Shown: positions 1 through 44,004 of the stretch, one piece after another
How the letters are laid out: each line of letters begins with the position of its first letter
Numbering within the stretch: the stretch's first letter is position 1
Assembly: GCA_029259335.1 (NCBI GenBank)
Contig: JAPDIY010000055.1
Span: forward strand, 1 to 44,004
Length of the DNA stretch: 44,004 nt
Origin: Archaeoglobi archaeon
GTDB lineage: Archaea > Halobacteriota > Archaeoglobi > Archaeoglobales > Archaeoglobaceae
Reading direction: 5' to 3'
Notes under the pieces: model-generated
What the model was told of the DNA's origin: nothing
Database searches by the model: none
The model's input: the letters and a program-made list of their open reading frames with translations, nothing else
Position numbers and translations under genes: made by a program

Positions 1-138
1 CATGTCCCGAAAGGTGCGTATCCAACAGCATGTCCCAACTACTACCCACCAGACTACGAAGAGGTGTTGAGATACCTCAAAATGTGCAGAGAGGGAAAGG
101 TAAAAGAGTATATTGACGAATTCATAAAGAGGTGGTAG
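1..138 (+). CDS. CoA-transferase subunit A (glutaconate CoA-transferase type), C-terminal end only
   Basis: The first 45 codons read open in frame 1 and stop with TAG at 136-138; the 5' part lies outside the window. The readable tail is rich in Tyr and Pro (ACPNYYPPDYEEVLRY) and ends in a charged helix. I assign it mainly from context: the next gene overlaps this stop codon and is a B-type subunit of a family I CoA-transferase, and the two subunits are normally encoded in the order A then B. The enzyme would move CoA between an acyl-CoA and a free acid in the cytoplasm. The fragment is too short to fix the substrate. Confidence 0.6.
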   Translation, partial: HVPKGAYPTACPNYYPPDYEEVLRYLKMCREGKVKEYIDEFIKRW

Positions 139-878
139 AAGTGCACCCGGCAGACGTTATGATAAAGGTAATGGCATCGCAGATAAAAGATGGAGAAGTG
201 TTCCTTCACGGTCTCGCATCACCAATGCCAGCTCTCGCAATGTTTCTCGCCAAACTGACTCATGCCCCCAATATGGTGTACCTTGCTGTTGCGGAGGGCA
301 TAGATCCAGACCCTGAAAAGTTCAAGCTCTACCCTTCTTCAGCAGATCCAAGGCATGCTGCTGGATGTATCGGCATTGGCGAGCTTGCAGAAGCGTTCGA
401 TCTTGCTGCAAAGGGAAAGGTGGACGGAATGTTCCTCGGAGGGGCGCAGATAGACAAACATGCCAACATAAACCTGACGTGTATTGGCAGTTACGATAAA
501 CCAAAGGTGAAATTGCCGGGAGGGGCTGCGGCAGCGTATCTCTCACCGATCGTTAAGAAATTGATACTGTGGACAACGAACCACTCAAAAAGGACTTTTG
601 TCGAAAAACTTGACTTCAAGACGGGGATTGGTTATGAGAAGGGCAAAGACAAGAAAGTCGTAGTCGTCTCGAACATGGCTGTTTTCGAGGCCGAGGAAAG
701 GGGTTTGAGACTTATAAGCGTACATCCTGGATTCAGCATTGATGATGTGCTTTCCGAGATGTCATTTGAACCGATAATTGACGGTTACGCAACAACACAA
801 CCTCCAAGTGATGAGGAGATGAAGATAATTCAGAAACTTGACCCAGAAAATGTAAGGTATCTTGAGTTCAAAAAATAG
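132..878 (+). CDS. CoA-transferase subunit B (glutaconate CoA-transferase type)
   Basis: This 248-residue protein is the second subunit of a family I CoA-transferase, which exchanges CoA between carboxylic acids through a glutamyl-CoA thioester. The segment VYLAVAEGIDPDP places a Glu at about residue 55, close to the active-site Glu 54 of the Acidaminococcus GctB subunit, so I take it as the likely catalytic residue. Length suits a GctB-type subunit. The GTG start at 132 overlaps the stop of subunit A; a second GTG at 141 is equally possible and would shorten it by three residues. A phenylacetate-CoA ligase follows after 48 bases, so the pair may activate aromatic or dicarboxylic acids. The true substrate cannot be read from sequence. 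Confidence 0.82.
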   Translation: MVEVHPADVMIKVMASQIKDGEVFLHGLASPMPALAMFLAKLTHAPNMVYLAVAEGIDPDPEKFKLYPSSADPRHAAGCIGIGELAEAFDLAAKGKVDGMFLGGAQIDKHANINLTCIGSYDKPKVKLPGGAAAAYLSPIVKKLILWTTNHSKRTFVEKLDFKTGIGYEKGKDKKVVVVSNMAVFEAEERGLRLISVHPGFSIDDVLSEMSFEPIIDGYATTQPPSDEEMKIIQKLDPENVRYLEFKK

Positions 879-926
879 GTTAAAATTTTTATTCTCCATC
901 CCTCATCTTTAAACCGGTGGTGATGA

Positions 927-2228
927 ATGTACTGGAATCCAGCAATTGAAAGACTGTCAGCGAAGGAGCTTGAAGAAATTCAGGAGAGAAGACTCAAAGC
1001 GCTGGTAAACACAGTTTACGACTATTCGCCCTTCTACAGAAAGAAGTTCAAGGAGGCTGGCCTACATCCGTCGGATATCAAAAGCCTTAACGATTTGCCA
1101 AAGCTTCCCTTCACAAAAAAGCAGGATTTGAGAGACACCTATCCCTTCGGAATGTTTACCGTTCCTCTTTCTCAGGTGGTCAGATTCCACGCATCGAGCG
1201 GTACAACTGGAAAGCCAACTGTTGTGGGCTATACTGCCAATGACATCAGGAACTGGGTTGAGAGTCTTTGCAGAGCACTCGTAAGCTGTGGAGTGAGCAG
1301 TGATGATATCATGCAGATAGCCTACGGCTACGGACTATTCACAGGGGGTCTCGGATTCCACTACGCTGCTGAAAGGCTCGGATCCACGGTTATTCCAATC
1401 TCAGCTGGAAACACGGCAAGGCAGGTTGAACTGATGAGAGATTTAGGTACGACAGTCATTGCGTGCACGCCCTCATACATGCTCTACCTCTCAGAATACG
1501 CGTTAGAGATGGGTGTTGATATCGCAAACGACACGAAACTCAGAGCAGGGATATTCGGTGCAGAGCCATGGAGCGAAGAGACAAGAAGAAGAATAGAAGA
1601 AAAAACTGGTATAACGGCATACGACGTTTACGGCACTTCAGAACTCAGTGGTCCGCTGTTTACCGAATGCACAGAGAGAAATGGCATCCACATATGGGCG
1701 GATATGTTCCTCATCGAGATCGTTGACCCAGAAACTGGAGAGCAGGTTGGAGAGGGGGAGAAGGGAGAGCTCGTGGTCACAACTCTCACAAAAGAAGCTT
1801 TACCGCTGATAAGATGGAGGACAGGGGATATTACATATATGGAATCTGACAAATGTGGATGTGGAAGAACACATCCGAGAATAATGCGCATTCTCGGCAG
1901 AGCGGATGATATGCTCATTGTTAGAGGTGTCAACGTATTTCCGAGTCAGATCGAGCATGTGCTACTTCAGATTCCGGAGGTTGGCGAGCATTACATGATA
2001 ATCCTCGACAGAAGAGAGGATGGACTGGATGAGATGACGATTCAGGTAGAGCTCAGTGATAGGGTTTCGATAGATACTACATCAGACATACTCAATCTGG
2101 AAAAGAAAATTGCAGAGAAGCTCAAGAGTGTGCTCAACGTGTGGGCGAAAGTAGAGGTTGTCAATCCGGGAACGCTTCAGAGGTTCGAGGGAAAGGCTAA
2201 AAGAGTTATAGACAAAAGAAAGATATAA
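927..2228 (+). CDS. paaK: Phenylacetate-CoA ligase (AMP-forming)
   Basis: The 433-residue protein belongs to the PaaK branch of adenylate-forming enzymes, which make aryl-CoA from an aromatic acid, ATP and CoA. Residues 89-97 (ASSGTTGKP) are the phosphate-binding loop. YDVYGTSELSGP and RTGDI are the later core motifs, and GRADDMLIVRGVNVFPSQIE is the typical linker into the small C-terminal domain of PaaK. Length matches the family. A strong GGTGGTGATGA ribosome binding site touches the ATG. The ACT-domain gene follows after 9 bases, so the two are probably one transcript. In anaerobic archaea such ligases often serve aromatic amino acid breakdown (aryl acids formed from Phe, Tyr or Trp). Phenylacetate as exact substrate is inferred. 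Confidence 0.92.
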   Translation: MYWNPAIERLSAKELEEIQERRLKALVNTVYDYSPFYRKKFKEAGLHPSDIKSLNDLPKLPFTKKQDLRDTYPFGMFTVPLSQVVRFHASSGTTGKPTVVGYTANDIRNWVESLCRALVSCGVSSDDIMQIAYGYGLFTGGLGFHYAAERLGSTVIPISAGNTARQVELMRDLGTTVIACTPSYMLYLSEYALEMGVDIANDTKLRAGIFGAEPWSEETRRRIEEKTGITAYDVYGTSELSGPLFTECTERNGIHIWADMFLIEIVDPETGEQVGEGEKGELVVTTLTKEALPLIRWRTGDITYMESDKCGCGRTHPRIMRILGRADDMLIVRGVNVFPSQIEHVLLQIPEVGEHYMIILDRREDGLDEMTIQVELSDRVSIDTTSDILNLEKKIAEKLKSVLNVWAKVEVVNPGTLQRFEGKAKRVIDKRKI

Positions 2229-2237
2229 GGTGAGAAT

Positions 2238-2651
2238 ATGATCAAGCAGATTTCCGTATTTGTTGAGAACAAGCCCGGAAGGCTTGCTGCTGTAACTGAA
2301 AAGCTGTATGAGAAGGGAATCAACATCAGAGCTTTTACAATTGCCGAAGCTGGAGACTTCGGGATAATAAGGATGGTTGTCGATAAAACAGAGGATGCCT
2401 ACAAGGCTTTAAAGGATGCTGGCTTTACTGTAGGGTTGTCTGATGTTATCGCAGTTGAGGTTGAGGATGAGCCCGGAAGCCTCTACAAGATCGCAAAGGC
2501 TTTGGGAGATGCTGAGGTAAACATAGAGTATGTCTACGCCTTCACAAGCGAGCAGCATAAAGCCCTGATAATATTCCGTGTCAGTGATGTGGAGAAGGCT
2601 AAAAGTGTTCTTGAGGGTCTTGGAGTTCTTTTCAAGGGAAAAATCAAGTAA
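2238..2651 (+). CDS. Tandem ACT-domain protein
   Basis: The 137 residues make two ACT domains (about 2-66 and 70-135) and nothing else. Each starts with the usual turn, NKPGRLAAVTEKLYEKGINI in the first and DEPGSLYKIAKALGDAEVNI in the second. ACT domains bind small ligands, commonly amino acids, at domain interfaces and regulate enzymes or transcription. No catalytic or DNA-binding segment is present. It lies 9 bases after the phenylacetate-CoA ligase gene, with its own GGTGAG ribosome binding site. I infer that it senses an aromatic amino acid or a related acid for this pathway; the ligand is not visible from sequence. Confidence 0.85.
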   Translation: MIKQISVFVENKPGRLAAVTEKLYEKGINIRAFTIAEAGDFGIIRMVVDKTEDAYKALKDAGFTVGLSDVIAVEVEDEPGSLYKIAKALGDAEVNIEYVYAFTSEQHKALIIFRVSDVEKAKSVLEGLGVLFKGKIK

Positions 2652-2663
2652 ATTTTTATTTTT

Positions 2664-3602
2664 ATGAACTCTTTGAGAGTCACAATTCTAAGAGTTGCCG
2701 CCCTCTTGCTGGCAGTGATTGTTGGCGGAACACTCGCCTACCATATCATTGAAGGTTGGCCGTGGTTCGATTGCCTTTATATGACGGTTATAACGATAAC
2801 CACTACTGGCTACGGTGAAATCAGGCCGATGAGCGCGGCTGGCAGGGCACTTTCGATGACCCTGATGTTTGTGGGTGTTGGAATATTCCTCTACTCCGTT
2901 AACATTTTTATGTCTGCCATTGTTGAAGGTAGGATTCAGAAAAGGTGGGAGAAGATGGTTGAAAAAATGAGAGATCACTATATCCTCTGTGGATATGGCG
3001 TGATGGGTAGGGAGATTATCAAAGAACTGCCCGCAGATAAGTTAGTTGTTGTTGACAGCGATATAAACAAGGTCAATACTGCGAGAGAGGACGGTTATGT
3101 AGCGATTCACGGAGATTCAACTGATGAAACCACACTCGAAAAGGCCGGAATTTCAAGAGCGAAGGCCATAATTTGCTGCATGAGTGACGCAAGCAACGCT
3201 TTTACTACTCTGACTGCAAAAGAACTAAATCCATCTATAAAGACTATCGCAGTTCTCAGAAGCCCGGATGCCGAAAAGAAAATGCTCAGAGTAGGAGTGG
3301 ACGTTCTGCTCTCTCCCTACAGAGACGCTGCAAGGAAGATACAGAGCATAATTTCTGACAAAGCGACAGCGGAGTTCATCGAGACGGTAATGAGCGGAGC
3401 AAAATCTCTGAACCTCGAAAAGTTTATAGTAAACGAGGAGATGGCAGGCAAATCATTAAGAGAGCTTGATATCAGAAGAAGGACTGGTTGCATTGTTGTG
3501 GCTATTGTGAGAAAAGGAGAAGTTTTACTTCCTGAAGCTGAAACCGTTCTCGAAAAAGGAGATATACTTTACATGCTCTGCTCTGGAGACCTGAAGATGT
3601 GA
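2664..3602 (+). CDS. Potassium channel with two membrane helices and an RCK (TrkA-N/TrkA-C) domain
   Basis: This 312-residue protein has the MthK-like plan: helix 1 (about 8-26), pore loop, helix 2 (about 60-84), then a cytoplasmic RCK domain. The filter is TTGYG at 47-51, followed by Glu 52, where most potassium channels have TVGYGD. The RCK part opens with the nucleotide-fold signature GYGVMG at 110-115 and ends with a TrkA-C domain from about residue 235. It should conduct potassium, gated by a ligand such as calcium or a nucleotide bound to the RCK ring. It lies 12 bases after the ACT gene and converges on glycerol-1-phosphate dehydrogenase with 6 bases between the two stops. The ligand is unknown. 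Confidence 0.9.
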   Translation: MNSLRVTILRVAALLLAVIVGGTLAYHIIEGWPWFDCLYMTVITITTTGYGEIRPMSAAGRALSMTLMFVGVGIFLYSVNIFMSAIVEGRIQKRWEKMVEKMRDHYILCGYGVMGREIIKELPADKLVVVDSDINKVNTAREDGYVAIHGDSTDETTLEKAGISRAKAIICCMSDASNAFTTLTAKELNPSIKTIAVLRSPDAEKKMLRVGVDVLLSPYRDAARKIQSIISDKATAEFIETVMSGAKSLNLEKFIVNEEMAGKSLRELDIRRRTGCIVVAIVRKGEVLLPEAETVLEKGDILYMLCSGDLKM

Positions 3603-3608
3603 CATTGG

Positions 3609-4664
3609 CTAAGCTATTCCCGTTTTGGACAGAATAAGCTCAAATTCTTCCTTTGTCGGGTTAATAGCCTCTAAAATCGTGAATCTCTTCTTTCTCAGCT
3701 TTTTAGCAAGCATCAGTGCTTCGAGAACCTGCTCTTTGGTCAGACCGATCTCCTTTGCCGTCGTTGGAGCATTTACCTTTTCGAGAGAGTTTTTGATGAG
3801 TTCCCAGTTCCCCTTCCCGTAATGCCTCTCGTGCAGAAATTCCATTATGATCGTCCCGATCGCTACCTGCTCACCATGAGTGCCGTTTCCATAACCAAGG
3901 TAGTCTATCGCATGGCTGAACTTATGCTCAGCACCGCTTGCAGGTCTGCTTGAGCCAACAAGAGCTATTGCAACCCCGCTCATTATCAACCCACGCATGA
4001 GCATCAGAAGATGAGGCGGGAGTGTTAAGTCAAGCTCATCAGCCTTGCTGACCATAAGCTGTGCTGGCATAACAGCAATTGATGCAGCAACCTCATTGTA
4101 GTTCTCACCCACAAGATCCCTTGCAAGCTGCCAGTCCCTGACAGAAGAGATGTTGGAGATCAGATCTCCGTATCCAGACCTAAGCAGCCTTATGGGGCAG
4201 TTCCTTATTATGCTGAGATCGGCTATAACCGCCGATGGGGGATTTGTCGAGATTGAAATCGGCTTTCCATTCTCCTTGAAGCTTGCCACTGGTGAGGCTA
4301 TACCATCATGTGACGCTGTCGTTGGAATACTTATCAGAGTTGCATTCATCTCCGTTGAAACAACTTTTGAAACGTCAAGAACCTTGCCACCCCCAATGCC
4401 AATTACGGCATCATAATCGCTGAACCCCGACTGCAGCATTATCTTTCTCGCTTCCTCCATTTTCGCGGTTTCAACTATTACCATGTCATAGTCCCACTCT
4501 GCCAACTCATTTCTGAGATTTACCACAACCAGATTCTTAACAACGCTATCCGTTAGCAGAAGGAAGTAACTTACTTCCAGACTTTCCAGCACCTTTCCAA
4601 GCTTCGAAATTTCTCCCTCTCCTATATATACGTGATACGGCAACTCCACTGTCTTGAATCTCAT
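3609..4664 (-). CDS. egsA: sn-glycerol-1-phosphate dehydrogenase
   Basis: The enzyme reduces dihydroxyacetone phosphate to sn-glycerol-1-phosphate, the backbone of archaeal ether lipids. Of its 351 residues, GIGGGKVLDVSK (89-100) binds NAD(P), and Asp 167 (GYGD), His 247 (GAEHKFSH) and His 263 (GTHGEQ) are placed as the zinc ligands of the family. I chose the ATG at 4664, preceded by GGTGGT, because the protein then begins MRFKTVELPYHVYIGEG as family members do; an in-frame ATG 96 bases upstream would add residues that only overlap htpX. The gene starts one base after the htpX stop, so the two are probably translationally coupled. HMG-CoA reductase at 22628-23884 feeds the other half of the lipid pathway. 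Confidence 0.95.
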   Translation of the reverse strand: MRFKTVELPYHVYIGEGEISKLGKVLESLEVSYFLLLTDSVVKNLVVVNLRNELAEWDYDMVIVETAKMEEARKIMLQSGFSDYDAVIGIGGGKVLDVSKVVSTEMNATLISIPTTASHDGIASPVASFKENGKPISISTNPPSAVIADLSIIRNCPIRLLRSGYGDLISNISSVRDWQLARDLVGENYNEVAASIAVMPAQLMVSKADELDLTLPPHLLMLMRGLIMSGVAIALVGSSRPASGAEHKFSHAIDYLGYGNGTHGEQVAIGTIIMEFLHERHYGKGNWELIKNSLEKVNAPTTAKEIGLTKEQVLEALMLAKKLRKKRFTILEAINPTKEEFELILSKTGIA

Positions 4665-4665
4665 A

Positions 4666-5526
4666 CTACCACCCCATCTCCTTCGCAAGTTTTTCCAGTT
4701 TCTCAATTCTCCTCTCAACAGGGGGATGGGTGGAGAAGAGTGAAAGGATAGTCTTTCCACTCACCGCAGGGATGATAAAGAAGGCGTTAAGCCCTTCCAC
4801 TCTCGCTTTCTCCTCTTCCCTCACAAACTTCATTTTTCCGCTAATTTTCATAAGAGCGGAAATCAACGCTTTTGGATTCTTCGTGAGCATCGCACTGCCC
4901 ATGTCGGCAGCATACTCCCTGTATCTGCTCAAAGCCCTTATCAGGAGAAAGCTGATAAACCAGACAAGGGCTGAAACGACAAAAAGCAGAATGGCAGATC
5001 CTCCTGAATCTCTCCTACTGCCAAACATGCCCATGAACATCGCCCAGCGCATAACAAAAAATGCCAGAGTTGAAATTACGCTTGCTATAGTCATTACTGC
5101 CATGTCTCTGTTCTTCACATGACTGAGTTCGTGTCCAAGCACCGCCTCAAGCTCCTCTCTGTTCAGAGTTCTTAACAGTCCAGTTGTAACAGCAACAACA
5201 GCGTTTTTTGGATTCCTGCCTGTTGCAAATGCATTTGGAATAGAGGTTTCAACAACTGCAACTCTCGGCATGGGTAACCTTGCTCTGGTGGCAAGCTCTC
5301 TGACAATCTGATGAAGCTCTGGGGCCTCACTCTCACCCACAACCTTAGCCCTCACACTCCAGAGTACGATTTTATCGGAAAAGTAGTACTGGACGAAGAT
5401 CATGAAAGCTGCAAAGAACATCAGAAACTCAAATCTAATACCCATTGCTGCAAGAATCGTGAGAAAGGCAAGGTAGACTAACGCGAGAAGGAACATTGTC
5501 ATGAACATTCTAAACTTCAGTCCCAT
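4666..5526 (-). CDS. htpX: HtpX-like membrane zinc metalloprotease (M48 family)
   Basis: The 286-residue protein has the zinc site HELSH at 132-136 and a third ligand, Glu 204, in REYAAD, which defines M48 proteases. Two hydrophobic segments near the N-terminus (about 8-28 and 33-47) and two after the active site (about 145-165 and 178-198) make it an integral membrane protein with its active site on the cytoplasmic face. By analogy with bacterial HtpX it would degrade misfolded membrane proteins. A TATA-like element (5547-5556) lies about 25 bases before the ATG, so the mRNA may be leaderless. It is followed directly by egsA on the same strand; the functional link, if any, may be the membrane. 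Confidence 0.92.
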   Translation of the reverse strand: MGLKFRMFMTMFLLALVYLAFLTILAAMGIRFEFLMFFAAFMIFVQYYFSDKIVLWSVRAKVVGESEAPELHQIVRELATRARLPMPRVAVVETSIPNAFATGRNPKNAVVAVTTGLLRTLNREELEAVLGHELSHVKNRDMAVMTIASVISTLAFFVMRWAMFMGMFGSRRDSGGSAILLFVVSALVWFISFLLIRALSRYREYAADMGSAMLTKNPKALISALMKISGKMKFVREEEKARVEGLNAFFIIPAVSGKTILSLFSTHPPVERRIEKLEKLAKEMGW

Positions 5527-5546
5527 AAAACCAGTACTATTAACTT

Positions 5547-5556
5547 GTTTATAAAG
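5547..5556 (-). promoter_or_regulatory. TATA-like element for htpX-egsA
   Basis: Read on the minus strand, CTTTATAAAC centres about 25 bases before the htpX ATG at 5526, the spacing expected for a leaderless archaeal transcript. No ribosome binding site is visible before the start codon, which fits. Confidence 0.55.
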
Positions 5557-5557
5557 G

Positions 5558-5950
5558 CTATTGTGACGTCTGTTTTAGAGTTTGCATGAGTTTTTGCGGG
5601 TTGTCGGTGGAGAAGCAGGAAAGATTTTCAGGCAGTCCAATGCAAAAAACTGGGACGAAGGTTACAGTAACTGGAGGTTTTTCGTTCAGAGCGTCAACGT
5701 AAACCGGAACGAAATTCTCCTTTATGAACTCCATAGCAGTTTCGTTTGATGAGAAGAAGGTTTTAAACCTCTTGCATATGCTGCATGTATCCGTTCCTAT
5801 AAAGACGAACATTTTCTTTCCTTTTTCTTCAGAAATTTTCTTTCCCTCTTCAAAAGTGTACCAACCGGACATGCCGCTTTTTTCGCTGAAAACAGATACC
5901 GCTATCAGGGCAATTCCAACCACTGCAAGGATTGCATAAATTGCTTTCAT
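5558..5950 (-). CDS. Membrane-anchored thioredoxin-like protein
   Basis: The 130-residue protein starts with one hydrophobic helix (about 3-20), either a signal anchor or a signal peptide. A thioredoxin-like domain follows with a CSIC pair at 56-59 (GTDTCSICKRF). The helix after the cysteines and the segment ENFVPVYVDA fit the fold of DUF255/thioredoxin_7 proteins. It probably reduces or exchanges disulfides on the outer face of the membrane. A further Cys lies near residue 108 (FVPVFCIG), where thioredoxins have cis-Pro, and another near 116. The gene stands alone upstream of htpX on the same strand. Its partner proteins are not apparent. Confidence 0.75.
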   Translation of the reverse strand: MKAIYAILAVVGIALIAVSVFSEKSGMSGWYTFEEGKKISEEKGKKMFVFIGTDTCSICKRFKTFFSSNETAMEFIKENFVPVYVDALNEKPPVTVTFVPVFCIGLPENLSCFSTDNPQKLMQTLKQTSQ

Positions 5951-6000
5951 CTTTCGATTGGTGAACCGAAGATTTAAGAAAATTGTGCGGAACTTAAGTC

Positions 6001-6738
6001 ATGGTAGAAGATGTGGTGGATGCCATACTCAACGCAAGATATCTGGTTGCCCTGACCGGAGCGGGAGTTTCTGCCGAGAGCGGAATTCCGACTTTTCGCG
6101 GTAAAGATGGGTTATGGAATAAATATCGACCTGAGGAGCTTGCAAATCCAGAGGCCTTTGCAAGAGATCCGGAGAAAGTGTGGAGATGGTACGCGTGGAG
6201 GATGGAGAAGGTTTTCTCAGCAGAACCTAACAGAGCGCATTACGCCTTTGCCGAACTTGAGGGAATGGGTGTGCTGAAAACTCTTATCACTCAGAACGTT
6301 GATGATCTGCATGAGAGGGCGGGCAGTAAGAACGTTTTGCACCTGCACGGCAGCCTGAGGTCTGTTAGGTGTACCAAATGTGGTTACACGTTTGAGGTAA
6401 ACGAACCGCCAAAAATTCCACCTCTTCCAACATGCGAGAGATGTTCATCTCTGCTCCGTCCTGGAGTTGTGTGGTTTGGGGAGACGCTCCCTCCAGATAT
6501 CCTCGAGAGAGCGTTTCATGAAGTTGAGGTGGCAGATACGATAATAGTTGCCGGAACATCAGCGGTTGTGCAACCTGCTGCATCTCTGCCTTTGATCGTA
6601 AAGAGAAGGGGTGGAGTTATAGTTGAAATAAATCCAACAGAGACGCCATTGTCCGAGGTTGCAGATTTCACAATAAGAGGCAAAGCGGGCGAGGTTATGG
6701 GGCAGATTGCAGAGGAAGTTAAGAAAGCTCTTTTTTGA
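6001..6738 (+). CDS. cobB: NAD-dependent protein deacylase, Sir2 family
   Basis: This 245-residue sirtuin removes acyl groups from lysines using NAD. The NAD-binding segment GAGVSAESGIPTFRG is at 20-34, QNVD at 98-101, the catalytic His at 116 (LHLHGS), and four zinc cysteines at 124, 127, 145 and 148. Tyr 64 and Arg 67 (WYAWRM) match the YxxR pair that gives class III sirtuins (SIRT5, CobB) a preference for succinyl- and malonyl-lysine, so desuccinylation is likely besides deacetylation. It resembles A. fulgidus Sir2-Af1 as I recall it but differs at many positions. It converges on truD with a 20-base overlap. In archaea a known substrate of Sir2 is the chromatin protein Alba. Confidence 0.95.
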   Translation: MVEDVVDAILNARYLVALTGAGVSAESGIPTFRGKDGLWNKYRPEELANPEAFARDPEKVWRWYAWRMEKVFSAEPNRAHYAFAELEGMGVLKTLITQNVDDLHERAGSKNVLHLHGSLRSVRCTKCGYTFEVNEPPKIPPLPTCERCSSLLRPGVVWFGETLPPDILERAFHEVEVADTIIVAGTSAVVQPAASLPLIVKRRGGVIVEINPTETPLSEVADFTIRGKAGEVMGQIAEEVKKALF

Positions 6739-7954
6739 GAAACTCCCTCAGCATCACCGTTGCGTAGCAGCCCTTTGGGAGGTAAAAGCTGAAGGTCTGT
6801 CCATCAAAACTAATCTCGGAAATCTCTATCAGCATATCTGCCGGCCTGTAGGATCCACTCGAGGAGAACTCCTTGTGCTCGGTTTTGAAGCTTGCAAGGT
6901 CAATATTGTCCTCAGCCAGAAAATCCTCAGCAAGTTTATACCACCCCCTGAGCTCCGTGTTATAGCCAACCAGCGGTAAGGCGAGAGAAGCGACCCTCTC
7001 CCCTATCAAATATCTCACTCTTGCTTTGTTAACCCCAATCTCGCTGCAATCTGCGAAGGTCGGTTTGGCTCTGAAAGTCAAGTAGCAGGCATAATCCCCT
7101 TCCATTACCTCCTTCAGCGTTCCGAAGCTCCTTATCCTCTCCGATAAAAGCCTGTTGAAGATGTAGGATTGATAGGCGTGAATAAACATCATCTTGAGAT
7201 TCTTCGGGAGCGAAAGAAGAGCTTCCTCCTCACTCTTCCCTTCTCTCAATTTCTGCAGCAAAGACCTCTCATACCTCAAATGCTTTGGAAGCTCTCTTAG
7301 GCCATACCTTGCATCCCTCGTATTCCAGAGCTCTTCACGGATCTTTCTAACCTCTGCATTCTCACCTTCGAACGGCTTGGCAACATAAACCCAGAAAGCC
7401 TCCTCATAATTGCCTTGCAGAATTAGTTTTCCAACCTCATGCGTTATAAATCTAACAGAGCCAAAGCGCTGCAATCCGAAAAAATTGGGTGTGCCCTTCT
7501 CTCTCAACTCCTCTTTCGTGTTTTCGAAGATCTCTCCGTTCCTGCACTCATAAACTCTCACTCTGAAAAAATTGCCCAAAAGATCTCCAAGCTGAATCTG
7601 CCTCCTCGCATACCCCACAGCCTCGATTTTTGCATCTCTTATACTTATTTTCTCCAGATCCTCTGTTTTAACACCCTTAATCGCATAATACTGCACCGTT
7701 ACAGCCCTCTTATCCTTCGTCCCTGCAAAGCTCACCCTTTTCTGACTAATGCCGAGCATGTTTGAGAGTACACGGGCAAAGTTCAGAGTGTCCCAGTTCT
7801 TCTTTTCAACCCTTATGATGAGATAATCGCCCTCTTCAGCCAGATTTAGCTCTGCTATCTCCTCAACGTAAAAATCCTCAGGCTCATTCTTTATCTCTCC
7901 ACCCATCCCCACTGTTGATGTGATGTAGCCTTCAATTCCAACCTTTTCTTCCAC
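6719..7954 (-). CDS. truD: tRNA pseudouridine synthase D
   Basis: TruD converts a uridine, position 13 in many tRNAs, to pseudouridine. The catalytic Asp lies in GTKDKRAVT (Asp at about residue 81), and NFFGLQRFG is the second family signature. I chose the GTG at 7954, giving 411 residues and the start MEEKVGIEGY, because a TATA-like element lies about 25 bases before it and because the alternative ATG at 8020 would use bases inside an insertion sequence and its target repeat. The insertion sequence landed about 40 bases before this start and appears to leave the TATA element untouched. The 3' end overlaps the sirtuin gene by 20 bases. Confidence 0.93.
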   Translation of the reverse strand: MEEKVGIEGYITSTVGMGGEIKNEPEDFYVEEIAELNLAEEGDYLIIRVEKKNWDTLNFARVLSNMLGISQKRVSFAGTKDKRAVTVQYYAIKGVKTEDLEKISIRDAKIEAVGYARRQIQLGDLLGNFFRVRVYECRNGEIFENTKEELREKGTPNFFGLQRFGSVRFITHEVGKLILQGNYEEAFWVYVAKPFEGENAEVRKIREELWNTRDARYGLRELPKHLRYERSLLQKLREGKSEEEALLSLPKNLKMMFIHAYQSYIFNRLLSERIRSFGTLKEVMEGDYACYLTFRAKPTFADCSEIGVNKARVRYLIGERVASLALPLVGYNTELRGWYKLAEDFLAEDNIDLASFKTEHKEFSSSGSYRPADMLIEISEISFDGQTFSFYLPKGCYATVMLREFLKKELS

Positions 7955-7974
7955 AAAGAATGTGAGTGGAGGAG

Positions 7975-7983
7975 CTTTATATG
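7975..7983 (-). promoter_or_regulatory. TATA-like element for truD
   Basis: Minus-strand CATATAAAG lies about 25 bases before the GTG start at 7954. It ends 7 bases short of the target-site repeat of the neighbouring insertion sequence, so the insertion spared the core promoter but replaced what lay upstream of it. Confidence 0.55.
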
Positions 7984-7990
7984 TTTGTCT

Positions 7991-8006
7991 GGAATGCTCC
8001 AAACAC
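7991..8006 (+). repeat. Target-site duplication, left copy
   Basis: GGAATGCTCCAAACAC occurs here and again at 8983-8998 in the same orientation with no mismatch. The copies flank an element with inverted ends, so they are a 16-base target duplication made on insertion. The next two bases (TG) also match, by chance or because the duplication is 18 bases. Confidence 0.9.
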
Positions 8007-8982
8007 TGTATTATCTGCAATAAATTTCGTCAAGGTTTAAGTACCCAGTTCAGAGACCATCGCATGCTCACCAAGGATGACTATCGACGCATTGCTCTTC
8101 GCATAGTAAAATACGGAATGAACTGGTTGCTGATCAATTCAATGTCAGCAGAAGAAGAGTTCAGCAAATTGCGAAAGAATATAGAGAAACTGGCAGAATA
8201 CCTGAACCAAGAAGACCAGGTCCTAAACCCAAACCAAATGATAACCTAAGAAAACAGGTAATCTCGGCAAGAAAGAAGATTGGCGGAAGTGCAACGGTAA
8301 TAGGAAAGTACCTTCGTAAAAGAAGGAAGATTGAGGTGGACAACAATCGCATGCTATATTGCTGGAGAATATGGCAAAGGAAGAAGGGGAAGAAGAAGTG
8401 GGTTAGGTATGAGAGGTCACACAGCCTTAGTGCTGTTCACGTGGACTGGTTCTTCAATGAAAGGTATGGAAAGTGGGTTTGCAGTTGGATGATGCCTCAA
8501 GAATGATATTAGCTGCAGGAGAATTTGATAATGCCACTGCTGAGAACTCAATCAAGCTTTTAGATGAAGCTTACAACAAATACTTGCATATAGCCATTAA
8601 AGAGGTAATAACAGATCATAGTTCACAGTTCTATGCTAACAAGAGAAATGAGAAGGGAGAGGCAAAACACTCCTTTGAAGAATACTGCAAACAGGGATAA
8701 GACAGATTCTGTGTAAGTATTAATCATCCTCAGAGCAATGGCAAAATGGAAAAGTTTTGACACCTACAATAGGTACAGAGAGAATTTTGACAGTATTAAT
8801 GGGTTTGTTGACTGGTACAACAGGATAAGGCCACACATGAGCCTCAATTTTGATGAGCTTGAGACTCCAGAGCAGGCTTTCTACCGTAAATGCGATGACA
8901 TCATCTTTTGGTAACTTTGTCTTGATGATGGAGAGATTATTGGGGGAGAAAATATGAGGCGAAATAAATTCCAGATAATACA
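8007..8982 (+). mobile_element. Insertion sequence with IS481-like transposase, decayed
   Basis: This 976-base element is bounded by inverted ends of about 23 bases (8007-8029 and 8960-8982) that begin TGTATTATCTG and differ at about three positions. It is flanked by a perfect 16-base target duplication. Ends starting with TGT, a single DDE transposase frame, a size near 1 kb and a long target duplication all fit the IS481 family. It sits between truD and the HD phosphohydrolase gene. The transposase is broken in many places, so the copy cannot move by itself. The perfect duplication shows that the element has not recombined with another copy since it inserted. Confidence 0.85.
8064..8914 (+). 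pseudogene. Transposase of the IS481-like element, frameshifted
   Basis: Pieces of one transposase are readable in changing frames: an N-terminal helical part from ATG 8064, then RPGPKPKPNDNLRKQV from 8213, the DDE core with HSLSAVHVDWFF (first Asp), LDDASRMILAAGEF, ITDHSSQFYANKR (second Asp) and PQSNGKMEK (Glu), and the end WYNRIRPHMSLNFDEL up to TAA at 8912-8914. Frame changes are needed near 8210, 8350-8390, 8478, 8695, 8718 and 8755. The second Asp is followed by Ser, where Gly is usual (TDHGSQF). The order and spacing of the pieces show a full-length ancestor of about 280 residues that has decayed by small indels rather than by deletion. Confidence 0.85.
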
Positions 8983-8998
8983 GGAATGCTCCAAACAC
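8983..8998 (+). repeat. Target-site duplication, right copy
   Basis: This exact copy of 7991-8006 starts right after the right inverted end of the insertion sequence. Before insertion this 16-base site occurred once, in the spacer between truD and the divergent HD phosphohydrolase gene. Confidence 0.9.
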
Positions 8999-9002
8999 TG
9001 AT

Positions 9003-9012
9003 AAAATTAAAA
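9003..9012 (+). promoter_or_regulatory. TATA-like element for the HD phosphohydrolase gene
   Basis: AAAATTAAAA lies about 27 bases before the ATG at 9036. It starts a few bases after the target repeat, so the insertion sequence separated this promoter from truD without breaking it. The match is only AT-rich, so the call is tentative. Confidence 0.4.
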
Positions 9013-9035
9013 ACTTGTAACTCCAACAAGAAATA

Positions 9036-10196
9036 ATGGAAAAGAGCATTCAGGATTCCATTCATGGGGTTATAAAGCTCGAAGAGTGGATGGTCAGAAT
9101 TATCGATACTCCTCAGTTTCAGAGATTGAGGAGAGTTAAGCAGCTCGGTTTTGCCAGTCTTGTTTATCCCGGAGCCAATCACACAAGGTTTGAGCACAGC
9201 CTTGGAGTTATGCACATCGCCAGAATGCTGAAGGAGAGACTTGAGCTTGATGATGATGTCCTTGCTGCCGCACTGCTGCACGACATTGGTCATGCTCCCT
9301 TTTCACACAGCAGCGAGAGGTTGCTTGAAAAATATGCCGGCTTCAGACACGAGAACATTTCAAGAGTTATTAAGGGTGAGCTAAAGGATGTGATAAATGA
9401 TCTTGGATTCAGCATATCCGAAATTGAAGCAATGGTTGCGGGAAAAAAGAGGTCGATAGTAAACGGAGAGATTGACGCGGACAGGATGGATTACCTTGTC
9501 AGGGATTCTCACTATACCGGCGTTGCGTACGGCGTTTTTGACATCTACCGCCTCACCGATAAGATAAAGTTCGATAATTCGGTGATCATCGAGCAGGGCG
9601 GGATTAAGGCTGCTGAAAGTCTCCTCATCTCCCGCTTCCTCATGTATCCCACAGTATATTTCCACCACGTCTGCAGAATTGCGAGAAAGATGTACGAGAA
9701 GGCGATGGAAGGGATTATTGAGGGAGGATTTGATGCCTCAAAACTGCTCGAAATGGATGACATGGATGCCATGATGCTCATAAAGGAGAATGAGAGAGAA
9801 TTTTACGAGATGCTGAGCAACAGAACTCTGTTCAAGAGGGCTGTTTACGTCTCAAGGAGGGCTGTGGATTTCAGAGAGGTTATGAGGATTAACGAGAAAA
9901 GGGCGGAGAGGGAGATTGCTGAGGAGGCAGGAGTTGATGAAAAATACGTCATCGTTGACATCCCGCCTGTCGAGGAAATGAAGGAGTCGGGAGTTCTCGT
10001 TGAAACCGAGTGGGGGTTGAGGACGCTCGATGAGGTTTCACCGCTCGTGAAAGCGCTTAAAACAGCATCTCTCGAAAACTGGAGGCTTGGGGTTTACACC
10101 AAGAAAGAGTATTTGGGCAGAGTAGGTAAGGCAGCGATGGATTACTTTGGAATTGAAAGAGTTGTTCAGAAATCTCTCGATGAGATATTTCCATGA
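9036..10196 (+). CDS. HD-domain phosphohydrolase, SAMHD1/dGTPase-like
   Basis: The 386-residue protein shows the HD-fold metal site in order: His 54 (TRFEHSLGVMH), His 82-Asp 83 (LLHDIGHAPFSH) and Asp 149 (DADRMDYLVRDSHYTG). These match His 167, His 206, Asp 207 and Asp 311 of SAMHD1, which cleaves triphosphate from dNTPs. The prokaryotic relatives (COG1078) are often called dNTP triphosphohydrolases, though few are tested. The opening QDSIHGVIKLEEW is typical. I infer a role in dNTP pool control or nucleotide cleanup in the cytoplasm. It was divergent from truD before the insertion sequence entered, and the racemase-like gene follows on the same strand. Confidence 0.88.
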   Translation: MEKSIQDSIHGVIKLEEWMVRIIDTPQFQRLRRVKQLGFASLVYPGANHTRFEHSLGVMHIARMLKERLELDDDVLAAALLHDIGHAPFSHSSERLLEKYAGFRHENISRVIKGELKDVINDLGFSISEIEAMVAGKKRSIVNGEIDADRMDYLVRDSHYTGVAYGVFDIYRLTDKIKFDNSVIIEQGGIKAAESLLISRFLMYPTVYFHHVCRIARKMYEKAMEGIIEGGFDASKLLEMDDMDAMMLIKENEREFYEMLSNRTLFKRAVYVSRRAVDFREVMRINEKRAEREIAEEAGVDEKYVIVDIPPVEEMKESGVLVETEWGLRTLDEVSPLVKALKTASLENWRLGVYTKKEYLGRVGKAAMDYFGIERVVQKSLDEIFP

Positions 10197-10252
10197 TTAC
10201 TGATACCAAGAGTCTGGAAATTTTTATTTCTGAATTAATCCAAACTAACCCC

Positions 10253-10936
10253 ATGATCGGGTTGATCGGAGGAATGAGCTGGGAGTCAACTGTTGAATAC
10301 TATAGAATCATGAACGAGCTTGTTAAGGAAAGGCTTGGAGGGTGGCATTCTGCGGAAATACTCCTTTACTCTGTCGATTTTGATGAGATTGTCAGATTGC
10401 AGAGGGAGGAAGAGTGGGACAGGCTTGGCGAGATTCTGGGCGATATTGCGGTAAAGCTTGAGAATGCTGGGGCTAAAGCAGTGCTGATCTGCACGAATAC
10501 GATGCACAAGGTTGCCGATGACGTTCAGAGCAGGATAAAAGTTCCGCTGATCAACATAATCGACGTAACTGCTGATGCTTTGAAGAGGGATGGAGTGAAA
10601 ACAGCGGGACTGCTGGGAACAAAATTCACCATGGAGGATGGATTTTATCAGGAAAGGATGAAAAAGCACGGCATTGAAATAATAATCCCTGAAAGTGAAG
10701 AGGACAGAAATGCAGTTCACAGCATCATCTTTGACGAACTCTGTCTCGGCATTTTCAGGGATGAATCGAAAGAGAGGCTGGAGAGGATAGTAGAGGAACT
10801 GAAGCAGAGGGGGGCTGAGGGGATAATATTGGGATGTACAGAACTTCCGCTGCTTTTGAGGAGTGACGGATCTCTCTACGATACGACAAAGATTCATGCG
10901 GAGGCAGCCGTGAAATTTTTGCTGGGTAAAATTTAA
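10253..10936 (+). CDS. Aspartate/glutamate racemase family protein
   Basis: This 227-residue protein has the two catalytic cysteines of the family: Cys 80 in LICTNTMHK and Cys 195 in GCTELPLL. The start [17 protein letters not shown] is diagnostic for the aspartate racemase branch. I chose the ATG at 10253 because homologues begin [10 protein letters not shown], and an AT-rich stretch (about 10219-10228) lies about 27 bases before it; the ATG at 10193 would add 20 residues overlapping the previous stop. Members act without cofactors on Asp, Glu, hydantoins or related acids. In an archaeon without murein, D-amino acid use is unclear, so substrate and role remain open. Confidence 0.85.
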
Positions 10937-10961
10937 CTATACTTCCCCATTTAGTTCAGTA

Positions 10962-13592
10962 ATGCAGTACACTCCACCTCCCCCATACCGTCCACCTGAG
11001 TTAAAAGCACTCTACTTTATAGCTGGAGTTATAGCTCTGGCGATTATTGTTTCTCTCGCAGTGTATTACTATACAGAGTACATCTGGTTTGAAGCCGTTG
11101 GGTATGGAAACGTTTTCGTAACGTACATCAAATATTCCATTGGATTTTTCCTTCTGATCTTCACAATCTTCATAGTTTTCCTGACCGCAACCAATATCGC
11201 CGTAAGAAGGGTTACGATGGAGTTTCTTGGAGAGCCTTTCAAAATTCCCCACATTCTGAACCTGATTATTTCGCTGTTCGCCGCTTTATCCCTCCATAGT
11301 CTCTGGAAAACCATGCTTTTCTACTTCAACGCCTCCGATTTTGGCATAAAAGATCCCCTTTTTGGTATGGATGCAGCTTTTTACACATTCAAGCTTCCAT
11401 TTCTAAAGATCTTACTCGGAGCGATGCTTGCCGCCGTTGTTATATCCACTGCAATCGCAATACTCGCCTACATCTACGCCTTCAGATGGGTCAAGAGCTT
11501 TGATGAATTCAAGGAGATTTTTCCCGGCAGTGGATTCGTGCACTTTTCCGTAATGGCACTCCTCATCTTCTCCCTAACCGCAGCACTTGTTTACGTTTCA
11601 AGATACGAACTCGTCCACTCCCAGCACGGTCTTCTGAGCGGTGCTGGATATGTTGAAGCGAATATACTCTCTCCCTCTCTCATTCTCGTCTCCGCGCTCG
11701 CCTTGGTTACGGGCTTGGTTTCTGCCTATCTGATTGCAAAGAAGAATTTTGAAATGATGGCGTACGTTATAGCCATTTTCGTCGTTATCTCAATTCTCGC
11801 AACAGTCATTGTCCCATTTGCAGTCCAGAAGCTGCAGGTTGAGCCATCTGAGCTTAGCTATGAGAGCAAGTATCTGAGCTACAGCATAAACTACACATTA
11901 CACGCATACGGGCTCCAGAATGTGAAATATCAGTACTTTGAGTACAATCCCTCTCTGAGCTACAAGGATGTTGCGGAGGCAAAGGCGACCATAGATAACG
12001 TCAGGGTGTGGGATCACAGACCGATCAGAGATGTTTTCAGGCAGCTACAGCAGATCAGGACATATTACTTTATAAACGACGTTGACGTGGACAGGTACTG
12101 GATAAATGGGAGTTACGTCCAGCTCATGATTGCTGCGAGAGAGCTTTCAACCGATTTGCTGCCTTCGAGAGCCCAGACATGGCTTAACAAGCATTTAATA
12201 TACACTCACGGCTATGGAGTTGTAGCTTCACCTGTCAACACAGTCTCTAAGGAGGGGCTGCCCGACTTCGTTGTTTACGACATCCCGCCGAAGGGAGAGA
12301 TTGAAATTGAACGGCCTGAAATCTACTACGGCGAGATGACTGATGACTATGTGGTTGTCAATACTCTGCAGGAGGAGTTCGACTATCCAATGGGCGATGT
12401 TAACTACTTCACGAAATATGCAGGAGATGGGGGTGTTAAGCTCGACTACATGCGAAAGCTGCTCTACTCCTTCAGGTTCGGAGACATCAACCTCATACTC
12501 AGCAACTACATCACAGATGAGAGCAGGCTGATGATGCATCGCGACATCGTTGAGAGGGTTTCGACGATAATGCCCTTCCTCGTCTATGATGATGATCCCT
12601 ACGTTGCCGTGATAGACGGTCAGATTTATTGGATAATAGACGCATATTCTCTGCTTGATGGATTTCCGTATTCAGCAGAGATCGGAAAATACAACTATAT
12701 GCGGAACCCGGTTAAGGTGTTTGTTAATGCCTACAACGGCAGCGTCAGGTTTTACATTGTGCAGGAGGATGCTTACGTTAGGACACTCGAAAATGCAGTT
12801 CCAGGCTTTTTCCAGAGAGATATGCCTGAGGAATTCAGAAAACATATCAGATACCCCAGAGACTACTTCAATGTTCAGGCTTACATCTACTCCACCTATC
12901 ACATGAAGGACGTTACGGCATTCTACAACCGCGAAGATGTGTGGGCAATTCCATCAGAGAAGTTTGAGGGCGATGTCATCAAAATGGAGCCGTACTACGC
13001 AACCCTCGCCATTGATGACAGGCCAGAATTCGTGCTTATGATTCCCTTCACACCCAAAGACAGAGATAATATGATCGCATGGATGGCGGCAAGATGCGAT
13101 GAAAGTTACGGAGAGCTGATAATTTACGAATTTCCGAAAGGTGAATTAATATACGGGCCAATGCAGGTTGAGGCGAGAATAGACCAAGATTCGGAGCTTT
13201 CCAAGCTCTTCACACTCTGGGATCAGGCGGGTTCAAGAGTTATCAGAGGTAACCTGCTGGTGATTCCGATAAACAACTCCGTTCTTTACATTGAACCCGT
13301 CTATCTCAGAGGGGAGTCCGCGAAAATACCGGAGCTGAGAGGTGTTATTGCAGTCCACAATGATGAGTTGAAGATGGGCTCGAATCTGTATGAAGCTCTC
13401 GAAATGCTTTTCACGGGTAAAGCTGAAGTAACACCAGAAGAAGAGAAACCAACTGAAACGGCAGAGCAGAAGCTCGAACTGCTCAAGGAATACTATTCAA
13501 AGCTCAGTGAGGCTGTTAAGGAGGGAGACTGGGCAACGTTTGGAGAGATGCTCAAGAAGATAGGCGAGGTTCTCGGATACAAAGAACAGTAA
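10962..13592 (+). CDS. UPF0182 family large membrane protein
   Basis: The 876-residue protein opens with a short Pro-rich cytoplasmic stretch ([11 protein letters not shown]) and about seven hydrophobic helices within residues 18-290. A long, mostly hydrophilic domain up to about 815 is probably outside the cell, and the tail is helical and charged (about 825-876). This plan is that of UPF0182 (COG1615), found in archaea, actinobacteria and clostridia, for which I know no established function. The outer domain has many Tyr, Asp and YDDDPYV-like segments. A stomatin homologue follows after 42 bases and may share its transcript. From memory, A. fulgidus AF1421 has the same position beside the stomatin and PRPP synthetase genes. 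Confidence 0.87.
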
Positions 13593-13634
13593 ATTTTGTG
13601 GAAAAGCTTATTAGCTCTTTGTTACATTCTGTCT

Positions 13635-14381
13635 ATGGAGTGGTACTGGATAGGATTGGCAGTAGTGGTAATACTATTTCTGCTATCGTCTATCAGAATA
13701 GTTAAAGAATACGAGAGAGGAGTAATTTTCAGGCTCGGAAGGCTTGTGGGGGCAAGAGGGCCAGGCTTGTTTTTCATAATACCCATTCTTGAGAACATGA
13801 TAGTCGTCGATCTCAGAACGGTAACATACGACGTTCCATCACAGGAAGTGGTGACTAAAGATAACGTGACCGTTAAGGTTAATGCCGTCGTATATTACAG
13901 AGTTGTTGACCCAAACAAAGCTATAACCGAGGTTTTCGATTACCAGTATGCAACCGCACAGCTTGCCCAGACAACATTGAGGAGCATAATCGGTCAGGCT
14001 GAGCTTGACGAAGTTCTTTCTGAGAGGGAAAAACTGAATGTAAAGCTTCAGCAGATTATTGACGAAGAAACCAACCCTTGGGGAATAAAGGTGACAGCCG
14101 TTGAGATCAAGGATGTCGAGCTTCCAGAGGAGATGCGGAGAATAATGGCAATGCAGGCGGAAGCAGAGAGAGAAAGAAGATCGAAGATAATCAGGGCCGA
14201 GGGAGAGTATCAGGCTGCAATGAAGCTCAAGGAAGCTGCAGACGTTTTAGCCCAGAGTGAAGGAGCTATACTGCTGAGATACCTCCAGACGCTCAATGAA
14301 ATATCCGCAGAGCAGAACACAACGATTGTGATGCCAATCCCGGTTGAGTTGCTCAAGTTTTTCGTTGAAAAGAAAAGCTAA
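13635..14381 (+). CDS. Stomatin/prohibitin (SPFH) family membrane protein
   Basis: The 248 residues begin with one membrane helix (about 4-19). The SPFH domain then opens with [18 protein letters not shown], typical of stomatin, and is followed by a helical, Ala/Glu-rich stretch (about 170-215) that mediates ring assembly. Such proteins form oligomeric scaffolds in membranes. No NfeD gene, the usual archaeal partner encoding a serine protease, is next to it. I chose the ATG at 13635 because the hydrophobic helix then starts at residue 4; a TTG at 13596 would add 13 residues. A T-run after the stop (14394-14401) may end the transcript that includes the UPF0182 gene. Confidence 0.9.
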
Positions 14382-14393
14382 AAAATCGCCACA

Positions 14394-14401
14394 TTTTTTT
14401 T
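14394..14401 (+). terminator. T-run between the stomatin and PRPP synthetase genes
   Basis: Eight thymidines follow the stomatin stop on the plus strand, the form of an archaeal intrinsic terminator. They lie only 6 bases before the next ATG, so they may instead be part of the AT-rich leader of prs. Confidence 0.3.
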
Positions 14402-14406
14402 AATTT

Positions 14407-15225
14407 ATGAAAATTATTCCGTGCCCATCTTCTCCACTGCTTGCAAGGAGAATCGCAGAGGTTGCTGGGCTTGAAATGGGTAACGTGACTTTTAAAAAAT
14501 TCCCGGACGGTGAGCTATACGTAAGGGTTGAAGATTGCAGTGAAGGAATAATAGTTGGCAGCATATGCTCCAACGACGATCTTGTTGCGATAACTCTGCT
14601 TCTTGATGCTGTTGAGAACGCGAAGGTTGTTGTGCCGTATATGGGATACGCAAGGCAGGACAGAGCTTTTAAAGATGGAGAAGCGGTCAGCATAAGAGTG
14701 GTGGCGGAAATTCTTGAAAGAAGAGCTGAAGAGGTCATTACGGTGAACATACACAGCAAACAAGCTGCCTCGCACTTCAAAAAGCTGAAGGACTTGGATG
14801 CTATGCCTACAATTGGAAAACACTTCGCTGGTAGAGATGTTATCATGATCTCTCCAGATAAGGGATCCGTGGAGAGAGTGAAGGTGGCTGCCGAACACGC
14901 GAACTGTGAGTGGGACTACTTGGAGAAAACCCGGATTGATGCAACAACAGTTGAGATTGCTCCGAAAAGCCTCGATGTTGAGAACAGAGATGTAATTATC
15001 GTGGATGACATAATCTCTACTGGCGGAACGATGGTTGAAGCTGCCAAAAAACTCTACGAGCTGGGAGCGAGAAGTGTTTCTGCTGCATGTGTCCACGCTG
15101 TTCTGGCTAACTACGCAGCAATCAAGCTCTTTAATTCAGGGATCAGAGATATTCTCGCAACAGATACGATCGAATGTGCCTTCAGCAGGGTGAGCGTTGC
15201 GAAACTCATTGCTGAGAACATTTAG
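14407..15225 (+). CDS. prs: Ribose-phosphate pyrophosphokinase (PRPP synthetase)
   Basis: The enzyme makes phosphoribosyl pyrophosphate from ribose 5-phosphate and ATP for nucleotide, His and cofactor synthesis. Of 272 residues, YMGYARQDRAFK is the ATP-binding flexible loop, INIHSKQ-like (VNIHSKQAASHF) the metal site, and DVIIVDDIISTGGTM the PRPP-binding loop. It is shorter than bacterial enzymes (about 315) as is usual in archaea. The start at 14407 gives MKIIPCPSSPLLARRIAE, a normal N-terminus. The FAD synthetase gene begins 40 bases later, and PRPP made here also supplies the phosphoribosyltransferase encoded at 33997-34623. Confidence 0.94.
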   Translation: MKIIPCPSSPLLARRIAEVAGLEMGNVTFKKFPDGELYVRVEDCSEGIIVGSICSNDDLVAITLLLDAVENAKVVVPYMGYARQDRAFKDGEAVSIRVVAEILERRAEEVITVNIHSKQAASHFKKLKDLDAMPTIGKHFAGRDVIMISPDKGSVERVKVAAEHANCEWDYLEKTRIDATTVEIAPKSLDVENRDVIIVDDIISTGGTMVEAAKKLYELGARSVSAACVHAVLANYAAIKLFNSGIRDILATDTIECAFSRVSVAKLIAENI

Positions 15226-15265
15226 ACTCAAAACACTTTTATGCCTACCTGAATTTGAATGGGAG

Positions 15266-15694
15266 ATGAAAAGGAAGGTCGTGGCTACAGGAACATTTGA
15301 CATTATTCACCCCGGACACATAACGTTCCTCAGGGAAGCGAAAAAGCTCGGAGACGAGCTGATAGTGATAGTTGCGAGGGAGAAAAACGTTAAGCACAAG
15401 CCAAAGCCGGTTGTACCAGAAGAGCAGCGTAGGAGGGTGGTTGAGGCCATAAAATATGTAGACAAAGCGATTCTTGGAGATGAAGAGGACATGTTCAAGC
15501 CTATCAGAGAGTTAAAACCGGATGTTATCGTTCTGGGCCACGACCAGCATTTTGATGAGAAATGGCTTGAGGAAGAGTTGAAGAAGAGAGGATTAAACTG
15601 CGAGGTTGTTAGAATTAAGGCTAAAGAAGATTGTGAGTTTTGTAGCTCTCATAAAATCATAGAGAGGATTTTGGAGAGATACGGAGGGAGATAA
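15266..15694 (+). CDS. ribL: FAD synthetase (archaeal RibL type)
   Basis: RibL transfers AMP to FMN to make FAD and belongs to the cytidylyltransferase fold. The 142 residues contain the HxGH motif in FDIIHPGHITFL. Near the end, CEFCSSHKIIERI replaces the usual ISSS motif and holds two of the three Cys in the C-terminal segment, as in Methanocaldococcus RibL, whose activity is reported to need reduced cysteines. I chose the ATG at 15266 because the protein then begins MKRKVVATGTFD; an upstream ATG at 15197 lies inside prs. Its stop overlaps the start of the aminotransferase by one base, and riboflavin synthase follows, so flavin genes are grouped here. Confidence 0.93.
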   Translation: MKRKVVATGTFDIIHPGHITFLREAKKLGDELIVIVAREKNVKHKPKPVVPEEQRRRVVEAIKYVDKAILGDEEDMFKPIRELKPDVIVLGHDQHFDEKWLEEELKKRGLNCEVVRIKAKEDCEFCSSHKIIERILERYGGR

Positions 15695-16812
15695 TGTTGT
15701 TGATGATTCCGGGGCCGGTTCAACTGCATGAGAGGATAATTAGGGCTATGGCAAGGCAGATGATTGGTCACAGAACGGCAGATTTCAGCGAGATACTGGC
15801 GTTCTGCGTTGATGTTCTGAAGGAAGTATTTGGGACGAGCGGAGATATTTGCCTGATTTCAGGTTCAGGAACGGCGGGGATGGAGGCAGCTATAGCATCC
15901 TTCAGCAATGTTAAAAAGATTGCAACGATCGAGAATGGCAAGTTTGGTGAGAGACTCGGAGAAATTGCTTCCCGCTATACCGAGGTTGAGAGACTGCAGT
16001 TTCCTTGGGGGGAGTCTGTGGATCTGGATGCTGTTAAAAGAGCATTTGACAACGGCTGCGAGGCCATAGCTTTTGTCCACAACGAAACCTCTACCGGTAT
16101 CCTAAATCCAGCAAAAGAGATTGCAAGAATTGCAAAGGAGTACGATGCGCTCGTTATAATGGACGCTATAACATCCGCGGGTGGAGATTATGTAAAAATG
16201 GATGAGTGGGGGGTTGATGTTGCAATAGTTGGGAGTCAAAAGTGTCTTGGTGCTCCACCGGGACTGGCGGCTGTTGCTGTAACAGATAGAGCCTGGGACT
16301 GCTACAACGAGAACTGTCCTTACTATCTGGATTTGGCTGCCTACAGGAAAAAGCTGAAAGACATGCAGACCCCCTACACCCCAGCAGTCCCACTCTTCTT
16401 CGCCTTGGCAGAAGCTCTGAAGATCATAAAAGAGGAGGGGCTGGAGAACAGGATACAGAGGCATCGCATTTTAAGTGCTGCTGTCAGAAAATGGGCTGTT
16501 GAGGCTGGACTTGAGCTTTTCCCGAATCTGAACGAGTACTCAAGCTACTCGAACACTGTGACAGCGATAAAGATGCCCGAAGGTATATCCGACGGCGAGC
16601 TTAGAGGAGCGTTAAGAAAGGAGTACGGGATATTGATAAGTGGTGGTCAGGGAGATCTTAAGGGAAAGATATTCAGGATCGGGACGATGGGAAATGTTGG
16701 AAAGTTTGAAACCGTCTCGACTCTTGCTGCCCTTGAGGATATCCTCTCCAGAAAGAAGCTTATTAACCCCGCCCTTGAATACGCTCAAATTCTCCTGAGG
16801 GACCTGCCATGA
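15694..16812 (+). CDS. Class V aminotransferase (aspartate or alanine-glyoxylate type)
   Basis: The 372-residue enzyme uses pyridoxal phosphate: GSGTAGMEAAI (57-67) holds the cofactor phosphate, Asp 157 (VIMDAITS) pairs with the pyridine nitrogen, and Lys 183 (GSQKCLG) forms the internal aldimine. IPGPVQLHERII is the usual start of the alanine-glyoxylate/serine-pyruvate branch. In methanogens and Archaeoglobus such proteins are annotated as aspartate or broad-specificity aminotransferases. The start overlaps the ribL stop by one base; an ATG at 15703 is an alternative. Its last four bases overlap ribC, so the three genes are coupled. Why an aminotransferase lies between two flavin genes is not clear. 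Confidence 0.88.
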   Translation: MLLMIPGPVQLHERIIRAMARQMIGHRTADFSEILAFCVDVLKEVFGTSGDICLISGSGTAGMEAAIASFSNVKKIATIENGKFGERLGEIASRYTEVERLQFPWGESVDLDAVKRAFDNGCEAIAFVHNETSTGILNPAKEIARIAKEYDALVIMDAITSAGGDYVKMDEWGVDVAIVGSQKCLGAPPGLAAVAVTDRAWDCYNENCPYYLDLAAYRKKLKDMQTPYTPAVPLFFALAEALKIIKEEGLENRIQRHRILSAAVRKWAVEAGLELFPNLNEYSSYSNTVTAIKMPEGISDGELRGALRKEYGILISGGQGDLKGKIFRIGTMGNVGKFETVSTLAALEDILSRKKLINPALEYAQILLRDLP

Positions 16813-17270
16813 AAATCGGTATTGCTGATACAACATTTTCCAGAATAAACATGGGTAAAATTGCCATAGATGAGCTCAGAAAGATCAGCAGCATCCCCTA
16901 CGAAAGATACACGGTACCGGGGATAAAGGATTTGCCAGTTGCGGCAAAGAAACTGCTGGAGGAAAAGGGATGCGACATTGTCATAACCCTCGGATGGGTT
17001 GGGGGAACACAGAAGGACACGTTCAGCTACATAGTTCTCAGCATGGGACTGGTTATGGTTCAGTTACTGACAAACAAGCACGTGATAGACGTCACGGTTC
17101 ATGAAGATGAAGCTGAGAGTGAGGACGAGCTTCTGAGGGTTGCGGAGAACAGAGTGAGGGAACATGTAAGGAATGCTGTTGACTTGCTTGTAAATCCCAA
17201 GAGGCTACAAAAGCTTGCAGGAACTGGCCAGAGACAGGGCTATCCTGACGTTGGGCCAATTTTGAAATAA
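16809..17270 (+). CDS. ribC: Riboflavin synthase, archaeal type
   Basis: The 153-residue protein is the archaeal riboflavin synthase, which dismutates two 6,7-dimethyl-8-ribityllumazines to riboflavin. It is related to lumazine synthase and not to the bacterial RibE enzyme. MKIGIADTTFSRINMGKIA, TLGWVGGTQKD and the tail TGQRQGYPDVGP are typical. The ATG shares ATGA with the stop of the aminotransferase, so translation is coupled. With RibL two genes earlier, the cluster covers the last steps from lumazine to FAD except the riboflavin kinase. Confidence 0.93.
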   Translation: MKIGIADTTFSRINMGKIAIDELRKISSIPYERYTVPGIKDLPVAAKKLLEEKGCDIVITLGWVGGTQKDTFSYIVLSMGLVMVQLLTNKHVIDVTVHEDEAESEDELLRVAENRVREHVRNAVDLLVNPKRLQKLAGTGQRQGYPDVGPILK

Positions 17271-17308
17271 ACAGAAAAATATTTCACACCCAACCTTGTT
17301 TAAGGGGC

Positions 17309-19078
17309 GTGGACAGGAGAGCTCCTCTGAGTTCAAAATACATTGTGATTCTTGCTGCAATCGTTGGAGTTATCTCTGGGTTAGGGGCTTTTATCTTCTA
17401 CTTCCTGCTGGAACTGTCAACCAAATTCTTCCTTTCTGGTCTTGACAGCTTCAATCCGCCTCTTGCTGGTGGGGAGACTGAAATAATAAAGGGAGACTTT
17501 CATCTTGGCATTCTACCATTGCCATTAGTTGTCGCCCTCGGAGGCTTGTTGAGTGGCATAGTTGTTTACAGATTTGCACCTGAGGCTGAGGGGCATGGAA
17601 CAGATGCTGTCATAAGGTCTTTCCACAGAATGAGAGGAGTTATAAGGGCAAGAGTGCCGATCGTGAAGACTGTGGCTTCAGCAATAACCATAGGCAGTGG
17701 AGGGAGTGCAGGCAGAGAGGGGCCGATAGCTCAGATAGGCGCGGGCTTCGGCTCTTTTATCGCAGAAGTCCTTAAGCTTTCTGACAAAGACAGGAGGACG
17801 CTTATAATCTGCGGTGTTGCTGGAGGTATTGGAAGTATTTTCCGAAGTCCCTTTGGCGGGGGGATGTTCGGCATAGAGGTTTTATACAGGAGGGATAACG
17901 AGGTTGAGGCCATCGTTCCTGCTTTTGTTTCTTCCATAGTTGCCTTTATATTTTTTGACGTTATGATGAGCTACGTCGCAGGTACACCTTTTGGTATGCT
18001 CCCCATATTCAAAATTCCGCAAATAACGATACACTCTCCTCTCGAATTTCTGATTTATGCAGTCGTTTCCGTTCTTGCAACATTTTTCGGAATACTTTAC
18101 ATCAAGACATTTTACTCGATTCATGCATTATTCAAAAGACTCAAAATTCATCCCTACTTCAAACCTGCAATTGGTGGCCTTTTGACCGGTGTTATAGGTA
18201 TCTTCCTGCCGGGAGTTCTTGGAATGGGTTATGGCTATGTTCAGCTTGCAATTGACGGTAAGCTTGCCCTTTCAGTTATTCTCCTCTTGATTATCGGAAA
18301 AATACTTGCAACCTCCTTCACTGTCAGTTCTGGCGGGAGTGGGGGAGTGTTTGCCCCTTCAATCGTCATTGGCAGCATGATTGGCGCATTCATTGGTTAT
18401 CTTTTCAACTACCTTTTCCCTGAGATCGTTGTGCAGCCGGAGGCCTTTGTGCTTATAGGGATGTCAGCATTTATTGCCGCAGTTGCCAAAACTCCAATTG
18501 CAGCAATACTCATGGTTCTGGAGATGTGTGGGGGATACGCACTGCTCCCAGCATTGATGATTGCCGCTACCCTCTCATACTACCTGAGTGGAGATTACTC
18601 GATATACTCCGAGCAGGTGGCGAACAGAGCGGAAAGTCCAGCGCACAGGATGGAGATGTCCATTGATGTTCTGCAAAATGTAAAAGTTGAGGACGCAATG
18701 GTTCCTGCCGAGAAGCTTGTAACAGTTTCTCCGTATCAGAAGGTCAGCGAGGTGCTTGAGTTGATTGAGAAAACAGGCCATATCGGCTTCCCTGTTGTCC
18801 GAGAGGGTAGGCTCGTGGGGGTTGTAACCTTCGAGGATGTGGAGAGAGTTCCGATCGAAGAAAGGGATGTGAAGAGGGTCAGAGATATTATGACAAGAGA
18901 TTTGATTGTAACTTATCCCGACGAGACTCTTGAGGATGCTCTGATCAAGCTGGTTGAGAAGGGAATTGGAAGACTACCTGTTGTTGATCGCAATGATGAA
19001 AGAAGGCTTTTAGGCATGATAACAAGAAGCGACATAATGAAAGCTCACGCAAGAGCTGTTGCGAGGCTTGCAGCATGA
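17309..19078 (+). CDS. CLC-family chloride channel/transporter with paired CBS domains
   Basis: The 589 residues form a CLC membrane domain (about 10-430) and two CBS domains (about 465-585). The anion-site motifs are GSGGSAGREGP (129-139) with the gating Glu 137, and SSGGSGGVFAPSI. Where the E. coli exchanger has Glu 202-Glu 203, this protein reads Glu 190-Val 191 (FGIEVLYRR). Val there is typical of passive channels, so it may be a true channel. CBS pairs usually bind adenine nucleotides and tune gating. The GTG start at 17309 follows an AT-rich element (about 17274-17282), fitting a leaderless mRNA. The stop overlaps the next gene by 4 bases. Confidence 0.92.
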   Translation: MDRRAPLSSKYIVILAAIVGVISGLGAFIFYFLLELSTKFFLSGLDSFNPPLAGGETEIIKGDFHLGILPLPLVVALGGLLSGIVVYRFAPEAEGHGTDAVIRSFHRMRGVIRARVPIVKTVASAITIGSGGSAGREGPIAQIGAGFGSFIAEVLKLSDKDRRTLIICGVAGGIGSIFRSPFGGGMFGIEVLYRRDNEVEAIVPAFVSSIVAFIFFDVMMSYVAGTPFGMLPIFKIPQITIHSPLEFLIYAVVSVLATFFGILYIKTFYSIHALFKRLKIHPYFKPAIGGLLTGVIGIFLPGVLGMGYGYVQLAIDGKLALSVILLLIIGKILATSFTVSSGGSGGVFAPSIVIGSMIGAFIGYLFNYLFPEIVVQPEAFVLIGMSAFIAAVAKTPIAAILMVLEMCGGYALLPALMIAATLSYYLSGDYSIYSEQVANRAESPAHRMEMSIDVLQNVKVEDAMVPAEKLVTVSPYQKVSEVLELIEKTGHIGFPVVREGRLVGVVTFEDVERVPIEERDVKRVRDIMTRDLIVTYPDETLEDALIKLVEKGIGRLPVVDRNDERRLLGMITRSDIMKAHARAVARLAA

Positions 19079-20511
19079 GAATACTGCTTGTCACTGGAAA
19101 ACTTGCTGGAGAGATGGTTAGAAAATACGGAAAGGGAGCAGATGTTCACGTCTGCGATGTTGATGTTGCCGCCTTCATTACCCCAGCACTTCTCGAAGAT
19201 GCTGATCTGAGCGGCTACGATCTTGTTCTCGTTCCGGGACTGACTTACGGATGTGACTGGGAGAGTTTTGAGAGGAGGAAAGGTGTGAAGATCAGGCTCG
19301 GACCTTTACATGCCTATGATTTGCAGCATGTTCTGAAGCTCGCAGATAAAATCGAATTCTCACACAAGATGCCCGCATGCAGGCTTATTGAATCTGCGAA
19401 GGCTGAAGAAGTTGTTAAAGCAGTGGATGAGCTTGATGATGGATGTGCCTTTAAGATAGGGGATGTGCCAGTCGGTGGAGACAGCAGGATGAAGGTTGTG
19501 GCTGAGATTGCGAGCTTCAGGGATGAAGAAGACCTGATGCGAAAGATAGACTACTACACGGAGAGTGGGGCAGACATCATAGACATAGGCGTTCCGCTTG
19601 AGTTTGACGCTGAGCGGCTCTCAAAGGCTGTGAAGCTGGCCGTGGACTATTCAAAGCTACCCGTCAGTGTAGACACATTCAACAAGAAGGCCATAGAGAT
19701 TGGAGTTAAGCACGGAGTGGATATGATTATGAGCATTTCGAGGACAAATCTTGATGCTCTCGATGTCATCGAGAGTCAAGCAGTTGTGGTGGTTGAAAGA
19801 GATGCTGAATCGCTTACCAAGCTTCTCGAGAGAGTGAGAAAAAGGGTTGAGAGAGTTATTGCCGATCCAGTCCTCGACCCACCCCTCAATGTAGCAAGCT
19901 CGATAGCCAGATACATCAATTTCAGGAAGCTTGACAGCACCACTCCTGTTCTTTTCGGTGCAGGAAATGTCACGGAGTTGAGTGATGCCGATTCCATAGG
20001 TATTAACGCCCTTCTTGCCTTTATCGCTGAGGAGATTGGTTGTAACTTGCTGTTCACAACTGAGGCAAGCGTAAAAACATCGGGAAGTGTGAGAGAACTA
20101 AAAATCGCCTCGTATCTCGCAAAAGCCGCCAAGATCAGAAATTCAGCCCCCAAAGACGTTGGTTTGAGCTTGCTTGTAATCAAGGAAAAGGTGAGGTACG
20201 AGGAGACGGTCGAGCTTGACGACAAGAAATGTGTGAAAGCCGAGGAAAGCAGAGAGTTTATCCGTGACCCACTCGGTGACTTCATAATACAGGTTGTGGA
20301 CGGCAGAATAGTCTGCAAGCACGATAGGATAACTGTAGTTGGCAAGAAGGCCAAGGAAGTGGCTGATACCGTTCTGAGACATAACCTTCTTTCAAGACTC
20401 GACCATGCTGCATATCTTGGTAGAGAGTTGATGAAGGCGGAAATTGCAGCACTGCTGAGAAAGAGCTACATTCAGGATAGAGACCTCAACTTCGGTTTTT
20501 ACTCGAAATAA
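19075..20511 (+). CDS. Dihydropteroate synthase-like protein (archaeal)
   Basis: The 478-residue protein has an N-terminal region (about 1-145), a pterin-binding TIM-barrel like dihydropteroate synthase (about 150-390; ADIIDIGVPLEF, KLPVSVDTFNKKAIEIG, DMIMSISR) and a C-terminal domain of about 90 residues. Archaeal proteins of this kind are annotated as DHPS-related. Archaeoglobus uses tetrahydromethanopterin rather than folate, so I infer a role in assembling the pterin-arylamine part of that carrier; a classical sulfonamide-type role cannot be assumed. ATGA overlap with the chloride channel gene suggests one transcript although no shared function is evident. Confidence 0.83.
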   Translation: MRILLVTGKLAGEMVRKYGKGADVHVCDVDVAAFITPALLEDADLSGYDLVLVPGLTYGCDWESFERRKGVKIRLGPLHAYDLQHVLKLADKIEFSHKMPACRLIESAKAEEVVKAVDELDDGCAFKIGDVPVGGDSRMKVVAEIASFRDEEDLMRKIDYYTESGADIIDIGVPLEFDAERLSKAVKLAVDYSKLPVSVDTFNKKAIEIGVKHGVDMIMSISRTNLDALDVIESQAVVVVERDAESLTKLLERVRKRVERVIADPVLDPPLNVASSIARYINFRKLDSTTPVLFGAGNVTELSDADSIGINALLAFIAEEIGCNLLFTTEASVKTSGSVRELKIASYLAKAAKIRNSAPKDVGLSLLVIKEKVRYEETVELDDKKCVKAEESREFIRDPLGDFIIQVVDGRIVCKHDRITVVGKKAKEVADTVLRHNLLSRLDHAAYLGRELMKAEIAALLRKSYIQDRDLNFGFYSK

Positions 20512-20583
20512 AGTTTCCTAAAGTGTTGTAAAGTTTTCAGAATAGTAAAAATCCACTTTGATGTTGAACCTGCGAAAGTTTCT

Positions 20584-20589
20584 TTATAT
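20584..20589 (+). promoter_or_regulatory. TATA-like element for the secreted coiled-coil gene
   Basis: TTATAT in TTTCTTTATATGTTTC would start transcription near 20608-20613. This lies after the ATG at 20599 and before that at 20626, so it argues for the later start, which also has a GGTGGT ribosome binding site. Confidence 0.5.
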
Positions 20590-20625
20590 GTTTCAAGAAT
20601 GAAGCTGGATTTGAGGGTGGTAAAA

Positions 20626-21663
20626 ATGAGAGTGAGGAGTTTTATAGGGTTGGTTGCATTGCTGATGCTCTGCTTTTCCATAGCTACGGCATCTGCCGCT
20701 GCACCTTGGAAGAAGGCTGATGAAAATGCGGATAAGGGTTTCTCCAAAGCCAAAAACTGGTTCAATGAAACCAAAAAGAAGGTGGAGGAAATCAAGAAAA
20801 AAGTGCAGGAGAGGAGAGAGAAAGTCTTCGAGGCGTGGAAGAATCACCTGAAAGCCTGGGTGAATATGGCAAAGAGGTGGGTTGAGAGAGTTCAGTTAAG
20901 AGTCGAGAACCTGCATACCGGAGACGAGAGCAAGCAGAAAATCCTTGAGCAGCTGCAGGACGCTAAAGAGAAGTTGGACGAGATAGAGCAAGAGATAAAC
21001 GAGTCCCAGAACTTTACAGAGTTGAAATACACAGCACAGAGAATAAGGGAGGTCTGGATCGAGCTAAGGCAGGAGTTGAGGATTGCTGTGCAGACTTACG
21101 CCATAGAAAAGTACGAGGAGGTTCTTGAGAGGCTGAGACAGGTGAGAGATAGGCTTGAGGCTGCTGGGGCAGATATTACCGAACTTGACGAGAAAATTGA
21201 TGAAATCGATGCTGCTGTTGCAGATCTCGAAAACTACGCTGGAACCCCTGAGTTTGCTGAAAAAGTTAAAGAGATAAACGGGATGTTTAGGGAGGCCTTT
21301 GAAATCGTCAAGGATTTGGCAAAAGAGGTTAGGCCTGTATACAACACAGGATTCGTTTACGCTTATGTCAACGGATCCTTTGAGCTGAGCGGAAACTTCA
21401 CGTCAGTGCAGATAAAGGGAGAGGGTGATATCAGCATTCCAGATGACGTTGTTGTCACGAGCGTTGACACCAAAGGGGTGAAGATGATCGTCGCGAAGGG
21501 TAGCTTTACTGCAAGTGGTGAGGGCAACTTCAGAATTCTCGCCCACGGCAGTGGGGAGCTCAATCTCAACGGAAAAGGATACTACAGAGTCAAGGAGAGT
21601 TCAACAAGCTCCATGACGGATGAAATCGAGTTTGAAGGCAACGAGACGGTGACCTTCGGGTGA
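20626..21663 (+). CDS. Secreted coiled-coil protein with C-terminal beta-rich domain, function unknown
   Basis: From ATG 20626 the 345 residues start with a signal peptide (MRVRSFIGLVALLMLCFS, cleavage after ATASA). A long charged helical region follows (about 25-245), with Lys/Glu-rich heptad-like stretches such as KKVEEIKKKVQERREKV. The last 100 residues are beta-rich and Gly/Ser-rich (GNFTSVQIKGEGDISIPD, GSGELNLNGKGYY). No enzyme motif is visible. It is probably exported and may contact the S-layer or surface. The ATG at 20599 is less likely because it would precede the predicted transcript start. The next gene, a tiny lipoprotein, overlaps its stop by 4 bases, which suggests they act together. 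Confidence 0.75.
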   Translation: MRVRSFIGLVALLMLCFSIATASAAAPWKKADENADKGFSKAKNWFNETKKKVEEIKKKVQERREKVFEAWKNHLKAWVNMAKRWVERVQLRVENLHTGDESKQKILEQLQDAKEKLDEIEQEINESQNFTELKYTAQRIREVWIELRQELRIAVQTYAIEKYEEVLERLRQVRDRLEAAGADITELDEKIDEIDAAVADLENYAGTPEFAEKVKEINGMFREAFEIVKDLAKEVRPVYNTGFVYAYVNGSFELSGNFTSVQIKGEGDISIPDDVVVTSVDTKGVKMIVAKGSFTASGEGNFRILAHGSGELNLNGKGYYRVKESSTSSMTDEIEFEGNETVTFG

Positions 21664-21902
21664 TCCCAATGAGGCCGAGATATTTAGCCCTCATCCTCCT
21701 CCTGATAGCAGCCGTTGCAATTGCGGGATGCCAAGGTAAAAAGGAGAAGGAGGTCCCACCAACTCCAGCAGTTACTACAACAACTGTGACACCTACTACA
21801 ACTGAGCAAACGGAGGTCGATGAAATTTCCAAAGACTTGCAGGAGCTTGAACAGCTTTTGCAGGAGCTTGAGGATCTCGACAATGTGGATTTAGAGGTTT
21901 AA
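21660..21902 (+). CDS. Small predicted lipoprotein, function unknown
   Basis: The 80-residue protein has a signal peptide ending in a lipobox, AVAIAGC, with Cys near residue 23. A Thr-rich linker follows (about 36-50), possibly glycosylated, and then a short acidic helix (DLQELEQLLQELEDLD) that could pair with a coiled coil. It would be anchored on the outside of the membrane by a lipid on Cys. GTG 21660 overlaps the stop of the secreted coiled-coil gene; ATG 21669 is also possible and would give 77 residues. I infer it tethers the upstream protein to the cell surface. Its last 12 bases overlap the convergent gene on the minus strand. Confidence 0.7.
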   Translation: MIPMRPRYLALILLLIAAVAIAGCQGKKEKEVPPTPAVTTTTVTPTTTEQTEVDEISKDLQELEQLLQELEDLDNVDLEV

Positions 21903-22616
21903 TTTTTTATTTTTCAATTCCTGCAAAATTCCGATTTCCTTCAACTTCTTTTCATCCAGCAGATCCCATAAAATACCTGCTGGCCTCTCACCTCTCTCAG
22001 CCCTAAGGATCTTTCTTGGTGTTACAATATAATCAACCGGAACATCATAGGGATTCTGCGGTAACCTCTCATTCAGAACCTGAATTTCGTGTACCGTTGT
22101 CGCTATCGGCACATTCCTATCAACTGCACCGATTTCGAGCAGTACTGCAAATTCAAGCTCCCCGTAGCCCTTTCCCTTTCCAAGCCTCTCTCCAAAAATA
22201 TTTACAGCAACGCTACCCTCAACAATGAAATCAACCCTCAAATCTTCAAGATCATCGAGCGATATTTTTCTTCCATACTTAAAAGCACCCCTTATCGTTG
22301 AAGCCCGACCGTAATCTGAAATTCTTCTCGGATCAAGAAGCAGAAAACCCTCTTTGATTCTCGGAGTTGGCATTATCAGAATCTTCCCCGATTTAAGAGC
22401 TTTTAACCTCACGGGTTTCTGAGGGCTGTCAGGATTAATTTTAACAACTTCTGACTCCTTCCACTCTCTGAGATTCGTAAGAAGTTCCGAAGCTTTCTCC
22501 GCCCCAGTAAAATTGGGAATTCTGTTATGAGGGGGTAAAGGAGGTTTCGCTATCCCCCTCCTCAGCATTTCATCCCAGATTTTCTTTCTGATTCTGTCCT
22601 TCTCTTCCTTGATCAT
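21891..22616 (-). CDS. 5-formyltetrahydrofolate cyclo-ligase family protein
   Basis: The 241-residue protein resembles the methenyltetrahydrofolate synthetase family (COG0212). It has the basic N-terminal helix (KEEKDRIRKKIWDEM), a central sheet with ILIMPTPRIKEGFLLLDP, the Gly-rich RLGKGKGYGELEFAVL loop and DVPVDYIVTPRKIL. The standard enzyme uses ATP to turn 5-formyl-THF into methenyl-THF. Archaeoglobus uses tetrahydromethanopterin, so the true substrate may differ; archaeal members are longer than bacterial ones (about 190). I chose ATG 22616 because the upstream TTG at 22631 overlaps the HMG-CoA reductase stop. It follows that gene on the same strand by 11 bases. Confidence 0.83.
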   Translation of the reverse strand: MIKEEKDRIRKKIWDEMLRRGIAKPPLPPHNRIPNFTGAEKASELLTNLREWKESEVVKINPDSPQKPVRLKALKSGKILIMPTPRIKEGFLLLDPRRISDYGRASTIRGAFKYGRKISLDDLEDLRVDFIVEGSVAVNIFGERLGKGKGYGELEFAVLLEIGAVDRNVPIATTVHEIQVLNERLPQNPYDVPVDYIVTPRKILRAERGERPAGILWDLLDEKKLKEIGILQELKNKKLNL

Positions 22617-22627
22617 TAAGCCAAAAA

Positions 22628-23884
22628 TCAACCCGATCTAATCCTTTCCAGCACTTCCTTGGCATAATCGAGTCTTATCTTACCGTCTTTAACCATTATC
22701 TCAACAACCCTGTCCACTTCCTCTCCAGCAGCTCCAGCCATGATGGCAAGATTTCTCGCATGGAGCTCCATGTGCCCCCTCTGAATTCCTTCAGTTGCCA
22801 ATGCTCTTAAAGCTGCGAAGTTCTGAGCCAAGCCAAGAGCTGCTGCCACCCTTGCCAGCTCTTCTGCCGTTTTAACTCCGAGAATTTTCAGTGAAACCTT
22901 TGCTACGGGGTTCACCTTCGTAGCCCCACCAATCACCCCAACGGCCATGGGCACTTCAATCGTCCCAACAAGATTTCCCTTGCTGTCCACTTCATAAGTC
23001 GTCAAAGGCTTGTATCCGCCCATTGAGGCGTAGCTGTGTGCTCCAGCCTCAACAGCTCTAAAGTCGTTGCCAGTTGCGATCATAAGGGCTGAAATTCCAT
23101 TCATAATCCCCTTGTTGTGGGTGGCGCACCTGTAAGGATCAGCAGCGGCGAAGGCGTAAGCGAGCATTATACCCTCAACAACTTCCTCTCCACCTATCAC
23201 ATCCTTGTCAAACACAGCCTTGGCCCTTGCAAGCCTGTAAGCGGCCAGATTCGATATTATCCTGAGATAAACCTTACCTCCCGTGATTCTTTCGATGAAT
23301 GGTGCAACCTTCTCGCACATCGTGTTCACCGCATTCGCACCCATTGCATCCCTCACATCCACCAGAAGATGGACGATGAGCATCTTGCCTACTATGGTGT
23401 CAATAACCCTCGCCTCCACATCCCTGCACCCCCCTCCAAGGCTTACGAGCATCGGATCGCACTCATTGGCTTTCTCAATAATTTCATCCATATGCCTCAA
23501 AACCTCAAACTTGGCCGCGAAAGGATCTGCAAGCTTCGTAACCTGAACTTGGCCGATCATCATAGAGCCAGTGTAATCGGTGACAAAACCGCCACTCTCC
23601 CTCGCCATCCTCGCCGCATTGCTTGCAGCAGCCACAACACTCGGCTCCTCTATCGCCATTGGAATCAAGTAATCCTTCCCATCGATCAGGAAGTTCGTTG
23701 CAATGCCCAAGGGAAGCTCAAAGGTACCGATGACATTTTCAATCATCCTGTCGGCGACATCGAGTGGTAATCCATGAGAAATTACAGCTTTAATATCATC
23801 CTCGTCCAGTCCCGCAAACTCAGCAACCCTCTTCAGCCTCTCCTCAACGCTGAGCTTGTAAAATCCAGGAATGCGAGAACTCAT
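22628..23884 (-). CDS. hmgA: HMG-CoA reductase (class II type)
   Basis: The enzyme reduces HMG-CoA to mevalonate, the committed step to the isoprenoid chains of archaeal lipids. Of 418 residues, Glu 80 (EEPSVVAAAS), the Lys of THNKG, the Asp of DVRDAMGANAVNT and the His of GHMELHARN are the catalytic set. The sequence is of the Pseudomonas mevalonii type (class II), as known for A. fulgidus, in which NADH is preferred; most other archaea have class I. ATG 23884 gives MSSRIPGFYKLS and lies about 25 bases from a TATA-like element, so I prefer it to an ATG at 23950 inside the TFS gene. It is the fourth gene in a minus-strand run from the PHP gene. Confidence 0.94.
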   Translation of the reverse strand: MSSRIPGFYKLSVEERLKRVAEFAGLDEDDIKAVISHGLPLDVADRMIENVIGTFELPLGIATNFLIDGKDYLIPMAIEEPSVVAAASNAARMARESGGFVTDYTGSMMIGQVQVTKLADPFAAKFEVLRHMDEIIEKANECDPMLVSLGGGCRDVEARVIDTIVGKMLIVHLLVDVRDAMGANAVNTMCEKVAPFIERITGGKVYLRIISNLAAYRLARAKAVFDKDVIGGEEVVEGIMLAYAFAAADPYRCATHNKGIMNGISALMIATGNDFRAVEAGAHSYASMGGYKPLTTYEVDSKGNLVGTIEVPMAVGVIGGATKVNPVAKVSLKILGVKTAEELARVAAALGLAQNFAALRALATEGIQRGHMELHARNLAIMAGAAGEEVDRVVEIMVKDGKIRLDYAKEVLERIRSG

Positions 23885-23904
23885 GTCCGCACTAATCTTC
23901 CCTG

Positions 23905-23912
23905 ATTTATAA
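23905..23912 (-). promoter_or_regulatory. TATA-like element for HMG-CoA reductase
   Basis: TTATAAAT on the minus strand lies about 25 bases before the ATG at 23884 and just after the TFS stop (23922-23924). It supports a separate leaderless transcript for the reductase besides any read-through from TFS. Confidence 0.6.
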
Positions 23913-23921
23913 TGGCTTCGG

Positions 23922-24233
23922 TCAGTCGTACTCTCTCCAAGTTTTTCCACATTTGGTACAGCGGAAAAACCTCACCTCACTTTCATCCGCTGCTCTCAAC
24001 TGTCTCAGCCACCAGAAGGCTTCGTTGTTACCACATGCTGGACAGATTGCCTTTGTCGTCGGCAGGGTTTTGAGGTCTTCGCCTTCAATAACTGGCACCT
24101 CCTCCTTGTTTCTCTCAACCTTTATCACAAGCTCCTCATCACTGTCAGCTTCTTTCTCGTAACCGCATTTCCTGCACACCAGCTTGTCTCCTTGATATAT
24201 CATTATGCTCTTGCATTTAGGACAGAATTCCAC
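23922..24233 (-). CDS. tfs: Transcription factor S (TFIIS/RPB9-like)
   Basis: TFS stimulates RNA cleavage by stalled RNA polymerase. The 103 residues have an N-terminal zinc ribbon ([18 protein letters not shown]) and a C-terminal TFIIS-type ribbon ([20 protein letters not shown]) with the acidic tip LRAADESE, whose Asp-Glu pair enters the polymerase active site. I prefer the GTG at 24233 because GGAGG lies about 9 bases before it and family proteins begin MxFCPKC; the ATG at 24251 would add MRRGCC. Its start overlaps the end of the Nudix gene by 17 bases. HMG-CoA reductase follows. Confidence 0.93.
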
Positions 24234-24624
24234 GCAGCATCCCCTCCGCATCCTTTATCATTTTCTCGTGGTCAAAGGCGAGTTTGGGGAGCTTATCGAG
24301 GCTGAACAGTGCCACTTCCTTTGCGTCGCTCCCCGCTTTAAGTTCCCCACCTTCGGGCAGAACTATAAAACATACGGACACGAAATGTCCCCTCGGATCC
24401 CGATCTGGATCGGAGTAAACTCCAACAAGACTGTGAATTTTTCCCTTCAATCCTGTTTCTTCCTCAACCTCTCTCAGCACCGCATCCTCAACTCTCTCCC
24501 CGTACTCCACTATCCCACCGGGAAGGGCGTAGTGACCTTTAAAAGGCTCATTCAGCCTCTTGATCAGAACTATCTCTCCCTCGTAGGGGATTATCGCATC
24601 AACCGTCAGAGTTATGCACTTCAT
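24217..24624 (-). CDS. Nudix hydrolase
   Basis: The 135-residue protein contains a full Nudix box, from [18 protein letters not shown] to EEETGL, which binds the metals for cleaving nucleoside diphosphate-linked compounds. The small size and simple build fit ADP-ribose pyrophosphatases or housecleaning enzymes of the MutT type. [12 protein letters not shown] resembles the region after the box in ADP-ribose-specific archaeal members (as in Methanocaldococcus), so ADP-ribose is a fair guess. The start ATG overlaps the PHP gene stop by 4 bases and its end overlaps TFS. Confidence 0.9.
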
Positions 24625-25256
24625 GGAGAGAAAAGTTTTGCTCTCGTCATATATCTTTTAGCCCTCTCAACACTCCAGCCAACATCTCCAACCTTGGAAA
24701 GGTCATGGGCATCACTCCCTATTGAATAAATTAGCTTTCTGTCTCTGCAAAGCTCAAGAAAAGGATCCGGCGGAGATCTATGAGATGAGTTAAGCTCGAT
24801 GGCAATTCCGAGCTGTTCTGCTATGTCAACCAGTTTCTCATCCATTTCCGGAATCCTGCCGTCAAAGTTGAAAAGCCTTGAGAAGGGATGGCCGACAACA
24901 TCAATCTCGTACTTTTCCATACATTTCAGAACTCTTTCATAGTAATCCCTCCCGTAAACAAACTCGTGGACGGATGCAATGATGAAATCAAAATCAAAGT
25001 CAGGCAGCATTATATCTCCAGAAGCATCTATACTGCACTCAATACCGCTGTATATTTTTACGCCGTAAAGAGATGATGCGTTATCTATCTCAATCTGCCT
25101 CTGCTTAGCTTTCGCCTCGGTAAGACCAAAGTAAAGCTCGATTGAGTGGTCAACAATCGCCACCGCCTTCATTCTAAGCTCCTTTGCCTTTCTTGCAATC
25201 TCATCAATCGTCGCGCTACCATCCGAATAAACCGAATGCACATGGAGATCAAGCAC
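24621..25256 (-). CDS. PHP-domain metal-dependent phosphoesterase
   Basis: This 211-residue protein is a PHP hydrolase. LDLHVHSVYSDGSATIDE, IVDHS, GIECSI, SVHEFVYG, DVVGHPFSR and GSDAHDLSKVGDV give the usual His and Asp metal ligands in order. Family members cleave phosphate esters or nucleotides; many of this size are YciV/TrpH-like or histidinol-phosphatase-like. The GTG start has a TATA-like stretch (TTTTAATAC, about 25276-25284) about 25 bases before it. It appears to head the run PHP, Nudix, TFS, HMG-CoA reductase, cyclo-ligase. The substrate is unknown. Confidence 0.85.
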   Translation of the reverse strand: MLDLHVHSVYSDGSATIDEIARKAKELRMKAVAIVDHSIELYFGLTEAKAKQRQIEIDNASSLYGVKIYSGIECSIDASGDIMLPDFDFDFIIASVHEFVYGRDYYERVLKCMEKYEIDVVGHPFSRLFNFDGRIPEMDEKLVDIAEQLGIAIELNSSHRSPPDPFLELCRDRKLIYSIGSDAHDLSKVGDVGWSVERAKRYMTRAKLFSP

Positions 25257-25284
25257 ACTGACCGTTGGTTTTTCTGTATTAAAA

Positions 25285-25458
25285 CTATTCCGACCTCATG
25301 AAATTGATGACCGGAACTATCACCATTTTCGAAAATTCGATAACTGCAGAACTTTCACTCACTATTGCTATCTGCGTTCCGTTTATGAATATGGACATCG
25401 TCTTCTCACTGTCAAAGATGAAAAGGCCGTGGCAGAAGTTTTTAAAACTCTTCGCCAC
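25285..25458 (-). pseudogene. Remnant or small gene of about 57 codons next to an insertion sequence
   Basis: An open frame runs from GTG 25458 to TAG 25285-25287 and encodes SFKNFCHGLFIFDSEKT, SIFINGTQIAIVSES and IVPVINFMRSE. The sequence predicts one helix and a few strands. Upstream, the frame hits a stop inside the IS at 25471-25473, so nothing more is encoded on this side. On the far side of the IS (26329-26343), GGAGGTGA and an ATG stand in the same orientation without a reading frame of their own. I infer that the IS separated start and body of one small gene. I do not recognise the protein. Confidence 0.5.
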
Positions 25459-25464
25459 CTCCGG

Positions 25465-26324
25465 GTGTGTTTAATATCCAACCTCCTTTATTCTAACCCT
25501 CAACAAAATTCTTAGAGTATAACATAAAACCCTCAAAAGAATCCTCGTTATTGTTGTTTCTCTCAAAAAGCAAGGAATTCTATCACCGAACCAGTTCGTT
25601 AAAGCCCCGAAGAAACCCTCGCAGATTCCTCTACGTCTGTACTTCTCTCTATCAAAGACTCTATCTCTTATTCTGGCTCCATAACCTCCTGCTTTAATCT
25701 TTCTGGGCTTTATAACAGGTAGATACCCTCTATCAACAACCCTGTTCAGAAAGAATCTGGAGTCGTACTCTCAATCTGTAAAAATACCCTCCACCTTCTG
25801 GAACTTCAAGAAATCCATCAATTCTAACCTCAAGTGGAAATAGAGTTCCGTTATAGCGGGTTATTGCATGGATCTTTATTCCTTCCCTTTTTTATTTGTG
25901 AATATCGTTGAATCGACGAAGCTTTCTAAGTATTCAAGCTTTTGAAGCTCCTTTAGTATTTCGTTGGTTATTTCCTCTATGTAGGGAGATAGTTTCTTCT
26001 CCCAGAAGTGTAGAACCGTGTGGTCGATCCTTATCCCAAGTATTTGCTTAACCCTAACCTCCGCAGCTCTTAAAGACAACTTCTCAAACTCCTTTATGAT
26101 TAGAGCTTTAATTATCTTTTTTATATCGTACTTTCTTGGTTTTGGAATATTCATTGATTCTATGTCTATGCTGATGGAGTCAAAGATCGTTAGGATGAGT
26201 TCTATGTCGTAATTTCTCGTATCCCACCTCTTGAGCATGTAGTTTCATTTGTAATCGTTTTAAATAAGTTTTGCTGATGAATTATATTAATTGAAGTATT
26301 GGGGTTAGGGGATGTTAAACACAC
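25465..26324 (-). mobile_element. IS5-like insertion sequence, decayed
   Basis: This 860-base element is bounded by inverted ends beginning GTGTGTTTAAYATCC (25465-25479 and 26310-26324, 14 of 15 bases equal). It encodes a DDE transposase on the minus strand that is broken. No clear target-site duplication flanks it. It fits the general IS4/IS5 group by the DDE region; I do not assign a named element. It lies between the PHP gene and a membrane protein gene. Confidence 0.75.
25471..26238 (-). pseudogene. IS5-like transposase, frameshifted and with an internal stop
   Basis: The 5' part is open from ATG 26238 for 120 codons (RKYDIKKIIKALIIKEFEKL; VDSTIFTNKKGKE with the first catalytic Asp). Reading continues in another frame with GIKIHAITRYNGTLFPLE, then again shifted with FTD, an in-frame TGA at 25771-25773, and EYDSRFFLNRVVDRGYLPVI. 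It ends in KYRRRGICEGFFGALTNW, with the catalytic Glu, up to TAA 25471-25473. The complete order of motifs shows a full ancestor of about 255 residues inactivated by two small frameshifts and one nonsense change. Confidence 0.8.
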
Positions 26325-26328
26325 TCTG

Positions 26329-26343
26329 CATTCACTCACCTCC
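26329..26343 (-). other. Orphan ribosome binding site and start codon cut off by the insertion sequence
   Basis: On the minus strand GGAGGTGAGTGAATG combines an excellent ribosome binding site with an ATG at 26331. Reading on, only two codons precede the IS end, and the frame then stops within the IS after ATC CCC. This looks like the start of the small gene whose body is at 25285-25458. Confidence 0.5.
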
Positions 26344-26363
26344 ATATATCAAATTTTTTAATT

Positions 26364-26936
26364 TTAATATAATTTAAGAGAACCAGCAGCTTTTTGCATC
26401 TGTTTTTTGACCATCGAAGCTACAAATTTCTGTATTCCCACAACTCCCAATATTAGAAGCGTTCCAGCAACTACTTCCACTGCAAGCCAGTAAATCCAGA
26501 TGTTATGGTTTGCCATAAAGCTTGCAAGGTCTGCGAACGCAACTGAGAAGTACATGAATGCGTAACTGTTGAAAAGCCATGGCAACTTCTGCGTCAGAAG
26601 AACTATTAGAAAAACAAAGATCGCAACGTAGATCATTACGGGGATCAGCTTTGTCATGTTACCGAATGAAGCAAAAGAGTACGCTGTTGAGCTTACAAAA
26701 AGCATGCACAGGAAGAAGTTGGTGATGCCGAATGCACCACCTATTATGATGTTTTTGATCTCTTTAACGTTTTCATGCACTATAAAAAACATGATCATCG
26801 CTACAAACGCTGGCCAGGTTGCCAAATGCATTGCTTCTAATGCGAAGATCGCTATCAGAACCTCCAAAACTAACAGAACACCAAAAACAACCCGAGCACT
26901 TAACGGAAGCCCGGGCGCAGCTTTCTGTTCTGCCAT
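26364..26936 (-). CDS. Membrane protein with about six helices, function unknown
   Basis: The 190-residue protein is nearly all membrane helices (starting near residues 14, 38, 64, 95, 123 and 145) with a short basic tail (VKKQMQKAAGSLKLY). The segment TWPAFVAMIMFFIVHENVKE followed by a Gly/Phe-rich helix resembles DUF1097 proteins such as E. coli YcdZ, but I cannot confirm that by eye. ATG 26936 is preceded by GGAGGTGGTGA; the GTG codons upstream lie within that ribosome binding site. It starts 36 bases after the acyl-CoA ligase stop on the same strand, so it may transport an acid or related compound that the ligase then activates. Confidence 0.7.
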   Translation of the reverse strand: MAEQKAAPGLPLSARVVFGVLLVLEVLIAIFALEAMHLATWPAFVAMIMFFIVHENVKEIKNIIIGGAFGITNFFLCMLFVSSTAYSFASFGNMTKLIPVMIYVAIFVFLIVLLTQKLPWLFNSYAFMYFSVAFADLASFMANHNIWIYWLAVEVVAGTLLILGVVGIQKFVASMVKKQMQKAAGSLKLY

Positions 26937-26972
26937 TTTCACCACCTCCTATTTTTTAAATTTAAAAAATTA

Positions 26973-28757
26973 TTATTTCTTCAAGCCAAGCTTCCTCATC
27001 TCCTCCTCACGCAGCACTCTGCGCAGATATTTACCTGCAGCAGACTTTGGTAGCTCGTTCCTAAACTCAACAGATCTTGGATATTTGTAAGCCGCAAGTC
27101 TTTCCTTGCACCAGTTTATGATATCCTGCTCGGTAACCTTTCCTCTGTATTCTGGTCTGAGAACCACGAGAGCTTTTATAGTTTCTCCACCTGCGGAAAT
27201 ATCAGGAAGTCCTATCACACAGACTTCTTGAACAGCTGGATGCTCGTAGATGACATCTTCAACCTCTCTTGGATAAACGCTGTGACCTTTGTATTTTATT
27301 ATATCCTTGAGTCTGTCAACAATGTAGAAGTAACCCTCTTCATCCATCTTTGCAATGTCCCCCGTGCGCAGCCACTTCATGCCGTCAGCGTAGAAAAAGA
27401 CTTCTTCGGTCTCTCTTGGACGATTCCAGTATCCTTTCATCACTTGCGGTCCGCTGATTACTAATTCTCCCTCCTTGCTAGGCGGTAAAAACTCAAGTGT
27501 CTCTGGATCAATCACCGCAGCGTACGTGTTTGGAATTGGTTGCCCTATAGAGCCAACCTTTCTTTTTCTCAGCGGAGGTGGCAAACCATGCGTGTGTGTT
27601 ACTGGCGAAGCTTCGCTCAAACCGTAGCCCTCGCAGAGAAGTACAAGGTTGTTTGTTAACTCATCCCATTTGTGCACGATTTCTGGCGGAATTGGACCGG
27701 CTCCATTGTTTACATAAAGCAAGGAAGATATATCGTATTTCTTAAACAGATCTGGGAAGTTATTTACATATGCTATGAATATTGCTGGAGCACCCATGAA
27801 TGTTGTAATTCTATACTGCTGAATTGCTTCGAAGATCTTATCCGGCTCAAATTTCGAAAATACAACTATAATTTCGCCATTTACAAGTCCAGCGTTTAAA
27901 TCCACTGTCTGGCCATAGATATGATACCAAGGCAGAATTGCAACTCTTGATCCATGTTTATTCTCGTAGTATTCTCTCAGAGTCTTGTATTCTCTTCCAT
28001 CCAAGTCGAGGATCAAGTAATCTCCTTCTTCTTGAAGTACTCTACTAGAGCACATCCAGTTTACTATTATGTCTGTGTAAGGTTTTAGCTCGAAACAGTT
28101 GGCAACGACGTTCTTGTGAGTGAGCATTGCACCCTTTGGCAGTCCAGTAGTCCCGCCTGTATACTGAAGAACTGCAATGTCTTCATCTACATTCCATTTA
28201 ATTTTCGGAGGAGCGGGATTTACAGCAAACATGTCCATGAAATCTATAAATTCACCCTCAACCTTCGCTTGTCCGCCAGTGATGTTTGCCACAATTACTT
28301 TCTCAACCTTTGTATTCTTTCTAACCTGCTGGAAATTGGGGTATAGTTGCTCAACTGTTACAAGAACCTTGGAATTGCTGTCATTCAACTGGTACTCTAC
28401 CTCTCTTGGAGAGAAAAGCGGCGAAAGAGCCGTAACAGTTGCTCCGGCTTTCATGGCACCATAGTAGGCTATAGCAAATTGCGGACAATTTGGGGCATAT
28501 ATTGCAACGACATCCCCTTTCTTTACACCCATTTTTGAGAGAGAGGTAGCAAATCTATCTGTAAATTCCTTTAATTGAGCATAGGTAAACTTAGCTCCGT
28601 AAAAGATCAATGCTGTTCTATTGCCGTATCTCATGCATGCCTCGTCAACAACCTCATGTAGCGGTTTGTCTGGAATGTACACATCTGCCGGTAGATCCTT
28701 CGACCACTCTTTTTTAAGCCAGAATCTATTTTTTATGGAGTTCGGTACTTCTACCAT
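26973..28757 (-). CDS. Medium/long-chain acyl-CoA ligase (AMP-forming), first paralogue
   Basis: The 594-residue enzyme activates a carboxylic acid with ATP and CoA. YTGGTTGLPKG (199-209) is the phosphate-binding loop; ILPWYHIYGQ, EGYGLSEASP, WLRTGDIAKMDEEGYFYIVD and IIKYKGHSVYPREVED are later motifs, and KSAAGKYLRR near the end carries the catalytic Lys. An insert of about 40 residues (232-272) separates the first motif from LPWYHIYG. ATG 28757 follows GGTGGTAAA and matches the paralogue at 39414 (MVEVP); an ATG at 28940 would add 61 residues without similarity. The two ligases share about 70% identity by eye. It probably forms an operon with the membrane protein gene after it. The chain length of the substrate is unknown. 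Confidence 0.92.
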   Translation of the reverse strand: MVEVPNSIKNRFWLKKEWSKDLPADVYIPDKPLHEVVDEACMRYGNRTALIFYGAKFTYAQLKEFTDRFATSLSKMGVKKGDVVAIYAPNCPQFAIAYYGAMKAGATVTALSPLFSPREVEYQLNDSNSKVLVTVEQLYPNFQQVRKNTKVEKVIVANITGGQAKVEGEFIDFMDMFAVNPAPPKIKWNVDEDIAVLQYTGGTTGLPKGAMLTHKNVVANCFELKPYTDIIVNWMCSSRVLQEEGDYLILDLDGREYKTLREYYENKHGSRVAILPWYHIYGQTVDLNAGLVNGEIIVVFSKFEPDKIFEAIQQYRITTFMGAPAIFIAYVNNFPDLFKKYDISSLLYVNNGAGPIPPEIVHKWDELTNNLVLLCEGYGLSEASPVTHTHGLPPPLRKRKVGSIGQPIPNTYAAVIDPETLEFLPPSKEGELVISGPQVMKGYWNRPRETEEVFFYADGMKWLRTGDIAKMDEEGYFYIVDRLKDIIKYKGHSVYPREVEDVIYEHPAVQEVCVIGLPDISAGGETIKALVVLRPEYRGKVTEQDIINWCKERLAAYKYPRSVEFRNELPKSAAGKYLRRVLREEEMRKLGLKK

Positions 28758-28784
28758 TTTACCACCATTTTTACTGTGCGAATA

Positions 28785-28796
28785 GCTTTTATTTAA
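28785..28796 (-). promoter_or_regulatory. TATA-like element for the first acyl-CoA ligase
   Basis: TTTAAATAAAAG on the minus strand lies about 33 bases before the ATG at 28757, leaving room for a short leader with the GGTGGT site. Upstream, AGTTT-N6-AAACT (28849-28864) is an inverted repeat that might be an operator. Confidence 0.5.
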
Positions 28797-29075
28797 ACTT
28801 TTCTCTTTTGTGCAATTTTTATGTTGTTGAGTTCCAATAATGCGAAAAAGTTTTTTATGAAACTGAAAAACCATTAAGATCAGCAAACTCGAAAGCCCTC
28901 TTGACCTGGAAAAGGAGCGGGTGGATGTGGATGAGATCACCCTTCCTAAACATGAGCATAGAGAGACTTTGTTTAAGTTAAAATCTACGTCGGCGTTTCA
29001 AAAGAAAGTGGTTGCAGCTTTTATAATTATGGTTCTGAGCAAAACTATTTATACCAAAAATAACAGACCAGCTGC

Positions 29076-29600
29076 ATGGGCAGAAAGCGAATCTACGAAG
29101 TTGTAAAGCATTTACCAGCAGAAGAGCTCGATAAAAGGATCAAAAAGCTCGAAAAAGATACAAGAGTTCTTAAAAGACTGTACTTCATAAGATATCTCTA
29201 CAGAGGAATGAGCGTTGAGGAAGCTGCCGACCTAGTAGGAGTTACCAAAGCTACGGGCTATGCATGGCTTAAGAGATGGAATTCCAAAGGTTATGAAGGC
29301 TTAATTCCGGAGTTTGGTGGAGGAAGACCTTCTAGACTTACAAAGGATCAGAAGGAAGAACTCAGAGAAATGCTCAAGAAAAAGGATTCGTGGACAACGA
29401 AAGAAGTTCAGGAACTCATTGAAGAGGAGTTTGGAGTTAGCTATTCTTCGTGGCAGGTCAGGAGAATTCTCAGATCTTTCGGAATGAAATATGCTAAACC
29501 CTACCAGAAAGATTACAGAAGGCCTGAAAATGCTGAAGAGACTTTAAAACGCACGTCACTTCGTGACGGCGAACACAACAATGTTTCTAACTGGGACTAA
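29076..29600 (+). mobile_element. IS630-like transposase, N-terminal part only
   Basis: The 174-codon frame from ATG 29076 encodes a helix-turn-helix DNA-binding region of IS630-type transposases. GMSVEEAADLVGVTKATGYA is the first helix-turn-helix, GYEGLIPEFGGGRPSRLT the linker, and VSYSSWQVRRILRSFGMKYA the second. Similarity ends near KDYRRPENAEETLKR (about 29550); the last codons run into another sequence. The catalytic DDE half is absent, so the element is dead or depends on a second frame lost here. A TATA-like ATTTATACC lies about 25 bases before the ATG. It replaces the middle of an RND transporter gene. Inverted ends could not be identified. Confidence 0.75.
29554..29568 (+). repeat. 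Short perfect hairpin at the transposase/transporter junction
   Basis: CGTCAC-TTC-GTGACG forms 6-base arms with a 3-base loop. It lies exactly where transposase similarity ends and just before the transporter fragment starts, so it may be the end of a mobile element or a scar of the rearrangement. Confidence 0.45.
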
Positions 29601-29959
29601 ACAGACGATGATGTCCATAGCATTAAACTCAATAACCCTCGGTTTGGGTATAGACTTCTCAATACATGTGCTTGAAAGATATTTCGAGGAGTGTGAGAGG
29701 TTTACACCTGTTGAAGCTGTGAGAAGAACAATTGAGAGAACTGGAAAAGCTATAACAACCTCGGCCCTTACCATGGCTGGTGGTTTTGGATCCCTAATGT
29801 TCTCATCATTCCCAATTGTACAAAATTTTGGCTTTATAGCCTTAGTTGCAATCATATTCAGCCTGATTGCTGCATTGACAGTTGTTCCAGCTTTTCTGAT
29901 GCTCACAGAAGGTCTCGATGTCAGAATTTCAGGAGCCACTAAACCATCCCACGCATGAT

Positions 29960-29971
29960 ACTCATGTGAGT
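29960..29971 (+). promoter_or_regulatory. Inverted repeat before the Roadblock-operon promoter
   Basis: ACTCA-TG-TGAGT lies 11 bases before the TATA-like element at 29982. The place, directly upstream of a core promoter, suits a regulator site, but the repeat is short. Confidence 0.35.
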
Positions 29972-29981
29972 TATGAAAAAA

Positions 29982-29990
29982 TTTAATATA
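29982..29990 (+). promoter_or_regulatory. TATA-like element of the four-gene operon
   Basis: TTTAATATA centres about 26 bases before the ATG at 30012, as for a leaderless transcript. It lies after the earlier in-frame ATG at 29973, so it rules against that start. Confidence 0.55.
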
Positions 29991-30011
29991 TGCCGTGTCA
30001 CATTTTCCATA

Positions 30012-30317
30012 ATGTTGAAAAAAATTTATTCAGTTATAGGTCACGGTGCTTGTATAATAAAGGATGGGCAGATTTCAGAAGTTTATCTTCTAAGCGATGA
30101 TGAGATTAATCTAATTTCACAATTCTGCCCACTCACCCTCTCGCTACCTGACAACTTTAAACTGGGTATATTCGAACACGAAAAAGGAAAGGTCGTGCTT
30201 TTCAGATATGGAGACGGGTTTATAGGCTTCCCCACGAAAAAGGAAAATGTGATGGAATTGATTAAAGACATTGAGGTGAAACTGAATGATCAAATTTTAT
30301 CTTCTCAAAATGGGTGA
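30012..30317 (+). CDS. Small protein of unknown function, first gene of a four-gene operon
   Basis: The 101 residues have no signal or membrane helix. The pattern of strands and helices (GHGACIIKDGQISEVYLL, then a helix, then KLGIFEHEKGKVVLFRYGDG and a C-terminal helix) would suit a Roadblock/LC7 or profilin-like fold, but there is no diagnostic motif. I chose ATG 30012 because the TATA element lies 26 bases before it; ATG 29973 would precede the likely transcript start. It overlaps the next gene by 32 bases. From the neighbours it may be a soluble partner of the Roadblock-like protein two genes on. Confidence 0.65.
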   Translation: MLKKIYSVIGHGACIIKDGQISEVYLLSDDEINLISQFCPLTLSLPDNFKLGIFEHEKGKVVLFRYGDGFIGFPTKKENVMELIKDIEVKLNDQILSSQNG

Positions 30318-30618
30318 TAAGATTCAGGAGCACGGAGATAGAGCTGAGAACTACAAAAAATTGCTCCTCAAACTTGATGAAATGAACTTAAAGAAGGCAA
30401 TAATCCTCCTCCAAGAAGATGCCATTTACTTCGAAAAAGATGGTATTTCAGTTATTGTTTGTGTGAGCAGAGAAAATATAGGCGCTGCAAAGATATTCTC
30501 GAAGAAGATAATGAAGAAATCGAAGAAGGTAGACTTCAGCTCGCTTGAAGAAGCATTTAAGTTTGCCGAAGAGCTTGACAAGATGAATTTGAACGGTATT
30601 GCAAAATTTTTAAGGTGA
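30286..30618 (+). CDS. Small protein of unknown function, second gene of the operon
   Basis: The 110-residue protein is charged, with an N-terminal helix (DRAENYKKLLLKLDEMNLKK), a pair of strands (AIILLQEDAIYFEKDGISVI) and helices rich in Lys and Glu. It has no membrane segment and no enzyme motif that I can see. GAGGTGA lies 6 bases before ATG 30286, which decides this start although it overlaps the previous gene by 32 bases; ATG 30310 lacks such a site. The next gene begins 4 bases after its stop. A divergent Roadblock-type fold is possible but unproven. Confidence 0.65.
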   Translation: MIKFYLLKMGDKIQEHGDRAENYKKLLLKLDEMNLKKAIILLQEDAIYFEKDGISVIVCVSRENIGAAKIFSKKIMKKSKKVDFSSLEEAFKFAEELDKMNLNGIAKFLR

Positions 30619-30622
30619 GACA

Positions 30623-31132
30623 ATGCTGTACGAAATTCTGGCAGTTGTCTGCGGTGGAGTTGTAGGATTCGCAGCAACATGGAAATTTGTCTCTACAGGG
30701 CTTAAAGAGGAGAAGAAAAAAGAGGAAGAAATCAGAAAGGCAAAGATTTCATCAATTTCGACAGCTGTCGAGAGAAAGGTTGCCGAAAGCAGAATGGCAA
30801 AACCTCCCTCAGACCTCAGCGAATTTGTAAACTACCTCAGCGATAAGTACATACTCGGAGAGATAACAATTCTAACCCCCGAAGGTCTGCCCGTTGTTTC
30901 AAACAGTTCAACTGCTGAGGAGGATGCTGCAATAGCTCCTGAGATACTGAGGGTTGCCAGAAGGCTCTTAAATTCTAACAGAATCGTTCTTTCTGGAGAA
31001 GATAGCAGAATACTCGTCATGCAGGCAAATCCGGATGTCATACTCCACGCGAAAATTGCGAGGGATATATCCAAGAAGGAGATGGACAGAATTCGAGATG
31101 AGATAAATATGGTTATGGAGGGGTTGATATGA
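30623..31132 (+). CDS. Membrane-anchored Roadblock/LC7-like protein
   Basis: The 169 residues start with a membrane helix (about 4-22). A charged coiled coil follows (LKEEKKKEEEIRKAKIS), then a domain with the pattern of Roadblock/LC7: ILTPEGLPVVSNSSTAEEDA, a helix, VLSGEDSRILVMQANPDVIL and a closing helix. Roadblock domains in prokaryotes pair with small GTPases of the MglA type or serve as scaffolds. No GTPase gene is present in this window, so the partner is elsewhere or is one of the neighbours. Its end overlaps the next gene by 4 bases. The fold assignment is by eye. Confidence 0.7.
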   Translation: MLYEILAVVCGGVVGFAATWKFVSTGLKEEKKKEEEIRKAKISSISTAVERKVAESRMAKPPSDLSEFVNYLSDKYILGEITILTPEGLPVVSNSSTAEEDAAIAPEILRVARRLLNSNRIVLSGEDSRILVMQANPDVILHAKIARDISKKEMDRIRDEINMVMEGLI

Positions 31133-31773
31133 TTCCAGCAGTTCTCATCCTTCTGACTCTTGCAACGATGCAGGCTCATCCCGGTGATGTTCTGAATATA
31201 ACCATAACTGATTCCGCAGTTCTGAGCGTGAATGATAGTTGCGTTTATTTCCCGGAAAGCATGGCAAGCACTCTGAACGCTGATGCGGGAACTCATGAGG
31301 TTAAGGTGGGAATCAACTGCTCTGCAGGTGTTAAGGAAATAAAGGCCAATGGAGAGAGTTTGATGCTGATAGATGTTCAAGAAGCTGGCAGCAGTTACAT
31401 TGTGAACTACGCGGCAGAAATGGAGAGACAAAACCTTGCCCTTCAAAAGGAGGTTAAGAATCTAAAGTTACAGCTTGAAAAACTGGGAGAAAAGCTGAAT
31501 GAGCTTAAGACAAGGTACGAAGAGTCCGAAAGGCAGAAGGGATTGCTCGAAGTTGAGAACAACCTGCTCAAAGATCAGATAAAATCACTTGAGGATAAAC
31601 TCAACAGAACCCAAAAAGAGCTTAAAGAGAAGAAAGGAACTTTAAGCGTCCTCCAGACCGAACTGCAGTCGATGAACGAGCAAAGTCAGATATACAGATT
31701 GGCGACGTTCTTCATTCTCTCGCTCTTCGTTGGTTCCTACGCTGCTCTGCTGTACGTCTCAAGGAAAGAATAA
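31129..31773 (+). CDS. Exported coiled-coil protein with C-terminal membrane anchor
   Basis: The 214 residues begin with a signal-like segment (MIPAVLILLTLATMQAHPG). A small beta-rich domain with two cysteines follows (about 20-88; DSCVYFPES, GINCSAGVKE). A long coiled coil (about 100-188; LALQKEVKNLKLQLEKLGEK) leads to a membrane helix (about 192-210) with a short basic cytoplasmic tail (YVSRKE). It would project from the membrane outward. The ATGA overlap with the Roadblock-like gene and the ordered operon suggest one assembly with a cytoplasmic and a surface part. Only 5 bases separate its stop from the convergent flavin reductase gene. I do not recognise a family. Confidence 0.7.
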   Translation: MIPAVLILLTLATMQAHPGDVLNITITDSAVLSVNDSCVYFPESMASTLNADAGTHEVKVGINCSAGVKEIKANGESLMLIDVQEAGSSYIVNYAAEMERQNLALQKEVKNLKLQLEKLGEKLNELKTRYEESERQKGLLEVENNLLKDQIKSLEDKLNRTQKELKEKKGTLSVLQTELQSMNEQSQIYRLATFFILSLFVGSYAALLYVSRKE

Positions 31774-31778
31774 AATTT

Positions 31779-32291
31779 CTAAGGCATAAATTTTTCACTT
31801 GAATTAGTGGTGAAGTTCTTGCCAAAACTTGCGTGCATGATAAATTTGTAGCTAATATCCGGCTTTCCGCCAACAAAAGCATCTCCATGTGTTACAGCGA
31901 GGATCTCTCCTACAAAGAATGTATGATCCCCCGTCTCAGCCTCTTTCACAACCCTGCACTCGATGTTCGCCTGACACTCCTTGACTGACGGAACCTTGAC
32001 CTTTTTAGAGTCAACCAGAGTTAGGCTGAGCTTTTCAATCTTGTTCTCCTTAGCCCCGCTCATAGTCCCGGCAATCCAGACATCCTTCAGCAACTCAATT
32101 GTTGGCACAGCAACAACAAACTCTCCGCATTCCTTAATCAGCCTGTGTGTGTATCTGGTATGGCCGACCGCCACTCCAAGCATTGGTGGTTCGAAGGATA
32201 GGGGCACAACCCAGTCTGCGGTCATTACATTCGGCTTTTCCACTCCAGACACTATCAAATACGTCCTCAAAGGATACAGGTATTCTAACAT
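31779..32291 (-). CDS. Flavin reductase-like FMN-binding protein (flavoredoxin type)
   Basis: The 170-residue protein matches the flavin reductase-like domain. YPLRTYLIVSGVEKPNVMTA and WVVPLSFEPPMLGVAVGHTRYTH cover the FMN-binding strands, and GEFVVAVP, ECQANIECRV and HTFFVGEILAV follow in the usual order. Members bind FMN and pass electrons, for example to hydrogenases or in sulfate reducers (flavoredoxin). The exact partner is not seen. It lies 12 bases after the XRE regulator gene on the same strand, and converges on the four-gene operon. Confidence 0.87.
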   Translation of the reverse strand: MLEYLYPLRTYLIVSGVEKPNVMTADWVVPLSFEPPMLGVAVGHTRYTHRLIKECGEFVVAVPTIELLKDVWIAGTMSGAKENKIEKLSLTLVDSKKVKVPSVKECQANIECRVVKEAETGDHTFFVGEILAVTHGDAFVGGKPDISYKFIMHASFGKNFTTNSSEKFMP

Positions 32292-32303
32292 GCTCTCACC
32301 TCC

Positions 32304-33236
32304 TCAGTTTTCAGAACTTTTTTCCCGGAGAAGAGAGATGAAATCTTTCGGACTGCTCACAGAGTAAAGTTCCTCCCTCAAAACGAAGATGACAGAATCA
32401 ACCCTTCTCTTACAGTCCCTGTCAGTGATGTAGGCTGCTTTTGTTTCGAGAGCCTCCGAAATTTTTCCCAGCAATCTCGCTCTCTTCTCAATCTCTCTGA
32501 CCTGCTTTATACCCGTCAGGATCTGCCTCTCCTCCACCCTCGAAATAGCATCGAACGGTGCCTGCCTAACGGGATAGACAGAAAGGCCGATAATTCGAAG
32601 CTGGTCAAGAATCTCTCCTTCTCTTCCCTCAAAATTCACCTCTTCCTCTTCAATTTCCTGATCCACGAAATTAAGCAGATCAATCTGCTTTATCGCAAAA
32701 GTCCCCAGTATCTCCTCAATTTTCGCAGCTATCGGCAGAGATGTGTCGGTACCCTCTTCGTACTTCTTTATCGTTCTTCTCGAAACTCCAAGAAGCTTTG
32801 CCATCTCACCGATGCTTATTCCGAGCTTCTCTCTCGCCTCCCTTATCTTCTCGCTATCGAGCTTTACGTAGTACCCTCCAGGAGCGGAGTAAACGTAAGG
32901 CGGAATGCCCTCCACAATGAAATCATAAAAAGTAGCAAGATTGATGACTGGTAGGCCATATCGGGTGTAAACAACACCTCTTTCAAGGAAATCGAACTTA
33001 AACCTCTCTCCGATAACCATCGGGCTTGCTTCAAGGATTTTCGTTAACTTCTTCATCTCCTCAGCAGCTTCGGGCTTGAGAGAATCAACATTGTAGAGGA
33101 CTTTCAGAATGAGAATGAGATCATACTTCCTCGCAACGATGTCGAAACATCTGGGCTTAGTCTCAGCTAAGTCTGCAACATTGAAATCCGCTTTGAGCAG
33201 AATTTTAACTACTGATTCAAGCAGCGCTGCGTGCAT
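32304..33236 (-). CDS. Predicted transcriptional regulator with XRE-type helix-turn-helix
   Basis: The 310-residue protein has an N-terminal domain (about 1-125; nuclease-like pattern, LLESVVKILLKADFNVADL), a helix-turn-helix (about 130-180; EMAKLLGVSRRTIKKYEEG) and a C-terminal domain (about 205-305). This plan is that of the archaeal COG1395 regulators, present in most Euryarchaeota, whose targets are, to my knowledge, not defined. The ATG has a TATA element about 27 bases before it. Between them TAGTA-N12-TACTA (33240-33261) could be its own operator. It follows the nucleoside phosphorylase gene after 41 bases. Confidence 0.86.
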   Translation of the reverse strand: MHAALLESVVKILLKADFNVADLAETKPRCFDIVARKYDLILILKVLYNVDSLKPEAAEEMKKLTKILEASPMVIGERFKFDFLERGVVYTRYGLPVINLATFYDFIVEGIPPYVYSAPGGYYVKLDSEKIREAREKLGISIGEMAKLLGVSRRTIKKYEEGTDTSLPIAAKIEEILGTFAIKQIDLLNFVDQEIEEEEVNFEGREGEILDQLRIIGLSVYPVRQAPFDAISRVEERQILTGIKQVREIEKRARLLGKISEALETKAAYITDRDCKRRVDSVIFVLREELYSVSSPKDFISLLREKSSEN

Positions 33237-33239
33237 TTT

Positions 33240-33261
33240 TAGTAGTGTATATGGGTTACTA
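33240..33261 (-). promoter_or_regulatory. Possible autoregulatory operator, TAGTA-N12-TACTA
   Basis: An inverted repeat with 5-base arms lies between the TATA element and the start codon of the XRE-type regulator. A protein bound here would block the initiation complex. The arms are short, so chance is possible. Confidence 0.35.
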
Positions 33262-33267
33262 TATAAG
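33259..33267 (-). promoter_or_regulatory. TATA-like element for the XRE-type regulator
   Basis: CTTATATAG on the minus strand centres about 27 bases before the ATG at 33236, a leaderless arrangement. It suggests the regulator is expressed from its own promoter inside the run from the PolD subunit gene. Confidence 0.55.
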
Positions 33268-33277
33268 GCTTATGTCT

Positions 33278-34000
33278 TTAAAACTTCTCCTCCCACACTC
33301 TCTTCACAGCTTCCCCCACGATCCTGAGGCATTCATCAGCATTCTCCCTCGCTTTCCTCACAATCTCCTTGTAATCTACAACCTCGTTTTTAATGCCGTG
33401 AGCGTAGTTGTCCATCGTACATATCACAGCATAGCTTAACCCAAGCTCCTTGGCTATTGTTGCCTCACTGCCGGCAGTCATGCCAACACAGTCTGCAAAG
33501 TTCTTTATCATCGCAATCTCAGCTTTTGTTTCCAGTCTCGGCCCCCTCGTCTGAAAATAAACTCCACCATCAATCACTGGAAAGCTCGAAATCTTCCTCG
33601 CGGTTCTCACGAGCACATCTCTCAGATACTCATCGAACCCTGGAGTGATATGGATAAGAGAATCGTTGTAAAGCGTTACACCGCTGAAGAAGTCGATATA
33701 GTCGTCCGGAACTATCAGAGACGGTAGGCTGTACTCCTCCTTGAGGCAACCAACCGATCCCATGCCGATAACGTGATTGACACCAAGAGATTTAAGGGCG
33801 TAGAAGTTCGCCGCATGGTTGATTCTGTGGGGTGGTCTGTCCTTCTTCTTGCCGTGCCTCTGAATTATTGCCACACTTATCCCATCAATCCTGCCCATAT
33901 CCACCTCTGCAACCCCGAAAGGTGTCTCAATCTTCTTCTCCTCAACATCCGAAAGCACGTCTATTTCGAGAATATGAGTTCCACCTACAATCCCGATCAT
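33278..34000 (-). CDS. Purine nucleoside phosphorylase / methylthioadenosine phosphorylase family protein
   Basis: The 240-residue enzyme belongs to the MTAP/PNP family, which splits purine nucleosides with phosphate. FGVAEVDMGRIDGISVAIIQRHG, HRINHAANFYALKSLGV, GVYFQTRGPRLET and VGMTAGSEATIAKELG are its signatures. The base-binding loop reads TMDNYAHG, where adenine-specific MTAPs have TDYD, so a 6-oxopurine substrate such as methylthioinosine, inosine or guanosine seems more likely than methylthioadenosine. The start overlaps the phosphoribosyltransferase stop by 4 bases; together the two could salvage a purine base and remake the nucleotide. Confidence 0.87.
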   Translation of the reverse strand: MIGIVGGTHILEIDVLSDVEEKKIETPFGVAEVDMGRIDGISVAIIQRHGKKKDRPPHRINHAANFYALKSLGVNHVIGMGSVGCLKEEYSLPSLIVPDDYIDFFSGVTLYNDSLIHITPGFDEYLRDVLVRTARKISSFPVIDGGVYFQTRGPRLETKAEIAMIKNFADCVGMTAGSEATIAKELGLSYAVICTMDNYAHGIKNEVVDYKEIVRKARENADECLRIVGEAVKRVWEEKF

Positions 34001-34623
34001 TCACGAAGCCTCCAGTAAACTCTTCCCTCCTCCACTCTCTTCTCCGCAACTTCTTTCAGCTCAAGGACTTTCAATACTTCTTCAAACCTCTCTGGAAATG
34101 TTACTTCAAGATTCAGAGGGTTCAAGCCCTTCTCGGCAAGCATTCTCTTCAGCTTGGACTGACTCACCTCTCCCTCATCTCTGAGAATTTCAATCAGGAG
34201 CTTCGAAACATCCTCAACAAAATTCCACGGAAAAATTATCCACGCATAATCACTAAGGTAATCGCCAAGATAATCAGGGATGAAGTCAGATTTTTCTAGC
34301 ATCAGTAGTGATGCGGTCCTGATTTCATCAGCTTGAATCATCTCCAGTGCTTTCTTCATTGTCCTTCCGGTGTTGATGAAGTCATCCACCAGAAGAACCC
34401 TTTTTCTCCCAATCACCTTTTCATCCCTGCTCACATCTATACTGCAAAGCTCCCCTACGCCGAGATAATCACTCAGAATGTTCCCGACAAATAGACCACC
34501 TTTTGCGAGCGCAACCACCGAATTTGGTCTGTATCCGTCCTTGAGAATATCAAAAGCGACTCGCCTGCAGAGGTTATCAACGTAATCCCAACTCAGAACG
34601 ATGTATTCGTTCATATCACTCAC
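33997..34623 (-). CDS. Purine phosphoribosyltransferase-like protein with C-terminal extension
   Basis: The first 140 of 208 residues form a type I phosphoribosyltransferase. SVVALAKGGLFVGNILSDYL is the first loop and RVLLVDDFINTGRTMKKAL the PRPP loop. IIFPWNF matches the tail of archaeal hypoxanthine/guanine enzymes. About 65 extra residues (DEGEVSQSKLKRMLAEKG, then a winged-helix-like pattern ending GRVYWRLRE) may bind nucleic acid or regulate. It overlaps the PolD gene by 8 bases and the phosphorylase gene by 4. A regulatory role cannot be excluded. Confidence 0.85.
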   Translation of the reverse strand: MSDMNEYIVLSWDYVDNLCRRVAFDILKDGYRPNSVVALAKGGLFVGNILSDYLGVGELCSIDVSRDEKVIGRKRVLLVDDFINTGRTMKKALEMIQADEIRTASLLMLEKSDFIPDYLGDYLSDYAWIIFPWNFVEDVSKLLIEILRDEGEVSQSKLKRMLAEKGLNPLNLEVTFPERFEEVLKVLELKEVAEKRVEEGRVYWRLRE

Positions 34624-36085
34624 CGTAAAATCTCAGCCTTACAACCTCTCCGCCCGGCCTGTAAACTGCAACATTTCCCGGCATCGGATTGAGGTTTACC
34701 TTTTTCTGGAACTCCGTCTGTGCCTGCCAAGTGGATGAGTTCACCATGAAAACCCCCCTGTAAAAGCCAGTGCCATAGGTGTGTATGTGGCCGCAGTGCA
34801 GAATGTCGGGCACCTCATCAATAACCAGATAATCCTCCTTTTCTGGAGCAACCGGGCTTCTACCACCGTACATCGGGCTGAGGTGTCTTCTTCTCAGCAA
34901 TTCCTCCATCACCTTCTGTGGCTCCTCATAACTTAGCCTCGGTATCTTTGCCACCAAATCGTCAATACTTCTTCCATGATATATCAGCAATTTAACACCC
35001 TCAAGATCAATATAGGCCGGGTTGCCAACATGATATACATTGTTCGGGAAAAGATTTCTGATCTCACTCGGGAGTGATGGTTGAGGCTCGGCCTGCCTTA
35101 CAGCATCGTGGTTACCGGGAGAAATTATAATTCGAATTCTCTTCGGCAACTCATCAATATGAGCTGCAGCGCTCTCATACTGCCCGTAGATGTCCATAAT
35201 TGCAAGATCCTTCTCCTGTCCCGGATAGACCCCTATTCCATCAACGATGTCGCCCGCAATTACGATATACTTCACACTCTCAGCCAATTTTTGCCCCTTC
35301 TCTCCCCCAACCTCTCCATTCAGCCATTTCACAAAAAGCTCCCACTCTTTCTCAAGAAATTCCTTGCTCCCAAAGTGAGTGTCGGAGAGAAATATTATGG
35401 AGAAGTCCTTCTTTACCTTTTCACCATTCCCGTTAATCGGAACGTCCGGAAATACTATCCTGTCCGCAATAAGTGTCTTTCCCCTCAAACTACCTGTCAC
35501 TCCAATAACCTCGTCTCCGAGAAGTTCCGAAGCTATTTCGGCAGTTTTTCCACTTGCAACACAGTTTATGCTGCCAGTTGAGTCTTCGAGCTGGATGATG
35601 TATCTATCCCCCCTCTCCCACACGTTCGTGACCATACCAACAACGCTGACACTCTCCATTTTCCTCTTCCCGATGTGGGCTATCGAGACAGGATGTATCC
35701 GGCTGCGCAGAATTCTTGAAAGCTTTTCGAGCCTCGAATTGAAGTAGCATACAAAGTCCTCTACCTTCCCCTCACAAACCGATGTACCCGTTACATCCTT
35801 GATTACCCTAAATCCCCCATCTTTCTTCTCACCCAACTCACTCTTGACCTTCTGGACCCTTGCCTTAGTACCATTTTTTTTGGCTTTAATTTTGTTTATA
35901 GCAGCCTTGACATCCTCCTCTCCAACTATAAACTTGCCATTAGCCACCCTGCATACTTCAGATATAATCTCGTCAGAAATTTCCCCAAAGTTACAGATAA
36001 GCTCGGCGGCTTTGGGATTTATATTATAACCGCGAACGAGGAACTTTTTCGCAACCGTTGCCACATCGATATTTTTAATTACCAT
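34616..36085 (-). CDS. polB: DNA polymerase D small subunit (DP1), 3'-5' exonuclease
   Basis: The small subunit of the archaeal replicative polymerase D carries the proofreading Mre11-like exonuclease. Of 489 residues, an N-terminal helical part (1-75) precedes an OB-fold (about 150-225; VSVVGMVTNVWERGDRYI). The phosphoesterase domain follows with FLSDTHFGSKEF, IAGDIVDGIGV, ISPGNHDAVRQ, LIYHGRS and HCGHIHTYG, which give the metal ligands. ATG 36085 follows GGAGGAGAGGG and begins MVIKNIDVATVAKKF; an ATG at 36106 lies inside the divergent signal peptidase start. The two starts are 19 bases apart. The large subunit is not in the window. Confidence 0.95.
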   Translation of the reverse strand: MVIKNIDVATVAKKFLVRGYNINPKAAELICNFGEISDEIISEVCRVANGKFIVGEEDVKAAINKIKAKKNGTKARVQKVKSELGEKKDGGFRVIKDVTGTSVCEGKVEDFVCYFNSRLEKLSRILRSRIHPVSIAHIGKRKMESVSVVGMVTNVWERGDRYIIQLEDSTGSINCVASGKTAEIASELLGDEVIGVTGSLRGKTLIADRIVFPDVPINGNGEKVKKDFSIIFLSDTHFGSKEFLEKEWELFVKWLNGEVGGEKGQKLAESVKYIVIAGDIVDGIGVYPGQEKDLAIMDIYGQYESAAAHIDELPKRIRIIISPGNHDAVRQAEPQPSLPSEIRNLFPNNVYHVGNPAYIDLEGVKLLIYHGRSIDDLVAKIPRLSYEEPQKVMEELLRRRHLSPMYGGRSPVAPEKEDYLVIDEVPDILHCGHIHTYGTGFYRGVFMVNSSTWQAQTEFQKKVNLNPMPGNVAVYRPGGEVVRLRFYGE

Positions 36086-36104
36086 TCCCTCTCCTCCTCT
36101 AAGC

Positions 36105-36674
36105 ATGGATAGTGAATCAAAGTCTGTTCAGTTCATAAAAGATGTGGTCTCAACATTAATTATCGTTGCGGTCATAGTTGGAGGAGGTATTGCCTTAACG
36201 GGCACGTGGCCCTTTATGGTTGCGGTTGAGTCTGGTAGCATGGAACCCCATTTACATCCGGGTGATGTTGTATTTCTGATAAGCACTGCAAGGGCTGGAG
36301 GAGTGGTAACGTGGGAAGAGGGAGTAAAGACTGGATACGTGAGCTTTGGGAACTACGGAGATGTCATAGTTTACAAGCCAAACGGTTACGGAAAGCCGAT
36401 TATACACAGAGCGATAGCCTACGTCCACAAGGGTGATCCAATACCAGCTATTGTGGATGGCAAAATGGTTTACACGAACCAGATAGCAGAGAATGATGGA
36501 TACATTACGCAGGGCGACAATGTTAAAACCAACAAACTTCCCGATCAGGCAGTTCCCGGAGTATTTTCGCCGATTGGAGAGAGAATAAAGCCCGTAAAGG
36601 AAGAATGGATAATAGGGGTTGCAAAGTTCAGAATCCCCTTTATTGGCTACATTCGTCTCCTGATCCCCATTTAA
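36105..36674 (+). CDS. Signal peptidase I, archaeal type
   Basis: The 189-residue protein cleaves signal peptides outside the membrane. It has an N-terminal helix (about 15-32), the nucleophile Ser 45 in VESGSMEPHLHPGDVVFL, His 101 in PIIHRAIAYV where bacterial enzymes have Lys, and QGDN with the acidic residue. A C-terminal helix may anchor it again (about 175-188). An AT-rich element at about 36069-36080, within the first codons of the divergent PolD gene, lies about 30 bases before the ATG. The stop and the SepRS stop share the four bases TTAA at 36671-36674. Substrates would include the secreted proteins at 20626 and 31129. Confidence 0.92.
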   Translation: MDSESKSVQFIKDVVSTLIIVAVIVGGGIALTGTWPFMVAVESGSMEPHLHPGDVVFLISTARAGGVVTWEEGVKTGYVSFGNYGDVIVYKPNGYGKPIIHRAIAYVHKGDPIPAIVDGKMVYTNQIAENDGYITQGDNVKTNKLPDQAVPGVFSPIGERIKPVKEEWIIGVAKFRIPFIGYIRLLIPI

Positions 36675-38281
36675 CTTATTTCCGCTTTCACAGTCACAAA
36701 GACCGGACCACGGACATCAATCTTTCCTCCTTTCCAAAGTATGTATCTTCTCAGGTTGTCATGAATGCAGAGATTGATGTCTGAAAGATTTTCCACTATC
36801 CTCACTCTCACCATAACTTCCTCTTCCCCCATCATTGCCGCCTCTTCGATTTTTCTTGCTGCAAGGTAAGAGAAGGCATCGATGTACTTTATTCCCGTTG
36901 TTACGCCCTCCTCAAAGTAGCTCCTCCACTTCTTGGTTCTCGGTATCCCATATATGCTTCCGTTGTAAACAACGACCTCATTGGCGTATGCAGGCCCGCA
37001 CAATCTCGTGTTATCCTCCTCTTCAACGACAAAAACCTTAACGGCCTTCCCGAAAAGCTCCCCTTCATATGCAAGGAAGCTGCACGGACTTGGTGATATA
37101 GCATTTCTTTCTGCAGTCTCTGCTATACTACCGGCAATCTTCAAACCAACTGGAGTCTGGGGGATTTCTTTAACCCTTATCCCTCTCGCTATATCGGTAT
37201 CTGTTAGCTTGATCTCACCGTAAATCTGTGGATAAACCATCTTTCTAACATCATCATACCCATAAAGTATCATCGCCAGTCTCTCAACCCCAAGACCCAG
37301 ATTCATAACTGGATACTCGATGTCGTACTCGGCCAAAGCCGTGGGGGAGTAAATGCCGAAGGTCGCTATCTCAATCCAACCGTCGCTATATTTCGTGCTT
37401 GAGCCAACAAGCTTCGGATGGAAGGCATAAACTTCGGTCTGCGTATCGGGAATGTAATACTTGCTCCTTTTCTCATCCTTTCTGAACCTGAACTTCTCAA
37501 ATCCGAACTGTCGAAGCAGAGCTTCGGCAACAGCCTTCCCGTCATCAACACCCACATCCTCATCAACAAGAACGCAACTCGCCGAGAAGTAGCTGTAAAG
37601 CCTCGTAGCATCCTCCCCCTGCTCCTTTCTGAAGCACCTGTCTATGCTGAAGAGCTTGATCGGCAGAGGAAGTTTATCGGCTATGTGGCTGAGAGTAATG
37701 AACCATCCAGTAGTCATGTGACTCCTCAAGGTCAGAGTGCTCGGCACAGGCTTCAAATCCCTGAATTCGGGAAACACCTCATCAAGAATTCTAACCGCCG
37801 TGATATCATCAATCTCGAGAACTTCCGCAATCAGATAGCTCAAATCATCTCCGTCGATCTCTCCCTTTTTGTATCGATGAAAAACCTCCTGAAGGTCTCT
37901 TTCTCTCCCTTCAACCTTCTTTTTCGTTATTTTCTCAATTAAGCTGATTTTATTAGCAGAAATCCCAACATTTGGTTTGGGGAGAGAAGCGAGGTAAAAA
38001 CAGCGGTCAAGCACCGCCAAGGCTTCCCTCCCAAATTGCTTCCTAACATGAACATCTTCTACAATTATGGGATTGACGACCTCAGAGAAACCTATCGCGA
38101 TGTAAGCCTTTCTCAACCTCTCTACTGTTCTGAAAACAGGATGTTCAGCGCCAAATTCAAACCCGATCCTCGGATAAACTTTATTCGGATCCCTTATCCC
38201 CAAGACCTCTTTTCCAGATTTCCACGCCTCCTCAAAGTCTTTCCTCGATAGTTCTCTGTATTTCTGGGGGTCAAATTTCAT
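36671..38281 (-). CDS. sepS: O-phosphoseryl-tRNA(Cys) synthetase (SepRS)
   Basis: SepRS loads tRNA-Cys with O-phosphoserine; SepCysS then converts it to Cys-tRNA, the route used by methanogens and Archaeoglobus. The 536-residue class II synthetase begins MKFDPQKYRELSRKDFEEAW and has HMTTGWFITLSHIADKLPLP, FRKEQGEDATRLYSYFSASC (motif 2 region) and GLGVERLAMILYGYDDVRK (motif 3). The C-terminal part recognises the anticodon. It shares an AT-rich element with the divergent Rpp21 gene. The partner SepCysS is not in this window. Confidence 0.95.
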   Translation of the reverse strand: MKFDPQKYRELSRKDFEEAWKSGKEVLGIRDPNKVYPRIGFEFGAEHPVFRTVERLRKAYIAIGFSEVVNPIIVEDVHVRKQFGREALAVLDRCFYLASLPKPNVGISANKISLIEKITKKKVEGRERDLQEVFHRYKKGEIDGDDLSYLIAEVLEIDDITAVRILDEVFPEFRDLKPVPSTLTLRSHMTTGWFITLSHIADKLPLPIKLFSIDRCFRKEQGEDATRLYSYFSASCVLVDEDVGVDDGKAVAEALLRQFGFEKFRFRKDEKRSKYYIPDTQTEVYAFHPKLVGSSTKYSDGWIEIATFGIYSPTALAEYDIEYPVMNLGLGVERLAMILYGYDDVRKMVYPQIYGEIKLTDTDIARGIRVKEIPQTPVGLKIAGSIAETAERNAISPSPCSFLAYEGELFGKAVKVFVVEEEDNTRLCGPAYANEVVVYNGSIYGIPRTKKWRSYFEEGVTTGIKYIDAFSYLAARKIEEAAMMGEEEVMVRVRIVENLSDINLCIHDNLRRYILWKGGKIDVRGPVFVTVKAEIS

Positions 38282-38302
38282 ACTGGCTGAAGAAACAAAA
38301 GG

Positions 38303-38313
38303 CTATTTATCTT
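38303..38313. promoter_or_regulatory. Shared TATA-like element between SepRS and Rpp21 genes
   Basis: CTATTTATCTT reads as AAGATAAATAG on the other strand. Its centre lies about 26 bases from the SepRS ATG (38281) and about 25 from the Rpp21 GTG (38332), so one AT-rich element could serve both leaderless transcripts. Confidence 0.5.
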
Positions 38314-38331
38314 TGTTGTTTACCCATTGCT

Positions 38332-38676
38332 GTGATAAAAAGGGATAAAAAGAGGGAAAGCAGAATAGCGAAGGAAAGGGTTGTTTACCTCGTTAAAAGG
38401 GCTGAGGAGTGGAAAAACAAAGACTACGAGCTTGCAAGAAGATATGTTGAGCTGGCAAAAAGAATTGCGATGAGATACAGGGTGAGAATACCCAGAGAGT
38501 TGAAAACGATATACTGCAAGAAATGTCTTTATCCCTACAAAGAGGGTAACTTCAGAGTGAGGGTGAGGAAAAGGAGAGTTATTATCACATGTCTAAACTG
38601 CGGGTTTGAGAGGAGGATTCCGATAAGACAGACAGTGAGAGGAGCCACGAAAAATACAAAGAGTATCACTTCTTAG
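38332..38676 (+). CDS. rnp4: Ribonuclease P protein component 4 (Rpp21/Rpr2)
   Basis: This 114-residue basic protein is a subunit of RNase P, which trims tRNA 5' ends. It has the N-terminal helices (ERVVYLVKRAEEWKNKDYEL, ARRYVELAKRIAMRY) and a zinc ribbon, CKKCLYPY and CLNCGFERR. The GTG start is supported by the shared TATA element about 25 bases before it. It ends overlapping the convergent DUF2148 gene by 11 bases. The pairing with SepRS, another tRNA gene, is also found in A. fulgidus from memory (AF0109 and AF0110). Confidence 0.94.
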   Translation: MIKRDKKRESRIAKERVVYLVKRAEEWKNKDYELARRYVELAKRIAMRYRVRIPRELKTIYCKKCLYPYKEGNFRVRVRKRRVIITCLNCGFERRIPIRQTVRGATKNTKSITS

Positions 38677-39220
38677 ACATCCTGTCGAAATACGGACTCT
38701 TCCCCAAGGCCGAAATCGGAATTCCCATGACAACATCAGCGTCAATCATTCCGAGCTTCTTTGCGGCTATTCCAATCCTGTACATTATTCTTGTATCAAC
38801 ACCAAGGATTGCCGAGAGCTTAACTGCAGAACCCAATGCGATTCCAAGATCAAGCAACCTGAAGGCACAGTTTGGTCCAATAAAGTTCTCCCCTTTTCGT
38901 TCAGCTTTCTTGAATTCTGCACAGCTTTTGTACCCGCAAGCTCCGCAGTTAACACCGACCGTATTGTCACCTTTTGCCCCTAACAGCAGAACGGCCTGAG
39001 ATTTTCTCAAGCTCTCAGCATCCCTCACAAAGTCCTTATCTCCATCTGAAGCCATCTCCTCCATTTTTGCCGCTATTCTTTCCAGATCCTCACCGTCAAC
39101 ATAAATAATCTCTATTACATCCTCACCCTTCGATTTCGGCGCTGTTCTTGCCGACTCAGCAATCAGATAAGCTGCGATTCTTATTCCTTCATTCTTAAAC
39201 TCCTTCTCGTTCAGAATCAT
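38666..39220 (-). CDS. DUF2148 iron-sulfur protein
   Basis: The 184-residue protein has four cysteines at 92, 95, 100 and 118 (CGACGYKSC and later NC), enough for one iron-sulfur cluster of the CX2CX4CX17C form. LDLGIALGSAVKLSAILGVD and VVMGIPISALGKSPYFDR are typical of DUF2148. These proteins are common in methanogens, Archaeoglobus and anaerobic bacteria and are annotated as ferredoxin-domain proteins. I know no proven role; cluster-based redox work or sensing is a fair inference. It stands alone on its strand, convergent with Rpp21. Confidence 0.88.
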   Translation of the reverse strand: MILNEKEFKNEGIRIAAYLIAESARTAPKSKGEDVIEIIYVDGEDLERIAAKMEEMASDGDKDFVRDAESLRKSQAVLLLGAKGDNTVGVNCGACGYKSCAEFKKAERKGENFIGPNCAFRLLDLGIALGSAVKLSAILGVDTRIMYRIGIAAKKLGMIDADVVMGIPISALGKSPYFDRMSKK

Positions 39221-39357
39221 GAGGAAAAAGAATGGATTAAAAAATAAGAAAGTTTCGGCTGTAAATACACTCAGACTTGTTTTCGGCCAAGATTATTTAT
39301 CGTCTCATGCTATTAAAAAAGAGCGAATGTCTCCTTTATGAATGTAAAAGAAGTAAA

Positions 39358-39374
39358 TTTCGTAAAAAGCGAAA
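39358..39374 (+). promoter_or_regulatory. Inverted repeat TTTCG-N7-CGAAA before the second acyl-CoA ligase
   Basis: TTTCGTAAAAAGCGAAA ends 3 bases before the TATA-like element of the ligase operon, so a bound protein would compete with TBP/TFB. A fatty-acid-responsive regulator is a natural candidate, but none is encoded nearby. Confidence 0.45.
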
Positions 39375-39376
39375 CC

Positions 39377-39386
39377 TTTTAAAATA
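39377..39386 (+). promoter_or_regulatory. TATA-like element for the second acyl-CoA ligase
   Basis: TTTTAAAATA lies about 32 bases before ATG 39414, leaving a short leader that holds GTGAT as a possible ribosome binding site. The spacing is like that of the paralogue at 28757. The rest of the 193-base gap (39221-39413) shows no gene. Confidence 0.5.
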
Positions 39387-39413
39387 TCAAAAATAATTTT
39401 AGACAGTGATAGG

Positions 39414-41186
39414 ATGGTAGAGGTTCCCGACTTTATAAAGAACAGGTACTGGCTTGAGAGATCGTGGATAGAAGGTTTACCAGCGGATGTAGATATACCT
39501 GAGAAGCCTCTCCACGGAATTATAGATGAGGCCTGTCAAAAATACGCTGAAAGAACGGCAATAATTTTTTACGGATTTGAAATAAAATACGGGCAGTTAA
39601 AGGAGTACATTGACAGATTTGCTACATCACTTTCAAAGATGGGGGTTGAGAAGGGAGATGTCGTTGCCATCTACTCTCCAAACTGCCCGCAATTTGCCGT
39701 AGCTTACTATGCAGCAATGAAAGCTGGAGCTACCGTCACAGCTTTATCTCCGCTGTTTGCACCACGAGAAGTTGAGTATCAGCTTAACGATAGTAAGAGC
39801 AAGTATCTCGTTACTGTAGAACAGCTTTATCCAAATTTCAACAGTGTGCGGGAAAATACGAGTGTTGAAGAAGTTATAGTAGCAAATATTGCTGGCGGGA
39901 AGGCAAAAGTTGAGGGAAGGTTTGTGGATTTCCGTGAAATGCTTGCATCAGAACCTGATCCGCCAGCGGTTAGGTGGAATGTCAGAGAAGATGTTGCGGT
40001 TCTTCAGTATACAGGTGGTACAACGGGATTGCCAAAAGCTGCGATGCTCACACACTACAATGTTGTTGCCAATCTCTACCAGATAATGCCTCTAACAGAG
40101 ATAATGAGAAACTGGTTGAAATCTCACAGAATTATCAGAGAAGAAGGAAAATATGTGGTGATCGACCTCGACGGGAAGGAATACAGGACGTTCAGAGATT
40201 ACTACGAGAACGATTACAGTTCGAGGTGTGCGATATTACCTTGGTACCACATATACGGTCAGACTGTTGATCTGAACAACGGGCTCGCTACTGGAGATAC
40301 TCTCGTTGTTTTCGCGAGATTTGAGCCTGAAAAGATCCTTGAAGCAATTGAAAGGTACAGAATTGCAACATTCATGGGCGCTCCTGCGATATTCGTCTAC
40401 TATGTCAACAATCCCGATCTGATGAAGAAATACGATTTGACCTCTCTGCTATACGTGAACAATGGAGCGGGGCCAATTCCGCCGGAAGTCGTGGAGAAGT
40501 GGGATGAATTGACAAAAGATGCTGGCAGAGGGATACTGGTTGAGGGCTATGGTTTGAGCGAAACTTCTCCCGTCACCCACACCACATTTGGCCCACCGTT
40601 CAGAAAAAGGAAGGTTGGCTCTGTAGGCCCACCAGTGCCCAATACCCATGCTGCTGTTATAAATCCAGAAACCATGGAGTTTCTGCCAATCGGCCAGGAG
40701 GGTGAAATCGTCATTAGCGGACCTCAGGTGATGAAGGGTTACTGGAATCGCAAAGATGAGACTGAGAAAGTCTTCTTTGAAGCAGACGGTATGAAGTGGC
40801 TGAGGACTGGTGATATAGGTAAGATGGATGAGGAGGGATACTTCTACATCGTTGACAGACTTAAGGACATAATCAAGTACAAGGGGCACAGCGTTTATCC
40901 AAGAGAGATAGAGGACGTGATGTACGAGCATCCTGCAATCAAGGAGGTCTGCGTTGTTGGAATTCCCGATCCAGTGGCAGGAGAGACGATTAAAGCCTTT
41001 GTTGTTCTTGATGAGAAGTACAGGGGTAAAATTACAGAGCAGGACATCATAGAGTGGTGTAAGAAGAGGATGGCTGCCTACAAGTATCCAAGGATGGTAG
41101 AGTTCAGAAATGAGCTGCCCAAATCCGCAGCAGGAAAGTATCTGCGTAGGGTTTTGAGAGATGAAGAAACTAAGAAAAGGAGGTGA
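39414..41186 (+). CDS. Medium/long-chain acyl-CoA ligase (AMP-forming), second paralogue
   Basis: The 590-residue enzyme has the same plan as the ligase at 26973-28757: phosphate loop YTGGTTGLPKA (near 199-209), ILPWYHIYGQTVDLN, EGYGLSETSPVTH, WLRTGDIGKMDEEGYFYIVD, IIKYKGHSVYPREIED, and KSAAGKYLRR with the catalytic Lys. It carries the same insert of about 40 residues before LPWYHIYG. The last Gly of the phosphate loop is Ala here. It heads a probable operon: the thiolase start lies 4 bases after its stop, and the dehydratase-like gene follows. It should supply the CoA ester for this pathway. Substrate length is not known. Confidence 0.92.
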   Translation: MVEVPDFIKNRYWLERSWIEGLPADVDIPEKPLHGIIDEACQKYAERTAIIFYGFEIKYGQLKEYIDRFATSLSKMGVEKGDVVAIYSPNCPQFAVAYYAAMKAGATVTALSPLFAPREVEYQLNDSKSKYLVTVEQLYPNFNSVRENTSVEEVIVANIAGGKAKVEGRFVDFREMLASEPDPPAVRWNVREDVAVLQYTGGTTGLPKAAMLTHYNVVANLYQIMPLTEIMRNWLKSHRIIREEGKYVVIDLDGKEYRTFRDYYENDYSSRCAILPWYHIYGQTVDLNNGLATGDTLVVFARFEPEKILEAIERYRIATFMGAPAIFVYYVNNPDLMKKYDLTSLLYVNNGAGPIPPEVVEKWDELTKDAGRGILVEGYGLSETSPVTHTTFGPPFRKRKVGSVGPPVPNTHAAVINPETMEFLPIGQEGEIVISGPQVMKGYWNRKDETEKVFFEADGMKWLRTGDIGKMDEEGYFYIVDRLKDIIKYKGHSVYPREIEDVMYEHPAIKEVCVVGIPDPVAGETIKAFVVLDEKYRGKITEQDIIEWCKKRMAAYKYPRMVEFRNELPKSAAGKYLRRVLRDEETKKRR

Positions 41187-41190
41187 CCAG

Positions 41191-42378
41191 ATGGAAGATG
41201 TATATATTGCGGAATATTTGAGGACTCCATTTTCGAGAAGCAGGCCGAAAAAACCTGAAAGAGATGTCTTCCATCAGATTAGAGGAGACGATCTGATGGC
41301 CATTGTGCTGGACAAATTGCCGGAGAAGGCCGGAATAGAGAAAAAGGAAGTTGAAAGGATTTTAGTTGGATGTGCCTTTCCTGTATGGGAAAACTGGGCA
41401 TATGGAGGTAGAGGACCTGCTCTCCTCGCCAAATATCCTGTAGAGACCTCTACCACCCACATAGACATGCAGTGCGCGTCATCACTCGTAACCACGGTCT
41501 ACGCCTACCTTGAAATAGCAACAGGCAACGTTGATGTTGCCATAGCGGGTGGCTACGAGCACATGACAAGGGTGCCGATGGGAGACAATCCGCATATTAG
41601 TCCGAACCTCAGATTTCTGGAGGATGAATATAAGGAGTACGATATGAGAACTGGTTTTGTGATGGGACTAACAGCAGAGAGATTGTTTGAGGAGGCAGAA
41701 TATCTGACAAAGGAGGACCTCGACAAGTGGGGTTTGAGAAGCCATCAACTTGCTGCAAAGGCACTGAAAGAAGGATATTTCAGAGGAGAGATCTTGCCAG
41801 TTGAGGCAAAGCAGGCTGACGGGTCAACAATACTTGTTGATTCCGATCAGTCAATAAGGCCAGATACAACTCTTGAGCAGATAGCTTCTCTCCCTCCAGC
41901 TTTCAAGCCGGGTGGGGTTATAACTGCCGGAAATTCTTCACCACTGAATGCCGGTGCGACAGGATTGCTGCTGGCGTCAAAGAAGAAAGTGGAAGAGCTC
42001 GGGCTTGAGCCTCTTGCAAAAATTGTTGCCTATGGCACCGCTGGAGTGTCGCCGTACGTAATGGGTAAGGGTCCGGTACCTTCGAGCAGGAAGGCTCTGG
42101 AGAAGGCTGGACTGAAGGTCAGCAATATAGACTACTGGGAGATAAACGAAGCTTTTGCTGTTGTCACTCTCTACGCCATCCACGAGCTTGGAATAGAGGA
42201 CGAAAGGGTAAATGTAAAAGGAGGAGCAATTGCCATAGGTCATCCACTTGCTGCGAGTGGTGCAAGGCTGATCGGAACTTTGGCAAGAATTCTCCAGGAG
42301 AAGGGCGGAGACTACGGCGTTGCCACTGCCTGTGTTGGAGGAGGGCAGGGTGCTGCTGTCGTTATCGAGAGAGTTTGA
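41191..42378 (+). CDS. Thiolase (acetyl-CoA C-acyltransferase)
   Basis: The 395-residue enzyme joins or splits acyl-CoA with acetyl-CoA. Cys 95 (IDMQCASSLVTT) is the nucleophile; WEINEAFAVV, GGAIAIGHPLAASGAR (His) and ACVGGGQG (second Cys) complete the active site. These are features of the degradative thiolase family with full catalytic residues, unlike the many archaeal thiolase-like proteins that lack them and work with a DUF35 partner. I chose ATG 41191 because GGAGGTGA lies just before it; an ATG at 41161 is inside the ligase gene. It lies between ligase and dehydratase-like genes. Confidence 0.93.
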   Translation: MEDVYIAEYLRTPFSRSRPKKPERDVFHQIRGDDLMAIVLDKLPEKAGIEKKEVERILVGCAFPVWENWAYGGRGPALLAKYPVETSTTHIDMQCASSLVTTVYAYLEIATGNVDVAIAGGYEHMTRVPMGDNPHISPNLRFLEDEYKEYDMRTGFVMGLTAERLFEEAEYLTKEDLDKWGLRSHQLAAKALKEGYFRGEILPVEAKQADGSTILVDSDQSIRPDTTLEQIASLPPAFKPGGVITAGNSSPLNAGATGLLLASKKKVEELGLEPLAKIVAYGTAGVSPYVMGKGPVPSSRKALEKAGLKVSNIDYWEINEAFAVVTLYAIHELGIEDERVNVKGGAIAIGHPLAASGARLIGTLARILQEKGGDYGVATACVGGGQGAAVVIERV

Positions 42379-42392
42379 TTATGGTGAGAAAA

Positions 42393-43835
42393 ATGAGAAC
42401 GTCGGAAGAATACAGGCAAGACCTGTATCGGTTGAAACCGAACGTATACGTTAGGGGTAAGAAAGTTGGGAGAGACGATCCCGAAGTTAGTGGCGGCATC
42501 AATATTATCTCAAAAACCTTCGATCTGGTAGACGACCCGTACTTCAAGGATCTTCTTACCGCTAAATCTCATATAAGCGGTAAGAGGATTAACAGATTCA
42601 CACACATACACCAATCTGCCGAAGATTTGATGAAAAAGCAGGAAATGACAAGAAAGATTTGCAGATTGGTTGGAGGTTGCATTCAGCGATGTATGGGCTG
42701 CGATGCTATGAACGGACTTTCAATCGCCACGTTTGCTGCAGACATGGAGCACGGAACTGACTATCACAAGAGATTCCTGGAGTATCTCAAGGAGTTTCAG
42801 GAAAGAGACATGGTTGCTGCATGCGCGCAGACTGATGTAAAGGGTGACAGGAGTAAGAGACCGCACCAGCAGGACGATCCGGATATGTACGTCAGGGTTG
42901 TGGAGAAAAGGAGTGATGGCATAGTTGTAAGGGGGGCGAAGAACTGTATAACGATGGCTGCAGTAGCGGACGAGATAATCGTCGTCCCGACAAGGGCGAT
43001 GATGCCTGAGGACAAGGACTACTGTGTAGCCTTCGCCATTCCTGCTGATGCTGATGGCGTTAAGATAGTGGCAAGAACGTCGAAAGTTAGGGCACCTAAA
43101 GGACTGGACATGCCCCAGGGTGAGTTTGGTGATGACGAGAACATGATAATTTTTGACGACGTCTTTGTGCCGTGGGACAGGGTGTTTATATGCGGAGAGA
43201 ACAGATACGCAACACTCGCTGCTTACCTGTTTGCATTATTCCACAGACACAGCTACACGGGATGCAAGCCAGCAACGACAGATATCATAATGGGCTTTGG
43301 TGCCTTAATTGCCGAGTACAACGGAGTGTATGAGAGGCACAATATAAGAGAGAAGCTCGTTGAGCTTGCAGCCACTGCGGAGCTTGTTTATGCTGCTGGA
43401 ATTGCCTCAGCTGTTCACGGCACAAAAACCCCGGCAGGAACGTTCATGCCAAACGAAGTTTACGCCAATATCGGAAGAAGACACGCTGGTTTGAACTACT
43501 ACAAGGAGCTTGAGATACTCGCGGAGCTTGCAGGTGGATTGCCGGCAGCGTTGCCATTCGCAGAAGACTTTTTGAGCTCCGAAGTTGGACCTCTCATCAA
43601 GAAGTATATAAAGCGCAAAAGCGATGTTCCGCCTGAAGACGTGTATCGCTGCCTTTACGGAATTTCAAACATCCTTTGCTCATCACTCGGAGGGGTGCAG
43701 GCTGTTGCTGGAGTGCACGGTGGTGGTTCTCCAGTGATGGAGGAGATAGCAATCTGGAGAACCTACGATTTTGAGAAGAAGAAGGACATAGCCAAGTATC
43801 TTGTGGGGATAAGCAAGGATATGCCGAAGGATTGA
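42393..43835 (+). CDS. 4-hydroxybutyryl-CoA dehydratase-type protein (HpaB/AbfD family)
   Basis: The 480-residue protein is a flavoprotein of the 4-hydroxyphenylacetate 3-monooxygenase family. Counted from the earlier TTG at 42375, Cys 102 and Cys 106 (GGCIQRCMGCDAMN), His 290 and Cys 297 (FHRHSYTGCK) match Cys 99, Cys 103, His 292 and Cys 299 of the Clostridium dehydratase, which hold a 4Fe-4S cluster. It should therefore be a cluster-containing dehydratase and not an oxygenase. That enzyme turns 4-hydroxybutyryl-CoA into crotonyl-CoA. ATG 42393 follows GGTGA and aligns with the Clostridium start. The gene follows the thiolase with a short gap, so both may work in one acid-degrading path. 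Confidence 0.88.
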   Translation: MRTSEEYRQDLYRLKPNVYVRGKKVGRDDPEVSGGINIISKTFDLVDDPYFKDLLTAKSHISGKRINRFTHIHQSAEDLMKKQEMTRKICRLVGGCIQRCMGCDAMNGLSIATFAADMEHGTDYHKRFLEYLKEFQERDMVAACAQTDVKGDRSKRPHQQDDPDMYVRVVEKRSDGIVVRGAKNCITMAAVADEIIVVPTRAMMPEDKDYCVAFAIPADADGVKIVARTSKVRAPKGLDMPQGEFGDDENMIIFDDVFVPWDRVFICGENRYATLAAYLFALFHRHSYTGCKPATTDIIMGFGALIAEYNGVYERHNIREKLVELAATAELVYAAGIASAVHGTKTPAGTFMPNEVYANIGRRHAGLNYYKELEILAELAGGLPAALPFAEDFLSSEVGPLIKKYIKRKSDVPPEDVYRCLYGISNILCSSLGGVQAVAGVHGGGSPVMEEIAIWRTYDFEKKKDIAKYLVGISKDMPKD

Positions 43836-43837
43836 TC

Positions 43838-43880
43838 TTTTTACTTTTTTACTTTTTAAAAAATAATAAAATAATAAATA
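43838..43880. terminator. AT-rich bidirectional terminator region
   Basis: T-runs after the dehydratase-like gene on the plus strand (TTTTTACTTTTTTAC) are followed by A-rich sequence, which gives T-runs on the minus strand after the convergent acyl-CoA dehydrogenase gene. Archaeal transcripts commonly end at such T-runs. Confidence 0.5.
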
Positions 43881-44004
43881 TCACATCAAAGGATGCTTCC
43901 TCACAGTGCCGAGTCTTGATGGGATTTTGCCGAGCAGCGATCTACCAATAATCTCAATTTCAATCTCCCTTGTACCCTCGTAGATCTCAAGTATTCTTAC
44001 ATCT
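43881..44004 (-). CDS. Acyl-CoA dehydrogenase, C-terminal end only
   Basis: The minus strand reads open from the window edge to TGA at 43881-43883. The visible 41 codons include RILEIYEGTREIEIEIIGRS, the C-terminal signature of acyl-CoA dehydrogenases (IYEGT followed by the final helix), and end in RKHPLM. The enzyme removes two hydrogens from an acyl-CoA, passing electrons to ETF through FAD. It converges on the dehydratase-like gene across an AT-rich terminator. Together with the ligase and thiolase it supports a beta-oxidation function for this end of the window. Confidence 0.85.
   Translation of the reverse strand, partial: DVRILEIYEGTREIEIEIIGRSLLGKIPSRLGTVRKHPLM

Follow-up and report, generated by a model that had tools for sequence, protein, structure and literature searches.

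A conserved operon of Archaeoglobaceae encodes a predicted membrane Roadblock platform linked to a MinD-type ATPase

We analysed a 44,004-nucleotide window (contig C11 of an Archaeoglobus-type genome, genus label g1) and found a conserved four-gene operon, A-B-C-D, in which C is supported by profile comparison as a membrane-anchored Roadblock protein whose family is linked to a MinD ATPase. ATPases of the MinD kind determine where in the cell such machines as pili are placed. We consider it probable that the four products form a membrane platform of Roadblock-fold proteins which docks or regulates a MinD-type ATPase, with D as the external part. The results computed for this were the predicted folds of A and B, the Roadblock nature of C, the gene order, the co-occurrence of C with MinD, their linkage, and the absence of MglA-like GTPases. 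The fold assignments and the MinD linkage are well supported; complex formation, topology, the effect on MinD and the cargo are inferred.

All four genes are on the forward strand: A at 30012..30317 (101 aa), B at 30286..30618 (110 aa), C at 30623..31132 (169 aa) and D at 31129..31773 (214 aa). The reading frames are open exactly as an earlier sequence-only reading of this DNA had described them, with a 32-base overlap between A and B, a 4-base gap between B and C and a 4-base overlap between C and D. The four-gene order, for which that reading had looked to a survey of other genomes, is conserved within Archaeoglobaceae: it recurs with similar spacing in relatives at identities down to about 28-50%, including five other g1 genomes, genera g7 and g10 and one g12 genome. 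Since order and spacing are kept in such distant relatives, genes A to D are real, and the start of gene A at 30012 is backed by orthologs. An alignment-based scan found the same operon in public loci of Archaeoglobus sp. and Archaeoglobales MAGs; a single-protein scan of genome contigs for relatives gave no match. A contig filed under Candidatus Bathyarchaeota JdFR-04 (L120) is nearly identical to one of Archaeoglobus sp. UBA234 (L121/L103), and its placement is probably a binning error. One g10 genome, G242, has C broken across frames, with a transposase-like ORF at the expected place of D (L025 1016-2426).

A BRE/TATA-like promoter element (29975..29990, forward strand) lies about 26 nt 5' of the gene A ATG and is kept in six congeneric (g1) genomes. 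This spacing fits a leaderless promoter, as had been claimed, and from it we infer that the gene A transcript is leaderless. The short inverted repeat reported ahead of the operon is present at 29954-29966 (CATGA-TAC-TCATG), but its arms measure only 5+5 bp, the repeat tool did not report it, and it shows no clear conservation. The transposon debris described just before the intact operon is also there: at 29076-29958, a truncated transposase-like ORF overlaps, or is fused to, what is left of the 3' end of an MMPL/RND transporter gene. A close relative has this gene at full length (750 aa) upstream of A (G005, L099 6492-8744); in g10 genomes it was not found beside A.

Protein C comprises one N-terminal TM helix (residues 5-23, 30635..30691, by hydropathy), a charged linker and a C-terminal Roadblock-like domain (residues 67-168, 30821..31126), both features again on the forward strand. 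Profile-profile comparison (hhalign) of C with 26 canonical archaeal Roadblocks gave 65-79% across the full domain, and 40 column-shuffled controls never rose above 2.1%, which bears out the earlier description of a membrane-anchored protein with a Roadblock-like C-terminal part. The Robl_LC7 Pfam score of C is 12.4 bits, below the curated gathering cut-off of 23; the best member of the C family reached 0.002 in a single-sequence search, still sub-threshold, and neither A nor B matched Robl_LC7. The TM helix is followed by a Lys/Arg-rich segment, so the C-terminus of C is probably cytoplasmic.

Neither A nor B has a usable Pfam or NCBIfam match, in keeping with their earlier description as small soluble proteins of no known family; what that description missed is their fold. 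AlphaFold2 models from small alignments had a pLDDT of 84.6 for A (layout H-E-E-H-E-E-E-H) and 80.6 for B (E-E-H-E-E-E-H, core about 90), A showing the Roadblock layout with its first helix and B the layout without it and with a long C-terminal helix. When the models were searched against the PDB with Foldseek, nearly all of the best 50 matches were Roadblock/Ragulator/MglB chains, with Asgard Roadblocks, Ragulator/LAMTOR, MP1-p14 and MglB at the top. The E-values are modest (4e-4 to 2e-2), which is to be expected of proteins this small, and the evidence lies in the consistency of the match list. Profile comparison of the sequences gives A a weak similarity to Roadblocks that exceeds shuffled controls, and gives B none. 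On the strength of the models, both are predicted to have the Roadblock fold. The one Roadblock protein previously recognised in the operon, C, is thus joined by two more in a predicted total of three, all of them distant, not canonical, members of the Roadblock/LC7 superfamily. We discarded the idea, prompted by a resemblance in the C-terminal motif, that B is a reduced DUF2226/DUF4388-like protein, as hhalign gave 1%.

Eleven Archaeoglobaceae genomes, the window's own among them (G000:C66), carry at a further, unlinked locus a paralogous pair of overlapping genes, A'-B' (L183 7317-7929; L184 7962-8664; L185 7916-8609; L186-L193). Homology between B' and B is clear (97%); A' aligns with A over its whole length with a score of 27.5 against 10.9 +/- 2.6 for shuffled sequences. 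That two different Roadblock-fold proteins are encoded by overlapping genes duplicated as a pair suggests an A/B heterodimer.

The genome to which the window belongs encodes its MinD on contig C22 (2143-2934), not adjacent to A-B-C-D. This MinD is an ortholog of A. fulgidus MinD-1 (PDB 1HYQ; 1e-146) and carries a deviant Walker A motif (KGGTGKTT) and a basic, amphipathic-looking C-terminal helix (ALAKMLKIFRRRR), a putative membrane-binding tail; the gene 3' of it encodes a 62-aa TM coil protein. In genus g4 the gene order is C-D-MinD-TM coil, and in genome G018 a same-strand run comprises a 241-aa protein, A, B, C, D, MinD, a 60-aa TM coil protein, a canonical Roadblock and a DUF2226 protein. 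In g1 these genes lie at three separate places (ABCD; MinD-TM coil; Roadblock-DUF), and the canonical Roadblock was not found in the window's own genome, which is 89% complete, so that this is possibly a gap.

We compared the distribution of C and MinD in 55 Archaeoglobaceae genomes, 19 with C and 36 without. The MinD clade of 1HYQ orthologs occurs in 19/19 C-bearing and 8/36 C-lacking genomes (Fisher 8e-9, or 7e-13 with divergent MinD clades left out), values that are only indicative, as the genomes are related and kinship was ignored. Five C-lacking g8 genomes keep a divergent MinD. Some members of g4, g12 and g10 lack C and MinD jointly, which points to several correlated events. A and B are narrower in distribution: the 15 C-bearing genomes of g1, g7, g10 and g12 all have the two genes (15/19 of all C-bearing genomes), and none of the four C-bearing g4 genomes or of the C-lacking genomes does, one of the latter giving a weak B' match only. 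They are also missing in methanogens; this absence, together with that from g4, indicates that A and B are not needed for core function.

Outside Archaeoglobaceae, the C profile identified 51 C-like loci, 46 of which have MinD nearby (44/51 within 400 bp and on the same strand), usually in the order DUF/TM-Roadblock/MinD. The five exceptions are four Methanocella-type loci and one plain Roadblock. At the Methanocella-type loci (L013, L027, L028 and L030) the TM-Roadblock, without an adjacent MinD, stands beside HAD-family phosphatase-like and methyltransferase-like genes. Gene neighbourhood and co-occurrence together indicate the MinD ATPase as the partner of the Roadblock operon, and we propose that the TM-Roadblock may act as a regulator of this ATPase, in a role like that of MinE or FlhF.

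By analogy with MglB/MglA and Ragulator/Rag, we suggest how such a platform could operate. C would cross the membrane once and keep its Roadblock domain on the cytoplasmic side, and A and B, probably as a heterodimer, would dock on it to form a cytoplasmic Roadblock face on the membrane. D would be exported, its head carried on a coiled-coil stalk that the C-terminal helix fixes in the membrane, and would link the assembly to the envelope outside. MinD encoded on C22 could bind the Roadblock face as an ATP dimer with its basic tail helix at the membrane, and the platform might set where or how long MinD stays, or its ATPase cycle. As the outcome, a membrane machine would be positioned or switched, conceivably type IV pili or, in certain groups, a [NiFe] hydrogenase.

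D consists of a hydrophobic N-terminal stretch, a head, a coiled coil (about residues 92-187, 31402..31689) to which coiled-coil families match, and a C-terminal TM helix (about residues 190-210, 31696..31758, by hydropathy), both on the forward strand; it is accordingly still predicted, as before, to be an exported coiled coil with a C-terminal anchor. The low-scoring coiled-coil family matches were rejected as homology and taken as composition. The head contains three N-glycosylation sequons and two cysteines, and no known domain was recognised in it. D stands next to C across Archaeoglobaceae. The suggestion that the four products form a membrane-spanning complex is a fair reading. The predicted export of D and membrane passage of C also invite another explanation, a transmembrane sensor in which D senses the outside and signals through C to the cytoplasmic Roadblocks, MinD being only a downstream output; the canonical Roadblock-DUF pair of g1 does lie beside a HAMP-domain receptor-like protein (L098). 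D, however, has no recognised ligand domain, the loci contain no kinase or other output, and D is missing in methanogens although the module persists there, all of which make the sensor unlikely. A platform that docks or regulates MinD remains the reading we favour.

What such a platform would serve was sought in the neighbourhoods, up to 20 kb, of 20 non-Archaeoglobaceae loci. Type IV pilus genes adjoin the module in seven of them, with a secretion ATPase and TadC in six; the seventh has only a prepilin peptidase within the stretch covered. A Vhu-like [NiFe] hydrogenase adjoins it in another six, and the remaining loci show neither cargo. In g1, the genus of the window, neither pilus nor hydrogenase genes are adjacent to the module. 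Pilus TadC is nearly universal among the genomes compared, so its co-occurrence is uninformative, and the archaellum was rejected as cargo since archaellum genes do not track C. Judging from gene neighbourhoods, type IV pili are our most likely single guess, which agrees with Makarova et al. 2016 (PMC4858521), where FleN/MinD ATPases are predicted to be pilus regulators and Roadblock proteins are noted in pilus loci. The hydrogenase loci (L163, L164, L172, L173, L174 and L177, from methanogen-type, Methanomicrobia-type genomes) combine a DUF/TM-Roadblock/MinD/Roadblock module with a ferredoxin and often a maturation protease, and one Archaeoglobaceae genome, G018, also has a hydrogenase-linked module (L097 8713-16389). 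In G005 (L098 7584-10494), the neighbours of a canonical Roadblock and a DUF2226-like protein are a HAMP-domain membrane protein that lacks a signalling domain, a helical protein of 68 aa and another protein whose match is weak and CDC48-N-like.

The hydrogenase neighbours, found in 6/20 methanogen-type loci and in G018, often with the protease, could also mean that this MinD is a CooC-like metal-insertion or maturation ATPase for hydrogenase, assisted by the Roadblock proteins. We hold this to be very unlikely: pilus genes instead adjoin the module in 7/20 loci, in g1 the module has no hydrogenase beside it, and the own-genome MinD matches TIGR01969 (5e-118) far better than it matches metal-insertion relatives.

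Roadblock proteins might instead regulate a small Ras-like GTPase of the MglA/Rag type encoded elsewhere, as the sequence-only reading had supposed for this operon. The characterised prokaryotic Roadblocks (MglB) act on MglA (PMC4316618), and canonical Roadblocks of other Archaeoglobaceae adjoin an MglA-like GTPase, a KaiC-GTPase fusion (for instance L071). At E < 1e-29, however, an MglA-like GTPase was found in 0/19 C-bearing and 16/36 C-lacking genomes with one query, remoter GTPases lying outside its scope; three C-bearing genomes gave only remote matches, at E of about 1e-6, inside large proteins. The NTPase that is linked to C is the MinD ATPase. The supposition is not supported, and GTPase control appears highly improbable here.

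Roadblock proteins, MinD ATPases and the presence of both near pilus genes are already known. What appears new, as not found in the literature searched, is a conserved membrane Roadblock dedicated to MinD that has been expanded to three Roadblock-fold proteins and an exported coiled coil; searches on Roadblock with MinD or hydrogenase, and on DUF2226, returned no description of the module. More broadly, we see an even chance that in many archaea the membrane Roadblock is a dedicated MinD receptor or regulator, that Archaeoglobaceae have enlarged it to a Ragulator-like assembly with three or more Roadblock-fold subunits and an extracellular coiled coil, and that ATPases of the MinD class thus have Roadblock platforms just as GTPases of the Ras class do. 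The structure of A. fulgidus MinD has been solved (1HYQ) and no partner has emerged in the literature searched; C offers a specific, conserved candidate receptor whose fold is known. Proteins of the source organisms should be thermostable, which makes the MinD-Roadblock question directly testable. If correct, the proposal would place MinD ATPases, besides Ras-like GTPases, under Roadblock regulation, which accords with the early suggestion of Koonin and Aravind 2000, as cited in PMC4316618, that Roadblock proteins are general NTPase regulators, and would mean that Ragulator-like building plans exist outside Asgard archaea and eukaryotes.

Among known systems, the own-genome MinD, as the 1HYQ ortholog, belongs to the archaeal MinD/FleN-FlhG family (arCOG00589; TIGR01969). 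Haloferax MinD2 and MinD4 position archaella and chemosensory arrays, and no Roadblock partner is mentioned for them (PMC11588486), whereas here a membrane Roadblock is a near-constant neighbour of MinD and archaellum genes do not track the module. Makarova et al. 2016 (PMC4858521) note Roadblock (arCOG02603) and FleN/MinD (arCOG00589) around archaeal type IV pilus loci, as well as operons that join MinD to unrelated membrane proteins; the excerpt used does not single out the TM-Roadblock as the constant neighbour of MinD, the A/B fold or the hydrogenase-linked versions. The module resembles MglB/MglA in placing a Roadblock beside a P-loop NTPase that controls position, including that of type IV pili. 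It differs in that the NTPase is a MinD ATPase and not a Ras-like GTPase, and in having a membrane-anchored C and several different Roadblock-fold proteins; the cognate MglA-like GTPase that would mark an MglB-type GAP is missing, at the threshold given above, from all 19 C-bearing genomes. Ragulator (LAMTOR1-5) sets two Roadblock heterodimers on a membrane anchor and recruits Rag GTPases; the operon likewise encodes several different Roadblock-fold proteins and a membrane anchor, which would hold them at the membrane, and the one query used found no Rag-like GTPase. Structures of LAMTOR and of Asgard Roadblocks are matched by the models of A and B, with sequence similarity near nil. LAMTOR1 is lipidated, whereas in the operon described here the anchor is a TM helix fused to the Roadblock itself.
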